From NCBI RefSeq assembly GCF_007280415.1, contig NZ_VKKU01000001.1, forward strand, positions 496,001 to 560,000: 64,000 nucleotides of DNA, given 5' to 3'. Shown piece after piece: positions 1-64,000 of the stretch. A program made the position numbers and the translations under genes. Source of the stretch: Sphingorhabdus contaminans (GTDB lineage Bacteria; Pseudomonadota; Alphaproteobacteria; Sphingomonadales; Sphingomonadaceae). The stretch's first letter is position 1; every line of letters begins with the position of its first letter. A model generated the notes under the pieces. The model was not told where the DNA came from. It ran no database searches and was given only the letters and a program-made list of their open reading frames with translations.

Positions 1-713
1 ATGGCCGCCCGTCCCGAAGGATGGGGAACGCCAATCACCGATTTGGCATTTTCGGGAAGCATCGCGATATAGACGGGATGTTTCGGCATCAGGTCGGCGA
101 TGAACTGGTTGCCGAACTTTGCGTTGAATTCGTCCGCTTCCTGAAAGCTCATGCCAAAAAAGCGGCCCGCAACGCCGTCCCAGAAGGGCGAGCCGCCAGC
201 CTCGTCGATTACCCCGCGCAGTTCGGCGATTGTCCGGTCGGCAAAGCGCGCGCGGTGGTTGCGGATAAACAGATAGCGGCTGCGCGCGATCAGCATGCCA
301 AGGCCGCCCGCGCGTTCGCCGGGATGTAGGAACAGGCCGCCCACTTCGGTGGTTCCTTCCAGATCGGTCGACAGGTTCAGAATGTCGGCACGGAATGTCC
401 GGCCCAGTTCTTCGCTATGCTGGGTCAATGCACCGATACGGTAGCTGTAAAAAGGCCATTTCTGCCCGACATAGCCGAAAATCTGGCAGGTCCCGCGCAC
501 TTCGCCGGTCGCGGTATTTTGCAGGACAAATACATAAAGGTCATCACTGACGCCGTCCTCGGTCCGGCTGAAACCTGCAACCGAACGCTCCAGCTTTGCG
601 GTCAGCGCCTTGCGATCGGGCGGCAGGTTGGTGAACCCGCCGCCGGTCCGTTTGGCCATTTCATAGATTGGTTGCAAATCGTCCATATTTGCCGGACGGA
701 TAATGAAGGTCAT
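1..713 (-). CDS. astA: Arginine N-succinyltransferase AstA (3' end outside window)
   Basis: First enzyme of the arginine succinyltransferase pathway: L-arginine plus succinyl-CoA gives N2-succinylarginine and CoA in the cytoplasm. The 237 visible residues begin MTFIIRPANMDDL (GNAT-like N-terminus) and contain the acetyltransferase-type block EVGGLFLHPGERAGGLG (about residues 123-139) and the AstA hallmark FWDGVAGRFFGMSF (177-190). The family is usually about 340 residues, so roughly the last third lies beyond base 1. The ATG at 713 overlaps the stop of the upstream peptidase gene by four bases (ATGA), which implies translational coupling. astB/astD would be expected further downstream, but that cannot be seen here. 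Confidence 0.93.
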   Translation of the reverse strand, partial: MTFIIRPANMDDLQPIYEMAKRTGGGFTNLPPDRKALTAKLERSVAGFSRTEDGVSDDLYVFVLQNTATGEVRGTCQIFGYVGQKWPFYSYRIGALTQHSEELGRTFRADILNLSTDLEGTTEVGGLFLHPGERAGGLGMLIARSRYLFIRNHRARFADRTIAELRGVIDEAGGSPFWDGVAGRFFGMSFQEADEFNAKFGNQFIADLMPKHPVYIAMLPENAKSVIGVPHPSGRAA

Positions 714-1918
714 AAGGCTCCCTTTTTGGCGATACGCAATATGGTCAAGGCGGACAGACGCGCGCGCTCGACCAGACTTTCGGTAATCAGAAATTCATCG
801 GCACTGTGAATTGCCCCACCGCGCACGCCCATGGTGTCGATCACGGGGATGCCGCAGGCGGCGATATTATTGCCGTCGCACACACCGCCGCTCGCTTTCC
901 AGGCAATAGCGAGACCGAGGTCGGCCCCGCATTGTTTGACCAGATCGAACAATTTTGCGGCCCCTGCATCAATGGGCTTGGGCGGGCGGCCAAAGCTGCC
1001 GTGCAGATGGGCATGCACATCATGCTCCCGCTCGACATCAGCGATCAGGGTGCGCAGGGCCTGATCAGTTTCCTCGACAATTTGCGGCGTCATCGGCCGG
1101 AAATTGACGCGCAGTATGGCGTGGTCGGGCACGACATTATTGGGGCTGCCCCCTTCGATCCGTGCCGGATTGACGTTTAGGCCGGGACGGGTGAGGGCCT
1201 TTAGCCGCAGCGCGAGGTCGGCAGCCGCCAGCAGGGCATTCCGGCCATCTTGCGGATTGCGTCCGGCATGTGCGCTTTTGCCGGTAAAGATGATGGAAAA
1301 ATTCCCGCTGCCCCCACGTTCGCCCGCCAATGTTCCGTCGGGCAGGGCAGGTTCGTAGGTGAGTGCCGCGGTCTTTCCCTTGGCAAGCGCGGCAATCAGC
1401 GGCGCTGAAGAGGGTGATCCCACTTCTTCATCGCTGTTGATCATAACCTGATAGCCGACATTCGCAAATTCAGGCGCCGTTTCTGCGGCGGCAAGGGCGG
1501 CCAGCATGACGGCAATACCACCTTTCATGTCGGCAACGCCAGGTCCGTTCAACACGCCATCTTCAAGCCAGCGCTGTTCCTGAAAGCTGTGGTCGGCGGG
1601 GAATACGGTGTCCATATGGCCGGTAAAGAGCAACTGTACAGCGGCGTCGGGACGGACAGTGACGACCAGATGGCGGCCATGTTCGACATTTTCGACGACC
1701 CCGTCGGCACGTACCTTTTCAACCGGAACAGGTTCGCGCAATTCGATGGTTCCGGGAAGAATCGCAAAGGCGTCGGCCAGCATGTCGGCGGTCGCTTTCA
1801 ACCCTGCAAGGTTGCCGGAACCGCTGTTAACGGCGGCCCATTGCTGCACCTGGGACAGCATCGGGTCGTGCGTGATCCGTTCAAGCGCAGCGCGTTCGGT
1901 GAAAGCCAGATTTTGCAT
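710..1918 (-). CDS. M20 family zinc peptidase / deacylase, glutamate carboxypeptidase-like
   Basis: A 402-residue cytoplasmic metallohydrolase of the M20 (ArgE/DapE/CPG2) family; no signal peptide is visible. Motifs in order: FTGHMDTVFP (first zinc His and its Asp), GVADMKGG (bridging Asp), NSDEEVGSPSS (catalytic Glu-Glu), TYEPALP (zinc Glu), SAHAGRNPQDGRNA (dimerisation/lid domain) and GAIHSADEF (C-terminal His). The substrate cannot be read from sequence. Tight coupling to astA suggests a role in arginine or acyl-amino-acid catabolism, for example removing an acyl or glutamyl group, but this is inference. It is the first gene of the unit. Confidence 0.85.
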   Translation of the reverse strand: MQNLAFTERAALERITHDPMLSQVQQWAAVNSGSGNLAGLKATADMLADAFAILPGTIELREPVPVEKVRADGVVENVEHGRHLVVTVRPDAAVQLLFTGHMDTVFPADHSFQEQRWLEDGVLNGPGVADMKGGIAVMLAALAAAETAPEFANVGYQVMINSDEEVGSPSSAPLIAALAKGKTAALTYEPALPDGTLAGERGGSGNFSIIFTGKSAHAGRNPQDGRNALLAAADLALRLKALTRPGLNVNPARIEGGSPNNVVPDHAILRVNFRPMTPQIVEETDQALRTLIADVEREHDVHAHLHGSFGRPPKPIDAGAAKLFDLVKQCGADLGLAIAWKASGGVCDGNNIAACGIPVIDTMGVRGGAIHSADEFLITESLVERARLSALTILRIAKKGAL

Positions 1919-1991
1919 CCATCGCCTTTAGCCGCGCGCAATGCGAAGCGCCACCCCTAGCGAAATGCAACATGCGCCTTGGACGCCGACA

Positions 1992-2816
1992 TTATCCCAA
2001 TTGCCGGGCGAGAGCACACCATTCGGGGATCGTGACCGTTTCCGGACGGCGGTCTGCCGCTATTCCGGCTGGTTCCAGTGCATCCAGTGCGCCGGGAACA
2101 GCTTTCAGGCTTTGCCGCAGCATTTTGCGGCGCTGTCCAAATGCAGCGGCAGTCAGTTTTTCGAGTACAGCCATCTTCACACCCTCGGGCGCCTCACCGG
2201 GGGTAATATGCACAACTGCGGACATAACCTTTGGCGGCGGGGTAAAGGCCGATCGGTGGACGGGCATCGCGATTTTGGCATGGGATCGCCACTGGGCCAA
2301 TATGGCCAGCCGTCCATATGCATCGCTTGCCGCAGGGGCGACAATCCGGTCTGCAACCTCGCGCTGGAACATCAGGGTCAGCGAAAGCCATTCGGGCGGC
2401 CATGTGTCGCCGCCAAGCCAGCCGACGGCAAGCGCAGTGCCCACATTATAGGGAAGGTTGGACAGGATATGGAATGGCCCGCCTATTTCCTTCGCCGGAT
2501 CGATCTTCAGGGCATCGCCTTCAATTACCCGCAACTGTCCGGGGAAAGCCTCCGCCAATTCGGCGAGCGCGGGCAAGCACCGGTGGTCTCGCTCAACGGC
2601 CAGCACATTGGCACCGGCGCGCAACAGGGCGCGGGTCAATCCGCCGGGACCGGGGCCGACTTCATAAACATTCTGTCCCTTGAGCGACCCGGGGATGGCG
2701 GCAATGCGGTCAAGGAGCTGTTCGTCGAACAGGAAATTCTGACCCAGCGCCTTGCTCGCGGACAGGCCGTGGCGGGCAATGACATCCCGAAGCGGGGGCA
2801 GGAGAGGCCGGGTCAT
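1992..2816 (-). CDS. rsmA: 16S rRNA (adenine1518/1519-N6)-dimethyltransferase
   Basis: RsmA/KsgA dimethylates two adjacent adenines in the 3' hairpin of 16S rRNA late in 30S assembly. The 274-residue product starts [18 protein letters not shown] and shows [10 protein letters not shown] near the N-terminus, the SAM-binding motif [21 protein letters not shown] (acidic ribose-binding loop) and the NLPYNVGT catalytic motif. The reading frame is open further upstream inside pdxA, but homology begins at the ATG at 2816, which overlaps the pdxA stop by four bases (ATGA). Last gene of the lptD-surA-pdxA-rsmA operon. Confidence 0.96.
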
Positions 2817-3826
2817 GCCGCGTCGGCAGCTTGGCGGTTCAACGCCGCCATTTCCGCCATCTTGATGGCTGCAATCATGGAATGGGGCATCGCTATATTC
2901 TGGCCCGCAATGCCAAAGGCTGTGCCATGATCGGGGGATGTACGCACCACCGGCAGGCCCAATGTGATGTTGACGGCATCGTGGAAATATAACGTCTTCA
3001 GGGGAATCAGTGCCTGATCGTGATAGGCGCACAGGGCGGCGTCATAATGTGAGCGTGCCTCTGCATGGAACATCGTGTCGGCCGACAGGGGGCCAACCAC
3101 ATCAAAACCTTCGCTGCGGATCTGCGCGATGGCAGGGCCGAAAATGTCGATCTCCTCACGGCCCATATTGCCCGATTCGCCTGCATGGGGATTGAAACCG
3201 GCCACCGCCAGGCGCGGTTTTTCGATCCCGAAATTGCGTTGCAGCCCTTTCGCTGTGGCGCGCAGCCGCTGCCGTATCAGGCGCCCATCCAGTTTGGATG
3301 CGACCGACGCAAGCGGGATATGTGTCGTCATCGGCACGACGCGCAGGTCGGGGCCGGCAAGCATCATGACCGCATTATTCTTGGATACACCACAGCGTTC
3401 GGCGATGAATTCGGTCTGTCCGGGATGGGTGAAGCCGACGGCATAAAGCTGGGTTTTTGATACTGGCCCTGTGACCAAGGCCGAGGCACTGCCCGCGCGG
3501 GCGAAACCTATGGCCATTTCCAATGCCTGATAGGCGCAATGCGCACCATCCAGATCAGGCTCGCCCGGTTTGACGGAGATGCAGCTATGCACCTCAATCA
3601 CCGGAAGCGCCGAATCAAAATGGGCAAAGCTGTCGGCGGGGTTGTCGATCTTCACGACCGGGCCGTTCCAATGCGGCGCAAAGCAGCCCACATCGCCGAT
3701 GGCGAAAAACGGCGGCAGCTTTTCGCGGTTCCGCGCTTCCCATGCCTTGCCGATGATTTCCGGTCCTATGCCCGCCGGGTCGCCGACCGAAATCGCCAAC
3801 GGCAGGTCAAGTCGCCGTGACGGCAT
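2813..3826 (-). CDS. pdxA: 4-hydroxythreonine-4-phosphate dehydrogenase PdxA
   Basis: NAD-dependent oxidation of 4-phosphohydroxy-L-threonine in DXP-dependent pyridoxal phosphate synthesis. The 337 residues fit the family. Seen: [13 protein letters not shown] at the N-terminus, [21 protein letters not shown] with a metal-binding His, [10 protein letters not shown] with a second His, and [11 protein letters not shown] with the third. The start ATG shares one base with the surA stop (TGATG), and the stop overlaps rsmA, so it is translationally coupled on both sides. Its place between surA and rsmA is a conserved proteobacterial arrangement. Confidence 0.97.
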
Positions 3827-5175
3827 CAGTTATATTCGATGACTGCGTCGCGGCGGAGGTCGCGCAAGTAGATTCGCGCACGTTTGTTGACCCGTTCCTC
3901 TTCCAAACGCGACATGATCTCGTCAAAGGATTCCGAAGCGGCTTCCTGCGGCGCGTCGCGGCCGCACATGACAAAAACGCGAACGCCATCTTCCAGCGAC
4001 CCATAAGGCGGTGTCGACTGGCCAACCTGAAGATCGAGCATCACCTGCTGCAACGGGGCAGGCAGGTCGCGGATCTTGATGCCGTCGCGGTTCACCACAT
4101 CGGCATTTAACTGGCGTGCCATTTCATCGGCGGCACCGCAGCCATTGATCTTGCTGGTTTCTTCGCTGAACCGTTTCACCAGCGGCGCAACCTGCGCCTC
4201 GGTCGTGCCGGCGGGGAAGGTGATCGCAATCTGCTTCAGGCTGAGAACCGAATCGCGTGGATCCGATGTCGCCACCTGGCGGCGATCAATCAGAAGCAGG
4301 ATCGAAATGCCGCCCGGCGAGGGAACGGCCTGGATTTCATTGGCCCGCATATTGGCCGCTGCGGTCGCAAGCGAGGGCGGCAATTGGGCGAGCGACAACC
4401 AGCCAAGATCGCCGCCGACCGAAGCGGTCGATGCTTCCGAAAACTGGCGGGCATAGGCGACAAAATTGCCGCCCTGACGCAACTGGTCCATGATCTTGCG
4501 GGCATTTTCGGTCACCGCAGGCATGGTTTCGGGTGTGGCCGACAAATAGATTTCACCGATACGATATTCGGTGGTGCCTTTGGTCGCCTTGATACGTTCG
4601 ATGATCGCGTTGACTTCATCGTCGCTGACATTGGCCGAAGGACGCACATTGCGCGACAACAGCCGGCTCCACGACAATTCGCCTTTGATCTGCCGCTTCA
4701 GCGTGGCGACCGACGAACCGATGGAAACGAGATATTTTTCAACTTCACTCGCCGGACGGTTGAAATTCTGTTGCGCGACGCGGTCGAAATACTGGTTCAC
4801 CTCGGCATCGGTGACTTCGATTTCATTCGCGGCTGCTTCCTGGATCTGAAGTGTTTCGTCGATCAGGTTGGTCAGGATCTGGGCACGGAAACGTGCAACT
4901 TCTTCCGGGGGAAGCTGGTTGTTATTGGCAGCGACGATCAGGGCGAGACGGTGGTCAATATCGGTACCGGTGATGATTTCGCCATTTACCTGCGCGGTGG
5001 CGCGGCGCACGTTGGGATCGTTTTTGCCGTAAAGGGTCTGGCCATCGGGAATGTCGAGACGCGCTTCTGGCGATGTTTCATCCGAAACAGTTTGCGCGAT
5101 CGAAGGTGTCAATGCTGTGGCAGTTGCCAGCAAAGCCGCAATGGAAAAGCGCTTGGAAAACTTCATTGATGACAA
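3826..5175 (-). CDS. surA: Periplasmic peptidyl-prolyl isomerase/chaperone SurA
   Basis: Chaperone for unfolded outer-membrane proteins, including LptD encoded just upstream. The 449-residue product has a Sec signal peptide (MKFSKRFSIAALLATA..., cleavage likely after PSIAQ), a SurA N-terminal chaperone region (NGEIITGTDIDHRLALIV and ILTNLIDETLQIQEA), and a parvulin domain with IGEIYLSATPE and FSEASTASVGGDLGWL. A second, more diverged parvulin-like stretch follows (SLKQIAITFPAGTTEAQ). The start may be the first ATG (5175) or the one three codons on (5166); only the latter begins directly with the signal peptide. The lptD-surA gap of 93 bases shows no terminator. Confidence 0.94.
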   Translation of the reverse strand: MSSMKFSKRFSIAALLATATALTPSIAQTVSDETSPEARLDIPDGQTLYGKNDPNVRRATAQVNGEIITGTDIDHRLALIVAANNNQLPPEEVARFRAQILTNLIDETLQIQEAAANEIEVTDAEVNQYFDRVAQQNFNRPASEVEKYLVSIGSSVATLKRQIKGELSWSRLLSRNVRPSANVSDDEVNAIIERIKATKGTTEYRIGEIYLSATPETMPAVTENARKIMDQLRQGGNFVAYARQFSEASTASVGGDLGWLSLAQLPPSLATAAANMRANEIQAVPSPGGISILLLIDRRQVATSDPRDSVLSLKQIAITFPAGTTEAQVAPLVKRFSEETSKINGCGAADEMARQLNADVVNRDGIKIRDLPAPLQQVMLDLQVGQSTPPYGSLEDGVRVFVMCGRDAPQEAASESFDEIMSRLEEERVNKRARIYLRDLRRDAVIEYN

Positions 5176-5268
5176 TCCAGTATATAATCAAATTCGGTCG
5201 GGAAATAGTGCGGCACTGCTGAACCGCAGATGAGCAGCCACCATTCTGTCCCCCATGTGCAGTCGGCC

Positions 5269-7500
5269 TTACACACCCAGATTACGAAATGCCAGCCGGA
5301 ACAGGAAACTGTTGCCACGGCGTGCATCGCCCGTCGGCTGGTAATCGCGCCGCCAGGTCAGGCTGAGCGAGAGGCAGTCGTCATCATAGGCCACGCCGAG
5401 GCGATGGCGGATCGGGTCAAACCCGTCGGAAAGGGTGGTGGGATCTTCGGTCGTGTCGGTCAGATCGATAATGGTCGACCCGAAAACCGACCAGTAACGC
5501 GCCACACGGACACGTCCGGCAAGGCGGATTTCCTCACGGTCCGAAAGGTCTTCGACCGTTGGACCGATATTGCGGTTGAGCTTCAGATAACCGGCTTGGA
5601 CATAAGTGCCGCGCGATCCGATGGTCGCGTCAATTTCGTTGCGCCGTACCGCAAGATTGTCCTTGTCCAGCCGGAAACGGTGGGTCAGCTTCACGAAATC
5701 CTTGAAACGGAATTCGCTGCGTCCGACAATATCCGACGCCTTGTCCGAAAGGCCGGTGCCATCGGGGAAGATCGACTGGCGGTTCGACAAACGGTAACTT
5801 TGTCCGATATTGATATCGGCGGTGAAATTGGTTTTCCGTAAGGTCCAGTCGAAACCGTAGGTGATGCGATAGTCATCCTCAAACCGGTCGTAGCCCGGGA
5901 AACGGTTGAGGGCGAACAGGTTGCTATCCTCCAGATCAACAGCGCGCGAATCTTCGTTCGGAATTTTCAAATTGCTGACCGAAGGTGCGGCGACCAGCTG
6001 GATACGGGGCGTGAAAATCTGGGTTCCGCCAAAGGCTTTGCCCACGAACGGCCATTTGACGTCCATGGCGCCTGCAAAAATGGCCCGGCTTTGCCAGCCG
6101 CTGTTGCCGCGATAAATCACGGTGGTCGTGCTGGCATTTTCGTCGCTGTGGTAAACATCGCCACGGGCGAGGGCGGTAAAGGTGACTTCCTGGCCCAGGC
6201 CGGTAATCTTGCGCAGATCCCATTTGACGGAACCGAAGGCGCGCTGCGTATCCTGTCCGGCAGTGCGGCCGATGGCGAGGCTGTTTGCCTGCAACTGGAT
6301 CGTGCCGCCCAGGAGCGGATCATTGAGGCGGCGGCGGTAATCAATCTCGGGCAGGGCGATGGGTGCCAGCCCCTGCCTGTCGCCGGTCCGCAAGGTCTGC
6401 ACGGCCCAGCCGGCAAGCGAGAAATAGCTGTTCTCGTCGATCCGCTCGGCCGCAAATGTGGACCGCAGGCGGTCGTCGCGGCTGATATCGTAGCGGCGCA
6501 GGAATGTCCGGTCGGACGCATAACGGCCCGAAGCGGATACGGACCAGTTGGGGTTTAGCTGGAACCGGCCTGCACCCTCGACATATCCGCGGAACACATT
6601 GCTGCCCGTGGGGATGACCGCACCGCTGGTGTCGATACGGTTACTATAGGTGCCATAGGCCGCGATTTCGAAGGCGCCGCTTTTTTCCAGCGAGCGGAAT
6701 TTGACCTGGCCCAGCGGGGCTGCGTCGGAAAACGCCGTGATGGACCCTGTCAAATCCCGGTTCTGTGCGATACGCCAATAATAGGATTGCTCGATCTCCA
6801 GTCCGTTGTTGCGCGAAAAGCCGACGCTTGGCACCAGAAACCCGCTGCCCGCCTTGGTATCGACAGGGTGCGACAGAAAGGGGAGCGGCACAATCGGCAG
6901 GCCGAACAGCTCGATCCGCGCACCCTGATATTTGACGCGCTTGGTCGCGGGGTCATAAACGACCTTCACCGCTTTCACTTCCCAGCTCGGCTTTTTGGGG
7001 CAGCCATCGGGGCCTTCGACCTTGCACGCGGTGTAGGCGGCATAGTCGAGCGAATAGACACCATCCTTGCGCGCGCCCCTTTTGGCGGCGAGGCGGCTTT
7101 CGTCAGCCAGAACGACGAGGAGATTTTCGACGATCCCGTCCTTCAGCGTGTCGGTGACGACAATCTTGTCCCCATAGGCGACATCGCCTTCCGGGCTGAC
7201 CGACCGGATATTCCCCTCGGCCGTCACTTCGCCGCTGTTGCGGTTCCACACCACCGTATCGGCGCGCAGGGTGTAGCCGTCGCGGTTGACCACGACGTCG
7301 CCCTTGGCGGTAACGATTTCGGTGTTGGAGTCATATTCGACAACAGCCGCTGCAAAGCCAATCTGGTCCTCTGCCGCTTTGGTCTCCACCGGCGCAGGCG
7401 CGGCTTGCGCGAACGCCGCGGCTGGCAACGCGCCGCCTGCAAGCAGCAAAGCTGCCAGCAAAAGCCGGGAAGAGGAGGGCTGTAGGGCGGGGATAATCAT
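5269..7500 (-). CDS. lptD: LPS-assembly outer-membrane protein LptD
   Basis: Beta-barrel that inserts lipopolysaccharide into the outer leaflet of the outer membrane together with LptE. The chosen ATG at 7500 gives 743 residues beginning MIIPALQPSSSRLLLAALLL, a signal peptide ending near AAAFAQA; the frame is open further upstream but lacks a signal. Residues about 40-200 form the OstA/LptA-like jellyroll (VTAKGDVVVNRDGYTLRADT, VTAEGNIRSVSPEGDVAYGD), followed by a long barrel with alternating polar/apolar strands ending FRLAFRNLGV with a near-C-terminal aromatic. Cys pairs in YTACKVEGPDGCP and a single late Cys (DDDCLSL) could form the family's disulfides. First gene of its operon, divergent from pepA. 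Confidence 0.94.
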   Translation of the reverse strand: MIIPALQPSSSRLLLAALLLAGGALPAAAFAQAAPAPVETKAAEDQIGFAAAVVEYDSNTEIVTAKGDVVVNRDGYTLRADTVVWNRNSGEVTAEGNIRSVSPEGDVAYGDKIVVTDTLKDGIVENLLVVLADESRLAAKRGARKDGVYSLDYAAYTACKVEGPDGCPKKPSWEVKAVKVVYDPATKRVKYQGARIELFGLPIVPLPFLSHPVDTKAGSGFLVPSVGFSRNNGLEIEQSYYWRIAQNRDLTGSITAFSDAAPLGQVKFRSLEKSGAFEIAAYGTYSNRIDTSGAVIPTGSNVFRGYVEGAGRFQLNPNWSVSASGRYASDRTFLRRYDISRDDRLRSTFAAERIDENSYFSLAGWAVQTLRTGDRQGLAPIALPEIDYRRRLNDPLLGGTIQLQANSLAIGRTAGQDTQRAFGSVKWDLRKITGLGQEVTFTALARGDVYHSDENASTTTVIYRGNSGWQSRAIFAGAMDVKWPFVGKAFGGTQIFTPRIQLVAAPSVSNLKIPNEDSRAVDLEDSNLFALNRFPGYDRFEDDYRITYGFDWTLRKTNFTADINIGQSYRLSNRQSIFPDGTGLSDKASDIVGRSEFRFKDFVKLTHRFRLDKDNLAVRRNEIDATIGSRGTYVQAGYLKLNRNIGPTVEDLSDREEIRLAGRVRVARYWSVFGSTIIDLTDTTEDPTTLSDGFDPIRHRLGVAYDDDCLSLSLTWRRDYQPTGDARRGNSFLFRLAFRNLGV

Positions 7501-7679
7501 AAAAACCGGCACGTCCTTTATAGCCGCTCTAAGCTCAGGTCCACCCATCTTGCGCCGGATGGCTGTATATGTGGTTAACAGCGGACAAACTGTGCTTATC
7601 TTTTGCTTTAAGTGACAGGCCAAATGGGCCTATAGAGCGCGGCCATAACCAACGCCCAGCGGAAAGGCTGACTATTTCC

Positions 7680-9137
7680 ATGAAGATTGAATTTGTCCCC
7701 ACACGTCCTGCCGAAGCCGATGTGCTCGCTTTCATCGTTACGAAAAGCAGCTTTGAAGGATTCGCATTCCCCCTCGAAAATGCGCAGATGGTGCACGACA
7801 CCGCAAAGCTGGCGCGCTTCAAGGGTGAAGCCGGACAAAGCTTTTTGCTGATCGCCAGCGAAGGCGGCAAGCTGGTCCGTATCGTCCTGCTGGGCGTTGC
7901 TGACGGAGATGCGGGCGATTACCAGAAGGCGGGCGGTGAAATCATCGCCAAGGTGCAGACCTCGGGCGCCAAGCATATCGCCATCCACGCCGAAAACCTC
8001 TCGGCGCAGGCCGCTGCCGAGGCTGCCTATGGCGCGACCTTGCGCAACTGGCGCATGGATAAATACCGCACCAAGCTTGCCGAAACGGCAAAGCCCTCGG
8101 TCGAGGCACTCAGCGTCGCAGGCGCACCGGCAGAGGCCGCAGCTCTGTGGACGCGCTATGCCGCGATTGCCGACGGTGTTGCGCTGACCAAGGAACTGGT
8201 CACCGAGCCTGCCAACATCATCTATCCCGAAAGCTTCGTCGAACGGTGCAAGCATCTGGCGGACCTCGGCGTAGAAATCACCATCCTGGACGACAAGCAG
8301 ATGGCCGAACTCGGCATGGGCGCGCTTCTCGGCGTGGCACAGGGATCGCGGCGTCCGGCACGTCTGCTGGCGATGAAGTGGGACGGCACCGGCGGCGCGC
8401 AGGAACGTCCCGTGGCTTTTGTCGGCAAGGGCGTCACCTTTGATACCGGCGGCATTTCGATCAAGCCTGCCGCAGGCATGGAAGATATGAAGTGGGACAT
8501 GGGCGGCGCAGGCGCCGTTGCCGGCGTGATGAAGGCGCTCGCCGGACGCAAGGCCAAGGCCCATGTCGTCGGCATTTGCGGCCTTGTCGAAAATATGCCC
8601 GACGGCAATGCGCAGCGTCCCGGCGACATCGTCACCTCCATGTCGGGGCAGACGATCGAAGTGCTCAACACCGATGCCGAAGGCCGTCTGGTTCTGTGCG
8701 ATGCCCTGCACTGGACGCAGGAAACCTTTAACCCCGAATATATCGTCGATCTGGCGACTCTGACCGGCGCGATCATCGTTTCGCTGGGCAGTGAATATGC
8801 CGGCATGTTCACCAACGACGATGGTCTTGCCGACAAGCTGAACGCTGCGGGCAAGGCTTCGGGTGACCAGTTGTGGCGCTTCCCGTTGTCCAAGGCCTAT
8901 GACAAGATGATCGACAGCCCCATTGCCGATATGAAGAATATCGGCGGCAAGGGCGCAGGCTCGATCACCGCGGCCCAGTTCCTGCAGCGCTTTATCAAGG
9001 AAGGCGTGAAGTGGGCGCATCTCGATATTGCCGGGACCGTCTGGGCCGACAAGCCCGGTGCCGTCTGGGACAAGGGTGCGACCGGTTTCGGCGTGCGCCT
9101 GCTCGACCGCTTTGTGGCCGATAACTTCGAAAGCTGA
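7680..9137 (+). CDS. pepA: Leucyl (cytosol) aminopeptidase PepA, M17 family
   Basis: Two-metal aminopeptidase releasing N-terminal residues from peptides in the cytoplasm. The 485-residue product starts MKIEFVPTRPAEADVLAF at the ATG at 7680; the open frame upstream is not conserved. Seen: VGKGVTFDTGGISIKPA with the metal-binding Lys/Asp, MKWDMGGAGAV, and the M17 signature NTDAEGRLVLCDAL. The N-terminal macro-like domain occupies roughly the first 160 residues. It is followed after 12 bases by holC, a pairing seen widely in proteobacteria. Confidence 0.97.
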   Translation: MKIEFVPTRPAEADVLAFIVTKSSFEGFAFPLENAQMVHDTAKLARFKGEAGQSFLLIASEGGKLVRIVLLGVADGDAGDYQKAGGEIIAKVQTSGAKHIAIHAENLSAQAAAEAAYGATLRNWRMDKYRTKLAETAKPSVEALSVAGAPAEAAALWTRYAAIADGVALTKELVTEPANIIYPESFVERCKHLADLGVEITILDDKQMAELGMGALLGVAQGSRRPARLLAMKWDGTGGAQERPVAFVGKGVTFDTGGISIKPAAGMEDMKWDMGGAGAVAGVMKALAGRKAKAHVVGICGLVENMPDGNAQRPGDIVTSMSGQTIEVLNTDAEGRLVLCDALHWTQETFNPEYIVDLATLTGAIIVSLGSEYAGMFTNDDGLADKLNAAGKASGDQLWRFPLSKAYDKMIDSPIADMKNIGGKGAGSITAAQFLQRFIKEGVKWAHLDIAGTVWADKPGAVWDKGATGFGVRLLDRFVADNFES

Positions 9138-9149
9138 CGCCAAAAGGCG

Positions 9150-9587
9150 ATGCAAGTCGACTTTTACCAGCTGACCCGCGACCCTGCCGAAAAGGTGATC
9201 CCCGTCCTCGCCCAGCGCGTGCTGGACGGGGGCGGGCGGCTGCTTGTCGTCAGCGGCGAAGGGGATCAACTGGACCGGCTGTCGGCCGCCTTGTGGAACG
9301 CCCGACCGGACAGCTTCCTCGCCCATGCCAAAGCGGGCGAGGGCGACGATGCGTTGCAGCCCATTCTTTTGTCGCCTGCGCCGGACGCTGCCAACAGCGC
9401 CCGCTTTGTCGCGCTTGCCGATGGCAAATGGCGGGACGAGGCGCTGCAGTTTGAACGCGTCTTCTATCTGTTTCCCCCCAGCCACACAGACAATGCCCGC
9501 ACCGCCTGGCGCGCGCTAGCCAATCGGGACGATGTCGAGCGCCGCTACTGGAAACAGGATGGCGGCAAATGGGTGCAGGGCCCCTGA
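9150..9587 (+). CDS. holC: DNA polymerase III chi subunit HolC
   Basis: Chi links the clamp loader to single-stranded DNA-binding protein at the replication fork. The 145-residue product begins MQVDFYQLTRDPAEKVIPVL, typical of HolC, and contains LAQRVLDGGGRLLVV, a central LWNARPDSFLAHA block and FLFPPSH-like FYLFPPSHTDNA. Position directly behind pepA is the usual one. The three residues around ALRDDVERRYWKQ-like C-terminus (NRDDVERRYWKQDGGKW) match the family end. No promoter of its own is visible. Confidence 0.93.
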   Translation: MQVDFYQLTRDPAEKVIPVLAQRVLDGGGRLLVVSGEGDQLDRLSAALWNARPDSFLAHAKAGEGDDALQPILLSPAPDAANSARFVALADGKWRDEALQFERVFYLFPPSHTDNARTAWRALANRDDVERRYWKQDGGKWVQGP

Positions 9588-9626
9588 TTTTGTGATAGGT
9601 CGCGCTTCTATTGCTGGAGGAACGAC

Positions 9627-10142
9627 ATGCGACACTTTATCCCATTTGCTGCGCTGCTGGCGCTGACCGCTTGCGGAAGCAAGGAAGAAACAACCACGGT
9701 TACCACCGCCGATGGTCAGGAAATCAAGATCACATCGGACGCCGACAATAATTCCGAAAGCGGCACCATCACGTTCGAGGGCAAGGATGGCGAAGGGAAA
9801 ATCACCTTCGGCGATGCCGCCGCGAAAGAGGGATTGCCGCTGGGCATGCCGGTCTATCCGGGCGGCGAAGTCAAAGGCGCGTTCATGGGCGGCAGCGAGA
9901 AGGAAGGTTCCGCAGGTGGTATGGCAACCGTGATGACCAAGGATGCCCCGGCCAAAGTGGTCGATTTCTACAAGAAAGAGGCGGAAAAGCGAGGGTTGAA
10001 GATCGAATCGCAGGCAACATCATCGGCAAATATGGCGAGTTTTACGGCAAAGGGCGCAAATGACAGCTCGCTGGTGGTCACCGCAACACCCAGCGACGAG
10101 GGCGGAACGGCAGTAGTTCTGATCGGTGGGGCCAAGCAATAG
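9627..10142 (+). CDS. Predicted lipoprotein of unknown function
   Basis: A 171-residue protein with a lipoprotein signal: MRHFIPFAALLALTACGSKEE, lipobox LTAC with the acylated Cys at residue 16. The mature part is a Thr/Asp-rich linker, then a compact domain (GLPLGMPVYPGGEVKGAFMG, VVDFYKKEAEKRGLKI, SSLVVTATPSDEGGTAVVLI). The VVDFYKKEAEKRG stretch resembles the repeated small domain found in other sphingomonad lipoproteins with a P-x-YPG motif, but I do not recognise a named function. A strong Shine-Dalgarno sequence (GGAGG) lies before the ATG. Confidence 0.75.
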   Translation: MRHFIPFAALLALTACGSKEETTTVTTADGQEIKITSDADNNSESGTITFEGKDGEGKITFGDAAAKEGLPLGMPVYPGGEVKGAFMGGSEKEGSAGGMATVMTKDAPAKVVDFYKKEAEKRGLKIESQATSSANMASFTAKGANDSSLVVTATPSDEGGTAVVLIGGAKQ

Positions 10143-10240
10143 GTCCTGACCCCGGACAGCCATCACAACCCTTGCCATGCTGCGCCGCAGCGGCTAGAGG
10201 CGCGCCAGTTTTTCACACATCATAATCAGGAGTTTCTCCC

Positions 10241-10663
10241 ATGGCGGTTACCCGCACCTTTTCGATCATCAAGCCTGACGCAACCCGCCGTAACCTGACC
10301 GGTGCGGTCACCAAGATGCTGGAAGACGCCGGTCTGCGTGTTGTTGCGTCCAAGCGTATCCACATGACCCGCGAACAGGCCGAAGGCTTCTACGCCGTAC
10401 ACAAAGAACGCCCCTTCTTTGGCGAACTGGTCGAATTCATGACCAGCGGCCCAGTCGTCGTCCAGGTTCTGGAAGGTGAAAACGCCATGCAGCGCAACCG
10501 CGACATCATGGGCGCAACCAACCCTGCAAATGCCGAACCCGGCACGATCCGCAAGGAACTGGCCGAAAGCATCGAAGCCAACACCGTCCATGGTTCGGAC
10601 AGCGAAGAAAATGCCGCGATCGAAATCGCCTATTTCTTCAAGCCGGAAGAAATTGTCGGCTAA
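10241..10663 (+). CDS. ndk: Nucleoside diphosphate kinase
   Basis: Transfers the gamma phosphate from ATP to NDPs through a phosphohistidine, balancing the nucleotide pool. 140 residues, normal length. Seen: [18 protein letters not shown] at the N-terminus, [15 protein letters not shown] nucleotide-binding loop, and NTVHGSDS with the active-site His117. It has an AGGAG Shine-Dalgarno sequence and is followed 25 bases on by an intrinsic terminator, so it is probably a single-gene unit or the end of the pepA group. Confidence 0.98.
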
Positions 10664-10687
10664 TTCGCGCGACAAAAGAATTTGAAT

Positions 10688-10720
10688 AAGGGCTGCACAT
10701 GCAAATGTGCGGCCCTTTTT
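10688..10720 (+). terminator. Rho-independent terminator after ndk
   Basis: A 13-base stem (AAGGGCTGCACAT / ATGTGCGGCCCTT, one G-U wobble) with a three-base loop is followed by a run of T (TTTTT then C and TTT). It sits 25 bases after the ndk stop. Confidence 0.9.
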
Positions 10721-10771
10721 CTTTGCTTGCCGAATGGACGACGCTAAGTATCGCCGGAAACGGAGAGACAT

Positions 10772-11017
10772 ATGATCGGCATGGGTGAGGGCGAAAACTG
10801 CCCCTTTGCATTTAACTTCGACCCCGCAACGTTCAAGGTTGGCGATACGGTCAGCTACCGCGTGACAGGTAGCCTTGCTGACTTTCCTTTTGTCGGCACT
10901 TTATTGGAAGTGCATGATGACTATGTCGTCATATCACCGGGCGAAAGCGAACCCGATGCACGCTACAAGGGGACCCGCGAAAGCAGGCCTTTGGTGGATG
11001 AAACGGAAATCGGTTAA
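10772..11017 (+). CDS. Small conserved-looking protein of unknown function (81 aa)
   Basis: An acidic 81-residue protein without signal or membrane segments. Its middle (KVGDTVSYRVTGSLADFPFVGTLLEVHDDYVVISPG) reads like a short beta-barrel: alternating hydrophobic strands with glycine turns, comparable to SH3/KOW-like folds, but no family is recognised. A GGAGAG ribosome-binding site lies a few bases before the ATG, and its coding signature is similar to neighbours. It stands alone after the ndk terminator and converges with the next gene. Confidence 0.6.
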   Translation: MIGMGEGENCPFAFNFDPATFKVGDTVSYRVTGSLADFPFVGTLLEVHDDYVVISPGESEPDARYKGTRESRPLVDETEIG

Positions 11018-11062
11018 AGCAGTATGACAGAACGCACTTCACCAACGAGGTGGTGCTGTTTC

Positions 11063-12046
11063 TCAAACCTTTCGCATTTCCCAGACATCGTTGGAATATT
11101 CGAACAGGGTTTCACCATTTTCAACATGCGATGATTTTCCACCGGTCATCAGCATCCGTGTGCCGTCCGTCCACGTCGCCATGCCTCCCCGGGCGGACCA
11201 GGGAGCCGATATCGGGGTCCAGTCCCGGCCATTGGGTGAAACGATCATTTCGCTTTTGAACGCACCCGAACGGTTTGCCCCGACAAGCCAGAGTTGGTTG
11301 TCAAAGATCTGGGGGACATAGGCCGTCGGATCGGGTTGTCCCACATGATCGGCGATTTTTGTCCATGCGCGACCATCCTTGGTGGACCAGACTTCGCTGC
11401 GTATGATGTCGCTGCCCGGTTCGCCATCAATTTCGCCGCCACCAATCAGGAGCAACCGGTCCTGAAATGCGACCGCTTTCGCTTGGGTCCGTGGGGACCA
11501 AGGGGGATCGGGCATCTTGTCCCAGGACTTTCCGTCTGCTGAACGCCAGATATGATTGACGCTCTGTCGCCCGTCAAAGCCGCCCAATATCCAGATAAAG
11601 CCGCCAAAACTGACGCAGCCGTAGAATATCACGCCGGGTAAGGATGGCGTATCCAGTCCTTCCCACCGTCGATAGTCCGTTGTGCGCCAGACCTTTTTGT
11701 CGATCGTAAATTCCTGATAATTTCCCTGATGCCGTTCGAGCGCGAAACTTGCGTTTCCGTGCTGAACGACGCCCATATAGGCGGTGTTGTTGGGAACAGC
11801 CGGCAGGCTTTCCTTTGTCCATGTGACGGCATCGGTCGATGACCATGTGCCGCGGGGATGCAGGGCGAAAAATCGGCCACCCGGCGCGACATGTACATGG
11901 TAATTGTAGGATTTCGGGTAAGGCGCCTCGTCCAAAATCCGTGTCCACCGATATTGTGTGGACGGCGCTGTGCCCCGTTCATCCGCCGGAAAACAGGAAA
12001 CGGCAGGCAGGCTCGCCATGCCCGTCAAAACAGCCCTGCGGCTCAT
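11063..12046 (-). CDS. Secreted beta-propeller (kelch/galactose oxidase-like) protein
   Basis: 327 residues with an N-terminal twin-arginine-like or lipoprotein-type signal (MSRRAVLTGMASLPAVSCF; the Cys could be acylated). The rest is built of about five to six propeller-type repeats of the form W-S-T-D/S-x-D-G-x-x-W: RGTWSSTDAVTW, KVWRTTDYRRW, HIWRSADGKSW, EVWSTKDGRAW and VSPNGRDWTPI, with GGFDG/IGGGEIDGE kelch-like double glycines. Likely an exported binding or catalytic scaffold; the ligand is unknown. A GTG six codons upstream (12064) is an alternative start; neither start has a convincing Shine-Dalgarno sequence. Confidence 0.7.
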   Translation of the reverse strand: MSRRAVLTGMASLPAVSCFPADERGTAPSTQYRWTRILDEAPYPKSYNYHVHVAPGGRFFALHPRGTWSSTDAVTWTKESLPAVPNNTAYMGVVQHGNASFALERHQGNYQEFTIDKKVWRTTDYRRWEGLDTPSLPGVIFYGCVSFGGFIWILGGFDGRQSVNHIWRSADGKSWDKMPDPPWSPRTQAKAVAFQDRLLLIGGGEIDGEPGSDIIRSEVWSTKDGRAWTKIADHVGQPDPTAYVPQIFDNQLWLVGANRSGAFKSEMIVSPNGRDWTPISAPWSARGGMATWTDGTRMLMTGGKSSHVENGETLFEYSNDVWEMRKV

Positions 12047-12139
12047 GTAGAAATCATTTGCCACGGGGGTATTTTAACCCCGCTGGCAATTCAGGCGCAA
12101 TGGATTTTACAGTTATTATTTAAAGCAACCAACTTCAAT

Positions 12140-12589
12140 TTAGTCGTACCATACCGCTATGGGTCTATGGCCCGGAGTAATGGCACAATGTTCAAATTTG
12201 ATGCCATCTGTCCAGCCTTCCCAAACCTTATCCGGAGCGAGTTCATCCGGGAACAATTGTCTTACCGCTTCCGGTGATGCGGAAGTCATGATCCAAATTG
12301 TATCTGAAAATGGCCAGTCTTTCCCGGGATTATCTACACAGGTGATTTGGATACGCACATCGCTGACATCCGCCCTATCCCTAATCTCCTGCAATAAAGT
12401 GAGAAACTCGTCCGGGGTTGGTTCCGACATTAAATTGCACCCGATGGAACCAACAAATTCGTTGCCGTCGAAAAACTCTTCAATTGTCAGTAGAGGAGTG
12501 GGTACCGACCTGTCTTCGGGATTTCCATTTCGCATCACCCGTTGTGTGACACGCTTTAATGGCGTCGACTTTTCCCACCATTTGAACAT
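12140..12589 (-). CDS. Small cytoplasmic protein of unknown function, coupled to purN
   Basis: 149 residues starting MFKWWEKSTPLKRVTQRVM; the ATG (12587-12589) shares one base with the purN stop (TGATG), which decides this start even though the frame runs on upstream through purN. No signal or membrane segment. It contains SIGCNLMSEPTPDEF, VRIQITCVDNP and WPFSDTIWIMTSASPEAV, a mixed alpha/beta pattern with many Trp and acidic residues and an acidic C-terminal half. The general look recalls contact-dependent toxin immunity proteins, but no family can be assigned. Two rows counted inside it (12301-12420) are 48% G+C, below the adjacent genes. Confidence 0.65.
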   Translation of the reverse strand: MFKWWEKSTPLKRVTQRVMRNGNPEDRSVPTPLLTIEEFFDGNEFVGSIGCNLMSEPTPDEFLTLLQEIRDRADVSDVRIQITCVDNPGKDWPFSDTIWIMTSASPEAVRQLFPDELAPDKVWEGWTDGIKFEHCAITPGHRPIAVWYD

Positions 12590-13539
12590 CAAAACTCCCC
12601 CGCCACATCTATAAGCTTTGTCAGCTTCTTCGGGGCCACCGCGCGCCAGCTTTTGGCGAGCCAGTCGGCGATATGGTCCCAGTCGGTGTCGCCCAGATCC
12701 AGCCGGATGCCGATCCATCCGTCGCCGAAATAGGCCGGGCGGTAATAGCGGTCGGGGTCGCTGTCGATCAGCATGGCCTGTTCTTCCGCGCCGCTGATCT
12801 TCACCAATATAGCGGTTTTGCCGTCGCCATGGTGGTCGACGGAAACATAGGCGAATTTTTTGCCGCCTATGATGCCGAAACAGGGCATGCCGTGGGACGA
12901 TATCTCGTCCGCCTCCGGTTGCGTCATTGCGCGTTCGCGGACTTGCGCGACCAGCCATTCGGGATTTTTATCGCGCGACACATAGGCGGACAGAACACGC
13001 GGATAAAGTTGGTGCTCGGCCAATTTTACCCGTGCGCCAAGCGTTTCGGCAGTATCGTCAGGACGAATGGCGACCTCTGTCTGGCCAAGGACCGGGCCTG
13101 CATCAAGTTCCGGGGTCACCAGATGTACGCTGCATCCCGCCACCTTATCGCCCGCATCCAGGGCGCGCTGATGCGTGTGCAACCCGGTATATTTGGGAAG
13201 CAGAGACGGATGGATGTTGAGCATCCTGCCATCCCATTGCTCGACAAAGGCGTCGCTCAATATGCGCATATAGCCTGCAAGCGCGACATGGGTCGCGCCG
13301 GCTTTTTCGATCTGCTGCTGCATGATCGCGTCGAAGGCAGCGCGATCGACGCCCTTGTGCGATTGGGCGAAAGTGGCGATGCCTTCGCCTTGCGCCAATG
13401 ACAGCCCTTCGGCATCGGGGTTGTTGCTGGCCACCAGAACGATTTCATAGGGACAATCGGGCTGTTTGGCGGCGTAGAGCAGCGCGCCCATATTCGTGCC
13501 GCTGCCCGAGATCAGGACGGCGACTTTGGCTCTGTTCAT
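12589..13539 (-). CDS. purN: Phosphoribosylglycinamide formyltransferase fused to an MmcQ/YjbR-like domain
   Basis: PurN uses 10-formyltetrahydrofolate to formylate GAR, step three of purine synthesis. Residues 1 to about 200 are a full PurN: VLISGSGTNMGALLYA, NIHPSLLPKYTGLHTHQRA with the catalytic His, and ELDAGPVLGQ with the catalytic Asp. A further ~110 residues follow (EADEISSHGMPCFGIIGGKK, GDGKTAILVKISGAEEQ, RYYRPAYFGDGWIGIRLD, WRAVAPKKL), matching the MmcQ/YjbR (DUF419) fold usually encoded as a separate protein. The product is 316 residues against about 200 for ordinary PurN. There is no internal stop or frame change, so it is a genuine fusion. Downstream of purM. Confidence 0.93.
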   Translation of the reverse strand: MNRAKVAVLISGSGTNMGALLYAAKQPDCPYEIVLVASNNPDAEGLSLAQGEGIATFAQSHKGVDRAAFDAIMQQQIEKAGATHVALAGYMRILSDAFVEQWDGRMLNIHPSLLPKYTGLHTHQRALDAGDKVAGCSVHLVTPELDAGPVLGQTEVAIRPDDTAETLGARVKLAEHQLYPRVLSAYVSRDKNPEWLVAQVRERAMTQPEADEISSHGMPCFGIIGGKKFAYVSVDHHGDGKTAILVKISGAEEQAMLIDSDPDRYYRPAYFGDGWIGIRLDLGDTDWDHIADWLAKSWRAVAPKKLTKLIDVAGEF

Positions 13540-13554
13540 AAAGCCACCTTCAAA

Positions 13555-13636
13555 CCGTCATCCTGAACTTGTTTCAGGATCTTAATTTGATACGGGGCAA
13601 CGAAACTAAGGCCCTGAAACAAGTTCAGGGTGACGG
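13555..13636. repeat. Paired inverted hairpin repeat (REP/REPIN-like) between purM and purN
   Basis: Two 24-base arms (13555-13578 and 13613-13636) are inverted copies of each other with one mismatch, separated by 34 bases. Each arm contains its own small hairpin, CCTGAA-N5-TTCAGG. Two short palindromic units in inverted orientation are the architecture of REPINs. The core CCTGAACTTGTTTCAGG is, to my recollection, abundant between genes in many sphingomonad genomes. It could fold in the purM-purN transcript. Confidence 0.8.
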
Positions 13637-13656
13637 GAATTTTGGGCATGGGATTT

Positions 13657-14763
13657 TCATCCCGCATGCGTCGCGGTCCAGTCGCTCTTCGCACTCCATG
13701 TTCCGGCGCTGCCCGATACGGTGCAGCCTTTTTCTCCGGCCGCGATATGGCCGATGCGGTATGCGGTTTCCCCGGCGGCTTCCATGGCTGCCATTACCTC
13801 CGCTACATCCGCAGATGCCACAACCACGGCCATGCCGACACCGCAATTGAACGTGCGGGCCATCTCCTCGGGCTCGATATTCCCCTGCGCCTGTAAAAAG
13901 GCCATCAGGCGCGGCTGTTGCCATGCGTCGGCATCGATATGCGCATGCAGACCGGCGGGCAGGACGCGGGGAATATTTTCCAGCAGTCCGCCGCCGGTGA
14001 TGTGCGCCATGGCGTGCACTTTGCCCGTGCGGACAAGCGGCAGAAGTGATTTTACATAGATACGCGTCGGCGCCATCAGCGCGTCGATCAGCAACACATT
14101 CTGGTCGAAAAGGGCAGGGCGGTCGAGTTTCCAGCCCTTGTCGGCGGCCAGGCGGCGCACAAGGGAAAAGCCGTTGCTGTGCACGCCTGAGGATGCAAGG
14201 CCGAGAATGACATCGCCGTCGGCGACCTTGTCGGCGGTCAACACCTGTTCACGTTCGACCGCGCCGACGCAGAAACCGGCAAGGTCATAGTCGCCATCGC
14301 TGTACATGCCCGGCATTTCGGCGGTTTCGCCGCCTATAAGGGCGCAGCCTGCCTGTTTGCACCCTTCGGCAATGCTGGCGACGACGGCGGTGGCCACATC
14401 ATTGTCGAGTTTGCCGGTGGCATAATAATCAAGGAAGAACAGCGGCTCTGCACCCTGAACAATCAGGTCGTTGGCGCACATGGCGACAAGGTCGATACCG
14501 ACCCCTTCATGGCGGCCCGATTCGATGGCCAGTTTCAATTTGGTGCCGACGCCGTCATTGGCGGCCACCAATAGGGGATCGTTGAATCCCGCCGCCTTCA
14601 GATCGAAAAAGCCGCCAAAACCGCCAAGATCGGCGTCTGCGCCTGCGCGGCGTGTGGCCTTGGCCAAAGGCGCGATGGCACGCACCAGTGCGTTGCCGGT
14701 TTCGATGGATACACCCGCCTTGGCATAAGTGTAGGGTTCGGATTGCTGATCTTTTGCGTCCAT
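13657..14763 (-). CDS. purM: Phosphoribosylformylglycinamidine cyclo-ligase
   Basis: AIR synthetase, step five of purine synthesis: ATP-dependent closure of FGAM to aminoimidazole ribotide. 368 residues, of family length. Seen: [54 protein letters not shown], the ATP-binding [12 protein letters not shown], and [17 protein letters not shown]. It is the first gene of the purM-purN unit; the 117-base gap to purN holds the paired hairpin repeat. Confidence 0.97.
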
Positions 14764-14803
14764 TTGTCGCCGTTAGCGAGAACAGGGTTGGAATTCCACG
14801 TCT

Positions 14804-15898
14804 ATGTCGCCTAAAGGCAGGGTGATGTTAAAAATGGGCGGGAAATGGTTTCGGATTGCGGCGATCGGCCTGCCTTTGGCGCTGGTCGGTGGCGGCATTG
14901 TTGTGGCCCAGATCGAAGGCCCCAAGCGCGGCATTGCGCCCATTGCAAGCTCGGGCGATTTTGAAGTCACCGGCGTTTCGGTCAATATCAGCGGGAAAAA
15001 TGCTTTTGAAGCCCGGCAAAAGGGTTGGGAAGAGGCGCAGCGTCTCGCCTGGGCCGCCTTGTGGCGCAAAACCCATGGCAGCGCGGGATCGACCCTGTCC
15101 GATTCGACGCTGGACGGCATTGTCGCTGCGATCGTGGTGGAAAATGAACAGATTGGCCCGCGGCGCTATGTCGCGAAGCTGAGCGTTTTGTTCGACCGTG
15201 CGCGGGCGGGCCAGTTGCTGGGGGTCAGCGGGGTGACGATCAAGTCTGCGCCGCTCTTGCTGTTGCCCGTTACCTATTCCGCCGGTGCGCCGACCGTCTT
15301 TGAACAGCGCACGTCCTGGCAGCGCAGCTGGGCGAAATTCCGCACCGCCGAAAGCCGCATCGACTATGTGCGGCCAAGCGGGGCAGGGGGCGAATCGCTT
15401 CTGCTGAATGCCGGGCAGATGGACAGGCGCAGCCGCATCTGGTGGCGCACGATCCTCGACCAGTTCGGTGCGGCGGATGTCATCATTCCCATTGCGCGTA
15501 TCGAGCGGCAATGGCCCGGCGGCCCGGTGATCGGCCGTTTTTCCGCGCGCTATGGTCCGGATAACAAGTTTCTGGGGTCTTTCACCCTCAAAACCAGCAG
15601 CAGCGCCGGGATACCGGCGATGATGGACCAGGCCGTGGTGCGGATGGACCAGCTGTTCCAGGCGGCGCTGACGGCAGGAACGCTGCGCGCGGACGCTTCG
15701 CTTGTCCTTGAACCCGAGGTGGTGGAGGAAGAAGAGCTAGAGACCGAAGAGGAAGTGCCGCTGGAGGGTGTGGTCGATCCCAATATCGAGGCGCCTGCGG
15801 TGCAATCGCTGGAGGATGTCGTCCGGTCCATCGCGCCCGAGCCCGCGCCGCAGCGGGAGCCAGCCGCCCCGGCCCCGGCCCAGCCTCCGCGTCCGTGA
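14804..15898 (+). CDS. DUF2066-like membrane-anchored protein
   Basis: 364 residues with an N-terminal membrane segment (WFRIAAIGLPLALVGGGIVV) and a periplasmic body. The region FEVTGVSVNISGKNAFEARQ with QRLAWAALWRK and RRYVAKLSVLFD resembles the DUF2066 family, whose genes sit between purM and hda in gammaproteobacteria; exactly that order is found here. The C-terminus is a low-complexity acidic stretch (EVVEEEELETEEEVPLEG) and a Pro/Ala tail. Function unknown. Start codons at 14804 (chosen) or 14825 are both possible. It overlaps no neighbour and leads into hdaA after 18 bases. Confidence 0.7.
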   Translation: MSPKGRVMLKMGGKWFRIAAIGLPLALVGGGIVVAQIEGPKRGIAPIASSGDFEVTGVSVNISGKNAFEARQKGWEEAQRLAWAALWRKTHGSAGSTLSDSTLDGIVAAIVVENEQIGPRRYVAKLSVLFDRARAGQLLGVSGVTIKSAPLLLLPVTYSAGAPTVFEQRTSWQRSWAKFRTAESRIDYVRPSGAGGESLLLNAGQMDRRSRIWWRTILDQFGAADVIIPIARIERQWPGGPVIGRFSARYGPDNKFLGSFTLKTSSSAGIPAMMDQAVVRMDQLFQAALTAGTLRADASLVLEPEVVEEEELETEEEVPLEGVVDPNIEAPAVQSLEDVVRSIAPEPAPQREPAAPAPAQPPRP

Positions 15899-15916
15899 GC
15901 GATCATCGCCGGTAAA

Positions 15917-16501
15917 ATGCGCCAGATTGCCTTACCCTTGGACGAATTGCGCGGTGGCGCTTCGTCCAGCCTGATTATCACCCCATCCAATGCCACCGCC
16001 TTTGCGGGGCTCGGCAGTGCGGCAAGCTGGCCACGGCATTGTGCGATCCTCGTCGGGCCTGCGCGGTCGGGCAAAAGCCTGATGGCGCGCTATTTCAGCG
16101 GGCAGGGCGGGACCGTGGTCGACGATGCGGAGACCAATGCGGCCGAAACCCTTTTCAACGCATGGAACCGGGCGCAGGAAAGCGCTGTGCCGCTGCTGCT
16201 CATCTCGCGCTGGCTTCCAGCGGACTGGAACATAGCCTTGCCCGACCTGAAATCGCGGCTGGGATCGGCACTGTTGCTGGAAATCGGCGCGCCCGATGAC
16301 GAGATGATTGAACAGTTGCTGCAAAAGCAGCTGGCCGATCGCGGGGCGGCGATCACCATGGACGCGCTCAGCTATGTGAAACGGCGTATCGAGCGCAGCT
16401 ATGCCTCGATCGAAAGCTTCGCCCGCGCGGCAAATGCCATGGCGCTGGCCGAAAATGCGCCGGTCAACCTGACTTTGGTGAAAAAGGTGCTCGACGCCTA
16501 G
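15917..16501 (+). CDS. hdaA: DnaA-homologous regulator HdaA
   Basis: Stimulates hydrolysis of DnaA-ATP after initiation (RIDA) while bound to the sliding clamp. The 194-residue product opens with MRQIALPL, whose QIALPL fits the beta-clamp-binding motif expected at the N-terminus of Hda. The AAA+ Walker A is GPARSGKS (47-54); VVDDAE stands in the Walker B position, followed by ISRWLPADW and DLKSRLGSALLLEI as in DnaA domain III. No DnaA DNA-binding domain IV is present, which separates it from DnaA. It converges with the next gene, sharing four bases at the stop codons. Confidence 0.9.
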   Translation: MRQIALPLDELRGGASSSLIITPSNATAFAGLGSAASWPRHCAILVGPARSGKSLMARYFSGQGGTVVDDAETNAAETLFNAWNRAQESAVPLLLISRWLPADWNIALPDLKSRLGSALLLEIGAPDDEMIEQLLQKQLADRGAAITMDALSYVKRRIERSYASIESFARAANAMALAENAPVNLTLVKKVLDA

Positions 16502-16809
16502 CCGCAGTTGATGCGGGTGATGACCATGTCGTCATTATAATGGACGTTCAGCCGGTCTGCGCGATAGTCCATCGTTGCCATAGAACGCGGCGGCATCCAG
16601 CGCAGCGAGGCGGAACCGCTTTCCTTCACCAGCTTGCTGCCGAGTTCAGCGCTGCTTTTCTGGCCGATGGCATATTGGACCGATTCGGCGGCACAGGCAA
16701 AGCCGCCCGCCTTATCCGCCGGCACCGGCTCGGTGGTATAGGGCGCCTTCCGCTCCGGATTGGCGCAGGCGGAGACCGCCACACAGGCAAGCAAAGCGAC
16801 TATTCTCAT
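16498..16809 (-). CDS. I78-family peptidase inhibitor-like lipoprotein
   Basis: 103 residues: lipoprotein signal MRIVALLACVAVSACANPE (lipobox VSAC, Cys15), then a small domain ending DRLNVHYNDDMVITRINCG. That C-terminal pattern (R-x-D-R-L-N-V ... V-I-T-R-x-x-C-G), together with an upstream Cys in GGFACAAESVQYAIG, is typical of the potato-inhibitor-like I78 family found exported in sphingomonads. Target protease unknown. Its ATG overlaps the rnd stop by four bases (ATGA), so it is translated from the rnd transcript. Confidence 0.78.
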   Translation of the reverse strand: MRIVALLACVAVSACANPERKAPYTTEPVPADKAGGFACAAESVQYAIGQKSSAELGSKLVKESGSASLRWMPPRSMATMDYRADRLNVHYNDDMVITRINCG

Positions 16810-17990
16810 GGTGCCAGATCCTCTTCATGGGTGCGCGTCATCTTCAGCTTACCATTGACGACGGCAAAGGCCAAACGGCCTTCGACCAGATCAAGCGCAT
16901 CATGGCCAAATTGTTCGTAGCGCCAGCCGGTCAGAAGCTCCAACCCATCCCGTTCGCCCGCCGCCAGCCGTTCCAGCTCTTCGGTCCGCACAATCAGGCG
17001 CGGCGCCACATTTATTTCGCGCGACCGGATTTTCAGCAACAGCTTCAAAAGGTCGGCGACCAGCGAGCCTTCCTTGCCGCCACCTGCACCATTGCGGTGC
17101 CGTTCGGGCAGGTCATCCTTGGACAGCGGGCCGGCACCCTCGATGACGGCCATCAGGCGCGCGCCGATTTCATTGTCCCGCCAGGCCGGCGATAGTCCGC
17201 GCACCTTGGGCAAATCGGCCTGCGACTTGGGTGGGTGCGAGGCAATATCGGCGAGCGTTTCGTCCTTCATGATCCGCCCGCGCGGGATATTCTTGCGCTG
17301 CGCCTCTTTCTCGCGCCAGGCGGCCATTGCCTTCAGCCGGCCCAGCACATCGGGCTTGCGCGACTGCACCTTGATCCGCATCCAGGCTTTATCGGGATCG
17401 TTGCGGTAGTTTTCCGCATCGGAAATCCGCTCCATCTCGTCATTCAGCCAGAGACCGCGGCCCGTGATCTTCAGCTTTTCGAGCATTTTGGGGAATATCA
17501 CCGACAAATGGGTCACATCGGCAATGGCATAATCGATTTGCCGCTTGTCGAGCGGGCGGCGCGACCAGTCAGTAAAGCGCGCGCCCTTGTCGAGCTGGAT
17601 ACCCATCCACAGATCGACCAGATTGGAATAACCGATCTGCTCACCCTGACCCAGGGCCATTGCCGCAATCTGCGTGTCGAACATCGGGTGCGGCGTCTTG
17701 CCCGTCAGGTTGAAGAAAATCTCGATATCCTGCCCACCGGCATGGAAAACCTTCAGCACATCTTCATTATTGCACAAAAGGTCGAGCATCGGGGTCATGT
17801 CCAGCCCCTCGGCCTTTGGATCGATGGCGGCGGCCTCGTTCGTATCGGCAAGCTGGATCAGGCAAAGGTCGGGATAATAAGTATTTTCCCGCATAAATTC
17901 GGTATCAACGGCGACAAATGGCGATTGCGCAAGCCGCGCGCACAGTTCGGCAAGACGTTTGCTGTCGGTGATGAGTGGATGAATCTGCAT
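16806..17990 (-). CDS. rnd: Ribonuclease D
   Basis: 3'-5' exoribonuclease of the DEDD superfamily acting in tRNA and small RNA maturation. The ATG at 17990 gives 394 residues beginning MQIHPLITDSKRLAEL; the upstream open frame overlaps the divergent promoter and is not conserved. Exo motifs: FVAVDTEFMREN (Exo I), VFHAGGQDIEIF (Exo II) and DYAIADVTHLSVIF (Exo III with Tyr). HRDC domain(s) follow (EKEAQRKNIPRGRIMKDETL). Divergent from aspS with 95 bases between. Confidence 0.95.
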   Translation of the reverse strand: MQIHPLITDSKRLAELCARLAQSPFVAVDTEFMRENTYYPDLCLIQLADTNEAAAIDPKAEGLDMTPMLDLLCNNEDVLKVFHAGGQDIEIFFNLTGKTPHPMFDTQIAAMALGQGEQIGYSNLVDLWMGIQLDKGARFTDWSRRPLDKRQIDYAIADVTHLSVIFPKMLEKLKITGRGLWLNDEMERISDAENYRNDPDKAWMRIKVQSRKPDVLGRLKAMAAWREKEAQRKNIPRGRIMKDETLADIASHPPKSQADLPKVRGLSPAWRDNEIGARLMAVIEGAGPLSKDDLPERHRNGAGGGKEGSLVADLLKLLLKIRSREINVAPRLIVRTEELERLAAGERDGLELLTGWRYEQFGHDALDLVEGRLAFAVVNGKLKMTRTHEEDLAP

Positions 17991-18085
17991 GCGGCACGGG
18001 CCATAACAGGCATTCACGACTTGACAAAGTGTTGCTGCAAGGTTGTTAGGCGCGCTTTCCACAGCTTTTTTGAATTGAGTAAACA

Positions 18086-19870
18086 ATGCACGCTTATCGC
18101 ACGCACAAATGCGCGGAACTTCGCGCTTCCAATGTCGGAGACACCGTCCGCCTGTCGGGCTGGATCCACCGCAAGCGCGATCATGGCGGCGTCCTTTTCG
18201 TCGACTTGCGCGACCATTATGGCATGACGCAGATTGTCGCCGACAGCGACAGCCCCGCTTTGCCCGTTCTGGAAGGTCTGCGCCTGGAAAGCGTCGTCAC
18301 CATCGAAGGCGAGGTAAAGGCGCGCAGTGAAGCGACCGTCAACCCGAACCTGCCGACCGGCGAAATCGAATTGTTCGCACGCAGCGTGACCATCCTCAGC
18401 AAGGCGGAAGAACTGCCGCTGCCCGTCGCCGGGGAGCAGGAATATCCCGAAGAAACGCGCCTGAAATACCGTTTCCTCGACCTGCGCCGCGAAACATTGC
18501 ACGCCAATATCGTCAAGCGGACACAGATTATCCGCGAAACCCGCCGCCGGATGGAAGATATCGGCTTTACCGAATATTCGACCCCGATCCTGACCGCGTC
18601 CAGCCCCGAAGGCGCGCGCGACTTCCTCGTGCCCAGCCGTATCCACCCGGGCAAATTCTTCGCGCTGCCGCAGGCGCCGCAGCAATATAAGCAGTTGTTG
18701 ATGGTGGCCGGTTTCGACCGCTATTTCCAGATCGCACCCTGCTTCCGCGACGAAGATCCCCGTGCCGACCGTCTGCCCGGCGAATTTTACCAGCTCGATC
18801 TGGAAATGAGCTTCGTCACACAGGAAGAAGTGTGGGACACGATGGAACCTGTCATGGCGGGCGTGTTCGAAAGCTTCGCAGATGGCCGCAAGGTAACGCC
18901 CGCCGGTGAATTTCCGCGCATTCCCTATTCCAAGGCAATGCTCGATTACGGCACCGACAAGCCTGACCTGCGCAATCCGCTGATCATCCATGATGTGACC
19001 GACCATTTCCGCAAGAGCGGCTTCGGCCTGTTCGAACGCATTGTCGAAGGCGGCGGCGTCGTGCGTGCTATCCCGGCCCCCAATACGGCGGAGAAGAGCC
19101 GCAAATTCTTTGACGACATGAACGACTGGGCGCGCAGTGAAGGCCATGCAGGTCTTGGCTATGTTACGCGCAAGGGTGGCGAATTTGGCGGACCCATCGC
19201 CAAGAATCATGGCGAAGAGGGCATGAAGGCACTTTACGAGGCCATCGGCCTTGGTCCCGATGACAGTTGTTTCTTTGCCGCTGGCAAGGAAGATCAGGCC
19301 GCAAAGCTGGCCGGTGCCGCACGTACCCGAACCGGCGAGCAGCTTGATCTGGTGGAAAAGGATGCGTTCCGTTTCTGCTGGATTATCGATTTCCCTTTCT
19401 ACGAATGGGACGAAGAGGAAAAGAAGCTCGATTTTGCGCACAACCCGTTTTCCATGCCGCAAGGCGGTCTGGAGGCGTTGGAAACGCAGGACCCGCTGAC
19501 CATCAAGGCATTCCAATATGATATGGTGTGCAACGGTTATGAACTTGCGTCGGGTTCAATCCGGAACCAGCATCCCGATTTGATGGTCAAGGCGTTCGAA
19601 CTGACCGGCCTGACGCAGGCAGATGTCGAAGAACGCTTTGGCGGCATGTATCGCGCATTCCAATATGGCGCGCCTCCGCATGGCGGCATGGCGGCAGGTG
19701 TCGACCGTATGGTCATGCTGCTGTGTGGCGTGCAAAATCTGCGCGAAATCACGTTGTTCCCGATGAACCAGCGCGCCGAAGACCTGCTGATGGGTGCCCC
19801 GTCGCCCGCCATGGCAAAGCAACTGCGCGAATTGCACATCCGAGTGGTGGAACAACCGCCCAAGGCATAG
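18086..19870 (+). CDS. aspS: Aspartyl-tRNA synthetase
   Basis: Charges tRNA(Asp), and possibly tRNA(Asn), with aspartate. 594 residues, the usual length of the bacterial type with an inserted GAD domain (roughly 285-420). Seen: N-terminal OB fold ([29 protein letters not shown]), class II motif 2 [24 protein letters not shown] (in part [10 protein letters not shown]), and motif 3 [14 protein letters not shown] near the end. Whether it is discriminating cannot be decided by eye. Confidence 0.98.
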
Positions 19871-19962
19871 GATTCCGGTCCATCGTCCAAACATGTCCCC
19901 CTTTAGTACGCTGCTGAATGGGGGGCTTGTTTGCGGCGGCAACTGCATTGCATAACAGTGTC

Positions 19963-20745
19963 ATGATAGACCTATCCGACTATGAATCCGGTGCCAAATA
20001 TGATGGCGATTATGATGCGGATCTAAAGGCGCTGCAGGACCGCATGGCGGAATTGCAATCGCTTCACATCCTGCACGGCGCGCGCACGCTGATCATCGTC
20101 GAAGGATGGGATGCGGCCGGGAAGGGCGGCGCGATCAAACGCCTGACCGCCACACTGGATCCGCGTTATTATCAGGTGTTCCCCATCTCCGCACCGACCC
20201 GCGAGGAAAAGGACAAGCATTTCCTCTGGCGGTTCTGGAACAAGCTGCCGGGCAAATGCGAAATAAACATCTGGGACCGCAGCCATTATGGCCGCGTGCT
20301 GGTCGAACGGGTCGAAGGTTTTTGCAGCGAGGCCGAATGGCGGCGCGGCTATGACGAAATCAACGAATTTGAATCACGCCAGGGTGAAATCGGCACCAAA
20401 ATCATCAAGCTGTTTCTGCATGTGACTCAGGAAACGCAGGACAAGGTCCTGACCGAACGCCTTGAGGATCCCGCAAAACGCTGGAAAGTTACCGCAGAAG
20501 ATTTCCGCAACCGCGACAAACGCGCCGAATATCTCGATGCGATGAAAGACATGTTCAAGCGCACCGACACCCACTGGGCGCCCTGGACCGTAATCGACGG
20601 CAACAACCAGAAAGCCTCACGCATCGCCGTTCTCGCGCATGTGGTAAAAGAACTGGAAAACAGCGTCCCGCAATTATTCCCGGAAGCCGACGAAGCCATC
20701 CTGAAACTGGCAGAAGACGCGCTGGGGTATAAGGCGGATAGTTGA
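19963..20745 (+). CDS. ppk2: Polyphosphate kinase 2
   Basis: PPK2 enzymes use polyphosphate to phosphorylate nucleoside mono- or diphosphates, or the reverse. The ATG at 19963 gives 260 residues, the size of a single-domain PPK2. Seen: Walker A GWDAAGKGG (48-56), lid/Arg block FLWRFWNKLPGKCEINIWDR, Walker B in NIWDRSHYGRVLVERVEGF, and FFKLFLHV-like IIKLFLHVTQETQ. The preference for AMP, ADP or GDP cannot be settled from sequence alone. Upstream ATGs in frame (19918) precede the conserved region and are not used here. Confidence 0.92.
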   Translation: MIDLSDYESGAKYDGDYDADLKALQDRMAELQSLHILHGARTLIIVEGWDAAGKGGAIKRLTATLDPRYYQVFPISAPTREEKDKHFLWRFWNKLPGKCEINIWDRSHYGRVLVERVEGFCSEAEWRRGYDEINEFESRQGEIGTKIIKLFLHVTQETQDKVLTERLEDPAKRWKVTAEDFRNRDKRAEYLDAMKDMFKRTDTHWAPWTVIDGNNQKASRIAVLAHVVKELENSVPQLFPEADEAILKLAEDALGYKADS

Positions 20746-20763
20746 GTCCAACCCGCACCGTCG

Positions 20764-20918
20764 GAGCCCCTCTCCAACTCCGCCTAGGCCTTGCGGCCAA
20801 GGCTCCGTATCCTCTCCCCTAAAGGGGAGAGGCGAGGCACATATCCCTCTCCCCTTCAGGGGAGAGGTACGCAGTCTTACGGCTTTAGCCGTTAGACGCA
20901 GTGGAGATGGGGAGGTCG
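20764..20918. repeat. Palindromic repeat element, copy A (155 bp)
   Basis: First of two direct copies flanking the DUF559 gene. It begins GAGCCCCTCTCCAACTCCGC and ends GGAGATGGGGAGGTCG; its ends are imperfect inverted repeats (CCCCTCTCCAA against TGGAGATGGGG). Inside are two strong hairpins (CTCTCCCCTAAAGGGGAGAG and CCTCTCCCCTTCAGGGGAG...) and GGCTTTAGCC/GGCCTTGCGGCC palindromes. The 35 bases at 20787-20821 are missing from copy B. Confidence 0.88.
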
Positions 20919-20970
20919 GGCACTGCCATTCCGCTATTGAACTATCTCACAGTCGAGCTATCTATAAATA

Positions 20971-21336
20971 GTGCGAAATCAAACTCTTATCTTAAGAGCA
21001 AAGCAAATGCGTCGCGAGGCGACTCCGCCCGAACGTGCCTTGTGGGCATGTTTGAAATCAGACCAACTTCTTGGCGCGAAGTTTCGCCGGCAGGTTGTGA
21101 TAGGCCCCTATATCGCAGATTTTGCATGCCGGTCGCCTGTGAAACTGGTTGTTGAACTCGACGGCGAGTCTCATGGCGCGCAAACTGAATATGACGCAAG
21201 GCGCACACACTATCTTGAGCAACTAGGATATCGTGTCTTGCGTTTTTCCAATCCGGATGTGTTCCGCAATAGGGAGGATGTGCTGGCGACGATAGCACTA
21301 AATCTCACCGCCGAGCCCCTCTCCAACTCCGCCTAA
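20971..21336 (+). CDS. DUF559 (Vsr-like endonuclease fold) protein
   Basis: 121 residues from a GTG start at 20971 (an ATG at 21007 would remove 12 residues). Seen: ILRAKQMRREATPPERALW, the DUF559 opening; FRRQVVIGPYIADFACR and LVVELDGESHGAQTEYDARR, which hold the Asp/Glu-x-Asp residues of the PD-(D/E)XK-like Vsr fold; and YRVLRFSNPDVFRNREDVL at the end. The last six codons and the TAA stop lie inside repeat copy B, so the repeat supplies the C-terminus. Substrate and role are unknown; members are widespread next to short repeats. No partner methylase is visible. Confidence 0.88.
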   Translation: MRNQTLILRAKQMRREATPPERALWACLKSDQLLGAKFRRQVVIGPYIADFACRSPVKLVVELDGESHGAQTEYDARRTHYLEQLGYRVLRFSNPDVFRNREDVLATIALNLTAEPLSNSA

Positions 21337-21432
21337 AGGGGAGAGACGAGGCATATTTCCCTCTCCCCTTCAGGGGAGAGGTACGCAGTCTTACGGCTTT
21401 AGCCGTTAGACGCAGTGGAGAGGGGGAGGTCG
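21313..21432. repeat. Palindromic repeat element, copy B (120 bp)
   Basis: Direct copy of the element at 20764-20918, nearly identical apart from a 35-base internal deletion bounded by the microhomology CCTA and a few substitutions. It contains the hairpin CTCTCCCCTTCAGGGGAGAG, and its ends CCCCTCTCCAA / TGGAGAGGGGG form a terminal inverted repeat. It overlaps the last 24 bases of the DUF559 gene and ends 12 bases before the greB stop. Confidence 0.88.
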
Positions 21433-21443
21433 TGCACCAAACC

Positions 21444-21932
21444 CTATTCTACCCCGTCAGGATAGCTGATTTCCATCACTTCCCATTCCTTGGGGCCAGA
21501 CGGCAGATGGACGGTTTTGACTTCGCCAACCTTTGCCCCGCGCAAGGCACGGGCGAGGGGGGAGTTCCAGCCTATGCGGCCTTCGGCGGCTTCGGCTTCG
21601 TCGTCGCCGACGATGGTCACGGTGCGGTGGACATCGTCTATGTCCGCCATGGTGACAGTTGCGCCGAAATAGACTTTGCTGCGATCCGGCTGTTTTGCGG
21701 GATCGAGGACATTTGCGAACTTCATTTTTTTCGACAACTGCCCGAGTTCGCGGTCAATCGCGCGCAGCTTTTGCTTGCCGTAGATATAGTCGCCATTTTC
21801 GCTGCGGTCGCCATTGCCCGCCGCCCAGCTGACGGTTTCGACCACGGCAGGGCGTTCGACGGCAAAGAGTTGCTCATACCGTGCGCGCAGGGCCGCGAAT
21901 CCGGCGGGGGTTATCGGGTTGGTTCGTTCCAT
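21444..21932 (-). CDS. greB: Transcript cleavage/elongation factor GreB
   Basis: Rescues backtracked RNA polymerase by stimulating transcript cleavage through its secondary channel. 162 residues: N-terminal coiled coil (PAGFAALRARYEQLF ... LRAIDRELGQLSKKMKFA) with the acidic tip GDRSENGDYIYGKQKL, then the FKBP-like C-terminal domain (IGWNSPLARALRGAKVGEV). WAAGNGDRSENGDYIYGK is closer to GreB than GreA. The 14-base gap to the lytic transglycosylase gene suggests that it is cotranscribed downstream of it. Confidence 0.93.
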   Translation of the reverse strand: MERTNPITPAGFAALRARYEQLFAVERPAVVETVSWAAGNGDRSENGDYIYGKQKLRAIDRELGQLSKKMKFANVLDPAKQPDRSKVYFGATVTMADIDDVHRTVTIVGDDEAEAAEGRIGWNSPLARALRGAKVGEVKTVHLPSGPKEWEVMEISYPDGVE

Positions 21933-21946
21933 GGGGGTGACCTATG

Positions 21947-23986
21947 TCACCCCGGCGTGGATTTGCCCAGATAGGTACTGAGCGGCGTTGCCGAACGGAT
22001 CCGCGCCTTTTCGGGGTGCAGATGGTCATATACCACCGCATTTTCGAGCACGCGCTGCACATAGTTGCGTGTTTCGAACAGCGGGATTTTTTCGATCCAG
22101 TCGATCACGCTGATGGCACCGGTGCGCGGATCGCCATTGGCGGCAAGCCATTTGTTCACATTGCCGGGACCGGCATTATAGGCGGCAACCGCAAGCGGGT
22201 AGCTGCCATTATAATAGTTCAGCATCCGCTGGATATAGGTCGAACCGAGCTGGATATTGTAATCGGTGTCCACGGTCAGCGCGTCGGGGCGATAGGCCAT
22301 GGAAATCTTGCCCGATGTTTCGCGCGCCGTGCCCGGCATCAACTGCATCAGGCCGCGTGCGCCTGCATGGCTGACGGCGGCTTTGTCAAACTGGCTTTCC
22401 TGTCGGGCAATGGCATGGATCAGCGTCCAGTTATGCGACTGGTCGGCAGGAACACTGACGGTAGGATAACCAAGGCTTATAAGGCCGTCATGGCCATTAA
22501 GCCGCGCATTGCGACCGGCCATCACCGACAGGTCGGGGCGGTTGATCATTTTGGACAGGCTGACGGCCGACAGGAATTGCTGTTCGGTCAGGGCATTGCG
22601 CGAAATGGCGCGCAGGAAATTGCTCTGGTCCTTCCACGTGCCATATTTGGCCGCGAGTTTCGCCGCCAGATAGGATGCAGGTGCGGTCTCGGTCGATACG
22701 GGCGGCAAAGACGCGACTTTCGGGATGGATGGCATCGGGCGTCCCAAGGCCTCCAGCGCCAATTGGCCGTAGAAATTCTCATAATAGCTGCCAGCGCTGG
22801 CATAATGTTGCTGGGCAAGGGCAGAATCGCCCGCCTTGGCGGCGGCCTTACCGGCCCAGTAGAATCCCTTGGACCGTGTCTGGGGGGATTTGGCGGCGTT
22901 GGCGTAGCTGGTGAACATCGCCACGGCATCGCGCGGGCGTCCCAGATTGTTCATGGCAAGCGTTCCTGCCAGCCAGGTGAGACTGGTGTAATTGTCGCGC
23001 GTGGTCAAATCCTGGTCGGCGATATTCTGTCCGGGGGCAATCGCGTCATCTACGCGCGATGCGATCCGGTAGGCGACATCGCTTTGACCGTCTTTGGCCG
23101 CAGCCTGCGCATGGGTGAGCAGCAGCTTGTACCAGTCTTTCAATACCGGGACAGGTGCCGTCAGGCGGCTCCGGTTGGCGAGCAATTCACGGGCGGCAAA
23201 GCTGTTTCCGCCGGTGCGAAGGGCATCTGCGCGGGCGGCGAGAAGGCTTGCCTCGCCATTGGCGGCCGAACCGGCTTCACCGACTTTCAAATCCGCATCC
23301 GGGCTTTTCAGGCGCACGGCCATGGCCGCAACGAAGGATGGACGACGCTGCGGCGATGTGTAGGCAACCCAACGCTCGGCCGCGCGGGTCGCGCTTGACC
23401 ACAGCAGGCGGTCAACGCGGGCATCATAGTCGGCGGACGTCAGGCTGGACCCTGCGATACGGAACAGGCGGGCCTCGTCATCATCGGACAGGGGGCCACC
23501 GCGCCAGGCTTCACGCGCCACCGCAATGGCGCGCGTCTTGTCGCCACCTGCATCCAGCGCCATGGCAAATTTGGCCCGGCCGCCATTGGTCAGCGGCGGC
23601 AAACGGTCAAAATAGGCAACAACCTGCGATGGCGAAAAGCTGAGCGGATTGATCGCCTGCTCGGCATTTTTGCGCATATCCTCGGCATTGGGCCAGTCGG
23701 GATAGTCCATCAGGAAGGATGCATAATCGTTGAAGCTGTAGCCTGCCGAAGCGCTCAGCATTTTCCAGCGTTGCAGTGCGGCGGGGATTTTGCCCTCGCT
23801 GGGGTCATATTGGATTGCCGGTGCCGGCTGTCCAGCCGCGGGGGCAGGGGTGCCTGCCGCTGTGCCCGTCGGTGTGCCGGTGCCGGGCTTCCAGATAATT
23901 TCAGGTTGCTGTTGTGCCGCTGCCATCGCAGTAGCAGGAAGAATCAGCAGCGATGCTGAAATGAGATGCTTTACCATGCTGGACAT
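21947..23986 (-). CDS. slt: Soluble lytic murein transglycosylase
   Basis: Periplasmic enzyme cleaving the MurNAc-GlcNAc bond of peptidoglycan to anhydro products. The ATG at 23986 gives 679 residues with signal peptide MSSMVKHLISASLLILPATA (cleavage near AMAAA); an ATG three codons on (23977) is also possible. A Gly/Thr/Pro linker precedes a long alpha-helical superhelix (U/L-like, with SADYDARVDRLLW, KGFYWAGKAAAKAGD). The C-terminal SLT domain has AIARQESQF with the catalytic Glu, HAGARGLMQLMPGTA and VAAYNAGPGNVNKWL. Divergent from dapA. Confidence 0.94.
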   Translation of the reverse strand: MSSMVKHLISASLLILPATAMAAAQQQPEIIWKPGTGTPTGTAAGTPAPAAGQPAPAIQYDPSEGKIPAALQRWKMLSASAGYSFNDYASFLMDYPDWPNAEDMRKNAEQAINPLSFSPSQVVAYFDRLPPLTNGGRAKFAMALDAGGDKTRAIAVAREAWRGGPLSDDDEARLFRIAGSSLTSADYDARVDRLLWSSATRAAERWVAYTSPQRRPSFVAAMAVRLKSPDADLKVGEAGSAANGEASLLAARADALRTGGNSFAARELLANRSRLTAPVPVLKDWYKLLLTHAQAAAKDGQSDVAYRIASRVDDAIAPGQNIADQDLTTRDNYTSLTWLAGTLAMNNLGRPRDAVAMFTSYANAAKSPQTRSKGFYWAGKAAAKAGDSALAQQHYASAGSYYENFYGQLALEALGRPMPSIPKVASLPPVSTETAPASYLAAKLAAKYGTWKDQSNFLRAISRNALTEQQFLSAVSLSKMINRPDLSVMAGRNARLNGHDGLISLGYPTVSVPADQSHNWTLIHAIARQESQFDKAAVSHAGARGLMQLMPGTARETSGKISMAYRPDALTVDTDYNIQLGSTYIQRMLNYYNGSYPLAVAAYNAGPGNVNKWLAANGDPRTGAISVIDWIEKIPLFETRNYVQRVLENAVVYDHLHPEKARIRSATPLSTYLGKSTPG

Positions 23987-24074
23987 ATTATGTGCCCCAT
24001 CCTTATCAGGTGCTGAACGAACGACTATATTCCCCATAGCCTGTGTCTATGGTCTAAAATGAAAGATATATGCC

Positions 24075-24950
24075 ATGTTTTCCGGATCAATACCGGCCCT
24101 AGTGACTCCTTTTTGCGACGGGGCGTTTAGCGAGAAGCATTTTCGCGCGCTGATCGACTGGCAAATCGAGAATGGATCCAGCGCGCTTGTGCCTGCGGGG
24201 ACGACGGGGGAATCATCAACACTGTCCAATGCGGAGCACCATCGCGTGATCGAGGTCTGTATCGAGCAGGCGGCCGGACGCGTGCCGGTGATTGCGGGCT
24301 GCGGCTCGAACGATACCAACAACGCGATCCTGCACCTCAATTTTTCGAAAAAGAGCGGGGCGGCGGCGGGGCTTGTGGTTGCGCCCTATTATAACCGGCC
24401 CAATCAGGAGGGGATCTACGCCCATTTCGAGGCGATGACGAAGAAGAATGACCTGCCGATCGTGCTGTACAATGTACCGGCGCGGACGGTGACGGACATC
24501 AAGCCGGAGACGGTCGCGCGGCTGGCGAAGCTGCCGACGGTCATCGGCATCAAGGACGCCAGCGGCGATATGCCGCGGGTCACCGACCACCGCCTGGCCT
24601 GCGGGCCGGATTTCTGCCTGTTATCGGGCGTTGATGAACAGTCGCTCGCCTTCAATGCCGCGGGCGGGGTGGGGTGCATCTCGGTCACCGCCAATGTCGC
24701 GCCGAAGCTGTGTGCGGAATTCCAGGCGGCGTGCGCGTCGGGCGATTATGAGCTGGCACGCAATCTGAACGATAAGCTTTATCCTCTTCATCTTGCGCTG
24801 TTTTCCGACGCATCGCCCGGGCCGATCAAATATGCGCTGTCCCGGGTTATCGAAGGCTTCCCCACCGAGCTGCGCCTGCCCATGACCCCGCCGAGCGAGG
24901 CCAGCCGCCGTCAGGTCGATGCCGCTTTGGAGAATGCAGGTCTCATCTGA
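24075..24950 (+). CDS. dapA: 4-hydroxy-tetrahydrodipicolinate synthase
   Basis: Condenses pyruvate with aspartate semialdehyde, the first committed step of lysine/diaminopimelate synthesis. 291 residues: [15 protein letters not shown] (substrate loop), [27 protein letters not shown] with Tyr132, and [10 protein letters not shown] with the Schiff-base Lys160. Serine replaces the more common proline in TTGESPTL. The TGA stop shares one base with the smpB ATG (TGATG). Confidence 0.97.
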
Positions 24951-25432
24951 TGTCGCGTCCCAAAACCGAAGAGTTCAACAAGGTCAAAACCGTCGCCGAA
25001 AACCGGCGTGCGCGGTATGATTACCATATCGACGACAAATATGAGGCCGGGATCGTCCTGACCGGGACCGAAGTCAAATCGCTGCGCTTTGGCGAAGGGT
25101 CGATTGCGGAAAGCTATGCCGAGGTAAAAGACGACCAGGTGTGGCTGATCAACGCCAATATCCCGGAGTTCAGCCATGGCAACCGCTACAACCACGAACC
25201 CAAGCGGCCCCGTAAATTGCTCCTTAATATTCGCGAGATAAACAAGCTGCACGGCGCGGTGATGCGTCAGGGTATGACGCTTGTCCCGCTGTCGATCTAT
25301 TTCAACGGCAAGGGGCGGGCAAAGGTAGAACTTGCGCTCGCCAAGGGTAAGAAAGCCCCCGACAAGCGCGCGACCGAGAAGGAACGCGATTGGAAGCGGG
25401 AGCAGGGACGTATCATGCGGGATCGCGGATGA
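24950..25432 (+). CDS. smpB: SsrA-binding protein SmpB
   Basis: Binds tmRNA and delivers it to stalled ribosomes. 160 residues: [61 protein letters not shown] and the basic C-terminal tail ([19 protein letters not shown]) needed for A-site reading. Translationally coupled to dapA and to the next gene. The tmRNA gene itself is not in the window. Confidence 0.98.
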
Positions 25433-25995
25433 GCAAATTTGGCGCCTGGATACAGCGGCAAGCCCCGACTCGCGACAGTTTCGAGCGCAGCCGTTTCCTG
25501 CGCCCCTTTGCGCAGCGCGTCTTCCATCCGGCGCTGTGGCGTTTCACGCGCCGGTCGGTGCCGCGCGGCGTCGCGCTGGGCCTGCTCGTCGGCATTTTCC
25601 TGCTGATTCCCGGTGTCCAGATTGCGGGCGTTGCGTTGCTGGCCCTGCCGGTGCGCGCCAATATTCCCATCGGCGCGGCCATGACCTTTCTCAGCATGCC
25701 GGCCACCACACCCTTCATATTGTTCGCATCGGTCTATGTCGGCGAATCGGTTCTGCGTCTGAGCGGCGGCTCAGGGCGTTTTTACCAACTGATCGAATCC
25801 AGTGCGCCCCTGTCTGCATGGCTTGATTTCGTCTGGACCGAAGCACCCATGGCCTTTGTGCAGGGTGTTGCAGGACTCGCCATCATCTCGGTCGTCGCAG
25901 CAGCACTTGGCTATGTGCTGGCGGCTTGGTTCTGGCGCTGGTGGATCAGCGCCAAATGGCGACGCCGGTCGAAATCACTTGCGGCTGGTGGATAA
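25429..25995 (+). CDS. DUF2062 inner-membrane protein
   Basis: 188 residues from the ATG at 25429, which overlaps the smpB stop by four bases. It opens with a cytoplasmic segment ([37 protein letters not shown]) and then [21 protein letters not shown], the DUF2062 signature. Two or three further membrane segments follow ([41 protein letters not shown]) and a basic C-terminus ([10 protein letters not shown]). Function unknown; commonly found beside smpB in sphingomonads as far as I recall. Confidence 0.85.
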
Positions 25996-26057
25996 TCTGT
26001 AGCTTGGCTTTGCCGCTTGGATAGCGAATATTCCCCTGTAGTTTAGGGGAGTTTACC

Positions 26058-28106
26058 ATGAAGATTACCAAAAGCTGGGCCCTCGGCCTGACTGTATCGA
26101 TGCTCGCGCTGAGTACGCCTGCCGCTGCGGAAAATGCCGCCCCGGCACAAGAAGCGGCACCCAAAAGCGGGCCGCAACTTGGCACCTATGGTTTTGATAC
26201 CGATGGCATGGATACATCGGTGTCGCCTGCCGATGATTTCTATCTCTACGCCAACGGCAAATGGGCCGAGAAAACCCAGATTCCCGCCGACAAGTCCAAC
26301 TATGGCATGTTCACCGCGCTCGACGATCTGTCGAAGGAACGTGTGAAGCTGGTTCTGGAGGCCGAAAAGGATGTCAAAGGCAGCAAGGCCGGCGATGTTT
26401 ACGCCAGCTATCTCGACACCGCGACGGTCGAGAAAAAAGGCCTGAAACCGATCCAGCCCTGGCTGAAGCAGGTGCGCGGTATCAAGAGCAAGGCCGCCTT
26501 TGAAAAGATGTTGCCAACCGCTGCCCGCAATGGCGTGGGCGCCCTGTTCGGCGGTTTTGTGGGGCAGGACGACAAGAATCCCGATGTCTATATATTCCAG
26601 ATCTATCAGGGCGGCACCGGCTTGCCCGACCGGGACATGTATCTGGTCGAAAATGACAAGTTCGAGGCGATCCGCAAGGCCTATAAGGAATATCTGGCAA
26701 AGATGCTGACCCTTGCGGGTGAGAAAAATGCCGTCGCACGGGCCGATGCCATTTTTGCGGTGGAAAAGAAAATCGCGGAAGTTCAATGGACTCGCGAAGA
26801 TTCTTCAGACGCCACCAAAACCTATAACAAAATGACTGTGGCCGAGCTCGACAAGATTACGCCGGGCCTGAAACTGTCGTCCGTGCTGACCGGCGTCAGC
26901 CCGAAGATTACCGAGGTGGTGGTGGCGCAACCCAGCGCGATAACCGGCATAGCCAAGATTTTTGCCGATACCGATCTCGCGGTTCTGAAGGACCAGATGA
27001 TCGTCAACAGTCTGGCCACATTCTCCAACGTGCTGCCCGATTCGGTTTCGGACACAACCTTTGCCTTTTACGGCACCACCCTGCAGGGTACGCCGCAGCG
27101 CGAACCCCGCTGGAAACGTGGCGTTTCCCTGACCGAGGGAACGGTGGGCGATGAAGTCGGCAAGGCCTATGCCGCCAAATATTTCCCGCCGGAAACCAAG
27201 GCCGCGATGGACACTCTTGTCAAAAATGTTCTCGCTGCCATGGGACGTCGCATCGACGGATTAACCTGGATGCAGCCCGAAACCAAAGCCAAGGCGCGGA
27301 CCAAGCTTGCCAATTTCACCACCAAGATCGGCTATCCCGACCGGTGGAAGGATTATTCGAAGCTGAAAATCGTACGCGGCGACCTGTTTGGTAATGATTT
27401 GCGGGCCAACCAGTGGGGCTTTGACGACAATATCTCCAAATTGGGTGGTCCAATCCGCCGTTGGGAATGGGGCATGTTGCCACAGACCGTGAACGCATAC
27501 GCCAATTTCGGCATGAACGAGATCGTCTTTCCTGCCGCCATCCTGCAACCGCCGTTCTTTGATCCCAAGGCTGACCCGGCGATCAACTATGGCGGTATCG
27601 GTGCGGTAATCGGCCATGAAATCAGCCATCATTTTGACGATCAGGGCGCCAAATATGACGAAAATGGCAAGCTTTCCGACTGGTGGACGGAAAGTGACGT
27701 CAAGGCGTTCGAAGCCGCCGGCAAGAAGCTGATTGCCCAATATGATGCATATAAGATTTTCCCCGATGCGTCGGTAAAGGGCGAATTTACGCTGGGCGAA
27801 AATATCGGCGACCTTGCCGGTCTGACCATTGCCTATGATGCCTATCGCGCATCGCTGAACGGGAAAGAACCGCCGGTTATCGACGGCATGACCGGTGACC
27901 AGCGCTTTTTCCTGGGCTGGGCGCAGGTCTGGCGGCGCAATTATCGCGAGGCGAATTTGCGCCAGCGCCTGATTACCGACCCGCACAGCCCCTCGGCACA
28001 GCGCGCATGGGTGGTACGCAATCTTGACAAATGGTACGATGCGTTCCAGCCGAAAGCGGATGGAAAATTATACCTCAAGCCCGAGGAACGTGTCCGCATC
28101 TGGTAA
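26058..28106 (+). CDS. M13 (neprilysin-like) secreted zinc metallopeptidase
   Basis: 682 residues with Sec signal MKITKSWALGLTVSMLALST (cleavage near PAAAEN). N-terminal M13 domain with DDFYLYANGKWAEKTQIPADKSNYG; C-terminal catalytic domain with IGHEISHHFDDQG (HEISH at 520-524) and ENIGDLAGL with the third zinc ligand Glu; ends KPEERVRIW, close to the usual W-terminated tail. Likely periplasmic or outer-membrane-associated oligopeptidase. Ten bases separate it from cckA. A small hairpin at 26032-26050 covers its ribosome-binding site. Confidence 0.95.
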   Translation: MKITKSWALGLTVSMLALSTPAAAENAAPAQEAAPKSGPQLGTYGFDTDGMDTSVSPADDFYLYANGKWAEKTQIPADKSNYGMFTALDDLSKERVKLVLEAEKDVKGSKAGDVYASYLDTATVEKKGLKPIQPWLKQVRGIKSKAAFEKMLPTAARNGVGALFGGFVGQDDKNPDVYIFQIYQGGTGLPDRDMYLVENDKFEAIRKAYKEYLAKMLTLAGEKNAVARADAIFAVEKKIAEVQWTREDSSDATKTYNKMTVAELDKITPGLKLSSVLTGVSPKITEVVVAQPSAITGIAKIFADTDLAVLKDQMIVNSLATFSNVLPDSVSDTTFAFYGTTLQGTPQREPRWKRGVSLTEGTVGDEVGKAYAAKYFPPETKAAMDTLVKNVLAAMGRRIDGLTWMQPETKAKARTKLANFTTKIGYPDRWKDYSKLKIVRGDLFGNDLRANQWGFDDNISKLGGPIRRWEWGMLPQTVNAYANFGMNEIVFPAAILQPPFFDPKADPAINYGGIGAVIGHEISHHFDDQGAKYDENGKLSDWWTESDVKAFEAAGKKLIAQYDAYKIFPDASVKGEFTLGENIGDLAGLTIAYDAYRASLNGKEPPVIDGMTGDQRFFLGWAQVWRRNYREANLRQRLITDPHSPSAQRAWVVRNLDKWYDAFQPKADGKLYLKPEERVRIW

Positions 28107-28115
28107 GGAGCCGCT

Positions 28116-30521
28116 TTGACAACCCCGATCCCGCCTGCACAATTTGAGCTTTTGGGGGGCACGGGGGACGAAGACGCCCGCCAGCAATGGCAACATGCAT
28201 TATGGCTGGTGGCGGCAACCCTGCTGTCACTGGCCATTTTGTGGTTCGTGTCCAAAAATGTCCTGTTGATGGGGACCTGCGCCGCGACGATGATCGCGGC
28301 CTGGGCGCTGGTCGATTATGTCCGGCGCACACGGCCCAAAGAGGTTGACGTCGAACTGTCGCCGCCCGACTGGTCGATTACCCATGCCACCGCGCAGTTG
28401 AGCAATGCGGCCATTGCCGTTAGCGACCGCGCAGGCCGGCTGGTATGCGCGAATGACCATTTCACCAAGGCCTTTGCCGGCCTGAAAGCACCGCCCGACC
28501 TTATCGTTGATGATGCAAGCCGCGACTTGCTGGTGGCCGCAGGACGCGCCGCATGGCGGGATGGCACCGCCCAGATCGACGCGATTACAAAGGATGACCG
28601 GCAATATAGTGTGAAAGTCGCGCGCGCCGGGACGGCCGATGAATATCTGCTCTGGCGGCTCGCGCCGATTGAGCGGCTGGATATCGAAAGCCGGGCGATC
28701 GAGATGATATCGGGCCGGATAGGCCGTGCCATGGCGCAAAGCGGCATCATGGCGGTGGCCATTGCCGAAGACGGACGTATCCGCGCGGCCAACGCGGCCT
28801 TTGCCCTGCGGGCGCTGGGCACTGATCAGGAACCGATTACCGGCCGCCCCTTCGCAAATTATATGCGGATGGATGAAAAGGGCAGCATATTCTTCGAACG
28901 TGAAGGGCGCCGCGGCCTGCCCATCCGTCTGCTCAACGTCCCCCTGACCGACGACAGGTCCGATGGCGCGGCGTTGCTTCTGGCTGTTGATGAAGAGGCG
29001 GCCAAGGTCGAACGGGGCATGGCGCTGGCCCATGTGGAACAATTGCTGTCTACACTCCCGCTGGGACTGGCGCTGGTCGACCGTGACGGACGTTTCCTGT
29101 TTGCCAATGACGCCTTTGCGCGGGTTTTGGATATCAGTGTGGAGGCGCTGCCCTCCTATCCCGCCGATCTTGTGATCAATGAGGATAAGGCCGCCGTCCT
29201 CGACAGTATTCGCAGGTTCGGCAGCGGGGCGATGACATCGGGCGATATTGCCGTGCGGTTAAAGGAACGGCCTGATGAGGTGATTGCGCTGTCCATCGCC
29301 GGGGTGCGCGGGCTGGGCGAGGCCGCCGTATTGCTGGGCCTGAAAGACAATAGTGAAGAGACGAAGCTGAAACGCCAGGTGGCGCAACAGACCAAGATGG
29401 AATCCATCGGACAGCTCGCCGGCGGCGTCGCGCATGATTTCAACAATATCCTGACCGCCATCATTGGATATTGCGACCTGATGCTGATGCGGCACCAGCC
29501 GGGCGACGGCGATTATGACGATATCCAGCAGATCAAGAATAATTCCAACCGCGTCGCCAGCCTAACGCGGCAATTGCTCGCATTTTCGCGGCAGCAAACC
29601 CTGCGTCCGCAGATATTGCAATTGCCCGATGTGGTGGCCGATGTATCGAACCTGCTGAAACGCTTGCTGGGCGAGACAGTGCGGCTGGAGGTGCATCACG
29701 GGCGGGCCCTGGGGCCGGTGCGCGCCGATCCGGGGCAATTGGAACAGGTCATTGTCAATCTCGGCCTCAACGCCCGCGACGCGATGGACAAGGGCGGCGT
29801 CGTCCATATCAGCACAAAGGCCGTGTCGCAGGACGATGTGCGGGCCATGGGCAGCGAGATTTTGCCGATTGGGGATTATGCCCTGCTGTCGGTCGAAGAC
29901 AGCGGTTCGGGAATTCCAAAGGAAAATCTGGCCAAGATTTTCGAACCCTTTTTCACCACCAAGGAAGTGGGCAAGGGAACGGGACTGGGCCTGTCGACCG
30001 TCTATGGCATCGTCAAACAGTCGGGCGGCTTCATCTTTGCCGAATCGGAAGTGGGGCAGGGCACGCGTTTTGACATCTATCTGCCCGTCCATGTCGGCGA
30101 AGCGCCATCGGCGGATACGGGCAAACGCGAATTTTACCGGCCCAAGGATTTGTGGGGCAGCGGCCGGATCCTGATTGTGGAGGATGAGGATATGGTCCGC
30201 GCCGTTGCTGAACGCGCATTGGTGCGGCAGGGTTATGTCGTTGAAACCGCAACCGACGGTGAAGAGGCGCTGGCCCTCTTTGCCGAGGGCAAACGCTATG
30301 ACCTTGTCGTCTCCGACGTGGTGATGCCCAATATGGACGGCCCGACCATGGCGCGGAACCTGCGCGCGCAATTTGGCGATATAAGGCTACTGTTCATGTC
30401 CGGATATGCGGAGGAACAATTGCGCGAGACCATCAGCCTCGACAATGTATCGTTCCTGCCCAAACCTTTTTCGGTGCAGCAAATTGCCGAAGCGGTGCAT
30501 GACGCTATGGCGATGGAGTAG
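28116..30521 (+). CDS. cckA: Hybrid histidine kinase CckA
   Basis: Kinase/phosphatase heading the CckA-ChpT-CtrA relay that controls cell cycle, motility and other traits in alphaproteobacteria. 801 residues from a TTG start preceded by AAGGAG five bases upstream. Order: two membrane segments (about 28-70), PAS-like sensor regions (70-410), HisKA with [20 protein letters not shown] (His440), HATPase ([51 protein letters not shown]) and a receiver ([13 protein letters not shown], Asp734; KPF near the end). The HDFNNIL and GYCDLML forms are typical of CckA. ChpT and CtrA are not in the window. Confidence 0.95.
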
Positions 30522-30597
30522 GGGACGGTCCCCCAGCAACAGAGGTTTTTCAAAAAAACAGTTTAACTATCTAAAAAATAACATTAATAAAAATTAT

Positions 30598-30612
30598 GTT
30601 CCGCTCTTGTTC
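30598..30612 (+). promoter_or_regulatory. SOS box 1 (LexA site) upstream of recA
   Basis: GTTC-N7-GTTC (GTTCCGCTCTTGTTC), an exact match to the alphaproteobacterial LexA operator, 77 bases before the recA ATG. It is overlapped on the left by a -10-like hexamer TATGTT (30595-30600). No good -35 is seen at the right distance. Confidence 0.85.
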
Positions 30613-30642
30613 TTTAAGAACAAATAACGTACATCATGCTTC

Positions 30643-30657
30643 GTTCCGGTAATGTTC
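30643..30657 (+). promoter_or_regulatory. SOS box 2 upstream of recA
   Basis: A second exact GTTC-N7-GTTC (GTTCCGGTAATGTTC), 31 bases downstream of the end of box 1 and 31 bases before the recA ATG. It lies in the probable untranslated leader. Confidence 0.75.
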
Positions 30658-30688
30658 CGGATACGGACATGACGCTAAGGAGTGGAAA

Positions 30689-31774
30689 ATGGCAGCAAGT
30701 CTTAAAGTTATCGATGGAGTTCAGGCAAAGAATATGAACAGCGCAGAACGTGATAAAGCACTGGAAGCCGCACTGGCGCAGATTGACCGTGCCTTTGGCA
30801 AGGGTTCCGCCATGAAGCTGGGCAGCCGGGAAGCAATCGCTATTGAGGCGATTTCGACAGGATCGCTCGGCCTTGATATTGCGCTGGGGATTGGTGGCCT
30901 TCCCAAGGGCCGCGTCATTGAAATCTATGGTCCTGAAAGCTCGGGTAAGACGACCCTGACCCTGCACGCCATTGCCGAAGCGCAAAAGGCAGGGGGAACG
31001 GCGGCCTTTATCGACGCGGAACATGCGCTCGATCCCGTCTATGCCAAGAAACTGGGTGTCGACATCGACAATCTGATCGTCTCGCAACCCGATACCGGTG
31101 AACAGGCATTGGAAATCGCCGACACGCTGGTGCGGTCCAACGCCGTCGACATTTTGGTGATCGACTCGGTTGCCGCGCTTGTGCCCCGTGCCGAAATCGA
31201 GGGCGAAATGGGCGACAGCCATGTCGGTTTGCAGGCCCGTTTGATGAGCCAGGCGCTGCGCAAGATTACCGGTTCGATCAGCCGTTCCAACTGCATGGTG
31301 ATCTTCATCAACCAGATCCGCATGAAAATCGGCGTCATGTATGGCTCGCCCGAAACAACCACGGGCGGCAATGCGCTGAAATTCTACGCATCGGTCCGTC
31401 TCGACATTCGCCGCACCGGCCAGATCAAGCAGGGTGAAGATATTGTCGGCAACACCACCCGTGTGAAGGTTGTGAAGAACAAGGTGGCTCCGCCTTTCAA
31501 GCAGGTCGAATTCGACATCATGTATGGAGAGGGTATCTCCAAGACCGGCGAATTGCTTGATCTGGGCGTGAAGGCCGGGATCGTTGAAAAGTCGGGCAGC
31601 TGGTTCAGCTATGATTCGATCCGCATCGGGCAGGGGCGTGAAAACTCCAAAACCTATCTGATCGAAAATCCCGAAGTGGCTGCAAAACTCGAGGCGGCAA
31701 TCCGCGGCAAGACCGAGGAAGTGGCCGAGGTGATGATGACGGGTTCCGACGCGGAAGACGATATCATCGAATAA
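30689..31774 (+). CDS. recA: Recombinase RecA
   Basis: ATP-dependent strand exchange and LexA co-protease. 361 residues: Walker [49 protein letters not shown] (L2 and preceding), [15 protein letters not shown], and an acidic C-terminal tail (SDAEDDIIE) that moderates activity. The ATG follows CTAAGGAGTGGAAA, a strong ribosome-binding site. Two SOS boxes lie just upstream, so it should be LexA-controlled. Confidence 0.99.
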
Positions 31775-31829
31775 GTTCCTCTCCCCCTAAAGAGGATTAA
31801 GCGCGGCCTTGCCTGAGACCGCTGCTTTA

Positions 31830-31859
31830 GACCCGCCCTGGTCCACCCCGGGGCGGGTC
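31830..31859 (+). terminator. Possible transcription terminator or hairpin after recA
   Basis: Perfect nine-base inverted repeat GACCCGCCC / GGGCGGGTC with a 12-base loop, followed by ATTTC only, so the T-run is weak. It could end recA transcripts by another mechanism or act only as a folded leader of the next gene. Confidence 0.4.
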
Positions 31860-31889
31860 ATTTCATGGGCGGGTCATTTCGAGGGCGGG
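31851..31889. repeat. Short tandem repeat, 16-bp unit, 2.4 copies
   Basis: GGGCGGGTCATTTCAT then GGGCGGGTCATTTCGA then GGGCGGG. The first unit is also the right arm of the inverted repeat at 31830-31859. It lies before the ureohydrolase gene and encodes nothing recognisable. Confidence 0.75.
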
Positions 31890-31946
31890 GGGCTTGAGCA
31901 TTTTACCGTCCTTGACAGGGGCGAAGGCAAAAGCCCATCTGCTGTC

Positions 31947-32765
31947 ATGCATCCTGCCATCCATCTTATCGGGCTTCCGACGGACCAGAACAGCTCGTTC
32001 GAACGCGGCGCCGCGAAAGGACCTGCCGTCATCCGCGCGGCCTTGTGGAGCGACAGGGGCAATATATCGTGCGAATCGGGGCTGGAAATCGGCCGCGATA
32101 TCGAACTTGTCGACCATGGCGATCTTCCGCTGACCGATCATGATTGTGCCGCCGACGATGCGATGATCGCCGATGCGATTGCCGGAATAATGGCGCAGGG
32201 CGGCTTGCCTCTGGCGCTGGGCGGGGACCATGCGGTGACCTTTCCGCTCGTCGCGGCGGTGGCGGCGCATCATGGCCCGCTCAACATCCTGCATTTTGAT
32301 GCCCATCCCGATCTCTATGAAGATTTCGAAGGTAATCCGCGCAGCCACGCCTCCCCCTTCGCCCGCATATTGGAAGGCGGCCATGCCAAGCGTCTGGTGC
32401 AACTCGGCATCCGCACGCTCAACCGCCACTGCCGCGAACAGGCGGCTCGCTTCGGCGTCAAAATCATCCCCATGGCCGGTTTCAACCCCGCGCAGGTGCC
32501 GGTACTGGACGGCCCGCTCTATATCAGCATCGACCTTGACGGCATCGACCCATCCGAAGCCCCGGGGGTCTCCCACCCCGAACCCGGCGGCCTCACCGTC
32601 CGCGAAGTCCTCGCCGTCCTCGCCCGCCAGAAAGGCCCGCTCGTCGGCGCCGACATCGTCGAACTCAACCCGGCCCATGACCAAAACGCCGTCACCGCAA
32701 CCCTCGCCGCCAAGCTCCTCAAAGAGCTCGCAAGCTTCAGCCAGGTTAACAAAACCGATTTTTAG
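31947..32765 (+). CDS. Arginase/agmatinase family ureohydrolase
   Basis: 272 residues from the ATG at 31947 (MHPAIHLIGLPTDQNSSFER); the frame is open upstream from a TTG, but that part covers a repeat and is not conserved. Mn-binding motifs: GGDHAVTF, HFDAHPDLYEDF, and SIDLDGIDPSEAPG with the C-terminal Asp-x-Asp. ADIVELNPAHD is typical of the family end. Substrate (arginine, agmatine, formiminoglutamate or another guanidino compound) cannot be told. Nine bases precede the glutathione transferase ATG, so the two are likely an operon. Confidence 0.88.
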   Translation: MHPAIHLIGLPTDQNSSFERGAAKGPAVIRAALWSDRGNISCESGLEIGRDIELVDHGDLPLTDHDCAADDAMIADAIAGIMAQGGLPLALGGDHAVTFPLVAAVAAHHGPLNILHFDAHPDLYEDFEGNPRSHASPFARILEGGHAKRLVQLGIRTLNRHCREQAARFGVKIIPMAGFNPAQVPVLDGPLYISIDLDGIDPSEAPGVSHPEPGGLTVREVLAVLARQKGPLVGADIVELNPAHDQNAVTATLAAKLLKELASFSQVNKTDF

Positions 32766-32774
32766 GAGAGCCAA

Positions 32775-33401
32775 ATGTCACTGATCGTCCACCATCTCAA
32801 CAACTCCCGCTCCCAGCGTATCCTCTGGTTGCTGGAGGAGCTGAACGTCCCCTATCAAATCCGTCACCACCAACGGGACGCCGTCACCAATTTGGCACCC
32901 CCCGAATTGCTCGCCGTCCATCCTCTCGGCAAATCCCCGGTGATCGAAGATGACGGCAAGATAATCTACGAATCCGCCGCCATCGTCGAATATATCTGCG
33001 AACGCCACGGCGGCGCTCATCTCGTTCCGGCGCGCGGCACCGACGACCATATCCGCTATCTCGAATTTCTCCACTTCGCCGAAGGTTCGGCGATGACACC
33101 CATCTTGCTGAACCTCTACACCGGACGCCTGGGCGAAGCCGCTGCACCGCTGCGTCCCCGCATCGACCAGCAACTGCAAAGCCATTTCCAATATATGGAG
33201 GATCAACTCCGTCCTTCAGGCTGGTATGTTGGTGACACATTGACCGGCGCGGACATCATGCTCAGCTTCCCGGCAGAAGCTGCCGTCAAAATGGGATATG
33301 CAGCCGACAAGCCAAAATTGTCCGCCTTTGTGACCGCAATCCACGCCCGCCCAGCGTTCCAGAAAGCGCTCGAAAAGGGCGGGCCTTATGCCTATGCCTG
33401 A
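32775..33401 (+). CDS. Glutathione S-transferase
   Basis: 208 residues with the thioredoxin-like N-domain (SLIVHHLNNSRSQRILWLLE with the likely catalytic Ser/Asn region, HPLGKSPVIEDDGKIIYESA with the cis-Pro and glutathione-binding Glu-Ser) and an all-alpha C-domain (EGSAMTPILLNLY, LTGADIMLSFPAEA with the N-capping box). A cytosolic conjugation or detoxification enzyme; the class is uncertain. Last high-G+C gene before the composition shift at about 33.4 kb. Confidence 0.92.
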   Translation: MSLIVHHLNNSRSQRILWLLEELNVPYQIRHHQRDAVTNLAPPELLAVHPLGKSPVIEDDGKIIYESAAIVEYICERHGGAHLVPARGTDDHIRYLEFLHFAEGSAMTPILLNLYTGRLGEAAAPLRPRIDQQLQSHFQYMEDQLRPSGWYVGDTLTGADIMLSFPAEAAVKMGYAADKPKLSAFVTAIHARPAFQKALEKGGPYAYA

Positions 33402-33490
33402 AAATATCGCCAGATTATCTTCGAAAGACGGTGATATCTTGCTTGTTACAGGTTCCATCTATCTGGAAATACATCTAAGTCGCACACGCT

Positions 33491-36133
33491 ATGACCTCAA
33501 CAAATGACATCCGCCGCGGTTTTCTCGACTATTTTGGTAACGCCCAGCATGAGGTAGTGCAGTCCGCACCCCTCGTGCCGTATAATGATCCTACGTTGAT
33601 GTTCGTCAACGCAGGGATGGTACCGTTCAAAAATGTTTTTACCGGCCTTGAAAGCCGGGAAATCCCGCGGGCGGCGTCGAGCCAAAAGTGCGTTCGCGCC
33701 GGGGGCAAGCATAATGACCTCGATAATGTCGGCTATACGGCCCGTCACCACACCTTCTTTGAAATGTTGGGCAACTTCTCCTTTGGGGATTATTTCAAGG
33801 AACAAGCAATTGTTCATGCCTGGACATTGCTGACTAAGATTTGGGGACTTGATCCGAACCGGCTGACGACCACCGTTTATCATACGGATGACGAAGCGTT
33901 CGACCTGTGGCGCAAGATTGCAGGGCTACCCGAAGACAGAATCATTCGCATCGCGACCAACGATAATTTCTGGTCGATGGGCGATACTGGTCCTTGCGGA
34001 CCCTGTAGCGAGATTTTCTACGATCATGGCGACCATATTTTTGGTGGGCCACCAGGAAGCCCGGACGAGGATGGCGACCGATTTGTCGAAATCTGGAACC
34101 TCGTATTCATGCAGTTCGAACGGCATGATGATGGCAGCCAGACAGACCTTCCTAAGCCTTCGATCGATACCGGCATGGGCCTTGAACGCATTGCGGCGGT
34201 TTTGCAGGGCGTTCATGACAACTACGATACCGATACGTTCAAGGCGCTGATCGCAGCATCTCAGGAATTGACGGGAACCAAGGCCGAAGGCGAACAGATG
34301 GCCAGCCATCGCGTCATTGCCGACCATCTTCGTTCGACCAGCTTTTTGCTGGCGGATGGGGTTATGCCATCCAACGAAGGGCGCGGTTATGTTCTGCGTC
34401 GCATCATGCGTCGCGCCATGCGCCATGCGCATATACTTGGGGCGAAAGAGCCACTGATGCACAGGCTTGTCGGAAATCTGGTTTCCGAAATGGGCGCTGC
34501 CTATCCCGAGCTGGTCCGTGCCCAGCAGTTGATTGAGGCAACGCTAAATCAGGAAGAAACCCAGTTTCGCCGCACTCTCGATAAAGGTTTGAAGCTGCTG
34601 GATGAGGCGACTTCGGGAATGCAGCCTGGGGATACGCTTGCTGGCGAAACGGCGTTCAAGCTCTATGACACTTACGGATTCCCATATGATTTGACCGAAG
34701 ACGCGCTACGGACGCAAGGCTTTGGTATTGATGCAGATGGTTTCGACGCCGCAATGACCGCGCAGAAGGAACGTGCGCGAGCCGCTTGGAAAGGTTCCGG
34801 TGCCAAGGCATCGGACGATGTCTGGTTCGATATTGCTGAACGAGTCGGTTCGACCGAATTCACAGGATATACGGCCAGCGAAGGCGAAGGTCAGGTGCTC
34901 GCCTTGGTCAATGACGGGATTGAGGTTCAGTCGGCCGTCGCAAATGACACCGTCACAGTTATCACCAACCAGACACCCTTTTACGGTGAGAGTGGTGGCC
35001 AGATGGGAGACGCGGGGACCATCACAGGGGCGAATATGAAAGGCGAGGTCACCGATACGGCCAAGCCATTAGGAAGGCTACATGCGCATCAAGTCACTTT
35101 GACGTCGGGCGAAATCAAAGTTGGTGATGTCGTTACCCTGAAAATCGATACAAAACGTCGCGATGCCCTGCGCGCGAACCATAGTGCGACCCATCTTCTC
35201 CACGCCGCCTTACGGAACAGTTTAGGCGGCCACGTGACACAAAAGGGTAGTCTCGTCGCGCCAGACCGATTGCGTTTTGACTTCTCACATAATCAGGCCG
35301 TCACTGCCGAAGAAATTGCGCAGATTGAATCGGACGTGAATGCCCAGATACGGGGGAATCGCGCCGTCACCACGCGCCTCATGACTCCCGATGATGCCGT
35401 AGCGGCAGGTGCGCTTGCCTTATTTGGCGAAAAATATGGTGACGAGGTGCGTGTTCTCAGCATGGGTGACACGGAAGGTTCAACCTATTCGGTCGAACTG
35501 TGCGGTGGCACGCACGTTAACGCGCTTGGCGATATTGCTTTGTTCACCATCCTTTCCGAAGGGGCGGTTGCCAGTGGTATCCGACGGATCGAGGCGTTAA
35601 CCGGCGAAGCGGCACGGCAACATTTGGCAGGACGCGAGGGCCAGCTGAAAGATGTCGCCGCTCTTTTGAAAACAGCACCTGATGAAGTAATGGCTCGGGT
35701 TGAAACCCTGCTTGCCGACCGTAAACGGCTTGAGAAGGAATTGGGCGAGGCAAAGACGGCGCTCGCACTTTCAGGTGGCTCTGGACCCAAAGCCGAAGCT
35801 GAAGATGTCAACGGTGTTTCCTTCATGGGCCAAATCATCAATGGCATTGAACCCAAGGCGCTCCGCGGTTTGGCTGATGACCAGATGAAAGCCATAGGAA
35901 CTGGCGTTGTGGCAATTGTGGCCGCTAACGAGACGAGTAACACCGTTGTCGTAGCAGTGTCGGCCGAATTGCACGGGAAAATAACCGCGCCAGATCTTGT
36001 CCGTGCGGCGACGTCCGCTATGGGCGGGCAGGGCGGTGGTGGTCGTCCGGACATGGCCCAAGGTGGCGGTCCAGCCGGAGCAGATCAGGCAAAAGCAGGG
36101 ATTGAAGCGATAAAAACGGCATTGAAAGCTTAG
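33491..36133 (+). CDS. alaS: Alanyl-tRNA synthetase
   Basis: Charges tRNA(Ala) and clears mischarged Ser/Gly. 880 residues: catalytic core with [45 protein letters not shown] and [15 protein letters not shown]; editing domain with [11 protein letters not shown] and ELCGGTHV (zinc-binding set); C-terminal oligomerisation domain ending in [12 protein letters not shown]. Coding bias differs from the genes to its left: the row at 33781 is 40% G+C, against 70% in the row at 33121 in gst. The stop overlaps that of the antiporter gene by four bases (convergent). Confidence 0.98.
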
Positions 36134-37899
36134 CTTCTTTCGGTTGTGCGCAGCTTCAATGTGGGCGCTTTTTCCAATCCGCCTTGCTCCATGATGATAC
36201 GGCGGAATTCGTCTCGTTTATCGTGGATAGATGCGATCACAAAGCCCATCGGAATGCCGAGATCGACAAGGACCGCCTCCGACAGTTGGAGTGAACTTTC
36301 CAACGTTTCCGGCACGGCATCCGAGACACCGGCACGATAAAGTTCGGCTGCATGATCGGCGTCGCGGGCGCGAGATATGATTGTCAATTCTGGAAAATCA
36401 GTCCGCACACGCTTAACAATGCGTGCTGCCAAGACAGGTTCATCCATTGTGATGATCAGTGCTTTTGCATTCGCAATGTCGAGCTTTTCCAGAACTTCGG
36501 GGCGGGAAACATCGCCAAACATGACTTCGTAACCGCGCCGCCGTGCCGATGTCACCGCGTCGATATTGGCTTCAACAGCTACATAAGGAAGGTCATGCTT
36601 ATTCAGCATATCCGCGATCAGCATCCCGACACGTCCAAAACCGACAATGATCGCCCGCTCAACTTGGGAAGCAGCGACCGCTGGAGGTGGTTCGCTTTCA
36701 CGCAATTCAATGCGTTTAGCCATGTCGTGACCGATCCGAGCGAGAATAGGTGTGATGGTGAGACCAATCGCCGTTGCGGCCTGCCAAAATGTCGCAGTTT
36801 CAGCGCTGATCAATTGTGCGGCGCTGGCAGCGGCTAATACGATCAGTGTCGTTTCTGAAGGACTGGACATCAGCAGCCCGGTTTCCGTCGCCGTACCAGT
36901 GCGCGCGCCAGCGATTTTTAAAAGACCACCCGTAACGAAGGCTTTCACAAGGATTATTCCTGACACAGCCGCCGCAAGCAGGGACCAGTTTTCGCGAATG
37001 AAATTGAGGTCAATCTGCATCCCAATGGTAATCAGGAACACGCCAAGAGCGAGGCCTTTAAATGGGGCGATAATGACCTCTACCTCATGTCGATAGTCGG
37101 TTTCGGCGATCAACAATCCGGCAATGAGTGCTCCGAAAATGGGAGAGAGGCCAACAGCGCTGGTGGCAAGGCTGGCGATAATGACGACCAGTAAGCTAGC
37201 CGCCAAAAACAGTTCAGGGCTCTTTGTACGCGCCGCCTGACCGAAAAGATAAGGTAACAGAAAACGACCCAAGATCAGCATTAGGCCTACGACAAGCGCA
37301 CCCTCTACCAAAACGGTGAACAACCCGCTCCATGATCCTCCTGTAGCTTGCGGTGCCAATGCACCGAGAATGAAGATGATGGGTACAATTGCCAGATCTT
37401 CAAAAAGAAGCATGCCGAGTGCACGTCGGCCAACGGCTGACTGCGTACCTGCAATTGGTACCACGAGCGCGGTTGATGATAATGCCAAGGCAAGACCAAG
37501 GCCTATGGCACTCCCCCAGTTGTAATCGAGAAACGACAGCCCAAGTGCAATAAGCAGACTACTTGTAAACAGCTCAGCGGGTCCGAGGACGAAGACCATG
37601 CGCCGCATTTTCCATAACCGGCGGAACGATAGTTCCAATCCAATGGTGAACAGCAGTAGGATGATGCCATAGTCCCCTATGGGACTTATTTCTTCGATAT
37701 CTGATATAGTTATCCAGCGCAGCCATGGAAATTGCGCGGCCAAAGAACCGAGGCCAAATGGTCCGACCAAGACACCGACGAGCAGGAATCCTACAATCGG
37801 ATTTATTCGGACGCGGGCAAAAGCGGGTATAACGACCCCTGCGGCGCCCAGTATGACCAGTGCGTTGCTGAGACCTTCGGTTTGGAGTTCACCTGCCAT
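36130..37899 (-). CDS. Kef-type cation:proton antiporter (CPA2) with RCK domain
   Basis: 589 residues: about 12 membrane helices ([53 protein letters not shown] and [13 protein letters not shown] are CPA2 landmarks), then a cytoplasmic TrkA-N/RCK domain with the Rossmann loop [16 protein letters not shown] and VEANIDAV. Potassium or sodium export in exchange for protons, probably gated by a nucleotide or glutathione adduct (KefB/KefC/YbaL relatives). Single gene; icd and its terminator lie upstream. Confidence 0.92.
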
Positions 37900-37950
37900 G
37901 GCAATCTATTACGCACATGCAGCACGTAAAGGGAAGGGCACCCTCAAACA

Positions 37951-37982
37951 AAAAGGCGCAGAAATCTCGTTCTGCGCCTTTT
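37951..37982 (-). terminator. Rho-independent terminator after icd
   Basis: Perfect 13-base stem AAAAGGCGCAGAA / TTCTGCGCCTTTT with a six-base loop. On the minus strand the T-run is continued by TTGTTTGAG, so it fits termination of icd, which ends 22 bases away. It has T-runs on both sides and may work bidirectionally. Confidence 0.9.
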
Positions 37983-38004
37983 GATATTCTATCGGGAAGT
38001 TAGC

Positions 38005-39225
38005 TTACTGCCAGCTACCCATCTTGTTTTCGAGATTAACCCGAACTTGTTCGAAAAACTGTTCGGTTGTCATCCAAGCCTGATCTGGGCCAATGAGAAT
38101 GGCAAGATCCTTTGTCATGTGGCCATCTTCGACAGTCTGAATGCAGACTTCTTCCAAAGTTTCTGCAAAGCGAGTTACTTCGGGGGTTTCGTCGAACTTT
38201 CCACGGAACTTTAGACCACCGGTCCAGGCGAAAATGGAGGCAATCGGGTTTGTAGAAGTCGCCTTTCCTTGCTGATGCTGGCGATAGTGGCGCGTAACGG
38301 TTCCATGGGCTGCCTCGGCTTCCACCGTTTTCCCATCGGGAGTCATCAGGATTGAGGTCATCAGCCCGAGCGAACCGAAACCTTGTGCTACCTGATCGGA
38401 TTGCACGTCACCGTCATAGTTTTTGCATGCCCAGATGAATTTACCAGACCATTTGAGGGCAGATGCAACCATGTCGTCAATCAAACGATGTTCATAAACG
38501 ATACCCAGTTCTTTGAACTTCGCTTCAAATTCGGTTTCGTATACCTCTTGGAAGATATCCTTAAATCGACCATCATATGCCTTGAGGATCGTATTCTTGG
38601 TCGAAAGATACACGGGCCATTTACGTCCGATGCCGTAATTCAGAGACGCCCTTGCAAAATCACGGATGGAGTCATCCAAATTGTACATGGCCATGGCGAC
38701 GCCTGAGGATGGAAAGCGGAAGACTTCTTCGTCAATAGTACGGCCATCATCGCCATCCCAAACCAGACGTAAAGTGCCCGGGCCGGGAACGAGATAATCG
38801 GTCGCACGATATTGGTCTCCAAAGGCATGACGTCCAACGACAATTGGATCAGTCCAACCGGGAATCAACCGAGGTACGTTCTGAATGACGATCGGCTCAC
38901 GGAAAACAACGCCGCCAAGTATGTTGCGGATTGTCCCGTTTGGCGATTTCCACATCTTTTTGAGATTAAATTCTTCAACCCGTGCTTCGTCAGGCGTGAT
39001 CGTCGCGCACTTTACGCCAACGCCATATTCACGGATTGCGTTAGCCGAGTCGACTGTAATGCGGTCATCGGTTTCGTCGCGCTTCTCAACGCCAAGATCA
39101 TAATATTTCAGATCAATATCAAGGTAAGGCAGGATGAGTCGTTCGCGTATCCATTCCCAGATGATGCGGGTCATTTCGTCGCCATCAAGTTCGACGACCG
39201 GATTTTTCACCTTGATTTTTGCCAT
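38005..39225 (-). CDS. icd: NADP-dependent isocitrate dehydrogenase
   Basis: Oxidative decarboxylation of isocitrate to 2-oxoglutarate in the TCA cycle. The ATG at 39225 gives 406 residues beginning [20 protein letters not shown], the eukaryote-like/alphaproteobacterial homodimer class; the longer frame upstream is not conserved. Seen: [35 protein letters not shown] (substrate Ser/Asn/Arg), [31 protein letters not shown] and [23 protein letters not shown] preference is inferred from the class. Confidence 0.97.
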
Positions 39226-39371
39226 GGCAGGAAGTGCTTTCCATTGGGAAGGTTGGTTGTTCGAGCGGTGCCATAGCAAAGTCTGGCATATGTTCAACTG
39301 CGCTTTGCCAAGTAAGAAGGCGAACGTAAACGCACCTAACGGTTGTAACATGGCGTACATTGCCCTAGCTA

Positions 39372-40112
39372 ATGGGGATGAGCAGACAAGAACTGACAAA
39401 CCGGGGTACCGGGGTCGCAAAATGGTCGTTTCCTCCCGTTCATCCAGAAGGCCGCAAATTTGGCCTTATTGCGGGCGGTCTAACTTTATTCTTCGCCTTC
39501 ATGGCGTGGGAGACACTTGCTTGGCCTATGGCGGGTGTGACGATTTGGACGCTGGCCTTTTTTCGCGATCCTGCGCGCGCGACGCCCACCGATGACCGTT
39601 TTGTGGTGTCGCCTGCAGACGGATTGGTCACCCTTATTGAGCGAGTAACTCCGCCCCCTGAATTAGGTGGTCCGGACGGCCTCGGCGATCAGCCGATGAC
39701 AAGAGTTTCTATATTTATGAGTGTGTTTGACGTCCACATCAACCGGACACCCATTCGTGGGACGATTAAGCGCGTTGTTTACATTGCCGGTAAGTTTTTG
39801 AATGCGGACCTTGATAAGGCCAGCGAGGAAAATGAGCGGCAGCATTTCCTTGTAGAGCGCAGTGACGGCGTTCGTATAGGATTTACCCAAATCGCAGGGC
39901 TTGTGGCACGCCGGATCGTTGCGTTTGTCAAAGAAGGAGACAGTGTTGCCAACGGTCAGCGTGTCGGCCTCATCCGTTTCGGCAGCCGGGTTGATGTCTA
40001 CTTGCCAAATGGCACAGCATCGCGGGTTATAAAGGGACAGCGGTGCGTGGCTGGTGAAACAGTGATCGCCGAACTTGGGGTGGATCAAGACCTTATCGCG
40101 GTCGCGCATTGA
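39372..40112 (+). CDS. psd: Phosphatidylserine decarboxylase proenzyme
   Basis: Pyruvoyl enzyme forming phosphatidylethanolamine. 246 residues of the short class (PSD-A type): N-terminal membrane-associated segment ([18 protein letters not shown]), [29 protein letters not shown], and the self-cleavage site RFGSRVD (Gly204-Ser205, giving the pyruvoyl alpha chain). The TGA stop shares one base with the pssA ATG. A second ATG two codons downstream (39378) is an alternative start. Confidence 0.95.
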
Positions 40113-40879
40113 TGGAAACTGGAAGTACCCGTCCTGGTATCTCGTTGAGGGCTTTGGCACCCAACGCGGTTACAGCTATTGCTTTGTGCACAGGGCTTTC
40201 CGGTGCTTGGTTCGCGCTTCAGGGGCGCTGGGAAAATGCTGTCGCTGCTATCGTTGTGGCCGGCGTTCTTGACGCTATGGACGGACGAATAGCCCGCATG
40301 CTGAAGGGTGAAAGTCGATTTGGCGCAGAACTTGACTCCCTTTCTGATGTGATCGCCTTCGGTGCTACGCCTGCGCTCATCATTTATATGTGGGTCATGC
40401 AAGACATGCCGCGTTTCGGTTGGACGATTTCTGTCTTTTTTGTCCTTTGCGCCGCGCTTCGACTGGCTCGGTTCAATGCGCGGATCGATACAGAGGATCA
40501 GCCTCACAAATCCGCTGGCTTTAACACGGGAGTGCCATCTCCTCCTGGAGCAGGACTCGCGCTGCTGCCGATGATTATCTGGTTTGAAACCGGTGCGGAA
40601 TGGGTGCGTGATTACCGGATTATTGCACCTTGGTTGCTCATTGTTGCGGTCCTGATGATTTCTAATGTCGCAACCTATAGCTGGTCATCACTAAAAGTCC
40701 GTCCGAGTTTCCGCTTCATGGCAATTGCGGGCATTGGACTCTTCGCCGCAACTTTGGTTGCTGCGCCTTGGGTCGCCTTGATTGCTGCAAGTGTAGTTTA
40801 TGCTTTGCTCATCCCGCTGAGTATCGTGAGCTATTCCAAGGTGAAACGCGCTCGCAAAGCGGCATTAATCGCCGCTTGA
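40112..40879 (+). CDS. pssA: CDP-diacylglycerol-serine O-phosphatidyltransferase
   Basis: Makes phosphatidylserine, the substrate of Psd encoded just before. 255 residues with seven or eight membrane segments and the CDP-alcohol phosphotransferase motif DGRIARMLKGESRFGAELD with SLSD (D-G-x2-A-R-x8-G-x3-D-x3-D). ATG at 40112 (TGATG overlap with psd); a TTG one codon upstream is unlikely. The operon pair psd-pssA is the common bacterial arrangement. The stop lies inside the -35 region of the rmuC promoter. Confidence 0.96.
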   Translation: METGSTRPGISLRALAPNAVTAIALCTGLSGAWFALQGRWENAVAAIVVAGVLDAMDGRIARMLKGESRFGAELDSLSDVIAFGATPALIIYMWVMQDMPRFGWTISVFFVLCAALRLARFNARIDTEDQPHKSAGFNTGVPSPPGAGLALLPMIIWFETGAEWVRDYRIIAPWLLIVAVLMISNVATYSWSSLKVRPSFRFMAIAGIGLFAATLVAAPWVALIAASVVYALLIPLSIVSYSKVKRARKAALIAA

Positions 40880-40915
40880 CCTGCTCGGCCTTCGGGCTAT
40901 GTTCCTAATTCGTTC
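40876..40915 (+). promoter_or_regulatory. Predicted rmuC promoter with overlapping SOS box
   Basis: -35 TTGACC (40876-40881), 16-base spacer, -10 TATGTT (40898-40903). A perfect GTTC-N7-GTTC (40901-40915, GTTCCTAATTCGTTC) overlaps the -10, the position expected for LexA repression. The context TATGTTCC...GTTCT is shared with SOS box 1 of recA. The rmuC start follows 18 bases on. Confidence 0.75.
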
Positions 40916-40932
40916 TGGACTGGGGAAATGAA

Positions 40933-42264
40933 TTGGAGCCATTGTTAATCGCCGTCGTCGGTATAGTGGCATTGTTGCTGGGGTTGGCCATTGGCTGGTT
41001 TGCTGGTGGCCGCAGCGTTAGCGGCGGAGCTGAAACCGTGGCATCCATGCGTCTAAGTCTGGATAGCGTCATCGCCGAGCGCGACGAAGCACGCATCAAA
41101 CTGGCACAGGTTGAAACAGCACTGACGGAGCGGGAGCGTGCATTTGAAGATCAGCTGACGGCCATGGCGGAAGCCAAAGAAATTCTTGCCGGTCAGTTTT
41201 CCGAAATAAGCCAAAAGTTGTTACACGAGGCGCAGTCCCGCTTTTTGCAACGAGCGGATGAACGGTTCAAGGAATCGGAGACTGTGGCCGGACAGAGATT
41301 GAGCGCTCTTTTGCAGCCGGTACATGACCGGCTCGAGAAGTATGAGACTGCCGTTGGCAAGGTGGAGGCTGAACGGCGTGAAGCGTTTGGAAATCTGCAT
41401 GGCCTGATGGAATCGATGCGTGTGAGCACCGAGGCGGTCAAAACCGAAGCGCAACGATTGGGCAATTCTTTGCGGAATGCACCGAAAGCCCGGGGGCGTT
41501 GGGGCGAGCAACAGTTACGCAATGTGCTGGAAAGTTGTGGTCTGTCCGAACATGCGGATTTCCAGACTGAAGTATCCATGGAAGGAAGCGAAGGGCGTCT
41601 GCGTCCAGATGTCATTTTGCGCGTACCTGGCGGACGTAACCTTGTCATTGACGCAAAGGTGTCATTGAACGCCTATCAGGATGCGTTTGAAGCGGGCGAT
41701 GAGTATGGCCGCGAAAACTCTCTCGCCGCGCATGCCGCAGCGATGAAAAGTCACGTCAATTCGCTTGGCCAAAAAGCTTATCAGGATCAGTTCGAAGACA
41801 CGCCGGATTACGTGATAATGTTCGTACCCGGCGAACATTTTCTGGCGGCGGCCTTGGAAAAGGATCCCGATCTTTGGGATTTTGCGTTCAGCAAGCGGGT
41901 TCTGCTGGCCACGCCGACCAATCTCATTGCTATCGCACGCACAGTTGCTGCGGTGTGGAAACAGGAAAAGATGGCCGGTCAGGCTCGCGAAATTGCCGAG
42001 CTTGGCAAAGAACTTTACGCCCGCTTGACAACAATGGGGGCGCATGTGGGGCGGATGGGCAAAAATCTCGATACCGCAGTGTCCGCCTATAACGCTTTGG
42101 TCGGAAGTCTTGAGTCGCAAGTTCTGACACAGGCGAAGCGTTTCGAAGATTTGAGCATTGATACCGGCGGGAAATCGATCGAAATGCTCCCCGTCGTAGA
42201 TCAGACGACGAGGCCTATGGTTAAACTGGTTGAATCTGCGCCGAAGAATGAGGATGCGGCATAA
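40933..42264 (+). CDS. rmuC: DNA recombination protein RmuC
   Basis: Limits recombination at inverted repeats; membrane-anchored nuclease-like protein. 443 residues from a TTG start (GGGG seven bases upstream); an ATG at 40928 is out of frame and stops within seven codons. One N-terminal membrane segment (LLIAVVGIVALLLGLAIGWF), a long coiled coil (about 35-170), and the RmuC domain with KARGRWGEQQLRNVLE and LVIDAKVSLNAY, the PD-(D/E)XK-like core. An SOS box overlaps its promoter. It ends three bases before the convergent trmH stop. Confidence 0.95.
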   Translation: MEPLLIAVVGIVALLLGLAIGWFAGGRSVSGGAETVASMRLSLDSVIAERDEARIKLAQVETALTERERAFEDQLTAMAEAKEILAGQFSEISQKLLHEAQSRFLQRADERFKESETVAGQRLSALLQPVHDRLEKYETAVGKVEAERREAFGNLHGLMESMRVSTEAVKTEAQRLGNSLRNAPKARGRWGEQQLRNVLESCGLSEHADFQTEVSMEGSEGRLRPDVILRVPGGRNLVIDAKVSLNAYQDAFEAGDEYGRENSLAAHAAAMKSHVNSLGQKAYQDQFEDTPDYVIMFVPGEHFLAAALEKDPDLWDFAFSKRVLLATPTNLIAIARTVAAVWKQEKMAGQAREIAELGKELYARLTTMGAHVGRMGKNLDTAVSAYNALVGSLESQVLTQAKRFEDLSIDTGGKSIEMLPVVDQTTRPMVKLVESAPKNEDAA

Positions 42265-42267
42265 CTG

Positions 42268-43074
42268 TTAGCCATTACGCCGGAACTGGTTCAATACTTC
42301 GTAGGCCATCACCGCAGTCGCAATCGCTGCATTCAAACTGTCCGCTTTGCCACGCATTGGCATTTTGACACGAAGATCACATTCATCTTCATATTCCGCC
42401 GGCAATCCCTGGGCCTCATTCCCTGTCAAAATGAAGCAAGGCGCGGCATAATTCGCGGCTTGGTAATCAATATCGGTGCGCAGGCTGGTGCCAACCAATT
42501 GACCTTCGCCCTTGCGTAACCAGGAAATAAACACCTCCCAGCGGCACAGCACCACCTTCTGCGTAAATATCGCACCCATGCTGGCACGCACAGCTTCGAC
42601 CGAGAAGGGATCGGTACAATCGTCAATTAAGATCAAGCCGCCCGCGCCGACAGCATCACCAGTCCGCAGCATCGTGCCGAGGTTCCCGGGATCGCGCATA
42701 GCCTGCGCGACCAGCCAGATTGGCGCAGTAGCGCGATCAATATCCTCTAGAGCAGTCGCGTGATCCCGATACACACCCACGATTGCTTGCGTGTTATCTT
42801 TACCGGAGAGCTTTGCCATGATTTCGGCGCTGGTTTCGATAACATCGCCACCTGCGGCCAGTACGGCCGACTCAAGGGCAATTTCGAGCGCGTGGACTTC
42901 ACGGTCTTTCACACGGAACAGCATTTCCGGAAGAAAACCTGCATCACGCGCCTCGGTCATGATCCGCAAGCCTTCGGCAAGGAATAGCCCTGCGCGCTTG
43001 CGTAATTTCTTTTCCCTTAGCCCGCGAACTTCTTTCAAAAGGGGATTGGAAAATCCTGTAATTTCACGGCGCAT
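42268..43074 (-). CDS. TrmH-family (SPOUT) rRNA/tRNA 2'-O-methyltransferase
   Basis: 268 residues: an N-terminal RNA-binding SpoU_sub-like part (NPLLKEVRGLREKKLRKRAG, FLAEGLRIMTEA) and a SPOUT knot with RDPGNLGTMLRTGDAVGAGG (motif 1 Arg/Asn), FILTGNEAQGLPAEYEDECD (motif 2) and MRGKADSLNAAIATAVMAYE (motif 3). Target nucleotide unknown (RlmB-like or other). Its ATG shares one base with the HPr stop, so it is translated from the ChvGI-PTS transcript. Confidence 0.92.
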   Translation of the reverse strand: MRREITGFSNPLLKEVRGLREKKLRKRAGLFLAEGLRIMTEARDAGFLPEMLFRVKDREVHALEIALESAVLAAGGDVIETSAEIMAKLSGKDNTQAIVGVYRDHATALEDIDRATAPIWLVAQAMRDPGNLGTMLRTGDAVGAGGLILIDDCTDPFSVEAVRASMGAIFTQKVVLCRWEVFISWLRKGEGQLVGTSLRTDIDYQAANYAAPCFILTGNEAQGLPAEYEDECDLRVKMPMRGKADSLNAAIATAVMAYEVLNQFRRNG

Positions 43075-43352
43075 CAGTCTTCGCCGAAACCGTCAACCAC
43101 CAGTCCAACGAGCTTCCCAAGGGCCATTTCGGCCTGCTCACCTTCGACATGCACCGTGATTTCGCTACCTTTTGCGGCACCCAGCATCATGAGGCCCATT
43201 ATGGATGTGCCGGTCACGCACTGGCCATCTTTCTCAACTTCTACTTTCAGACCTTCGGGAAGACGGCTGACAAATGTAACAAATTTTGCGCTGGCCCGTG
43301 CATGCAGGCCCTTCTGGTTTACAATAGTGACCTGACGGCTAAGCCTGCTCAC
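43074..43352 (-). CDS. ptsH: Phosphocarrier protein HPr
   Basis: Small PTS phosphotransfer protein, acting here as a regulator since no sugar permease is nearby. 92 residues from a GTG at 43352 that overlaps the preceding EIIA gene by 14 bases. Seen: GLHARASAKFV with the phosphorylatable His17 and a Ser50 site in TGTSIMGLMML (counterpart of Ser46, the target of HPr kinase, whose gene is in the same operon). The open frame further upstream is not HPr. Confidence 0.95.
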   Translation of the reverse strand: MSRLSRQVTIVNQKGLHARASAKFVTFVSRLPEGLKVEVEKDGQCVTGTSIMGLMMLGAAKGSEITVHVEGEQAEMALGKLVGLVVDGFGED

Positions 43353-43752
43353 GCGATGCCTCCAAAACCTCGGACGCAACGCTGATATATTTTCTTCCAG
43401 CCTCACGCGCCGCGGCAACGGCTTCCCGCACGTCCATATTCTTGCGTGCACTGTCCAGGCGAATGAGCATGGGCAGGTTTACACCCGCTATCACTTCCAC
43501 GCTGCCGGCATCCAATAGTGAAATCGACAGATTGGACGGCGTTCCGCCAAAAAGGTCAGTCAGGATGATGACACCTTTTCCATCGTCGACCTGCTTAATC
43601 GCTGTTGCAATTTCCTTGCGACGGCCTTCCATGTCGTCCCGTGGTCCTATGCATACCGTCGCAATATTTTTTTGCGGGCCGACAACATGTTCAAGCGCGA
43701 CGAGAAATTCCTCGGCCAGCCTGCCGTGTGTGACCAAAATCAATCCGATCAT
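43339..43752 (-). CDS. PTS EIIA component, mannose family
   Basis: 137 residues: MIGLILVTHGRLAEEF with active His9, IGPRDDMEGRRKEIATAI, and VIILTDLFGGTPSNLSISLL, hallmarks of EIIA(Man). In alphaproteobacteria this protein accompanies HPr without IIB/IIC/IID, pointing to a regulatory rather than sugar-uptake PTS. The ATG overlaps the rapZ stop by four bases. Enzyme I is not in the window. Confidence 0.95.
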   Translation of the reverse strand: MIGLILVTHGRLAEEFLVALEHVVGPQKNIATVCIGPRDDMEGRRKEIATAIKQVDDGKGVIILTDLFGGTPSNLSISLLDAGSVEVIAGVNLPMLIRLDSARKNMDVREAVAAAREAGRKYISVASEVLEASREQA

Positions 43753-44714
43753 TTGCGTTCGCTACCCCGTTTAGTCTTTTTCGTTTTGGCGCCGTTAGCA
43801 GGCCCTTCCAGCGCGTCAATTGCTCTTGACGTCAGATTACGATGAACCACCGTGGGCGAAAATCCTTCCTCGCGCAACCATTTGCCGAACTGTTCGGCAA
43901 CATGTACCGACCTGTGACGCCCGCCGGTGCAGCCAAAAGCGATATTGACATATGCCTTACCCTGCGCATCGTAGAGGGGAAGCAGGTAGGAAAGCAGGTC
44001 GCGAATTTTACGCATAGCCTCATCATAGGTGGGGTCCGCCTCCACATATTCGGAGACCGCAGCGTCCAGCCCTGTCAGGGGTCGCAATTGATTATCCCAA
44101 TGGGGATTCCGTAAAAATCGCAAATCGAAAACGAGATCCACATTGTGAGGAACCCCGCGGGAAAAACCGAAACTCGTGATCGTAATGATGGAATGCGGCG
44201 TTACTTCGCTGTTGAAGCGGACGCGAATGTCATTCTGCAAATCGTGCGCCGACATCTTGCTCGTGTCGATCACTGTTTCAGCCCAACGCCGGAGTGGCTC
44301 CATCATCATACGCTCTTGGGCGATTCCGTCCATCGCGGGACGGTCCTGCGCCATTGGATGACGTCGCCGTGTTTCTGAATAGCGGCGCTCGATTTCGGTC
44401 CCGGCGCAATCCAGAAACAACGTCATCACGTTCAGATCGGGATTTTTCTGCAATTGTTTTATCTGGCGGATAAGTTTGTCGGCTTTGAAACCGCGGGTAC
44501 GGCTGTCGAAACCCAAGGCAAGTGGTATGGACGGGTCGGACCGACCGCCAGAAGCTGGGATGTCAAGCAATGGACCGGCGAGGCGGATAGGAAAATTATC
44601 CACTGCTTCCCATCCCAAATCTTCCAACGTTTTAAGAACAGTTGTCTTGCCGGCACCTGATAACCCGGTGACGAGCAAAATAGTCTGAACTTTAGGCGTG
44701 GATTTGCGGGTCAA
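43749..44714 (-). CDS. rapZ: RNase adapter protein RapZ
   Basis: 321 residues; RapZ family: N-terminal P-loop GLSGAGKTT (17-25), LGWEAVDNFP, and C-terminal signature ALGFDSRTRGF, GFSRGVPHNVDLVFDLRFLRNP and IAFGCTGGRHRSVHVAE. In E. coli it directs RNase E to a sRNA of glucosamine-6-phosphate synthesis; whether that holds here is unknown. The start is a TTG overlapping the hprK stop (TTGA) with an AGGAAAG stretch upstream. Extra basic N- and C-terminal tails (AKTKKTKRGSERK). Confidence 0.95.
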   Translation of the reverse strand: MTRKSTPKVQTILLVTGLSGAGKTTVLKTLEDLGWEAVDNFPIRLAGPLLDIPASGGRSDPSIPLALGFDSRTRGFKADKLIRQIKQLQKNPDLNVMTLFLDCAGTEIERRYSETRRRHPMAQDRPAMDGIAQERMMMEPLRRWAETVIDTSKMSAHDLQNDIRVRFNSEVTPHSIITITSFGFSRGVPHNVDLVFDLRFLRNPHWDNQLRPLTGLDAAVSEYVEADPTYDEAMRKIRDLLSYLLPLYDAQGKAYVNIAFGCTGGRHRSVHVAEQFGKWLREEGFSPTVVHRNLTSRAIDALEGPANGAKTKKTKRGSERK

Positions 44715-45187
44715 TCGTTCCGGCTTTCCTGGGTCAATTCGGGCGTTGATGCCATTGGCTGGGTGCCAGCGTCAATCACCATGCGCAAGGCATATTCAAC
44801 CTTTATGGGCGCGCTGGCCTCGAAGGGGGCAATCTTTGCCGATGGTACCGAAAAACCGGCAACATCTATGCTTTCTGCGTGGGCGGGCAGGCGGTCCTTT
44901 GGCGGCACCAATTCTACCGCGAGCCGGAGTGGGGCATGTGTAACATGGGCGACCTTCACGACCCCGATCCCCCGAACCTCCATTTGCCCCTCTATATTTG
45001 GCACAGCGCAGAGTTCCGGTCCTTCGGCACCGGGTTTAACCGACACAGCATCATCGCTTATCAAGAGCGCGCCCCGATCGATGAGACGAAGCGCCAGATC
45101 GGATTTTCCAGCAGCGGAAGGGCCAAGCAGCAATATGCCAAACCCATCAATAGAAACAGCGGTCGCGTGAACTAATGTGGCTGTCAT
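44711..45187 (-). CDS. hprK: HPr kinase/phosphorylase, short alphaproteobacterial form
   Basis: 158 residues corresponding only to the C-terminal kinase domain of Gram-positive HprK (about 310 residues). Seen: LLGPSAAGKSDLALRLI (Walker A 22-29), LISDDAVSV, EVRGIGVVKV (HprK signature, usually EIRGLGIINV) and LAVELVPPKDRL. It should phosphorylate Ser50 of HPr encoded three genes on. Coupled by ATGA overlaps on both sides, to chvG upstream and rapZ downstream. Confidence 0.93.
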   Translation of the reverse strand: MTATLVHATAVSIDGFGILLLGPSAAGKSDLALRLIDRGALLISDDAVSVKPGAEGPELCAVPNIEGQMEVRGIGVVKVAHVTHAPLRLAVELVPPKDRLPAHAESIDVAGFSVPSAKIAPFEASAPIKVEYALRMVIDAGTQPMASTPELTQESRND

Positions 45188-46764
45188 TGGCTGGACGCGG
45201 CAGCACAGGGCAGGGCAATTTCAAAGCAGGCACCGCCCTTGCCATCGACGCGATCTCGAACAGAAATCCGACCATGATGTCCCTCTATAATTGTTCGAGC
45301 GATCGCAAGCCCGAGACCGCTGTGTTTTCCAAAATTTTCTGACGCCGGACGTTCACTGTGGAAACGGCGAAAGATCGCTTCACGGTCCTGAACTGGAACG
45401 CCGGGACCTTCATCACTGATCCGGATAACAACCTCGTCATCGGCGAGCGTTGCGGAAATCTCCACAACCGATCCGGGTGGCGAGAAAGACACAGCATTAT
45501 CGATAAGATTGGTCAGCATCCGCTCCAGTCGAACATCTTCGCCCATGACAGTGGCAATTGTCTTACGCGGACGCGCAAAGGCAATGTGTACGTCGCCATC
45601 GCTGGCGCGATCTTCACGCGCTTGCAAAAGTTGTTCTATCATATCGCCCAGATCGATCGGTTCGAACTTCGCCTTAGCAAGTTGCGAATCGACGCGACTT
45701 GCATCGGATATGTCGCTGATCAGGCGGTCCATGCGCTGGACGTCCGCCTTAGCGACATCCATCAGCTGCTTGCGTAAGGCGGGGTCTTCGATCCGCTCGG
45801 CTCCATCAAGTGCCGAACGTAATGATGCAAGAGGGTTTTTAATTTCGTGCGCGACATCCGCGGCAAAGGCTTCGGTCGCGTCAATTCGCTGTCTCAGGGC
45901 AATGCTCATGTCGGACAAGGCGCGTGCCAGCATTCCGATTTCATCACGCCGCGACGGCAGCCTGGGTACGGTCACTTCCTGCGCACGGCCCAACCGCACC
46001 TTTACTGCTGCACGTGCCAAGTGGCGCAATGGACGCACGATGGTACGCGCCAAAAAAATCGAGAGCAGAACGCCAATCCCTAGTGCGAGGAGGAAGAACA
46101 TTCCGATCTTGAATCGTTCTGCACGTACAAACAGTCGGATATCGCGCTCATTTGCGGTTGTTAGAACTGAAAAGGAACCCGACGGAGAAACCGCACCGGC
46201 GCTAATCATATGGGTCAGATCGGGAGCGAACCGGGCCATTGACGACGGTTTGCCCAGCTTGGCGCTGGCCAGTTCGCTCCATGCGCGACCGGTATCGATC
46301 TCAGGTTCTACATAAGGTTTGAGTTCCGGCGCGCCGACCAGAAAATCGACCACCTTATCGATCCCGCGTGCAGCGACTTTTCGCCACGGCTCCTTATCCG
46401 GGTCGCGAAAAACATAGGATGGCGGTCCGAGTTGAAAACTGTCGAACAATTTGACGCCGTTGCTGTCATAGAGCCGAATGCGGGAGGAGTTCCGTGCACC
46501 GAAGGCTGAAATATACGCCCCCTTTTTTTCGGGGCTGACCAAAGCCAAGCTTTCGACAAGAAACTCTGCTTGGGTTCGCGCGGCTGTCTCACGTTCCGCG
46601 ATCAGCCTTACACGGTAACTATCGAGAAAAAACAGGCCGGCCCCTAAAAGGGCAAGGACGAACAAGTTAACCGCCATTATCCGGGCGGTTAGCGATAACC
46701 CCCGGCTCCAACCCAACTGCAAGTCAGCGGGTTCAGCTGTCGGCGAAGCGATATCCGGCCCCAT
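45184..46764 (-). CDS. chvG: Sensor histidine kinase ChvG (ExoS-like)
   Basis: 526 residues from the ATG at 46764, which lies 32 bases inside the end of chvI. Two membrane helices ([20 protein letters not shown] and [20 protein letters not shown]) enclose a periplasmic sensor of about 210 residues. HAMP ([20 protein letters not shown]), His[19 protein letters not shown] (His306), and HATPase ([37 protein letters not shown]). Acid and envelope-stress sensor in rhizobia; the role here is inferred from the conserved partner ChvI. Confidence 0.93.
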
Positions 46765-47440
46765 AAAGTGTATCGATAGCGGCAAAATCGGGGTCAACCT
46801 CCCGGAATTTCCGCCGCAGGCGTTTGATATGGCTGTCGATGGTTCGGTCATCGACATATACATCATCTTGATAAGCCGCGTCCATTAACTGGTCGCGTGT
46901 CCGGACAACGCCCGGCCGGTTGGCCAAAGCCTCCAAAATCATAAACTCGGTTACTGTCAATGTTACGGACTTGCCGTCCCATTTCACATGATGCCGCGCA
47001 GGATCCATTTCCAGTCGCCCGCGGATCATCGGTTCAGGTTCGTCCGTCGATTCACCGTTTGCCAATGGCCGGTCATAGGTCGCACGCCGCAAAATTGCTT
47101 TTACCCTGGCAATAAGCAGCCGTTGCGAGAATGGCTTGGTGATATAGTCATCGGCCCCCATAGCCAAACCCAAGGCTTCATCCAGTTCTTCATCCTTTGA
47201 AGTGAGGAAGATAACTGGCATATCGCTTTTTTCACGCAATCGGCGCAAAAGCTCGAGACCATCCATTCGGGGCATCTTTATATCAAAAATTCCCAAATCG
47301 GCCGGATTTTCCAAAATTGCCTTCAACGCGCTTTCCCCATCGGGGTAAAGGCGTGTCACATAACCCTCGGCCTGCATCGCAATAGACACGGATGTCAGGA
47401 TATTTCGGTCATCATCCACAAGGGCGATTGTTGCGCTCAT
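46733..47440 (-). CDS. chvI: Response regulator ChvI (OmpR family)
   Basis: 235 residues: receiver with [32 protein letters not shown] (phospho-Asp53), [20 protein letters not shown] and [15 protein letters not shown], then a winged-helix DNA-binding domain ([45 protein letters not shown]). First gene of the chvI-chvG-hprK-rapZ-EIIA-HPr-trmH run, facing pckA across 147 bases. The frame extends upstream of the ATG at 47440 without conserved residues. Confidence 0.95.
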
Positions 47441-47529
47441 GACCTGCCTATAGGGATGACAATGCGCAGGTTCAATCCATAGCATTTGACGTTGTCTTTT
47501 GTCTCGGCTACCGGCGCGGAAGCATTAGT

Positions 47530-47541
47530 GCATACGTATGC
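47530..47541. promoter_or_regulatory. Perfect 12-bp palindrome between chvI and pckA
   Basis: GCATACGTATGC, 46 bases before the pckA ATG in the divergent promoter region. It could be the operator of a dimeric regulator of gluconeogenesis or carbon use. No known binding motif is assigned, and symmetry alone is the evidence. Confidence 0.45.
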
Positions 47542-47587
47542 CCTAGATTCGTTATTAAGCTAATTTCGCCGATTGGAGAAAGTTGTA

Positions 47588-49189
47588 ATGTCCGTGGCCC
47601 TTAACATTCCGCTTGCAAAGCAAGGTATTTCAACGACTGCGCGCATTTTTGCCAATTTGGGAACGGCACCTCTGGTAGAGGCAGCGTTGGCCAACGGTGA
47701 AGGCATGCTCGCAAAAAACGGGCCGCTGGTTGTAAAGACCGGCGCCCATACAGGCCGCTCGGCGAAAGACAAATTCATCGTACGCGATGCAGAAACAGAA
47801 AACAGCATCTGGTGGGGCAAAACCAATGTGGCCATGGACCCCGCGCATTTCGCTGCGTTGAAGGAAGATTTCTTTGCGGCGCTTGGCGGCAAGGAAAAGC
47901 TGTATGTCGCTGATCTCTTCGGCGGTTCGCAGCCGGAGCATCGTGTGAACGTGCGCGTCATCAACGAATTGGCATGGCATAACCTGTTCATCCGCACGTT
48001 GCTGGTGCGGCCTTCCACAGAGGAGCTGGCAGGATTTGAACCCGAATACACAATCATAGATCTTCCGAGCTTCCGCGCCGATCCAGCGCGCCATGGTTGC
48101 CGGAGCGAAACCGTTATTGCAGTCAACTTCACCGAGAAGCTGATCTTGATCGGCGGCACCGCTTATGCTGGCGAAATGAAGAAGTCGGTCTTCGGCATTC
48201 TTAACTATCTACTTCCGACAAAGGGCGTGATGCCGATGCATTGCTCGGCCAATATTGGCGCAAATGGCGATACGGCTGTGTTTTTCGGACTTTCGGGCAC
48301 AGGCAAAACGACACTGTCAGCCGACGCGAGCCGCACCCTGATCGGGGATGACGAACATGGTTGGTCGGACACTGCAGTCTTCAATTTCGAAGGCGGGTGC
48401 TACGCCAAGATGATCCGTTTGTCGGAAGAAGCCGAGCCAGAAATTTTTGCGACAACGAAGCGTTTCGGTACGGTTCTCGAAAATGTCGTGATGGATCCCG
48501 AAACCCGGGAACTGGATTTTGACGACGCCAGCTTGGCCGAAAACAGCCGGGGATCGTACCCAATTGAGTTCATTCCGAATGCTTCGGAAAAGAATATGGG
48601 TCCAGTGCCCAAGAATATCATCATGCTGACCGCAGATGCCTATGGCGTATTGCCTCCTATTGCGAAGCTGACGCCAGAGCAGGCGATGTATCACTTCCTA
48701 TCGGGCTACACCGCACGGGTTGCTGGTACGGAAATCGGCGTGACCGAGCCGGAAGCAACCTTCTCGACCTGCTTCGGTGCGCCGTTCATGCCGCGTCACC
48801 CGAGCGTTTACGGCAATCTTTTGAAGGAGCGGATCGCCAAGGGCGCCGTACAGTGCTGGCTGGTGAATACCGGTTGGACCGGCGGTAAAGCGACGATGCC
48901 TGGCATCAGCCGCATGCCCATCAAAGCAACACGCGCACTTTTGAACGCTGCGCTTGATGGAAGCCTAAACAACGCGGAGTTCCAGAAGGACCCGAATTTC
49001 GGTTTCGAATTCCCCGTTTCAGTTCCAGGTGTAGACAGCGCCATCCTCAATCCGCGCGAAGCGTGGGTTGACAAGGCGGAGTATGACGCCACAGCCCGTA
49101 ACCTGGTACAGCAATTCATTGATAACTTCGCGCAATTTGCCGATCATGTCGATGAAGGTGTAAGGCAGTCTGCACCCAAAGCAGCGTAA
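47588..49189 (+). CDS. pckA: Phosphoenolpyruvate carboxykinase (ATP)
   Basis: Converts oxaloacetate to phosphoenolpyruvate for gluconeogenesis. 533 residues from the ATG at 47588 (GGAG nine bases upstream); a TTG five codons before it is not needed. Seen: [22 protein letters not shown], the kinase loop [28 protein letters not shown], and [10 protein letters not shown]. Divergent from chvI; in Agrobacterium ChvG/ChvI controls pckA, so the same link is plausible here. Confidence 0.98.
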
Positions 49190-49194
49190 TCGCC

Positions 49195-49234
49195 CGGACA
49201 TTTCCGGGTCCAATAGAAAGCCCGGAAATGTCCG
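49195..49234 (+). terminator. Perfect 14-bp inverted repeat after pckA that includes the next start codon
   Basis: CGGACATTTCCGGG (49195-49208) and CCCGGAAATGTCCG (49221-49234) with a 12-base loop. The stem begins five bases after the pckA stop and contains the ATG (49228-49230) of the next gene and the GGA that could serve as its ribosome-binding site. There is no T-run, so it may act as attenuator, RNA-stabilising end or translation lock rather than as a classical terminator. Confidence 0.6.
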
Positions 49235-49680
49235 AATTTGAAGTCCGCCTATTCCAAGATGATGCCGCAATCGTTGCGATTGGCGAAGGCTTGCTTGCGC
49301 GCACGTTGCCCCGCGAAGCTTGGACGCATGAGGCGCACCTTGCCGCGTGCACTTGGATTGTTCGCGATCGTCCAGACATAACGCCCGAGGAAGATATGGC
49401 CGGGATCATCTCGACCTATAATGTGGCGGTGGGCGGCGTGAATGATGACAGCCAAGGCTATCACGAAACGATCACACAGGTTTATATTGCGGCGGTAAAG
49501 GCACACTTGGCTGAAGTCGAAAAGAACCTGCCACTTTGGCAGTCCGTGAACGCACTGCTTCTTTCGGAGCGGGGAGGGCGGGGGTTGCCGTTGAAATTCT
49601 ATTCGAAAGAGCGTCTTTTTTCGGTCGAGGCACGGCGAAACTTTGTCGAACCGGATTTGCTGGAATTGGAGAAAATCTAG
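49228..49680 (+). CDS. Conserved-looking cytoplasmic protein of unknown function
   Basis: 150 residues, no signal or membrane segment. It opens MSEFEVRLFQDDAAIVAIGE; distinctive parts are EAWTHEAHLAACTWIV (two His and a Glu in a helical stretch), NDDSQGYHETITQVYIAAV and the C-terminal FYSKERLFSVEARRNFVEPD. The conserved-looking polar residues suggest an enzyme or ligand-binding protein, but I know no family name with confidence. It is downstream of pckA, and its start codon sits in the stem of a perfect inverted repeat. Confidence 0.72.
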   Translation: MSEFEVRLFQDDAAIVAIGEGLLARTLPREAWTHEAHLAACTWIVRDRPDITPEEDMAGIISTYNVAVGGVNDDSQGYHETITQVYIAAVKAHLAEVEKNLPLWQSVNALLLSERGGRGLPLKFYSKERLFSVEARRNFVEPDLLELEKI

Positions 49681-49700
49681 CGGCAACACAAACGCGTCGG

Positions 49701-50279
49701 TCAGGAGACGCGCGTCCAGTCCATCCACCAATTCCATTCCCAGTTCTCCCCACCATCCTTGGACGTGGATTGGTGCCAACGGCAACTTGTGGGCGTGATC
49801 CGGTCCCATGTGCCGCGATAAAGCCAGCGCACTCCGTCCACCACTTCTTCGCTGATGAATATTCCTTCACCATCGATAAACTCGCCCTTTTGCGCCGGAT
49901 TGACGACGCCATTATAGGTGCCGGTCCAATGGTCGGCCCATTTCTTTTCCTGCGGTAGCCAGATGCGGATGCCCATTCCCATGAAGCTGCCATCGGGTTT
50001 GCGCAATTCTTCGATGCTGCCCATCCCGTCCAGAACACGATGAACCGTCGCGCCGCTATATGATTCTTCCCAGACATCGGTGGTGCCGTCTTTCAATCGC
50101 CGATGCGCGATTTTCCATTCGCCGGTTAGAAAATCAAAATCACCAATACCCTTTCCGGTTACTATTTTTTTTCCCGTCGATGAATAGTCGATGTCGTTCA
50201 TTGCCAATGCTCCCTGAGATAATAGTAACAAGCCAGCAGATCCGGTCAGAAGGAGACGTCGATTGATGGGTGCGGTCAT
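49701..50279 (-). CDS. Secreted protein of unknown function (DUF1579-like)
   Basis: 192 residues with a signal peptide containing two adjacent arginines (MTAPINRRLLLTGSAGLLLL, cleavage near GALA). Mature part: GDFDFLTGEWKIAHRRLKDG, DVWEESYSGATVHRVLDGMG, IRIWLPQEKKWADHWTGTY and ENWEWNWWMDWTRVS, the Trp-rich beta pattern of DUF1579-type proteins that are often found beside YafY-like regulators. Divergent from such a regulator gene with a palindrome between. Function unknown. Confidence 0.7.
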   Translation of the reverse strand: MTAPINRRLLLTGSAGLLLLSQGALAMNDIDYSSTGKKIVTGKGIGDFDFLTGEWKIAHRRLKDGTTDVWEESYSGATVHRVLDGMGSIEELRKPDGSFMGMGIRIWLPQEKKWADHWTGTYNGVVNPAQKGEFIDGEGIFISEEVVDGVRWLYRGTWDRITPTSCRWHQSTSKDGGENWEWNWWMDWTRVS

Positions 50280-50331
50280 TTTTTCTCCTCCTCCGCAAGT
50301 GCAGAAACGGTTCCGGCATAAACAGCTATAC

Positions 50332-50348
50332 CTGACACATCATGTCAG
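50332..50348. promoter_or_regulatory. Candidate operator CTGACA-N5-TGTCAG
   Basis: A perfect six-base inverted repeat around five bases, centred between the divergent DUF1579-like and YafY-type genes, 24 bases before the YafY start. TGACA-N5-TGTCA spacing suits a dimeric winged-helix regulator, so autoregulation by the adjacent YafY-like protein is the simplest idea. Confidence 0.55.
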
Positions 50349-50371
50349 TTATTATCGGGTAGAGGCGAAAT

Positions 50372-51337
50372 ATGCGTGCAAGCCGGCTTTTATCGATCCT
50401 AATCCTGCTGCAATTGCGGGCCCGTCTGACGGCGGAATATTTAGCCGACGAGTTCGAAGTTTCGGTCCGGACGATATATCGCGATATCGACGCGTTGAGT
50501 GCGGCCGGTGTACCGGTTTACGGTGATCGGGGGCCGGGGGGCGGATTTTCGTTATTGGACGGGTATAAAACCCGGTTGACCGGTCTCAATGCATCCGAGG
50601 CCGAAGCTATGTTGATGATCGGACTACCGGGTCAAGCGGCAGAGTTGGGATTGGGGGCAGCAACCGAACGCGCCAGAGGCAAATTGCTGGCGGCGCTTAC
50701 GCCGGAAGGCAGCGCGCTTGCCAGCCGGATCACCGGGCGGTTCCATCTCGATCCTGCTGATTGGTATCAAGCAGCCGAACCTGTTCCCTGCTTACCCGCC
50801 CTCGCGCGAGCAGTGATCGACAGTCATACGGTCTTTCTGGTCTATAAAAGCTGGAAGGGTGTGCGGGAGCGTAAAGTCGATCCTTTGGGTTTGGTTCAAA
50901 AGGGCGCAAAATGGTATCTTGTTGGCCGCGTTGACGAAAGTCTGCGGACTTATCGGGTCGGTTCGATACGAAAGATGGATGTTTTGGATCAGAGGTTTGA
51001 ACGTCCCGCCAATTTCGAACTGGCCACATATTGGTCGCAGCAGTTGCAACGTTTTGAGCAGGAGTTGCGACCCGAAGTAGCGCAGATAACTGCATCCAAT
51101 GAAGCATGTCGACGTTTGGCAGAACTGGGCGGCTATGCGGCACAGGCAGTCGCCGCCGCCACGGACGATGGGCAAGGCTGGCGTGAAATTTGCCTGCCAT
51201 TTGAAAATAGCGACCAAGGCGCCCGCCTGTTGCTTTCATTGGGTCCTGAAGTACGTGTTGAGGGGCCTGCCAGTTTACGCAAAGCAATGCGTGAAATGGC
51301 CCAAGCAGTGCTCAAGAATCTGGAGGATGTCGAATGA
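50372..51337 (+). CDS. YafY-type transcriptional regulator (HTH + WYL domains)
   Basis: 321 residues. N-terminal HTH (RASRLLSILILLQLRARLTA, VSVRTIYRDIDALSAAGVPV, YGDRGPGGGFSLLDGYKT) characteristic of HTH_11 regulators, a central helical part and a WYL domain (VFLVYKSWKGVRERKVDPLG, GAKWYLVGRVDESLRTYRVGS). WYL domains bind nucleic acids or small ligands. The adjacent secreted protein and cupin genes are the probable targets. Its TGA overlaps the cupin ATG by four bases. Confidence 0.92.
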   Translation: MRASRLLSILILLQLRARLTAEYLADEFEVSVRTIYRDIDALSAAGVPVYGDRGPGGGFSLLDGYKTRLTGLNASEAEAMLMIGLPGQAAELGLGAATERARGKLLAALTPEGSALASRITGRFHLDPADWYQAAEPVPCLPALARAVIDSHTVFLVYKSWKGVRERKVDPLGLVQKGAKWYLVGRVDESLRTYRVGSIRKMDVLDQRFERPANFELATYWSQQLQRFEQELRPEVAQITASNEACRRLAELGGYAAQAVAAATDDGQGWREICLPFENSDQGARLLLSLGPEVRVEGPASLRKAMREMAQAVLKNLEDVE

Positions 51338-51669
51338 GTCAGCCGATAATGCGCTTTAATCAGGGCGAATTGCTAGCCCAGATTGAAAAATTGCCCGAAC
51401 ATAGCCGGTTCCATTATCCGTTACGCCACGGATCCATGAAGGTGGGCATCTACGCACCGGTTGGTGTCGACGATCAAACTCCGCATAAACAGGATGAACT
51501 CTACATCATCATCTCGGGCAACGGAGTTTTTGAGCAGGAGGGCACATCGACACCCTTCGCACCGGGAGATGTTTTGTTTGTAAAGGCGGGCATAGCCCAT
51601 CGTTTCGCCGAATTTTCAGAAGACTTCAAAACATGGGTGATTTTCTGGGGACCGGACGGCGGCGAATGA
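51334..51669 (+). CDS. Cupin-domain protein
   Basis: 111 residues, single conserved cupin_2 barrel: HKQDELYIIISGNGVFEQEG (motif 1 with the metal-binding His/Glu positions) and FAPGDVLFVKAGIAHRFAEF (motif 2 with the C-terminal His). Likely a metal-dependent small enzyme or sensor. Translationally coupled to the YafY-like gene by an ATGA overlap. Confidence 0.88.
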   Translation: MSQPIMRFNQGELLAQIEKLPEHSRFHYPLRHGSMKVGIYAPVGVDDQTPHKQDELYIIISGNGVFEQEGTSTPFAPGDVLFVKAGIAHRFAEFSEDFKTWVIFWGPDGGE

Positions 51670-51696
51670 CGATACACAATGTGCGATCGTCACGTC

Positions 51697-52149
51697 TTAT
51701 GGAGTGATCCCCTCCACAAGCAATACGGCACCATCTGCCCCCGTTACGCGAACGCGAGACCCGAGAGCAGCGTCGGTTCCGCGTGCTGCCCAAACGGAGT
51801 CGCCGACTTTGACCCGTCCATGACCATCGGCAATTTCTTCCACCACGGTGACAATTTCACCTGTCAGGCGCGCGCCACGGTCATTCAGTTTCGGATCGTC
51901 CGTTTCGATCGGGTTGTTCGCAAGAAATTTTTTGCCTGCAAAGACAGTGAGCACTGATAGAACAGCAAACATTGCCACCTGATAAGCGACGGTGATTGGC
52001 AGGAAATAGTCGAGTACACCGACAATGATGGCGGCAAGGCCAAGCCACATCAGAAAGAAGCCTGGCGCGACCATTTCGGCCGCGCCAAGGATCAGGCCGA
52101 GCGAAAGCCAGAACCAGTGGGTAGATATGCTATCAAGCCATTCGGCCAT
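51697..52149 (-). CDS. NfeD-family membrane protein (short form)
   Basis: 150 residues: two or three membrane helices (HWFWLSLGLILGAAEMVAPG, MWLGLAAIIVGVLDYFL, AMFAVLSVLTVFAGKKFL) and a C-terminal OB-fold (RLTGEIVTVVEEIADGHGRV ... SVWAARGTDAALGSRVRVTG). The short form lacks the ClpP-like protease domain. It follows an SPFH protein gene after 59 bases, the usual pairing; the two are thought to act together in membrane microdomains. Confidence 0.9.
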   Translation of the reverse strand: MAEWLDSISTHWFWLSLGLILGAAEMVAPGFFLMWLGLAAIIVGVLDYFLPITVAYQVAMFAVLSVLTVFAGKKFLANNPIETDDPKLNDRGARLTGEIVTVVEEIADGHGRVKVGDSVWAARGTDAALGSRVRVTGADGAVLLVEGITP

Positions 52150-52208
52150 GCTGAAACTCCTGTTGCCTAATGCGTGTGCCTCGCCCCTTCGGGGGCTTTA
52201 TCGGGACA

Positions 52209-53123
52209 TTATTTGTCTTTGGTTGCCAATGCCTCTTTTGCCAGCTCGCCAATGCCACCCAGGGTTCCAATTAACTGTGTTGCTTCAACGGGGAACAGGA
52301 TCGTTTTGGCATTTGGCGAAGTTGCAAATTGGCTGACGGCTTCGGTATATTTTTGTGCGATAAAGTAGTTCAGCGCTTGCGTACCCGATGAGGCGATTGA
52401 CTCTGAAACCATCACGGTCGCTTTTGCTTCTGCCTCCGCCTCACGTTCGCGAGCTTCTGCATCGCGGAATGCGGCTTCTTTACGACCTTCGGCCTGTAAT
52501 ATCTGGCTTTGCTTTTCGCCTTCGGCACGCAAAATTTCTGCTGCCCGCAAACCCTCGGCTTCCAATATCTGGGCCCGCTTTTCACGTTCTGCCTTCATCT
52601 GGCGCGCCATTGCATTGCTGATGTCAGCGGGCGGGCGGATATCTTTCACTTCGACGCGGGTAATCTTTACACCCCACGGACTGGTTGCATGATCCACCAC
52701 AGACAACAGGCGACCATTGATATCGTCGCGCTTTGACAAGGTTTCGTCGAGGTCCATGCTGCCCATAACGGTACGCAAATTTGTCGTCGTGATCTGCATG
52801 ATCGCCACATAAAGGTCGCTGACTTCGTAAGCGGCTTTTGCGGCGTCCAGCACCTGAAAAAACACGACAGCGTCGACGCCAACCATGGCGTTGTCCTTGG
52901 TGATGATTTCCTGTCCCGGAATATCGAGCACCTGTTCCATCATGTTCACTTTGCGCCCGACGCGATCAAAGAAGGGTATGATAATGGTCAAGCCGGGCTG
53001 GGCGGCGTGGGTGAAGCGCCCGAAGCGTTCAATTGTGTACACAAATCCCTGTTGTACGACCGTTACCCCCATCATCACAAAAATGATGACGATCAGCACC
53101 AGAAAGCCGAAAAAATATTCCAT
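52209..53123 (-). CDS. SPFH/band-7 (QmcA/stomatin-like) membrane protein
   Basis: 304 residues from the ATG at 53123, which is preceded by a GGAGGG ribosome-binding site. One N-terminal membrane segment (YFFGFLVLIVIIFVMMGVTV), the SPFH domain (VVQQGFVYTIERFGRFTHAA, DNAMVGVDAVVFFQVLD, RVEVKDIRPPADISNAM) and a charged coiled-coil tail rich in Ala/Glu/Lys (AREREAEAEAKATVM). Scaffolding of membrane proteases or microdomains is its family role. Partner of the NfeD gene downstream. Confidence 0.93.
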   Translation of the reverse strand: MEYFFGFLVLIVIIFVMMGVTVVQQGFVYTIERFGRFTHAAQPGLTIIIPFFDRVGRKVNMMEQVLDIPGQEIITKDNAMVGVDAVVFFQVLDAAKAAYEVSDLYVAIMQITTTNLRTVMGSMDLDETLSKRDDINGRLLSVVDHATSPWGVKITRVEVKDIRPPADISNAMARQMKAEREKRAQILEAEGLRAAEILRAEGEKQSQILQAEGRKEAAFRDAEAREREAEAEAKATVMVSESIASSGTQALNYFIAQKYTEAVSQFATSPNAKTILFPVEATQLIGTLGGIGELAKEALATKDK

Positions 53124-53263
53124 GAAATTCCCTCCGTTTGACCTGAAACAGATTGTCGTAAATATGGCATCACTTGCCAAGGAAAATCGGTTTGCCTCGA
53201 AGAATAATCGTCGCAGAAGATGTGCTGTCCATTTCCAGTTAAAATGGGGTTTTGAATAGTTTT

Positions 53264-54091
53264 ATGAAATCCATCGATCGTTTGAAGTTCGTTCGCTCGG
53301 CGCTTTACGTGCCGGCATCCAATGCGCGTGCGCTTGAAAAGGCGCTGGGTTTGTCTGCCGATATGATTATCGTCGATCTGGAAGATGCGGTTCCCGAAGA
53401 TGCAAAGGCGCAAGCAAGGAACGCCGCATTGGCTTATGCGAAAGCCGGTGTGGGAAACCGACTGCTGGCCATTCGTGCCAATGCTTTTGACAGCGCCCAT
53501 CATGCGGACGATGTGGCAGCGCTTAAAAATTGTGCTGCCGACTTCGTGGTGTTGCCGAAAGTCGAGGATGTATCCGAGATTTCAGATTTCGGCGTCCCGT
53601 TGCTTGCGATGGTTGAAACGCCGAAGGGCCTTTTTAACGCTCGGTCGATTGCGGGACATCCAACTGTCGCCGGACTTATTGCCGGTATCAATGATATCGC
53701 GGCCCAAACTGGGATACGACCCGGTCCAAATCGGGAGGGGCTGGAGCTGTCACTGCAGATGATCGTGCTGGCGGCTTCGGAATTCGGAAAGCCACGCTTT
53801 GACGGCGTGTGCAACCGGCTGGATGACCTTGATGGATTTGATGCCGAATGTCGCCAGGGGGCGACCTTCGGATTCACAGGGAAAACCCTTATCCATCCCA
53901 ACCAGATTAGTTCCGCAAATGCGGCCTTCGGCCCAAGTGCGTCGGCCATTGCCGAAGCGGAAGAACTGATTGCGGCGAGCCGAGGCGGGGCACAGCGATT
54001 TAAGGGTCGCATGATTGAATCGATGCATGTAGAGGAGGCTAAATTGACGATAGAACGTTCCCGACATGCGATGGGTGACGTCATCGATTAG
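53264..54091 (+). CDS. HpcH/HpaI or CitE-like CoA-ester lyase
   Basis: 275 residues from the ATG at 53264 (a TTG four codons upstream is unlikely). TIM barrel of the CitE family: SALYVPASNARALEKALGL, DMIIVDLEDAVPEDAKAQAR (metal-binding Glu/Asp), LLAIRANAFDS, VDLPKVE-like FVVLPKVEDVSE, LLAMVETPKGLFNARSIA, and GKTLIHPNQISSAN, the C-terminal CoA-side motif. Probable substrates are malyl-, methylmalyl- or citramalyl-CoA; which one cannot be seen. No other citrate lyase subunits are nearby. Confidence 0.9.
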   Translation: MKSIDRLKFVRSALYVPASNARALEKALGLSADMIIVDLEDAVPEDAKAQARNAALAYAKAGVGNRLLAIRANAFDSAHHADDVAALKNCAADFVVLPKVEDVSEISDFGVPLLAMVETPKGLFNARSIAGHPTVAGLIAGINDIAAQTGIRPGPNREGLELSLQMIVLAASEFGKPRFDGVCNRLDDLDGFDAECRQGATFGFTGKTLIHPNQISSANAAFGPSASAIAEAEELIAASRGGAQRFKGRMIESMHVEEAKLTIERSRHAMGDVID

Positions 54092-54108
54092 CCTGGAGCG
54101 GAAATTAG

Positions 54109-55593
54109 ATGCGCCTGTTTTTGAGAGCGGTTTTTGCGGTAGTAGTTCTTGGTGTTTCTGTTCCTGCACTCGCCAAAGGCGTGAGCGAAACCGATTTGCG
54201 TGAACATATTGCTGTACTGGCGAGCGACGAATTCGAAGGTCGCAAACCGGGTACCGAGGGCGAAGCAAAAACCGTCAAATATATTGCCGAGCAATGGGCC
54301 AAGGCGGGGCTCAAACCTGCCGCCGGTGACGGTAGCTGGTTCGAACCTGTGCCGTTAATCCAGCGCGGACGTGGTGATGCGACCTATGCCTTCAATGCAA
54401 AGGGAAGAAAACTGCGGATTGTGTCCGACGAAATCGTCCTGATTGGCAAGGAAGCTGCCTACGCCAAAAATGATCTGCCGGTTGTGTTTACTGGCATAGG
54501 CGTCAAATCGGACGGAAGCGTGGGTGCCGATGTGGCGGGCAAACTTGCTCTGGTGCTTTTCGAAGCAGACAATGCTCCTGCAAAGATGAAGTCGCCCCGC
54601 GCACGGCGGGAGGCATTGATCGAAGCAGGGGCCGAAGGCGTGATCTTTGTTGGCGATAGCCAGGGCAATTGGCCGACTTTGCGGCGTCAACTGCTATCGC
54701 GTCCAATAGGATTGGAAAGCCGTGAAAAGCGGGCGAATCTCGAAGGTGCCATCAGTTCCGAATTTGCGGTCGCGATGGTGACCGCGGCGGGACGTGACTG
54801 GGATAAACTTCGTGCGCATGCGAAGGGCGCCGATTATGCGGGTGAGTCGTTGGGTGTAGAGGCTGACTTCAACGTCACGACCGACATTTACCGTTTCAAA
54901 AGCTCCAATGTGATTGGGAAGCTTGCCGGAAAGAAGAAAGGCAGCGGTGCTGTGCTCTATATGGGGCATTGGGACCATCTCGGTATCTGCGCGCCCGAAG
55001 ATGCACCGGACCGGATCTGCAACGGAGCCGTCGATAATGCGAGCGGTATCGCCGTACTGACCGAAGTCGCCCAACGGCTGGCCAAGAAGCGTCATGACCG
55101 TGATATCTATTTCATTGCCACCACAGCGGAGGAAAGCGGACTTTTGGGGGCTTACGCCTATGCGGATAAGCCGGTCTTCCCGCTGGAGGATATCGTCATC
55201 TCGCTCAACGTCGACACGATTGCAATTGCACCACGCAATTCCAAAGTCGCCATAATCGGCCGCGGCACGACATCGCTGGATGCTACGGTAGAGGCAGTTG
55301 CGCGCAAGACGGGCAGAGCCATTGAAAGCTCGACTGATGCGAATGATTTCATCCAGCGCCAGGATGGTTGGGCTTTGGCACAAAAGGGCGTGCCTGCATT
55401 GATGGTGGGCGGCTCCTTTGCCGATCTTGACCTGATGCAGAAATTCCTGGGCAGCGATTATCACGGACCAAATGACGAGTTGACGGACCAGACCGAACTG
55501 GGTGGTGCGGCCGAGGACGCGGACCTTCACATTGCGCTTGGGAACTATTTTGCCGATACGCGCAAATATAAAGCTGCGAAGGCTGGCGAATAG
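54109..55593 (+). CDS. Secreted M28-family zinc peptidase with PA domain
   Basis: 494 residues with signal peptide MRLFLRAVFAVVVLGVSVPA (cleavage near ALA). Metal ligands: MGHWDHLG (His/Asp), NGAVDNASGIAV (bridging Asp), TTAEESGLLGAYA (catalytic Glu and metal Glu), LNVDTIA (Asp) and DYHGPNDEL (His). A protease-associated insertion (VVFTGIGVKSDGSVGADVAG, AGAEGVIFVGDS) precedes the catalytic half. Outer aminopeptidase or carboxypeptidase for peptide uptake. Confidence 0.93.
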   Translation: MRLFLRAVFAVVVLGVSVPALAKGVSETDLREHIAVLASDEFEGRKPGTEGEAKTVKYIAEQWAKAGLKPAAGDGSWFEPVPLIQRGRGDATYAFNAKGRKLRIVSDEIVLIGKEAAYAKNDLPVVFTGIGVKSDGSVGADVAGKLALVLFEADNAPAKMKSPRARREALIEAGAEGVIFVGDSQGNWPTLRRQLLSRPIGLESREKRANLEGAISSEFAVAMVTAAGRDWDKLRAHAKGADYAGESLGVEADFNVTTDIYRFKSSNVIGKLAGKKKGSGAVLYMGHWDHLGICAPEDAPDRICNGAVDNASGIAVLTEVAQRLAKKRHDRDIYFIATTAEESGLLGAYAYADKPVFPLEDIVISLNVDTIAIAPRNSKVAIIGRGTTSLDATVEAVARKTGRAIESSTDANDFIQRQDGWALAQKGVPALMVGGSFADLDLMQKFLGSDYHGPNDELTDQTELGGAAEDADLHIALGNYFADTRKYKAAKAGE

Positions 55594-55635
55594 AGGCCTT
55601 ACTGTTTACATGGGCCGCCACGAATCGAACGATAA

Positions 55636-57120
<1,485 letters not shown>

Positions 57121-57123
57121 TCC

Positions 57124-58305
57124 ATGAGGCCGGCAGCGCGTCTGCAATCGGCAATTGAATTGCTCGACGCGATACTTGTCGCGGCGAAAGATGGTGGGGC
57201 ATCTGCCGACCAGTTGGCTAAATCTTTCTTTGCCGAGCGGCGGTATGCAGGCTCGAAAGACCGCAGGGCCGTGCGTGATCTGGCATGGCGGGCGATCCGT
57301 CGCTTTGGTGAACCGCCGCCAAGCGCGCGTTCCGCCTTCATTGCCCTTGCCGACGAAGATGCAGAGATTGCGGCCTTGTTTGATGGTAGCGATTACGGTC
57401 CCGCCGCGATTGGGCCTCAGGAGCAGCGCGCACAGGGCGGACCTTTGCCGGCATGGATACTGCCACATCTCAGCATCCTGGTCGATGATTCCGAGCGACC
57501 TGCGCTGCTCGACCGTGCTCCGCTCGATATCCGGGTCAATGCGTTAAAGGCAACGCGCGAAGAGGTGGTTCGGCAACTGCCGGAGGCAGAGATATTACAT
57601 CAATCGCCCTATGCACTGCGTCTTCCGGCCGGATTTCCGGTCGACAACCATCCGCTGTTTGCCGCTGGCCTCGCTGAAATTCAGGATTTGGGCAGCCAAC
57701 TGATCGTCGACGCCTGCGCCGCAGTCGCCGGAATGACCGCGCTGGACTTATGTGCAGGGGCTGGCGGAAAAACACTGGCATTGGCCGCGGCAATGCAAAA
57801 TAAGGGCACGTTGATTGCGTGCGATACCAACAGGAATCGCCTCCAAAAGCTTCAGCCACGTCAAATACGGGCTGGTGTATCCAATATCCAAACACAGTTG
57901 CTCGACCCGGGGCGTGAAACTGACATGCTTTCTAAATATTCGGGGGAGTGTGATCTTGTTCTGATCGACGCCCCCTGTTCGGGTAGCGGAACTTGGCGTC
58001 GTAATCCTGAAACGCGATGGCGTCTTAATCCCCAGCGGCTTGAACGCGTATGCGCCGACCAAGAAAAGATACTGAATATTGGCGCAGAATTGGTCGCGTC
58101 TGGTGGACATCTTGTATATGCTGTATGCTCGATCTTAGCGGATGAAGGCAGGGGGCAAGTGAACAAGTTTCTGGACACACATCCTGATTGGCGTGCCGTT
58201 GATCCCTGTGTGGTTGCGGGCCGAACGGAAGGTGCAGGAATTCTGTTGACCCCGAACCATGATGGATCCGACGGATTTTTCTTCGCGCGACTTAAGAAGT
58301 TGTGA
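57124..58305 (+). CDS. rsmB: 16S rRNA (cytosine-C5)-methyltransferase, RsmB-like
   Basis: 393 residues. N-terminal NusB-like helical domain (LAKSFFAERRYAGSKDRRAV) and C-terminal NOP2/Sun methyltransferase: DLCAGAGGKTLALAAAM (SAM loop), ACDTNRNRLQKLQ, VLIDAPCSGSGTWRRNPETR (first conserved Cys) and YAVCSILADEGRGQ (second, nucleophile-type Cys). The usual TCS before the nucleophile is VCS here. Directly behind guaB with a three-base gap. Confidence 0.9.
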   Translation: MRPAARLQSAIELLDAILVAAKDGGASADQLAKSFFAERRYAGSKDRRAVRDLAWRAIRRFGEPPPSARSAFIALADEDAEIAALFDGSDYGPAAIGPQEQRAQGGPLPAWILPHLSILVDDSERPALLDRAPLDIRVNALKATREEVVRQLPEAEILHQSPYALRLPAGFPVDNHPLFAAGLAEIQDLGSQLIVDACAAVAGMTALDLCAGAGGKTLALAAAMQNKGTLIACDTNRNRLQKLQPRQIRAGVSNIQTQLLDPGRETDMLSKYSGECDLVLIDAPCSGSGTWRRNPETRWRLNPQRLERVCADQEKILNIGAELVASGGHLVYAVCSILADEGRGQVNKFLDTHPDWRAVDPCVVAGRTEGAGILLTPNHDGSDGFFFARLKKL

Positions 58306-58310
58306 TAGTG

Positions 58311-58868
58311 ATGCAACTTAAACAGATTTGGACATTAATTATGCGTTTTTCTCCGGCTGCGATTGCACTTTCACTTAGCTTTGCCATGATTTCCAGTGCG
58401 GGAATTGGAAGTCGCGCCGACGATGATATCGATCCTCAATCCATTGCCTTGTTGCAATCGGGGCAAGAGGCAATGAAGACGGGTAAAGTTGAAGAAGCCA
58501 TTGATTGGTATGAAACAGCTCTTGCAGTCGATCCACGCAATCGCGCTGCTTATATCGCCATGGCGGAAGCGGTGCGCAAGCAGGGCCTGAATGGCAAAGC
58601 GATCCGATTCTACAAAGAGGCACTCGAAATTGATCCCAACGATCAACTCGCCTTGGGTGGCCAAGCCGAAGCAATGATTGCCAAAGGTGCGATTGAACCT
58701 GCACGGAAAAATATTGCGCGCTTAAAAATGTTGTGCCGTAGCGATTGCGGCATAGTCGACAAGCTCGCTTTAGCCGCCACCAAAGCTAGCGAAAAGCCAC
58801 AACTTCAGGCGAGCGCTCTTGAAATCAAACCAACAGTTGGTGAGGCGCCAAAATCCCAACCCAATTGA
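58311..58868 (+). CDS. Secreted TPR-repeat protein
   Basis: 185 residues from the ATG at 58311; an ATG at 58341 (MRFSPAAIALSLSFAMISSA) would give a more usual signal peptide, and a GTG at 58302 overlaps the rsmB stop. After the signal, at least two tetratricopeptide units: QSGQEAMKTGKVEEAIDWYE / TALAVDPRNRAAYIAMAEAV and GLNGKAIRFYKEALEIDPND. A Cys pair (MLCRSDCG) and a variable tail follow. Scaffold role likely; partner unknown. Convergent with rppH. Confidence 0.75.
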   Translation: MQLKQIWTLIMRFSPAAIALSLSFAMISSAGIGSRADDDIDPQSIALLQSGQEAMKTGKVEEAIDWYETALAVDPRNRAAYIAMAEAVRKQGLNGKAIRFYKEALEIDPNDQLALGGQAEAMIAKGAIEPARKNIARLKMLCRSDCGIVDKLALAATKASEKPQLQASALEIKPTVGEAPKSQPN

Positions 58869-58883
58869 TCTGTCGGATTAAGG

Positions 58884-59369
58884 TCAGATCAAATCGCCAA
58901 ATTCCGTCACGAGACTTTCGTACAAACGTTTTTTGAACGGGACGATCAGTTGGGGCAGCCTTTCGGGACTCACCCATTGCCAGCGCGAAAACTCGGGGTG
59001 GTCGGTTTCGATGTTTATATCGCTGTCTTTTCCCTTGAATCGCATCAAAAACCACCACTGGCGCTGCCCGCGATATTTGCCCTTCCAGATTTTTCCGAGC
59101 AGCTCGTCCGGTAAATCATAAAAATGCTCGTTACGGCTGCGGGCGATCACATCGACAAGTTCCGGCGCAATGCCGGTTTCTTCTACCAATTCGCGCAGCG
59201 CAGCTTTTTCGGCGTCTTCACCTTCATCAATCCCGCCCTGGGGCATTTGCCAGGCATCACCTTCCGGAGCTTTGTCAATGCGCTGACCTACAAAAACCTT
59301 CCCTTCGGTATTGGCAAGCATGATTCCCGCGCAAGGGCGGTACGGTAATTCTGCAAATTTCGGGTTCAT
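58884..59369 (-). CDS. rppH: RNA pyrophosphohydrolase RppH
   Basis: Removes pyrophosphate from 5'-triphosphate RNA, triggering RNase E decay. 161 residues: RPCAGIMLANTEGKVFVGQR, the Nudix box GGIDEGEDAEKAALRELVEE followed by TGI (45-67), LPDELLGKIWKGKYRGQRQWW and SRWQWVSPERLPQLIV. The ATG overlaps the stop of the esterase gene by four bases, so it is read from that transcript. Confidence 0.95.
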   Translation of the reverse strand: MNPKFAELPYRPCAGIMLANTEGKVFVGQRIDKAPEGDAWQMPQGGIDEGEDAEKAALRELVEETGIAPELVDVIARSRNEHFYDLPDELLGKIWKGKYRGQRQWWFLMRFKGKDSDINIETDHPEFSRWQWVSPERLPQLIVPFKKRLYESLVTEFGDLI

Positions 59370-60325
59370 GCGTCAGCCATGACCTCAGCGAGCAGGGATT
59401 TCAAGGCCTCAATATTTCCTTCAACATCTTGTTGTGTCGAGGGAATCGCCTGGCGAACGTTTATATGACCGTGAATCGTTCCTTCTGCGTTGCGATGTTC
59501 GACCCGAACGCCAGCCTTTCTAAGTTTCTCGACATAGGCGATCCCTTGATCCCGCAAGGGATCAAGGCTTGCAGTCGTGACAAGGCTTGGCGGCATTCCT
59601 TCTTGATCAAAATTCAGGGGCTCCGCGCGAAAATCACCAGGTGTTGCCGCGTGACCTTCGCCGAAATAGGCCATAGCTTCATCGGTCAGCAAATAGCCCG
59701 TGCCGAATTCCCGCATGCTCGGCCAGTCGGCGTCCAGCGTAACAACAGGATAGATTGGATGTTGTACCAAAACGGGAACATCGGCAGGCTTGTCCCGCAG
59801 TGCCATCGTCGTCACGATCGTCAAATTCCCGCCAGCGCTATCGCCCGACGTTATGAGGCCAGTTACCTGCAAGCCAAGCTCTACAGGACTCGACGCAATC
59901 CATCGCGTTGCCGCCTCGCAATCTTCGGCAGGTGCGGGGAAGGGATGTTCAGGCGAGAGGCGGTAGTCAATGGAGATGACCGGCAAGTCGAGCAAGCGCG
60001 CAACTTCAGCGCAATAAGGTTCGTATGTGTAAAGGCTGCCAATGACAAAGCCGCCTCCATGATAAAACACCATTACAGGCCCTGCAGCGCGATCCTCTCG
60101 TTTGTCGTATAGGCGGGCGGGGATTGATCCAGCCGGACCCGGAATAGTGATGTCTCGAATAACGGCAAGTTCCCCAACGGGAGCATCGGCAACATCACGC
60201 ATGGCGGCGGTCATCGCACGCGCGTCGTTCGGGGAAACCTCCCAAAATTTGGGACCAGGCACAGCATTTAGAAATTGCAGGAACAGGGCAACATCAGGCC
60301 GTACATATGGTTCGTTATCGCTCAT
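59366..60325 (-). CDS. Alpha/beta hydrolase, hormone-sensitive lipase (HSL) type
   Basis: 319 residues from the ATG at 60325, preceded by GGAG at good spacing; the frame opens earlier at 60403. Oxyanion motif FYHGGGFVIGS, nucleophile elbow SGDSAGGNL, acid in ASLDPLRDQG, and His in GTIHGHINV complete an esterase of the HSL (bacterial family IV) class. Short acyl esters are likely substrates. Likely drives rppH expression as the first gene. Confidence 0.93.
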   Translation of the reverse strand: MSDNEPYVRPDVALFLQFLNAVPGPKFWEVSPNDARAMTAAMRDVADAPVGELAVIRDITIPGPAGSIPARLYDKREDRAAGPVMVFYHGGGFVIGSLYTYEPYCAEVARLLDLPVISIDYRLSPEHPFPAPAEDCEAATRWIASSPVELGLQVTGLITSGDSAGGNLTIVTTMALRDKPADVPVLVQHPIYPVVTLDADWPSMREFGTGYLLTDEAMAYFGEGHAATPGDFRAEPLNFDQEGMPPSLVTTASLDPLRDQGIAYVEKLRKAGVRVEHRNAEGTIHGHINVRQAIPSTQQDVEGNIEALKSLLAEVMADA

Positions 60326-60472
60326 CTTATTCTCCATCCGTCGTACCTGATAAGGTGCCTTACCGGACAGGTCTAGCATATGCGCACATAGTTTTTCTAA
60401 CATTGCAGTGCAGTCGGAATGGGATTAGGCAAAACAGCAACAGAAAAGTAAACTTGAAACGGGCTGGAACGA

Positions 60473-62344
60473 ATGGCTACGGCATTCAAAGAAGAGAACA
60501 CGGGCGCGCATACGCCTATTCATAGCGACGCGGTCGTCGTACGTTTTGCGGGCGATAGTGGCGACGGCATGCAGTTGACTGGGGGGCAATTTACATTGTC
60601 CTCGGCACTGGCGGGTAACGACTTTGCTACATTTCCTGATTTTCCCGCGGAAATTCGGGCTCCGCAAGGCACGCTCTTCGGCGTTTCCGCTTTCCAGATC
60701 AATTTCGGTTCTCAGGCAATAGATACTGCGGGCGACCAGCCAGATGTTTTGGTTGCCATGAATCCCGCTGCGCTCAAAACCAATGTAGGGTCATTGCGCG
60801 AAGGCGGTTTGATCATCGCAGATACGGGTGAGTTTACGCCACGCAATCTGGACAAGGCCAAGTACACTACCAATCCATTCGAAGATGGCAGCTTGGCCAA
60901 GTGGAAGGTGTTGGCATTCGACATCAGTGCGCTGACGATGGAATCGGTCAAGCCATATGGGCTGGGTAACAAGGAAGCGCTTCGGTGCAAGAATATGTGG
61001 ACGCTCGGTTTGGCGCTGTGGATGTTCGACCGCGACCGTCAACCGATCATAGACTGGCTTAACGCCAAATTCGCGAAGAACCAGATTCTGGCGGACGCCA
61101 ATATTGCCGCTCTAAATGCCGGCCATGCTTATGGTGAAACAGCCGAACTTTCCGGGCCCCTAAAACAATATCATGTTGATGCAGCACCCGCACCTTCGGG
61201 TTTATATCGCACAGTTACCGGCGCTGAGTCGATTTCCTATGGCTTGGTGGCTGGTGCACAACTGGCTGGCCTGAAAATGTTCTTTGGCGGTTATCCGATT
61301 ACGCCCGCGTCCGCCATTCTGCACCATTTGTCGCGGTTGAAAGAATATGGGATTACGACATTCCAGGCGGAGGACGAAATCGCAGCTATCTGCTCGGCAA
61401 TCGGTGCAAGTTATGCCGGACAATTGGGTGTCACCAGCTCGTCCGGTCCCGGTATCGCCCTCAAAGGGGAAGCGATGGGTTTGGCCATTATGACCGAATT
61501 GCCCTTGGTAATCGTTAATAGCCAGCGTGGCGGACCATCCACCGGTCTCCCTACTAAGACGGAACAATCGGACTTGTATCAGGCCGTGTATGGCCGCAAT
61601 GGCGACGCTCCGATGCCTGTCATAGCAGCACGCTCGCCTGTCGATGCATTTGATTGCGCCGTAGAGGCGGTTCGAATTGCGGTTGAGTATATGACCCCGG
61701 TCATGTTGCTCACCGACGGCTATATCGCAAATGCGGCTGAACCTTGGAAGGTGCCGGATTTGGCTAGCTACAAGCCGTTCCCGGTTGAATTTCTGGAATC
61801 GGTGCCGGAAGGTGGGTTTAAACCCTATGCGCGCGACCACAAGTTGAAGCGTCCCTGGGTCAAGCCAGGAACACCCGGTTTGCTGCACCGGATTGGCGGT
61901 ATCGAAAAGGAAGTCGACACCGGCCATATCAACTATGCACCGGCCAACCATCAGGCAATGACCGATATCCGCTCGGCTAAGGTCAACGGCGTTGCGGACA
62001 GCATTCCCGACCAATTGGTCGAGCAAGGTGCGAAAGGCGCCAAGATTGCGGTTGTCGGGTGGGGGTCAACTTACGGTCCAATTGCGCAAGCCGTCCGCCG
62101 CAAGCGTGCAGAAGGATTGGACGTTGCCCATGTGCACATCCGTCATATCTGGCCAATGCCGAAGAATTTGGGCGAGGTGCTGAAAAGCTTTGACCATATC
62201 ATCGTGCCCGAAATGAACACCGGCCAGTTGAAAACTGTGCTGCGTGACCAGTTTCTCGTCGATGCCAAGCCCGTGAACAAAGTTTCCGGACAACCCTTTA
62301 CCATTGCAGAAATCGAAGCCGCGATCGAAGGTGCATTATCATGA
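60473..62344 (+). CDS. korA: 2-oxoacid:ferredoxin oxidoreductase alpha (fused gamma-alpha), KorA-like
   Basis: With KorB, oxidises 2-oxoglutarate (or a related 2-oxoacid) to the CoA ester, reducing ferredoxin. 623 residues combine a gamma domain (residues about 20-210: VVVRFAGDSGDGMQLTGGQF, ATFPDFPAEIRAPQGTLFGV) and an alpha domain (GYPITPASAILHHLSRLKEY, FQAEDEIAAICSAIGASYAG, TSSSGPGIALKGEA, GGPSTGLPTKTEQSDL). No 4Fe-4S motif is present in this subunit. ATG preceded by GAAACGGG. Its four-base overlap with korB couples the two. Confidence 0.93.
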   Translation: MATAFKEENTGAHTPIHSDAVVVRFAGDSGDGMQLTGGQFTLSSALAGNDFATFPDFPAEIRAPQGTLFGVSAFQINFGSQAIDTAGDQPDVLVAMNPAALKTNVGSLREGGLIIADTGEFTPRNLDKAKYTTNPFEDGSLAKWKVLAFDISALTMESVKPYGLGNKEALRCKNMWTLGLALWMFDRDRQPIIDWLNAKFAKNQILADANIAALNAGHAYGETAELSGPLKQYHVDAAPAPSGLYRTVTGAESISYGLVAGAQLAGLKMFFGGYPITPASAILHHLSRLKEYGITTFQAEDEIAAICSAIGASYAGQLGVTSSSGPGIALKGEAMGLAIMTELPLVIVNSQRGGPSTGLPTKTEQSDLYQAVYGRNGDAPMPVIAARSPVDAFDCAVEAVRIAVEYMTPVMLLTDGYIANAAEPWKVPDLASYKPFPVEFLESVPEGGFKPYARDHKLKRPWVKPGTPGLLHRIGGIEKEVDTGHINYAPANHQAMTDIRSAKVNGVADSIPDQLVEQGAKGAKIAVVGWGSTYGPIAQAVRRKRAEGLDVAHVHIRHIWPMPKNLGEVLKSFDHIIVPEMNTGQLKTVLRDQFLVDAKPVNKVSGQPFTIAEIEAAIEGALS

Positions 62345-63375
62345 ACGACATGACCCCTGTAAAAGCTTCAAGCCCCAAAGACTGGGAAACTGATCAGGAA
62401 GTCCGCTGGTGCCCGGGTTGCGGTGATTACGCTATTTTGAAAGCCGTACAGCGGACGATGCCCGAACTGGGCAGCACGCCCGAAAATACGGTCTTCATCA
62501 GCGGCATCGGCTGTTCGTCGCGCTTTCCCTATTATATGGAAACCTATGGCTTCCATACGATCCACGGTCGTGCACCCGCTATCGCCACCGGCGTAAAGCT
62601 GGCAAATCCCGATCTCGACGTCTGGATCATTACTGGAGACGGTGACGCTCTTTCTATCGGCGGCAATCACACCATGCATCTGCTGCGCCGCAATCTGGAT
62701 TGCCAGATCATGCTGTTCAACAATGAGATATATGGTTTGACCAAAGGGCAGTATTCGCCCACCAGCCGTGTTGGGACCACAAGTCCATCCACGCCTTACG
62801 GTTCAGTTGACCGGCCGGCGACCCCCTGTGCTTTCGCATTGGGTGCAGGTGCGCGCTTTGTCGCCCGCGGGTTTGATGTGTCCAAAAATCTGCCCGAAGT
62901 GCTGAAGGCCGCGCATGCCCATCGCGGGGCAGCTTTCATTGAGATCTTCCAGAACTGCATCGTATACAACAAAGATGTTTTCGAAGATTTCGCCGCACCT
63001 AAGGGTGCTGAGGACCGGCAACTGTGGCTGCGCAATGGCGAGCCGATGCTTTTCGCAAAAGGTGAAAAAGGTATCGCGCTCGATGCTGACGCGTTGACCT
63101 TGAAGGTGGTTGATGTTGTCGATGGCGATTGGCAGTCGGCGGGCGTTATCGTCCATGATGTCACCAACCGTTCGGTTGCACATATGTTGGTGGAAATGCG
63201 TTTTGGCGAGTTTCCGATGGCACTTGGTGTCCTGTATGACGATCCGCGTCCAACGTTCAACGATGCCGTAATTGCGCAAAATGAATCGGCAAGTGCGGGC
63301 AAAACTGCAGACCTTGGAAAGCTTTTGGCGAAGGGGCAGACTTGGACTGTAGAAGAAGGGCATCCCGAAACCTGA
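62341..63375 (+). CDS. korB: 2-oxoacid:ferredoxin oxidoreductase beta, KorB-like
   Basis: Thiamine-diphosphate subunit: 344 residues with EVRWCPGCGDYAILKAVQ, GIGCSSRFPYYMETYGFHTI, the TPP motif ITGDGDALSIGGNHTMHLLR, FNNEIYGLTKGQYSPTS and FIEIFQNCIVYN. Cysteines for a 4Fe-4S cluster (CPGCG, GCSS and the later C) are present. Partner of the adjacent korA. The ferredoxin is not in the window. Confidence 0.94.
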   Translation: MNDMTPVKASSPKDWETDQEVRWCPGCGDYAILKAVQRTMPELGSTPENTVFISGIGCSSRFPYYMETYGFHTIHGRAPAIATGVKLANPDLDVWIITGDGDALSIGGNHTMHLLRRNLDCQIMLFNNEIYGLTKGQYSPTSRVGTTSPSTPYGSVDRPATPCAFALGAGARFVARGFDVSKNLPEVLKAAHAHRGAAFIEIFQNCIVYNKDVFEDFAAPKGAEDRQLWLRNGEPMLFAKGEKGIALDADALTLKVVDVVDGDWQSAGVIVHDVTNRSVAHMLVEMRFGEFPMALGVLYDDPRPTFNDAVIAQNESASAGKTADLGKLLAKGQTWTVEEGHPET

Positions 63376-63434
63376 CTTCGGTGCCGACATAACGCTGTAT
63401 TGCATTCAGCGGCTTAGTCCGCCAGCAAAGCGTC

Positions 63435-64000
63435 ATGGATAATCTTACGCATAGCCTGGTCGGTGCATTGCTGGGACAGGCAGGATTAAAACGCAAAACC
63501 GGACTGGCGATGCCGACGCTGATCATCGCCGCCAACATTCCGGATATCGATGCCGTTGCCGTGCTGCTCGGCGGCAGCCAGCATCTGGCGCTGCGTCGCG
63601 GGATTACCCACGGACCGATTGCTATGGTCGTGCTGCCGCTGTTGCTTTGGGGTATAATGCTCTGGTTTGACCGATGGCAAACGAGGCGCGGCAAACGGCC
63701 GGAAAGTCGTTTGCCTGTCGACACAAAATGGTTATTGGCGCTCGCCTATATCGGTTGCCTTAGCCATCCCTTGTTCGATTGGTTCAACAGCTATGGCATC
63801 CGCTTGCTTGAACCCTTTTCCAGCCAATGGTTCTACGGCGACACGATTTTTATCATCGACATCTGGCTGTGGTGCGCCTTGATTGCAGGTGTGTGGCTGT
63901 CGTTACGCGGCGAGCGGCGAGGAAGACAGAATTGGCGCACGCCTGCGTTGGTGAGTATGTCGACCATTTTTGCCTACATTGCCGCGAATGGGTTGATTAC
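63435..64000 (+). CDS. YdjM/DUF457-type membrane-bound metal-dependent hydrolase (3' end outside window)
   Basis: The 188 visible residues begin MDNLTHSLVGALLGQAGLKR, the standard start of the DUF457 (YdjM/LexA-regulated) membrane hydrolase family. Motifs: DNLTHSLVG (metal His), AANIPDIDAVA (Asp pair), LRRGITHGPIA (His) and CLSHPLFDWFNSYG (His and Asp). Three or more membrane helices are seen, and the protein continues past base 64000. Substrate unknown. Confidence 0.86.
   Translation, partial: MDNLTHSLVGALLGQAGLKRKTGLAMPTLIIAANIPDIDAVAVLLGGSQHLALRRGITHGPIAMVVLPLLLWGIMLWFDRWQTRRGKRPESRLPVDTKWLLALAYIGCLSHPLFDWFNSYGIRLLEPFSSQWFYGDTIFIIDIWLWCALIAGVWLSLRGERRGRQNWRTPALVSMSTIFAYIAANGLI

Follow-up and report, generated by a model that had tools for sequence, protein, structure and literature searches.

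The DUF559 nuclease gene of the window (the whole 64,000-nucleotide stretch of Sphingorhabdus contaminans DNA analysed here) lies between two inverted halves, R and L, of a dispersed palindromic repeat, and this arrangement is general among high-scoring DUF559 genes of Pseudomonadota. We consider the locus to be, more probably than not, a nuclease-only mobile cassette, R-DUF559-L, with a way of working similar to that of REPIN-RAYT elements. The class to which the repeat belongs is already known, its DUF559 partner previously was not: none of the PMC papers found on DUF559 or ycjD connects them with repeats, and a prior description elsewhere is possible.

The DUF559 locus and its repeat

An earlier note on this DNA had reported that two direct copies of one element, 155 and 120 bp long, flank a DUF559 gene, and both copies and the gene (126.6 bits to PF04480, the DUF559 profile, against a cut-off of 20.6) are present as described. 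The copies are 95% identical across a common block of 106 bp and share an identical 23-bp left end; as the note had observed, they differ mainly by a single 35-bp deletion, placed by the alignment between two CCTA tetranucleotides. The open reading frame has a GTG start, and copy B does supply its last codons and TAA stop. The strong internal hairpins were likewise borne out, copy A folding at -49.1 kcal/mol as against a shuffled mean of -25.4 (z -7.4). Terminal inverted repeats are present, that on the right-hand side of copy A (GGAGATGGGG) being imperfect.

What had to be abandoned is the unit as drawn, a gene between two direct copies. A DNA search of the own genome shows that each copy consists of an L half (1-69) and an R half (82-155) in inverted orientation. 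The gene has the R of copy A on one side and the L of copy B on the other, so that the unit is naturally drawn as R-gene-L; it resembles a pair of direct copies because further outer L and R halves surround it. The features of the locus are as follows.

20764-20918, + strand: copy A, whole element, 155 bp
20764-20832, + strand: L half of copy A (outer half); half-copies match as query 1-69; inner hairpin GGCCTTGCGGCC and CCTCTCCCCTAAAGGGGAGAGG
20845-20918, + strand: R half of copy A, left end of the R-gene-L unit; half-copies match as query 82-155; inverted relative of L; followed by spacer GGTCGGGCAC as in gene-less copies
20971-21336, + strand: DUF559 nuclease gene, 121 aa, intact; PF04480 match, E 4.8e-37
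21313-21432, + strand: copy B, whole element, 120 bp, same orientation as copy A
21313-21346, + strand: L half of copy B, shortened by the 35-bp deletion; forms the right end of the R-gene-L unit; seen in the alignment and as a direct repeat; supplies the final codons and stop of the gene
21359-21432, + strand: R half of copy B (outer half); direct repeat, 95% identical to copy A
20845-21346 (approximate ends), + strand: proposed mobile unit R-DUF559-L, about 500 bp; order as in R-spacer-L copies of the own genome and in 52 units (412-582 bp) of other genomes

The residues conserved among related sequences, putative active-site ones included, are present in the window protein, in which E62 and D64 are the candidate active-site positions. 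A profile search of the unit matched no gene family other than DUF559, and neither a DDE transposase gene nor a Y1/HUH gene was found there. The gene has no confident match among the anti-phage defence models of PADLOC, the best (E 0.0027) being partial and to a large multidomain protein, and the own genome has no match to PF03852 (Vsr). All Rfam matches fell below the gathering scores; the weak similarity of 20809-20870 and 21359-21431 to Whalefall-1 RNA (E 0.03 and 0.09) raises the question whether that RNA family is possibly a repeat of such a kind.

Genome-wide counts rest on DNA and pattern searches. In the own genome the element has 51 matches, many of which represent a single place through its two halves or its two strands; E-values outside the window locus go down to 1e-58, and the element is thus not a chance sequence. 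About 12 other places hold the gene-less order R, short spacer, L, with the conserved spacer GGTCGGGCACGAACCTCACCGTCGGAGCCCC and variants of it; a few of these are degraded or reduced to one half. The window gene is preceded by R and then GGTCGGGCAC and followed by CTCACCGCCGAGCCCC and then L, so that cassette and gene-less copies have their spacer edges in common and the gene takes up the spacer position of the gene-less element.

Two kinds of observation in this genome are the most awkward for the cassette reading and are counted against it. Apart from the window locus, full-length L-R copies were found only as two direct pairs, both around DUF559-free segments: one (G000:C1:172837-173628) brackets a gene for a 132-aa predicted secreted protein, the other (G000:C1:278231-281123; L033, ~2230-5120) a small secreted protein gene together with a response regulator/histidine kinase pair. 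The genome's second DUF559 gene (G000:C1:1152700-1153017; L034, ~2100-2800) has a different, GC-rich inverted palindrome on both sides, and a test of dispersal found no further copy of this repeat anywhere in the genome. Its product carries RVPVSAVLG in place of the conserved C-terminal RFWNNDVL, and the gene may be a decaying copy.

Recurrence and occupancy of the unit

Bracketing was scored as the similarity between the 350 bp on each side of a gene, with a threshold of at least 20. The DUF559 genes sampled were high-scoring ones. Similar repeats bracket 53 of the 60 from the family Sphingomonadaceae, as against 3 of 436 neighbouring genes. The corresponding figures are 20/34 against 3/280 in other alphaproteobacteria and 15/26 against 4/179 in other Pseudomonadota. 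Isolated control genes, those separated from either neighbour by 80 nt or more, were bracketed in 1 of 70, 3 of 47 and 1 of 28 cases, respectively, and true Vsr genes (PF03852) in none of 27. The multiple flanked copies that the earlier note had looked to for support do therefore exist across genomes. The pattern it had named as refuting, a genome-wide repeat unlinked to DUF559, is seen in part: most copies are gene-less, but DUF559 genes are bracketed far more often than others.

The flanking repeats are palindromic and, in the family, mostly inverted and mostly within ~100 bp of the domain. Across 149 genomes the number of hairpins climbs with the number of DUF559 genes (rho 0.63, a value uncorrected for phylogeny). 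One genome, G093, is a clear exception to this correlation, with 77 DUF559-type hairpins and no DUF559 detected; enzyme loss or an assembly gap are possible explanations, and we count the case against the cassette. The similarity of the repeats tracks that of their nucleases across genomes (0/1000 permutations), and DUF559 paralogues within one genome carry unrelated repeats, from which it follows that repeat type is tied to the nuclease and not to the host.

In other genomes, 52 units delimited by their inner hairpins measured 412-582 bp (median 452). Target duplications of at least 4 nt accompany 2 of them, against a shuffled mean of 3.7, hence no excess, and no constant tag, GTAG included, adjoins their ends. 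A unit of genome G134 is present whole in related genomes, the match stopping at the repeats, and gene-less R-x-L pairs with the same ends occur in genomes that hold units of this type; the G134 locus itself was rejected for an orthologous empty-site test, its flanks being unlinked in relatives. Ten homologous units had no flank similarity to one another by tblastx, with the exception of two copies in G520 that share some tens of bp directly at their edges. The shared flank in G520 lies on both sides of the two DUF559 units (L319, L321), and in that genome the unit may be part of a larger repeated segment.

Occupancy of the window locus was followed by searching 45 congeneric genomes with GreB; 30 greB loci were read, a few of them short or with another neighbour. 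Among these 30, a DUF559 gene stands between ppk2 and greB in the own genome only; ppk2 lies directly beside greB in most of the remaining loci. The locus of G019 holds neither the gene nor the full element. In G003, the nearest relative, a single full element is present, and directly to its left lies a stretch matching the 3' end of the window gene, a match whose score was equalled by none of 19,828 random windows. Because this DUF559 remnant adjoins its repeat, G003 was rejected as a clean one-repeat empty site; its sequence points to the decay of a once occupied site and not to a pristine empty one. Occupancy at ppk2-greB is thus variable, as the note had anticipated: present in the own genome, decayed in G003, absent from the other greB loci read.

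A second site of variable occupancy lies in a conserved operon. In Sphingomonas parapaucimobilis YK209 (NZ_CP155753.1; L333, 2465-2875) a DUF559 unit separates sufB from sufC, splitting the suf operon; another DUF559 unit of this strain lies between a GatB/YqeY gene and dnaG (L334). Of 30 sufB-sufC loci in a sample of a related genus, 13 hold DUF559 between R and L, that of G495 (L350) has R-36bp-L with no gene at this position, and that of G565 (L359) has kept the right end alone. Several loci have neither gene nor repeat. Some of the remaining ones hold unrelated small genes, which suggests that the site is generally permissive. The empty sites expected by the earlier note are accordingly represented by the gene-less R-x-L at sufB-sufC and not by G003, and its idea of a selfish nuclease cassette gains support from the flanked copies, the variable occupancy and this gene-less version at a gene-bearing site.

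Repeat class, E. coli ycjD and the enzyme

In many DUF559 flanks the sequence is CCCTCTCCC-loop-GGGAGAGGG-TTGGGG-GAGGG, exactly or nearly so. This general motif matches, as judged from its sequence, what Holder et al. in 2015 called the intrastrand triplex motif (PMC4666352). That motif was described from more than 260 genomes, with 23 copies in E. coli, as intergenic, multi-copy and sometimes in inverted pairs, and no mobility gene was reported nearby (PMC4666352); the repeat class of the note's candidate undescribed mobile unit is therefore one described before. Most family flanks, and the motif downstream of E. coli ycjD, have a pyrimidine-purine hairpin with a third purine tract after it. 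In the window element a second hairpin separates the first from the third purine tract, so that the window repeat is a longer variant of the pattern. On sequence grounds, an assignment of the window repeats to the CGTC-tagged REPs was rejected.

The E. coli DUF559 gene, ycjD, is present in 3365 of 5426 genomes. Its 3' end runs into a degenerate triplex motif (L274, L281) and another motif lies ~130 bp downstream; the upstream motif is absent and ycjD occupies one site. It looks like an old, fixed copy, and both the single site and the missing upstream motif weigh against the cassette reading. The sapF-fabI interval was uninformative as an empty site, since ycjD-less strains hold an efflux operon there (PMC12817139). 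In one E. coli strain (L280) an IS1 lies inside ycjD.

DUF559/YcjD is a widespread nuclease family that, to our knowledge, has no settled role. YcjD had been assigned to the PD-(D/E)XK superfamily by 2005 (PMC1189080). The AlphaFold2 model of the window protein (pLDDT 90.7) has its closest Foldseek match in 3hrl, a DUF559 structure from a gonococcal endonuclease-like protein, followed by the homing endonuclease I-Bth0305I (3r3p; E 5.2e-4, TM 0.62/0.75) and, more weakly, by Vsr, so that a homing-endonuclease fold is predicted. One DUF559 gene, located in an intein, was reported to be an EDxHD homing endonuclease (PMC9403480). In Caulobacter the DUF559 protein VsrA has enough activity in vivo to account for the SOS response of a methyltransferase mutant, and a connection with the repair of mismatches at methylated sites was made (PMC12907096). 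This last link is also counted against the cassette.

Mechanism, alternatives and related elements

In the mechanism that we propose, the ends of the cassette are two inverted copies of a hairpin-plus-purine-tract repeat, and its sole gene encodes a nuclease with a predicted Vsr/homing-endonuclease fold. What this nuclease most likely recognises is its own repeat, in the form of a triplex or of an extruded hairpin; it would cut at the element ends, whereupon host repair or replication restart would copy the element to a new place; alternatively, the gene could be copied into gene-less R-x-L sites, with R and L as homology arms. The nuclease would also move, in trans, the gene-less R-x-L copies, as non-autonomous derivatives of the cassette; RAYTs are believed to do the same for REPINs. 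Should repeats and DUF559 belong together, the questions of what spreads the repeats and what the nuclease cuts would merge into one testable pair, and a nuclease domain alone would be able to sustain a REPIN-like element. A laboratory model is at hand in E. coli K-12, which has ycjD and 23 copies of the motif. A broader proposal, to which we give slightly less than even credence, is that DUF559 proteins are the missing mobilisers of intrastrand-triplex repeats in Pseudomonadota and perhaps beyond, forming a class of elements with a lone nuclease of ~110 residues that acts on hairpin or triplex DNA and with many gene-less derivatives, those of E. coli K-12 included.

The main rival is homing into gene-less sites, and both routes may operate together. 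In its pure form the nuclease cuts only gene-less R-x-L, the gene enters by homologous repair with R and L as arms, and the repeats had been spread earlier by something else. The predicted fold close to I-Bth0305I, the intein-borne EDxHD homing endonuclease (PMC9403480), the absence of target duplications, the related species that carry either the gene unit or a gene-less R-x-L at sufB-sufC, and the spacer edges common to cassette and gene-less copies are all in keeping with it; by itself, however, it leaves unexplained both the dispersal of gene-less R-x-L and the fact that repeat type follows nuclease clade, and we regard it as unlikely. A host role is less probable still. DUF559 would then be a repair or structure-resolving nuclease for hairpins or mismatches that adjoins repeats where it is needed, or the repeats would regulate or terminate its transcript, and the modelled Vsr-like fold, the SOS response caused by Caulobacter VsrA (PMC12907096) and the stability of the hairpins would fit; yet the whole unit occurs at unrelated sites, most relatives lack it at the window locus, an inverted repeat lies at either end of it, and true Vsr genes are unbracketed.

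That another enzyme moves the repeats, DUF559 being cargo caught between two of them, is suggested by the two pairs of the same element that bracket other genes in the own genome, but in unrelated genera it is DUF559 that is bracketed and repeat type is tied to the DUF559 clade, which makes a passenger very improbable. Bracketing by chance, with repeats so common between genes that any gene is often enclosed, might be expected where, as in this family, intergenic regions are rich in palindromic repeats; it is already contradicted by the same-locus controls, isolated genes included, of which only ~1-6% are bracketed, and we give it next to no credence.

Among known systems, the nuclease-only cassette resembles REPIN/REP-RAYT (REPtron) elements, which likewise place one gene between inverted palindromic repeats, have dispersed gene-less inverted doublets and a repeat type tied to the enzyme clade, and make no target duplication. 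It is not a member of that group, because the defining tyrosine transposase is absent: the window enzyme is a PD-(D/E)XK-type nuclease whereas RAYT is a Y1/HUH tyrosine transposase, and REP ends bear a GTAG tag whereas DUF559 units have no constant one. With the TM/TMECO repeats (PMC4666352) it shares the CCCTCTCCC-loop-GGGAGAGGG hairpin plus third purine tract, the intergenic, multi-copy and sometimes inversely paired occurrence and the E. coli motif copies at ycjD, but in the window the third tract is set off from the hairpin by a second hairpin. EDxHD/Vsr-fold homing endonuclease genes of the I-Bth0305I type resemble it in fold and in being free-standing nuclease genes of variable occupancy; the DUF559 protein, however, is short, without an extra DNA-binding domain, and its gene lies between inverted repeats and not in an intron or intein. 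The mismatch endonuclease Vsr (PF03852) has a related PD-(D/E)XK-type fold, but its genes are unbracketed by repeats (0/27). DDE insertion sequences differ in that the DUF559 unit has neither an excess of target-site duplications nor a DDE transposase gene.

The CGTC-tagged REPs (PMC3733652) are also palindromic, mostly alphaproteobacterial and without a known transposase, but have another sequence, and the CCCTGAA-type palindromes that relatives hold at the same intergenic site were never seen to bracket DUF559 in the loci read. Palindromes of the form CCCTGAACTTGTTTCAGGG, resembling CGTC REPs (PMC3733652), lie in the ppk2-greB space of several relatives (L329; L038 in G019; L053 in G005). 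With palindromes in the same intergenic position in relatives, the ppk2-greB space is a recurrent target of repeats.
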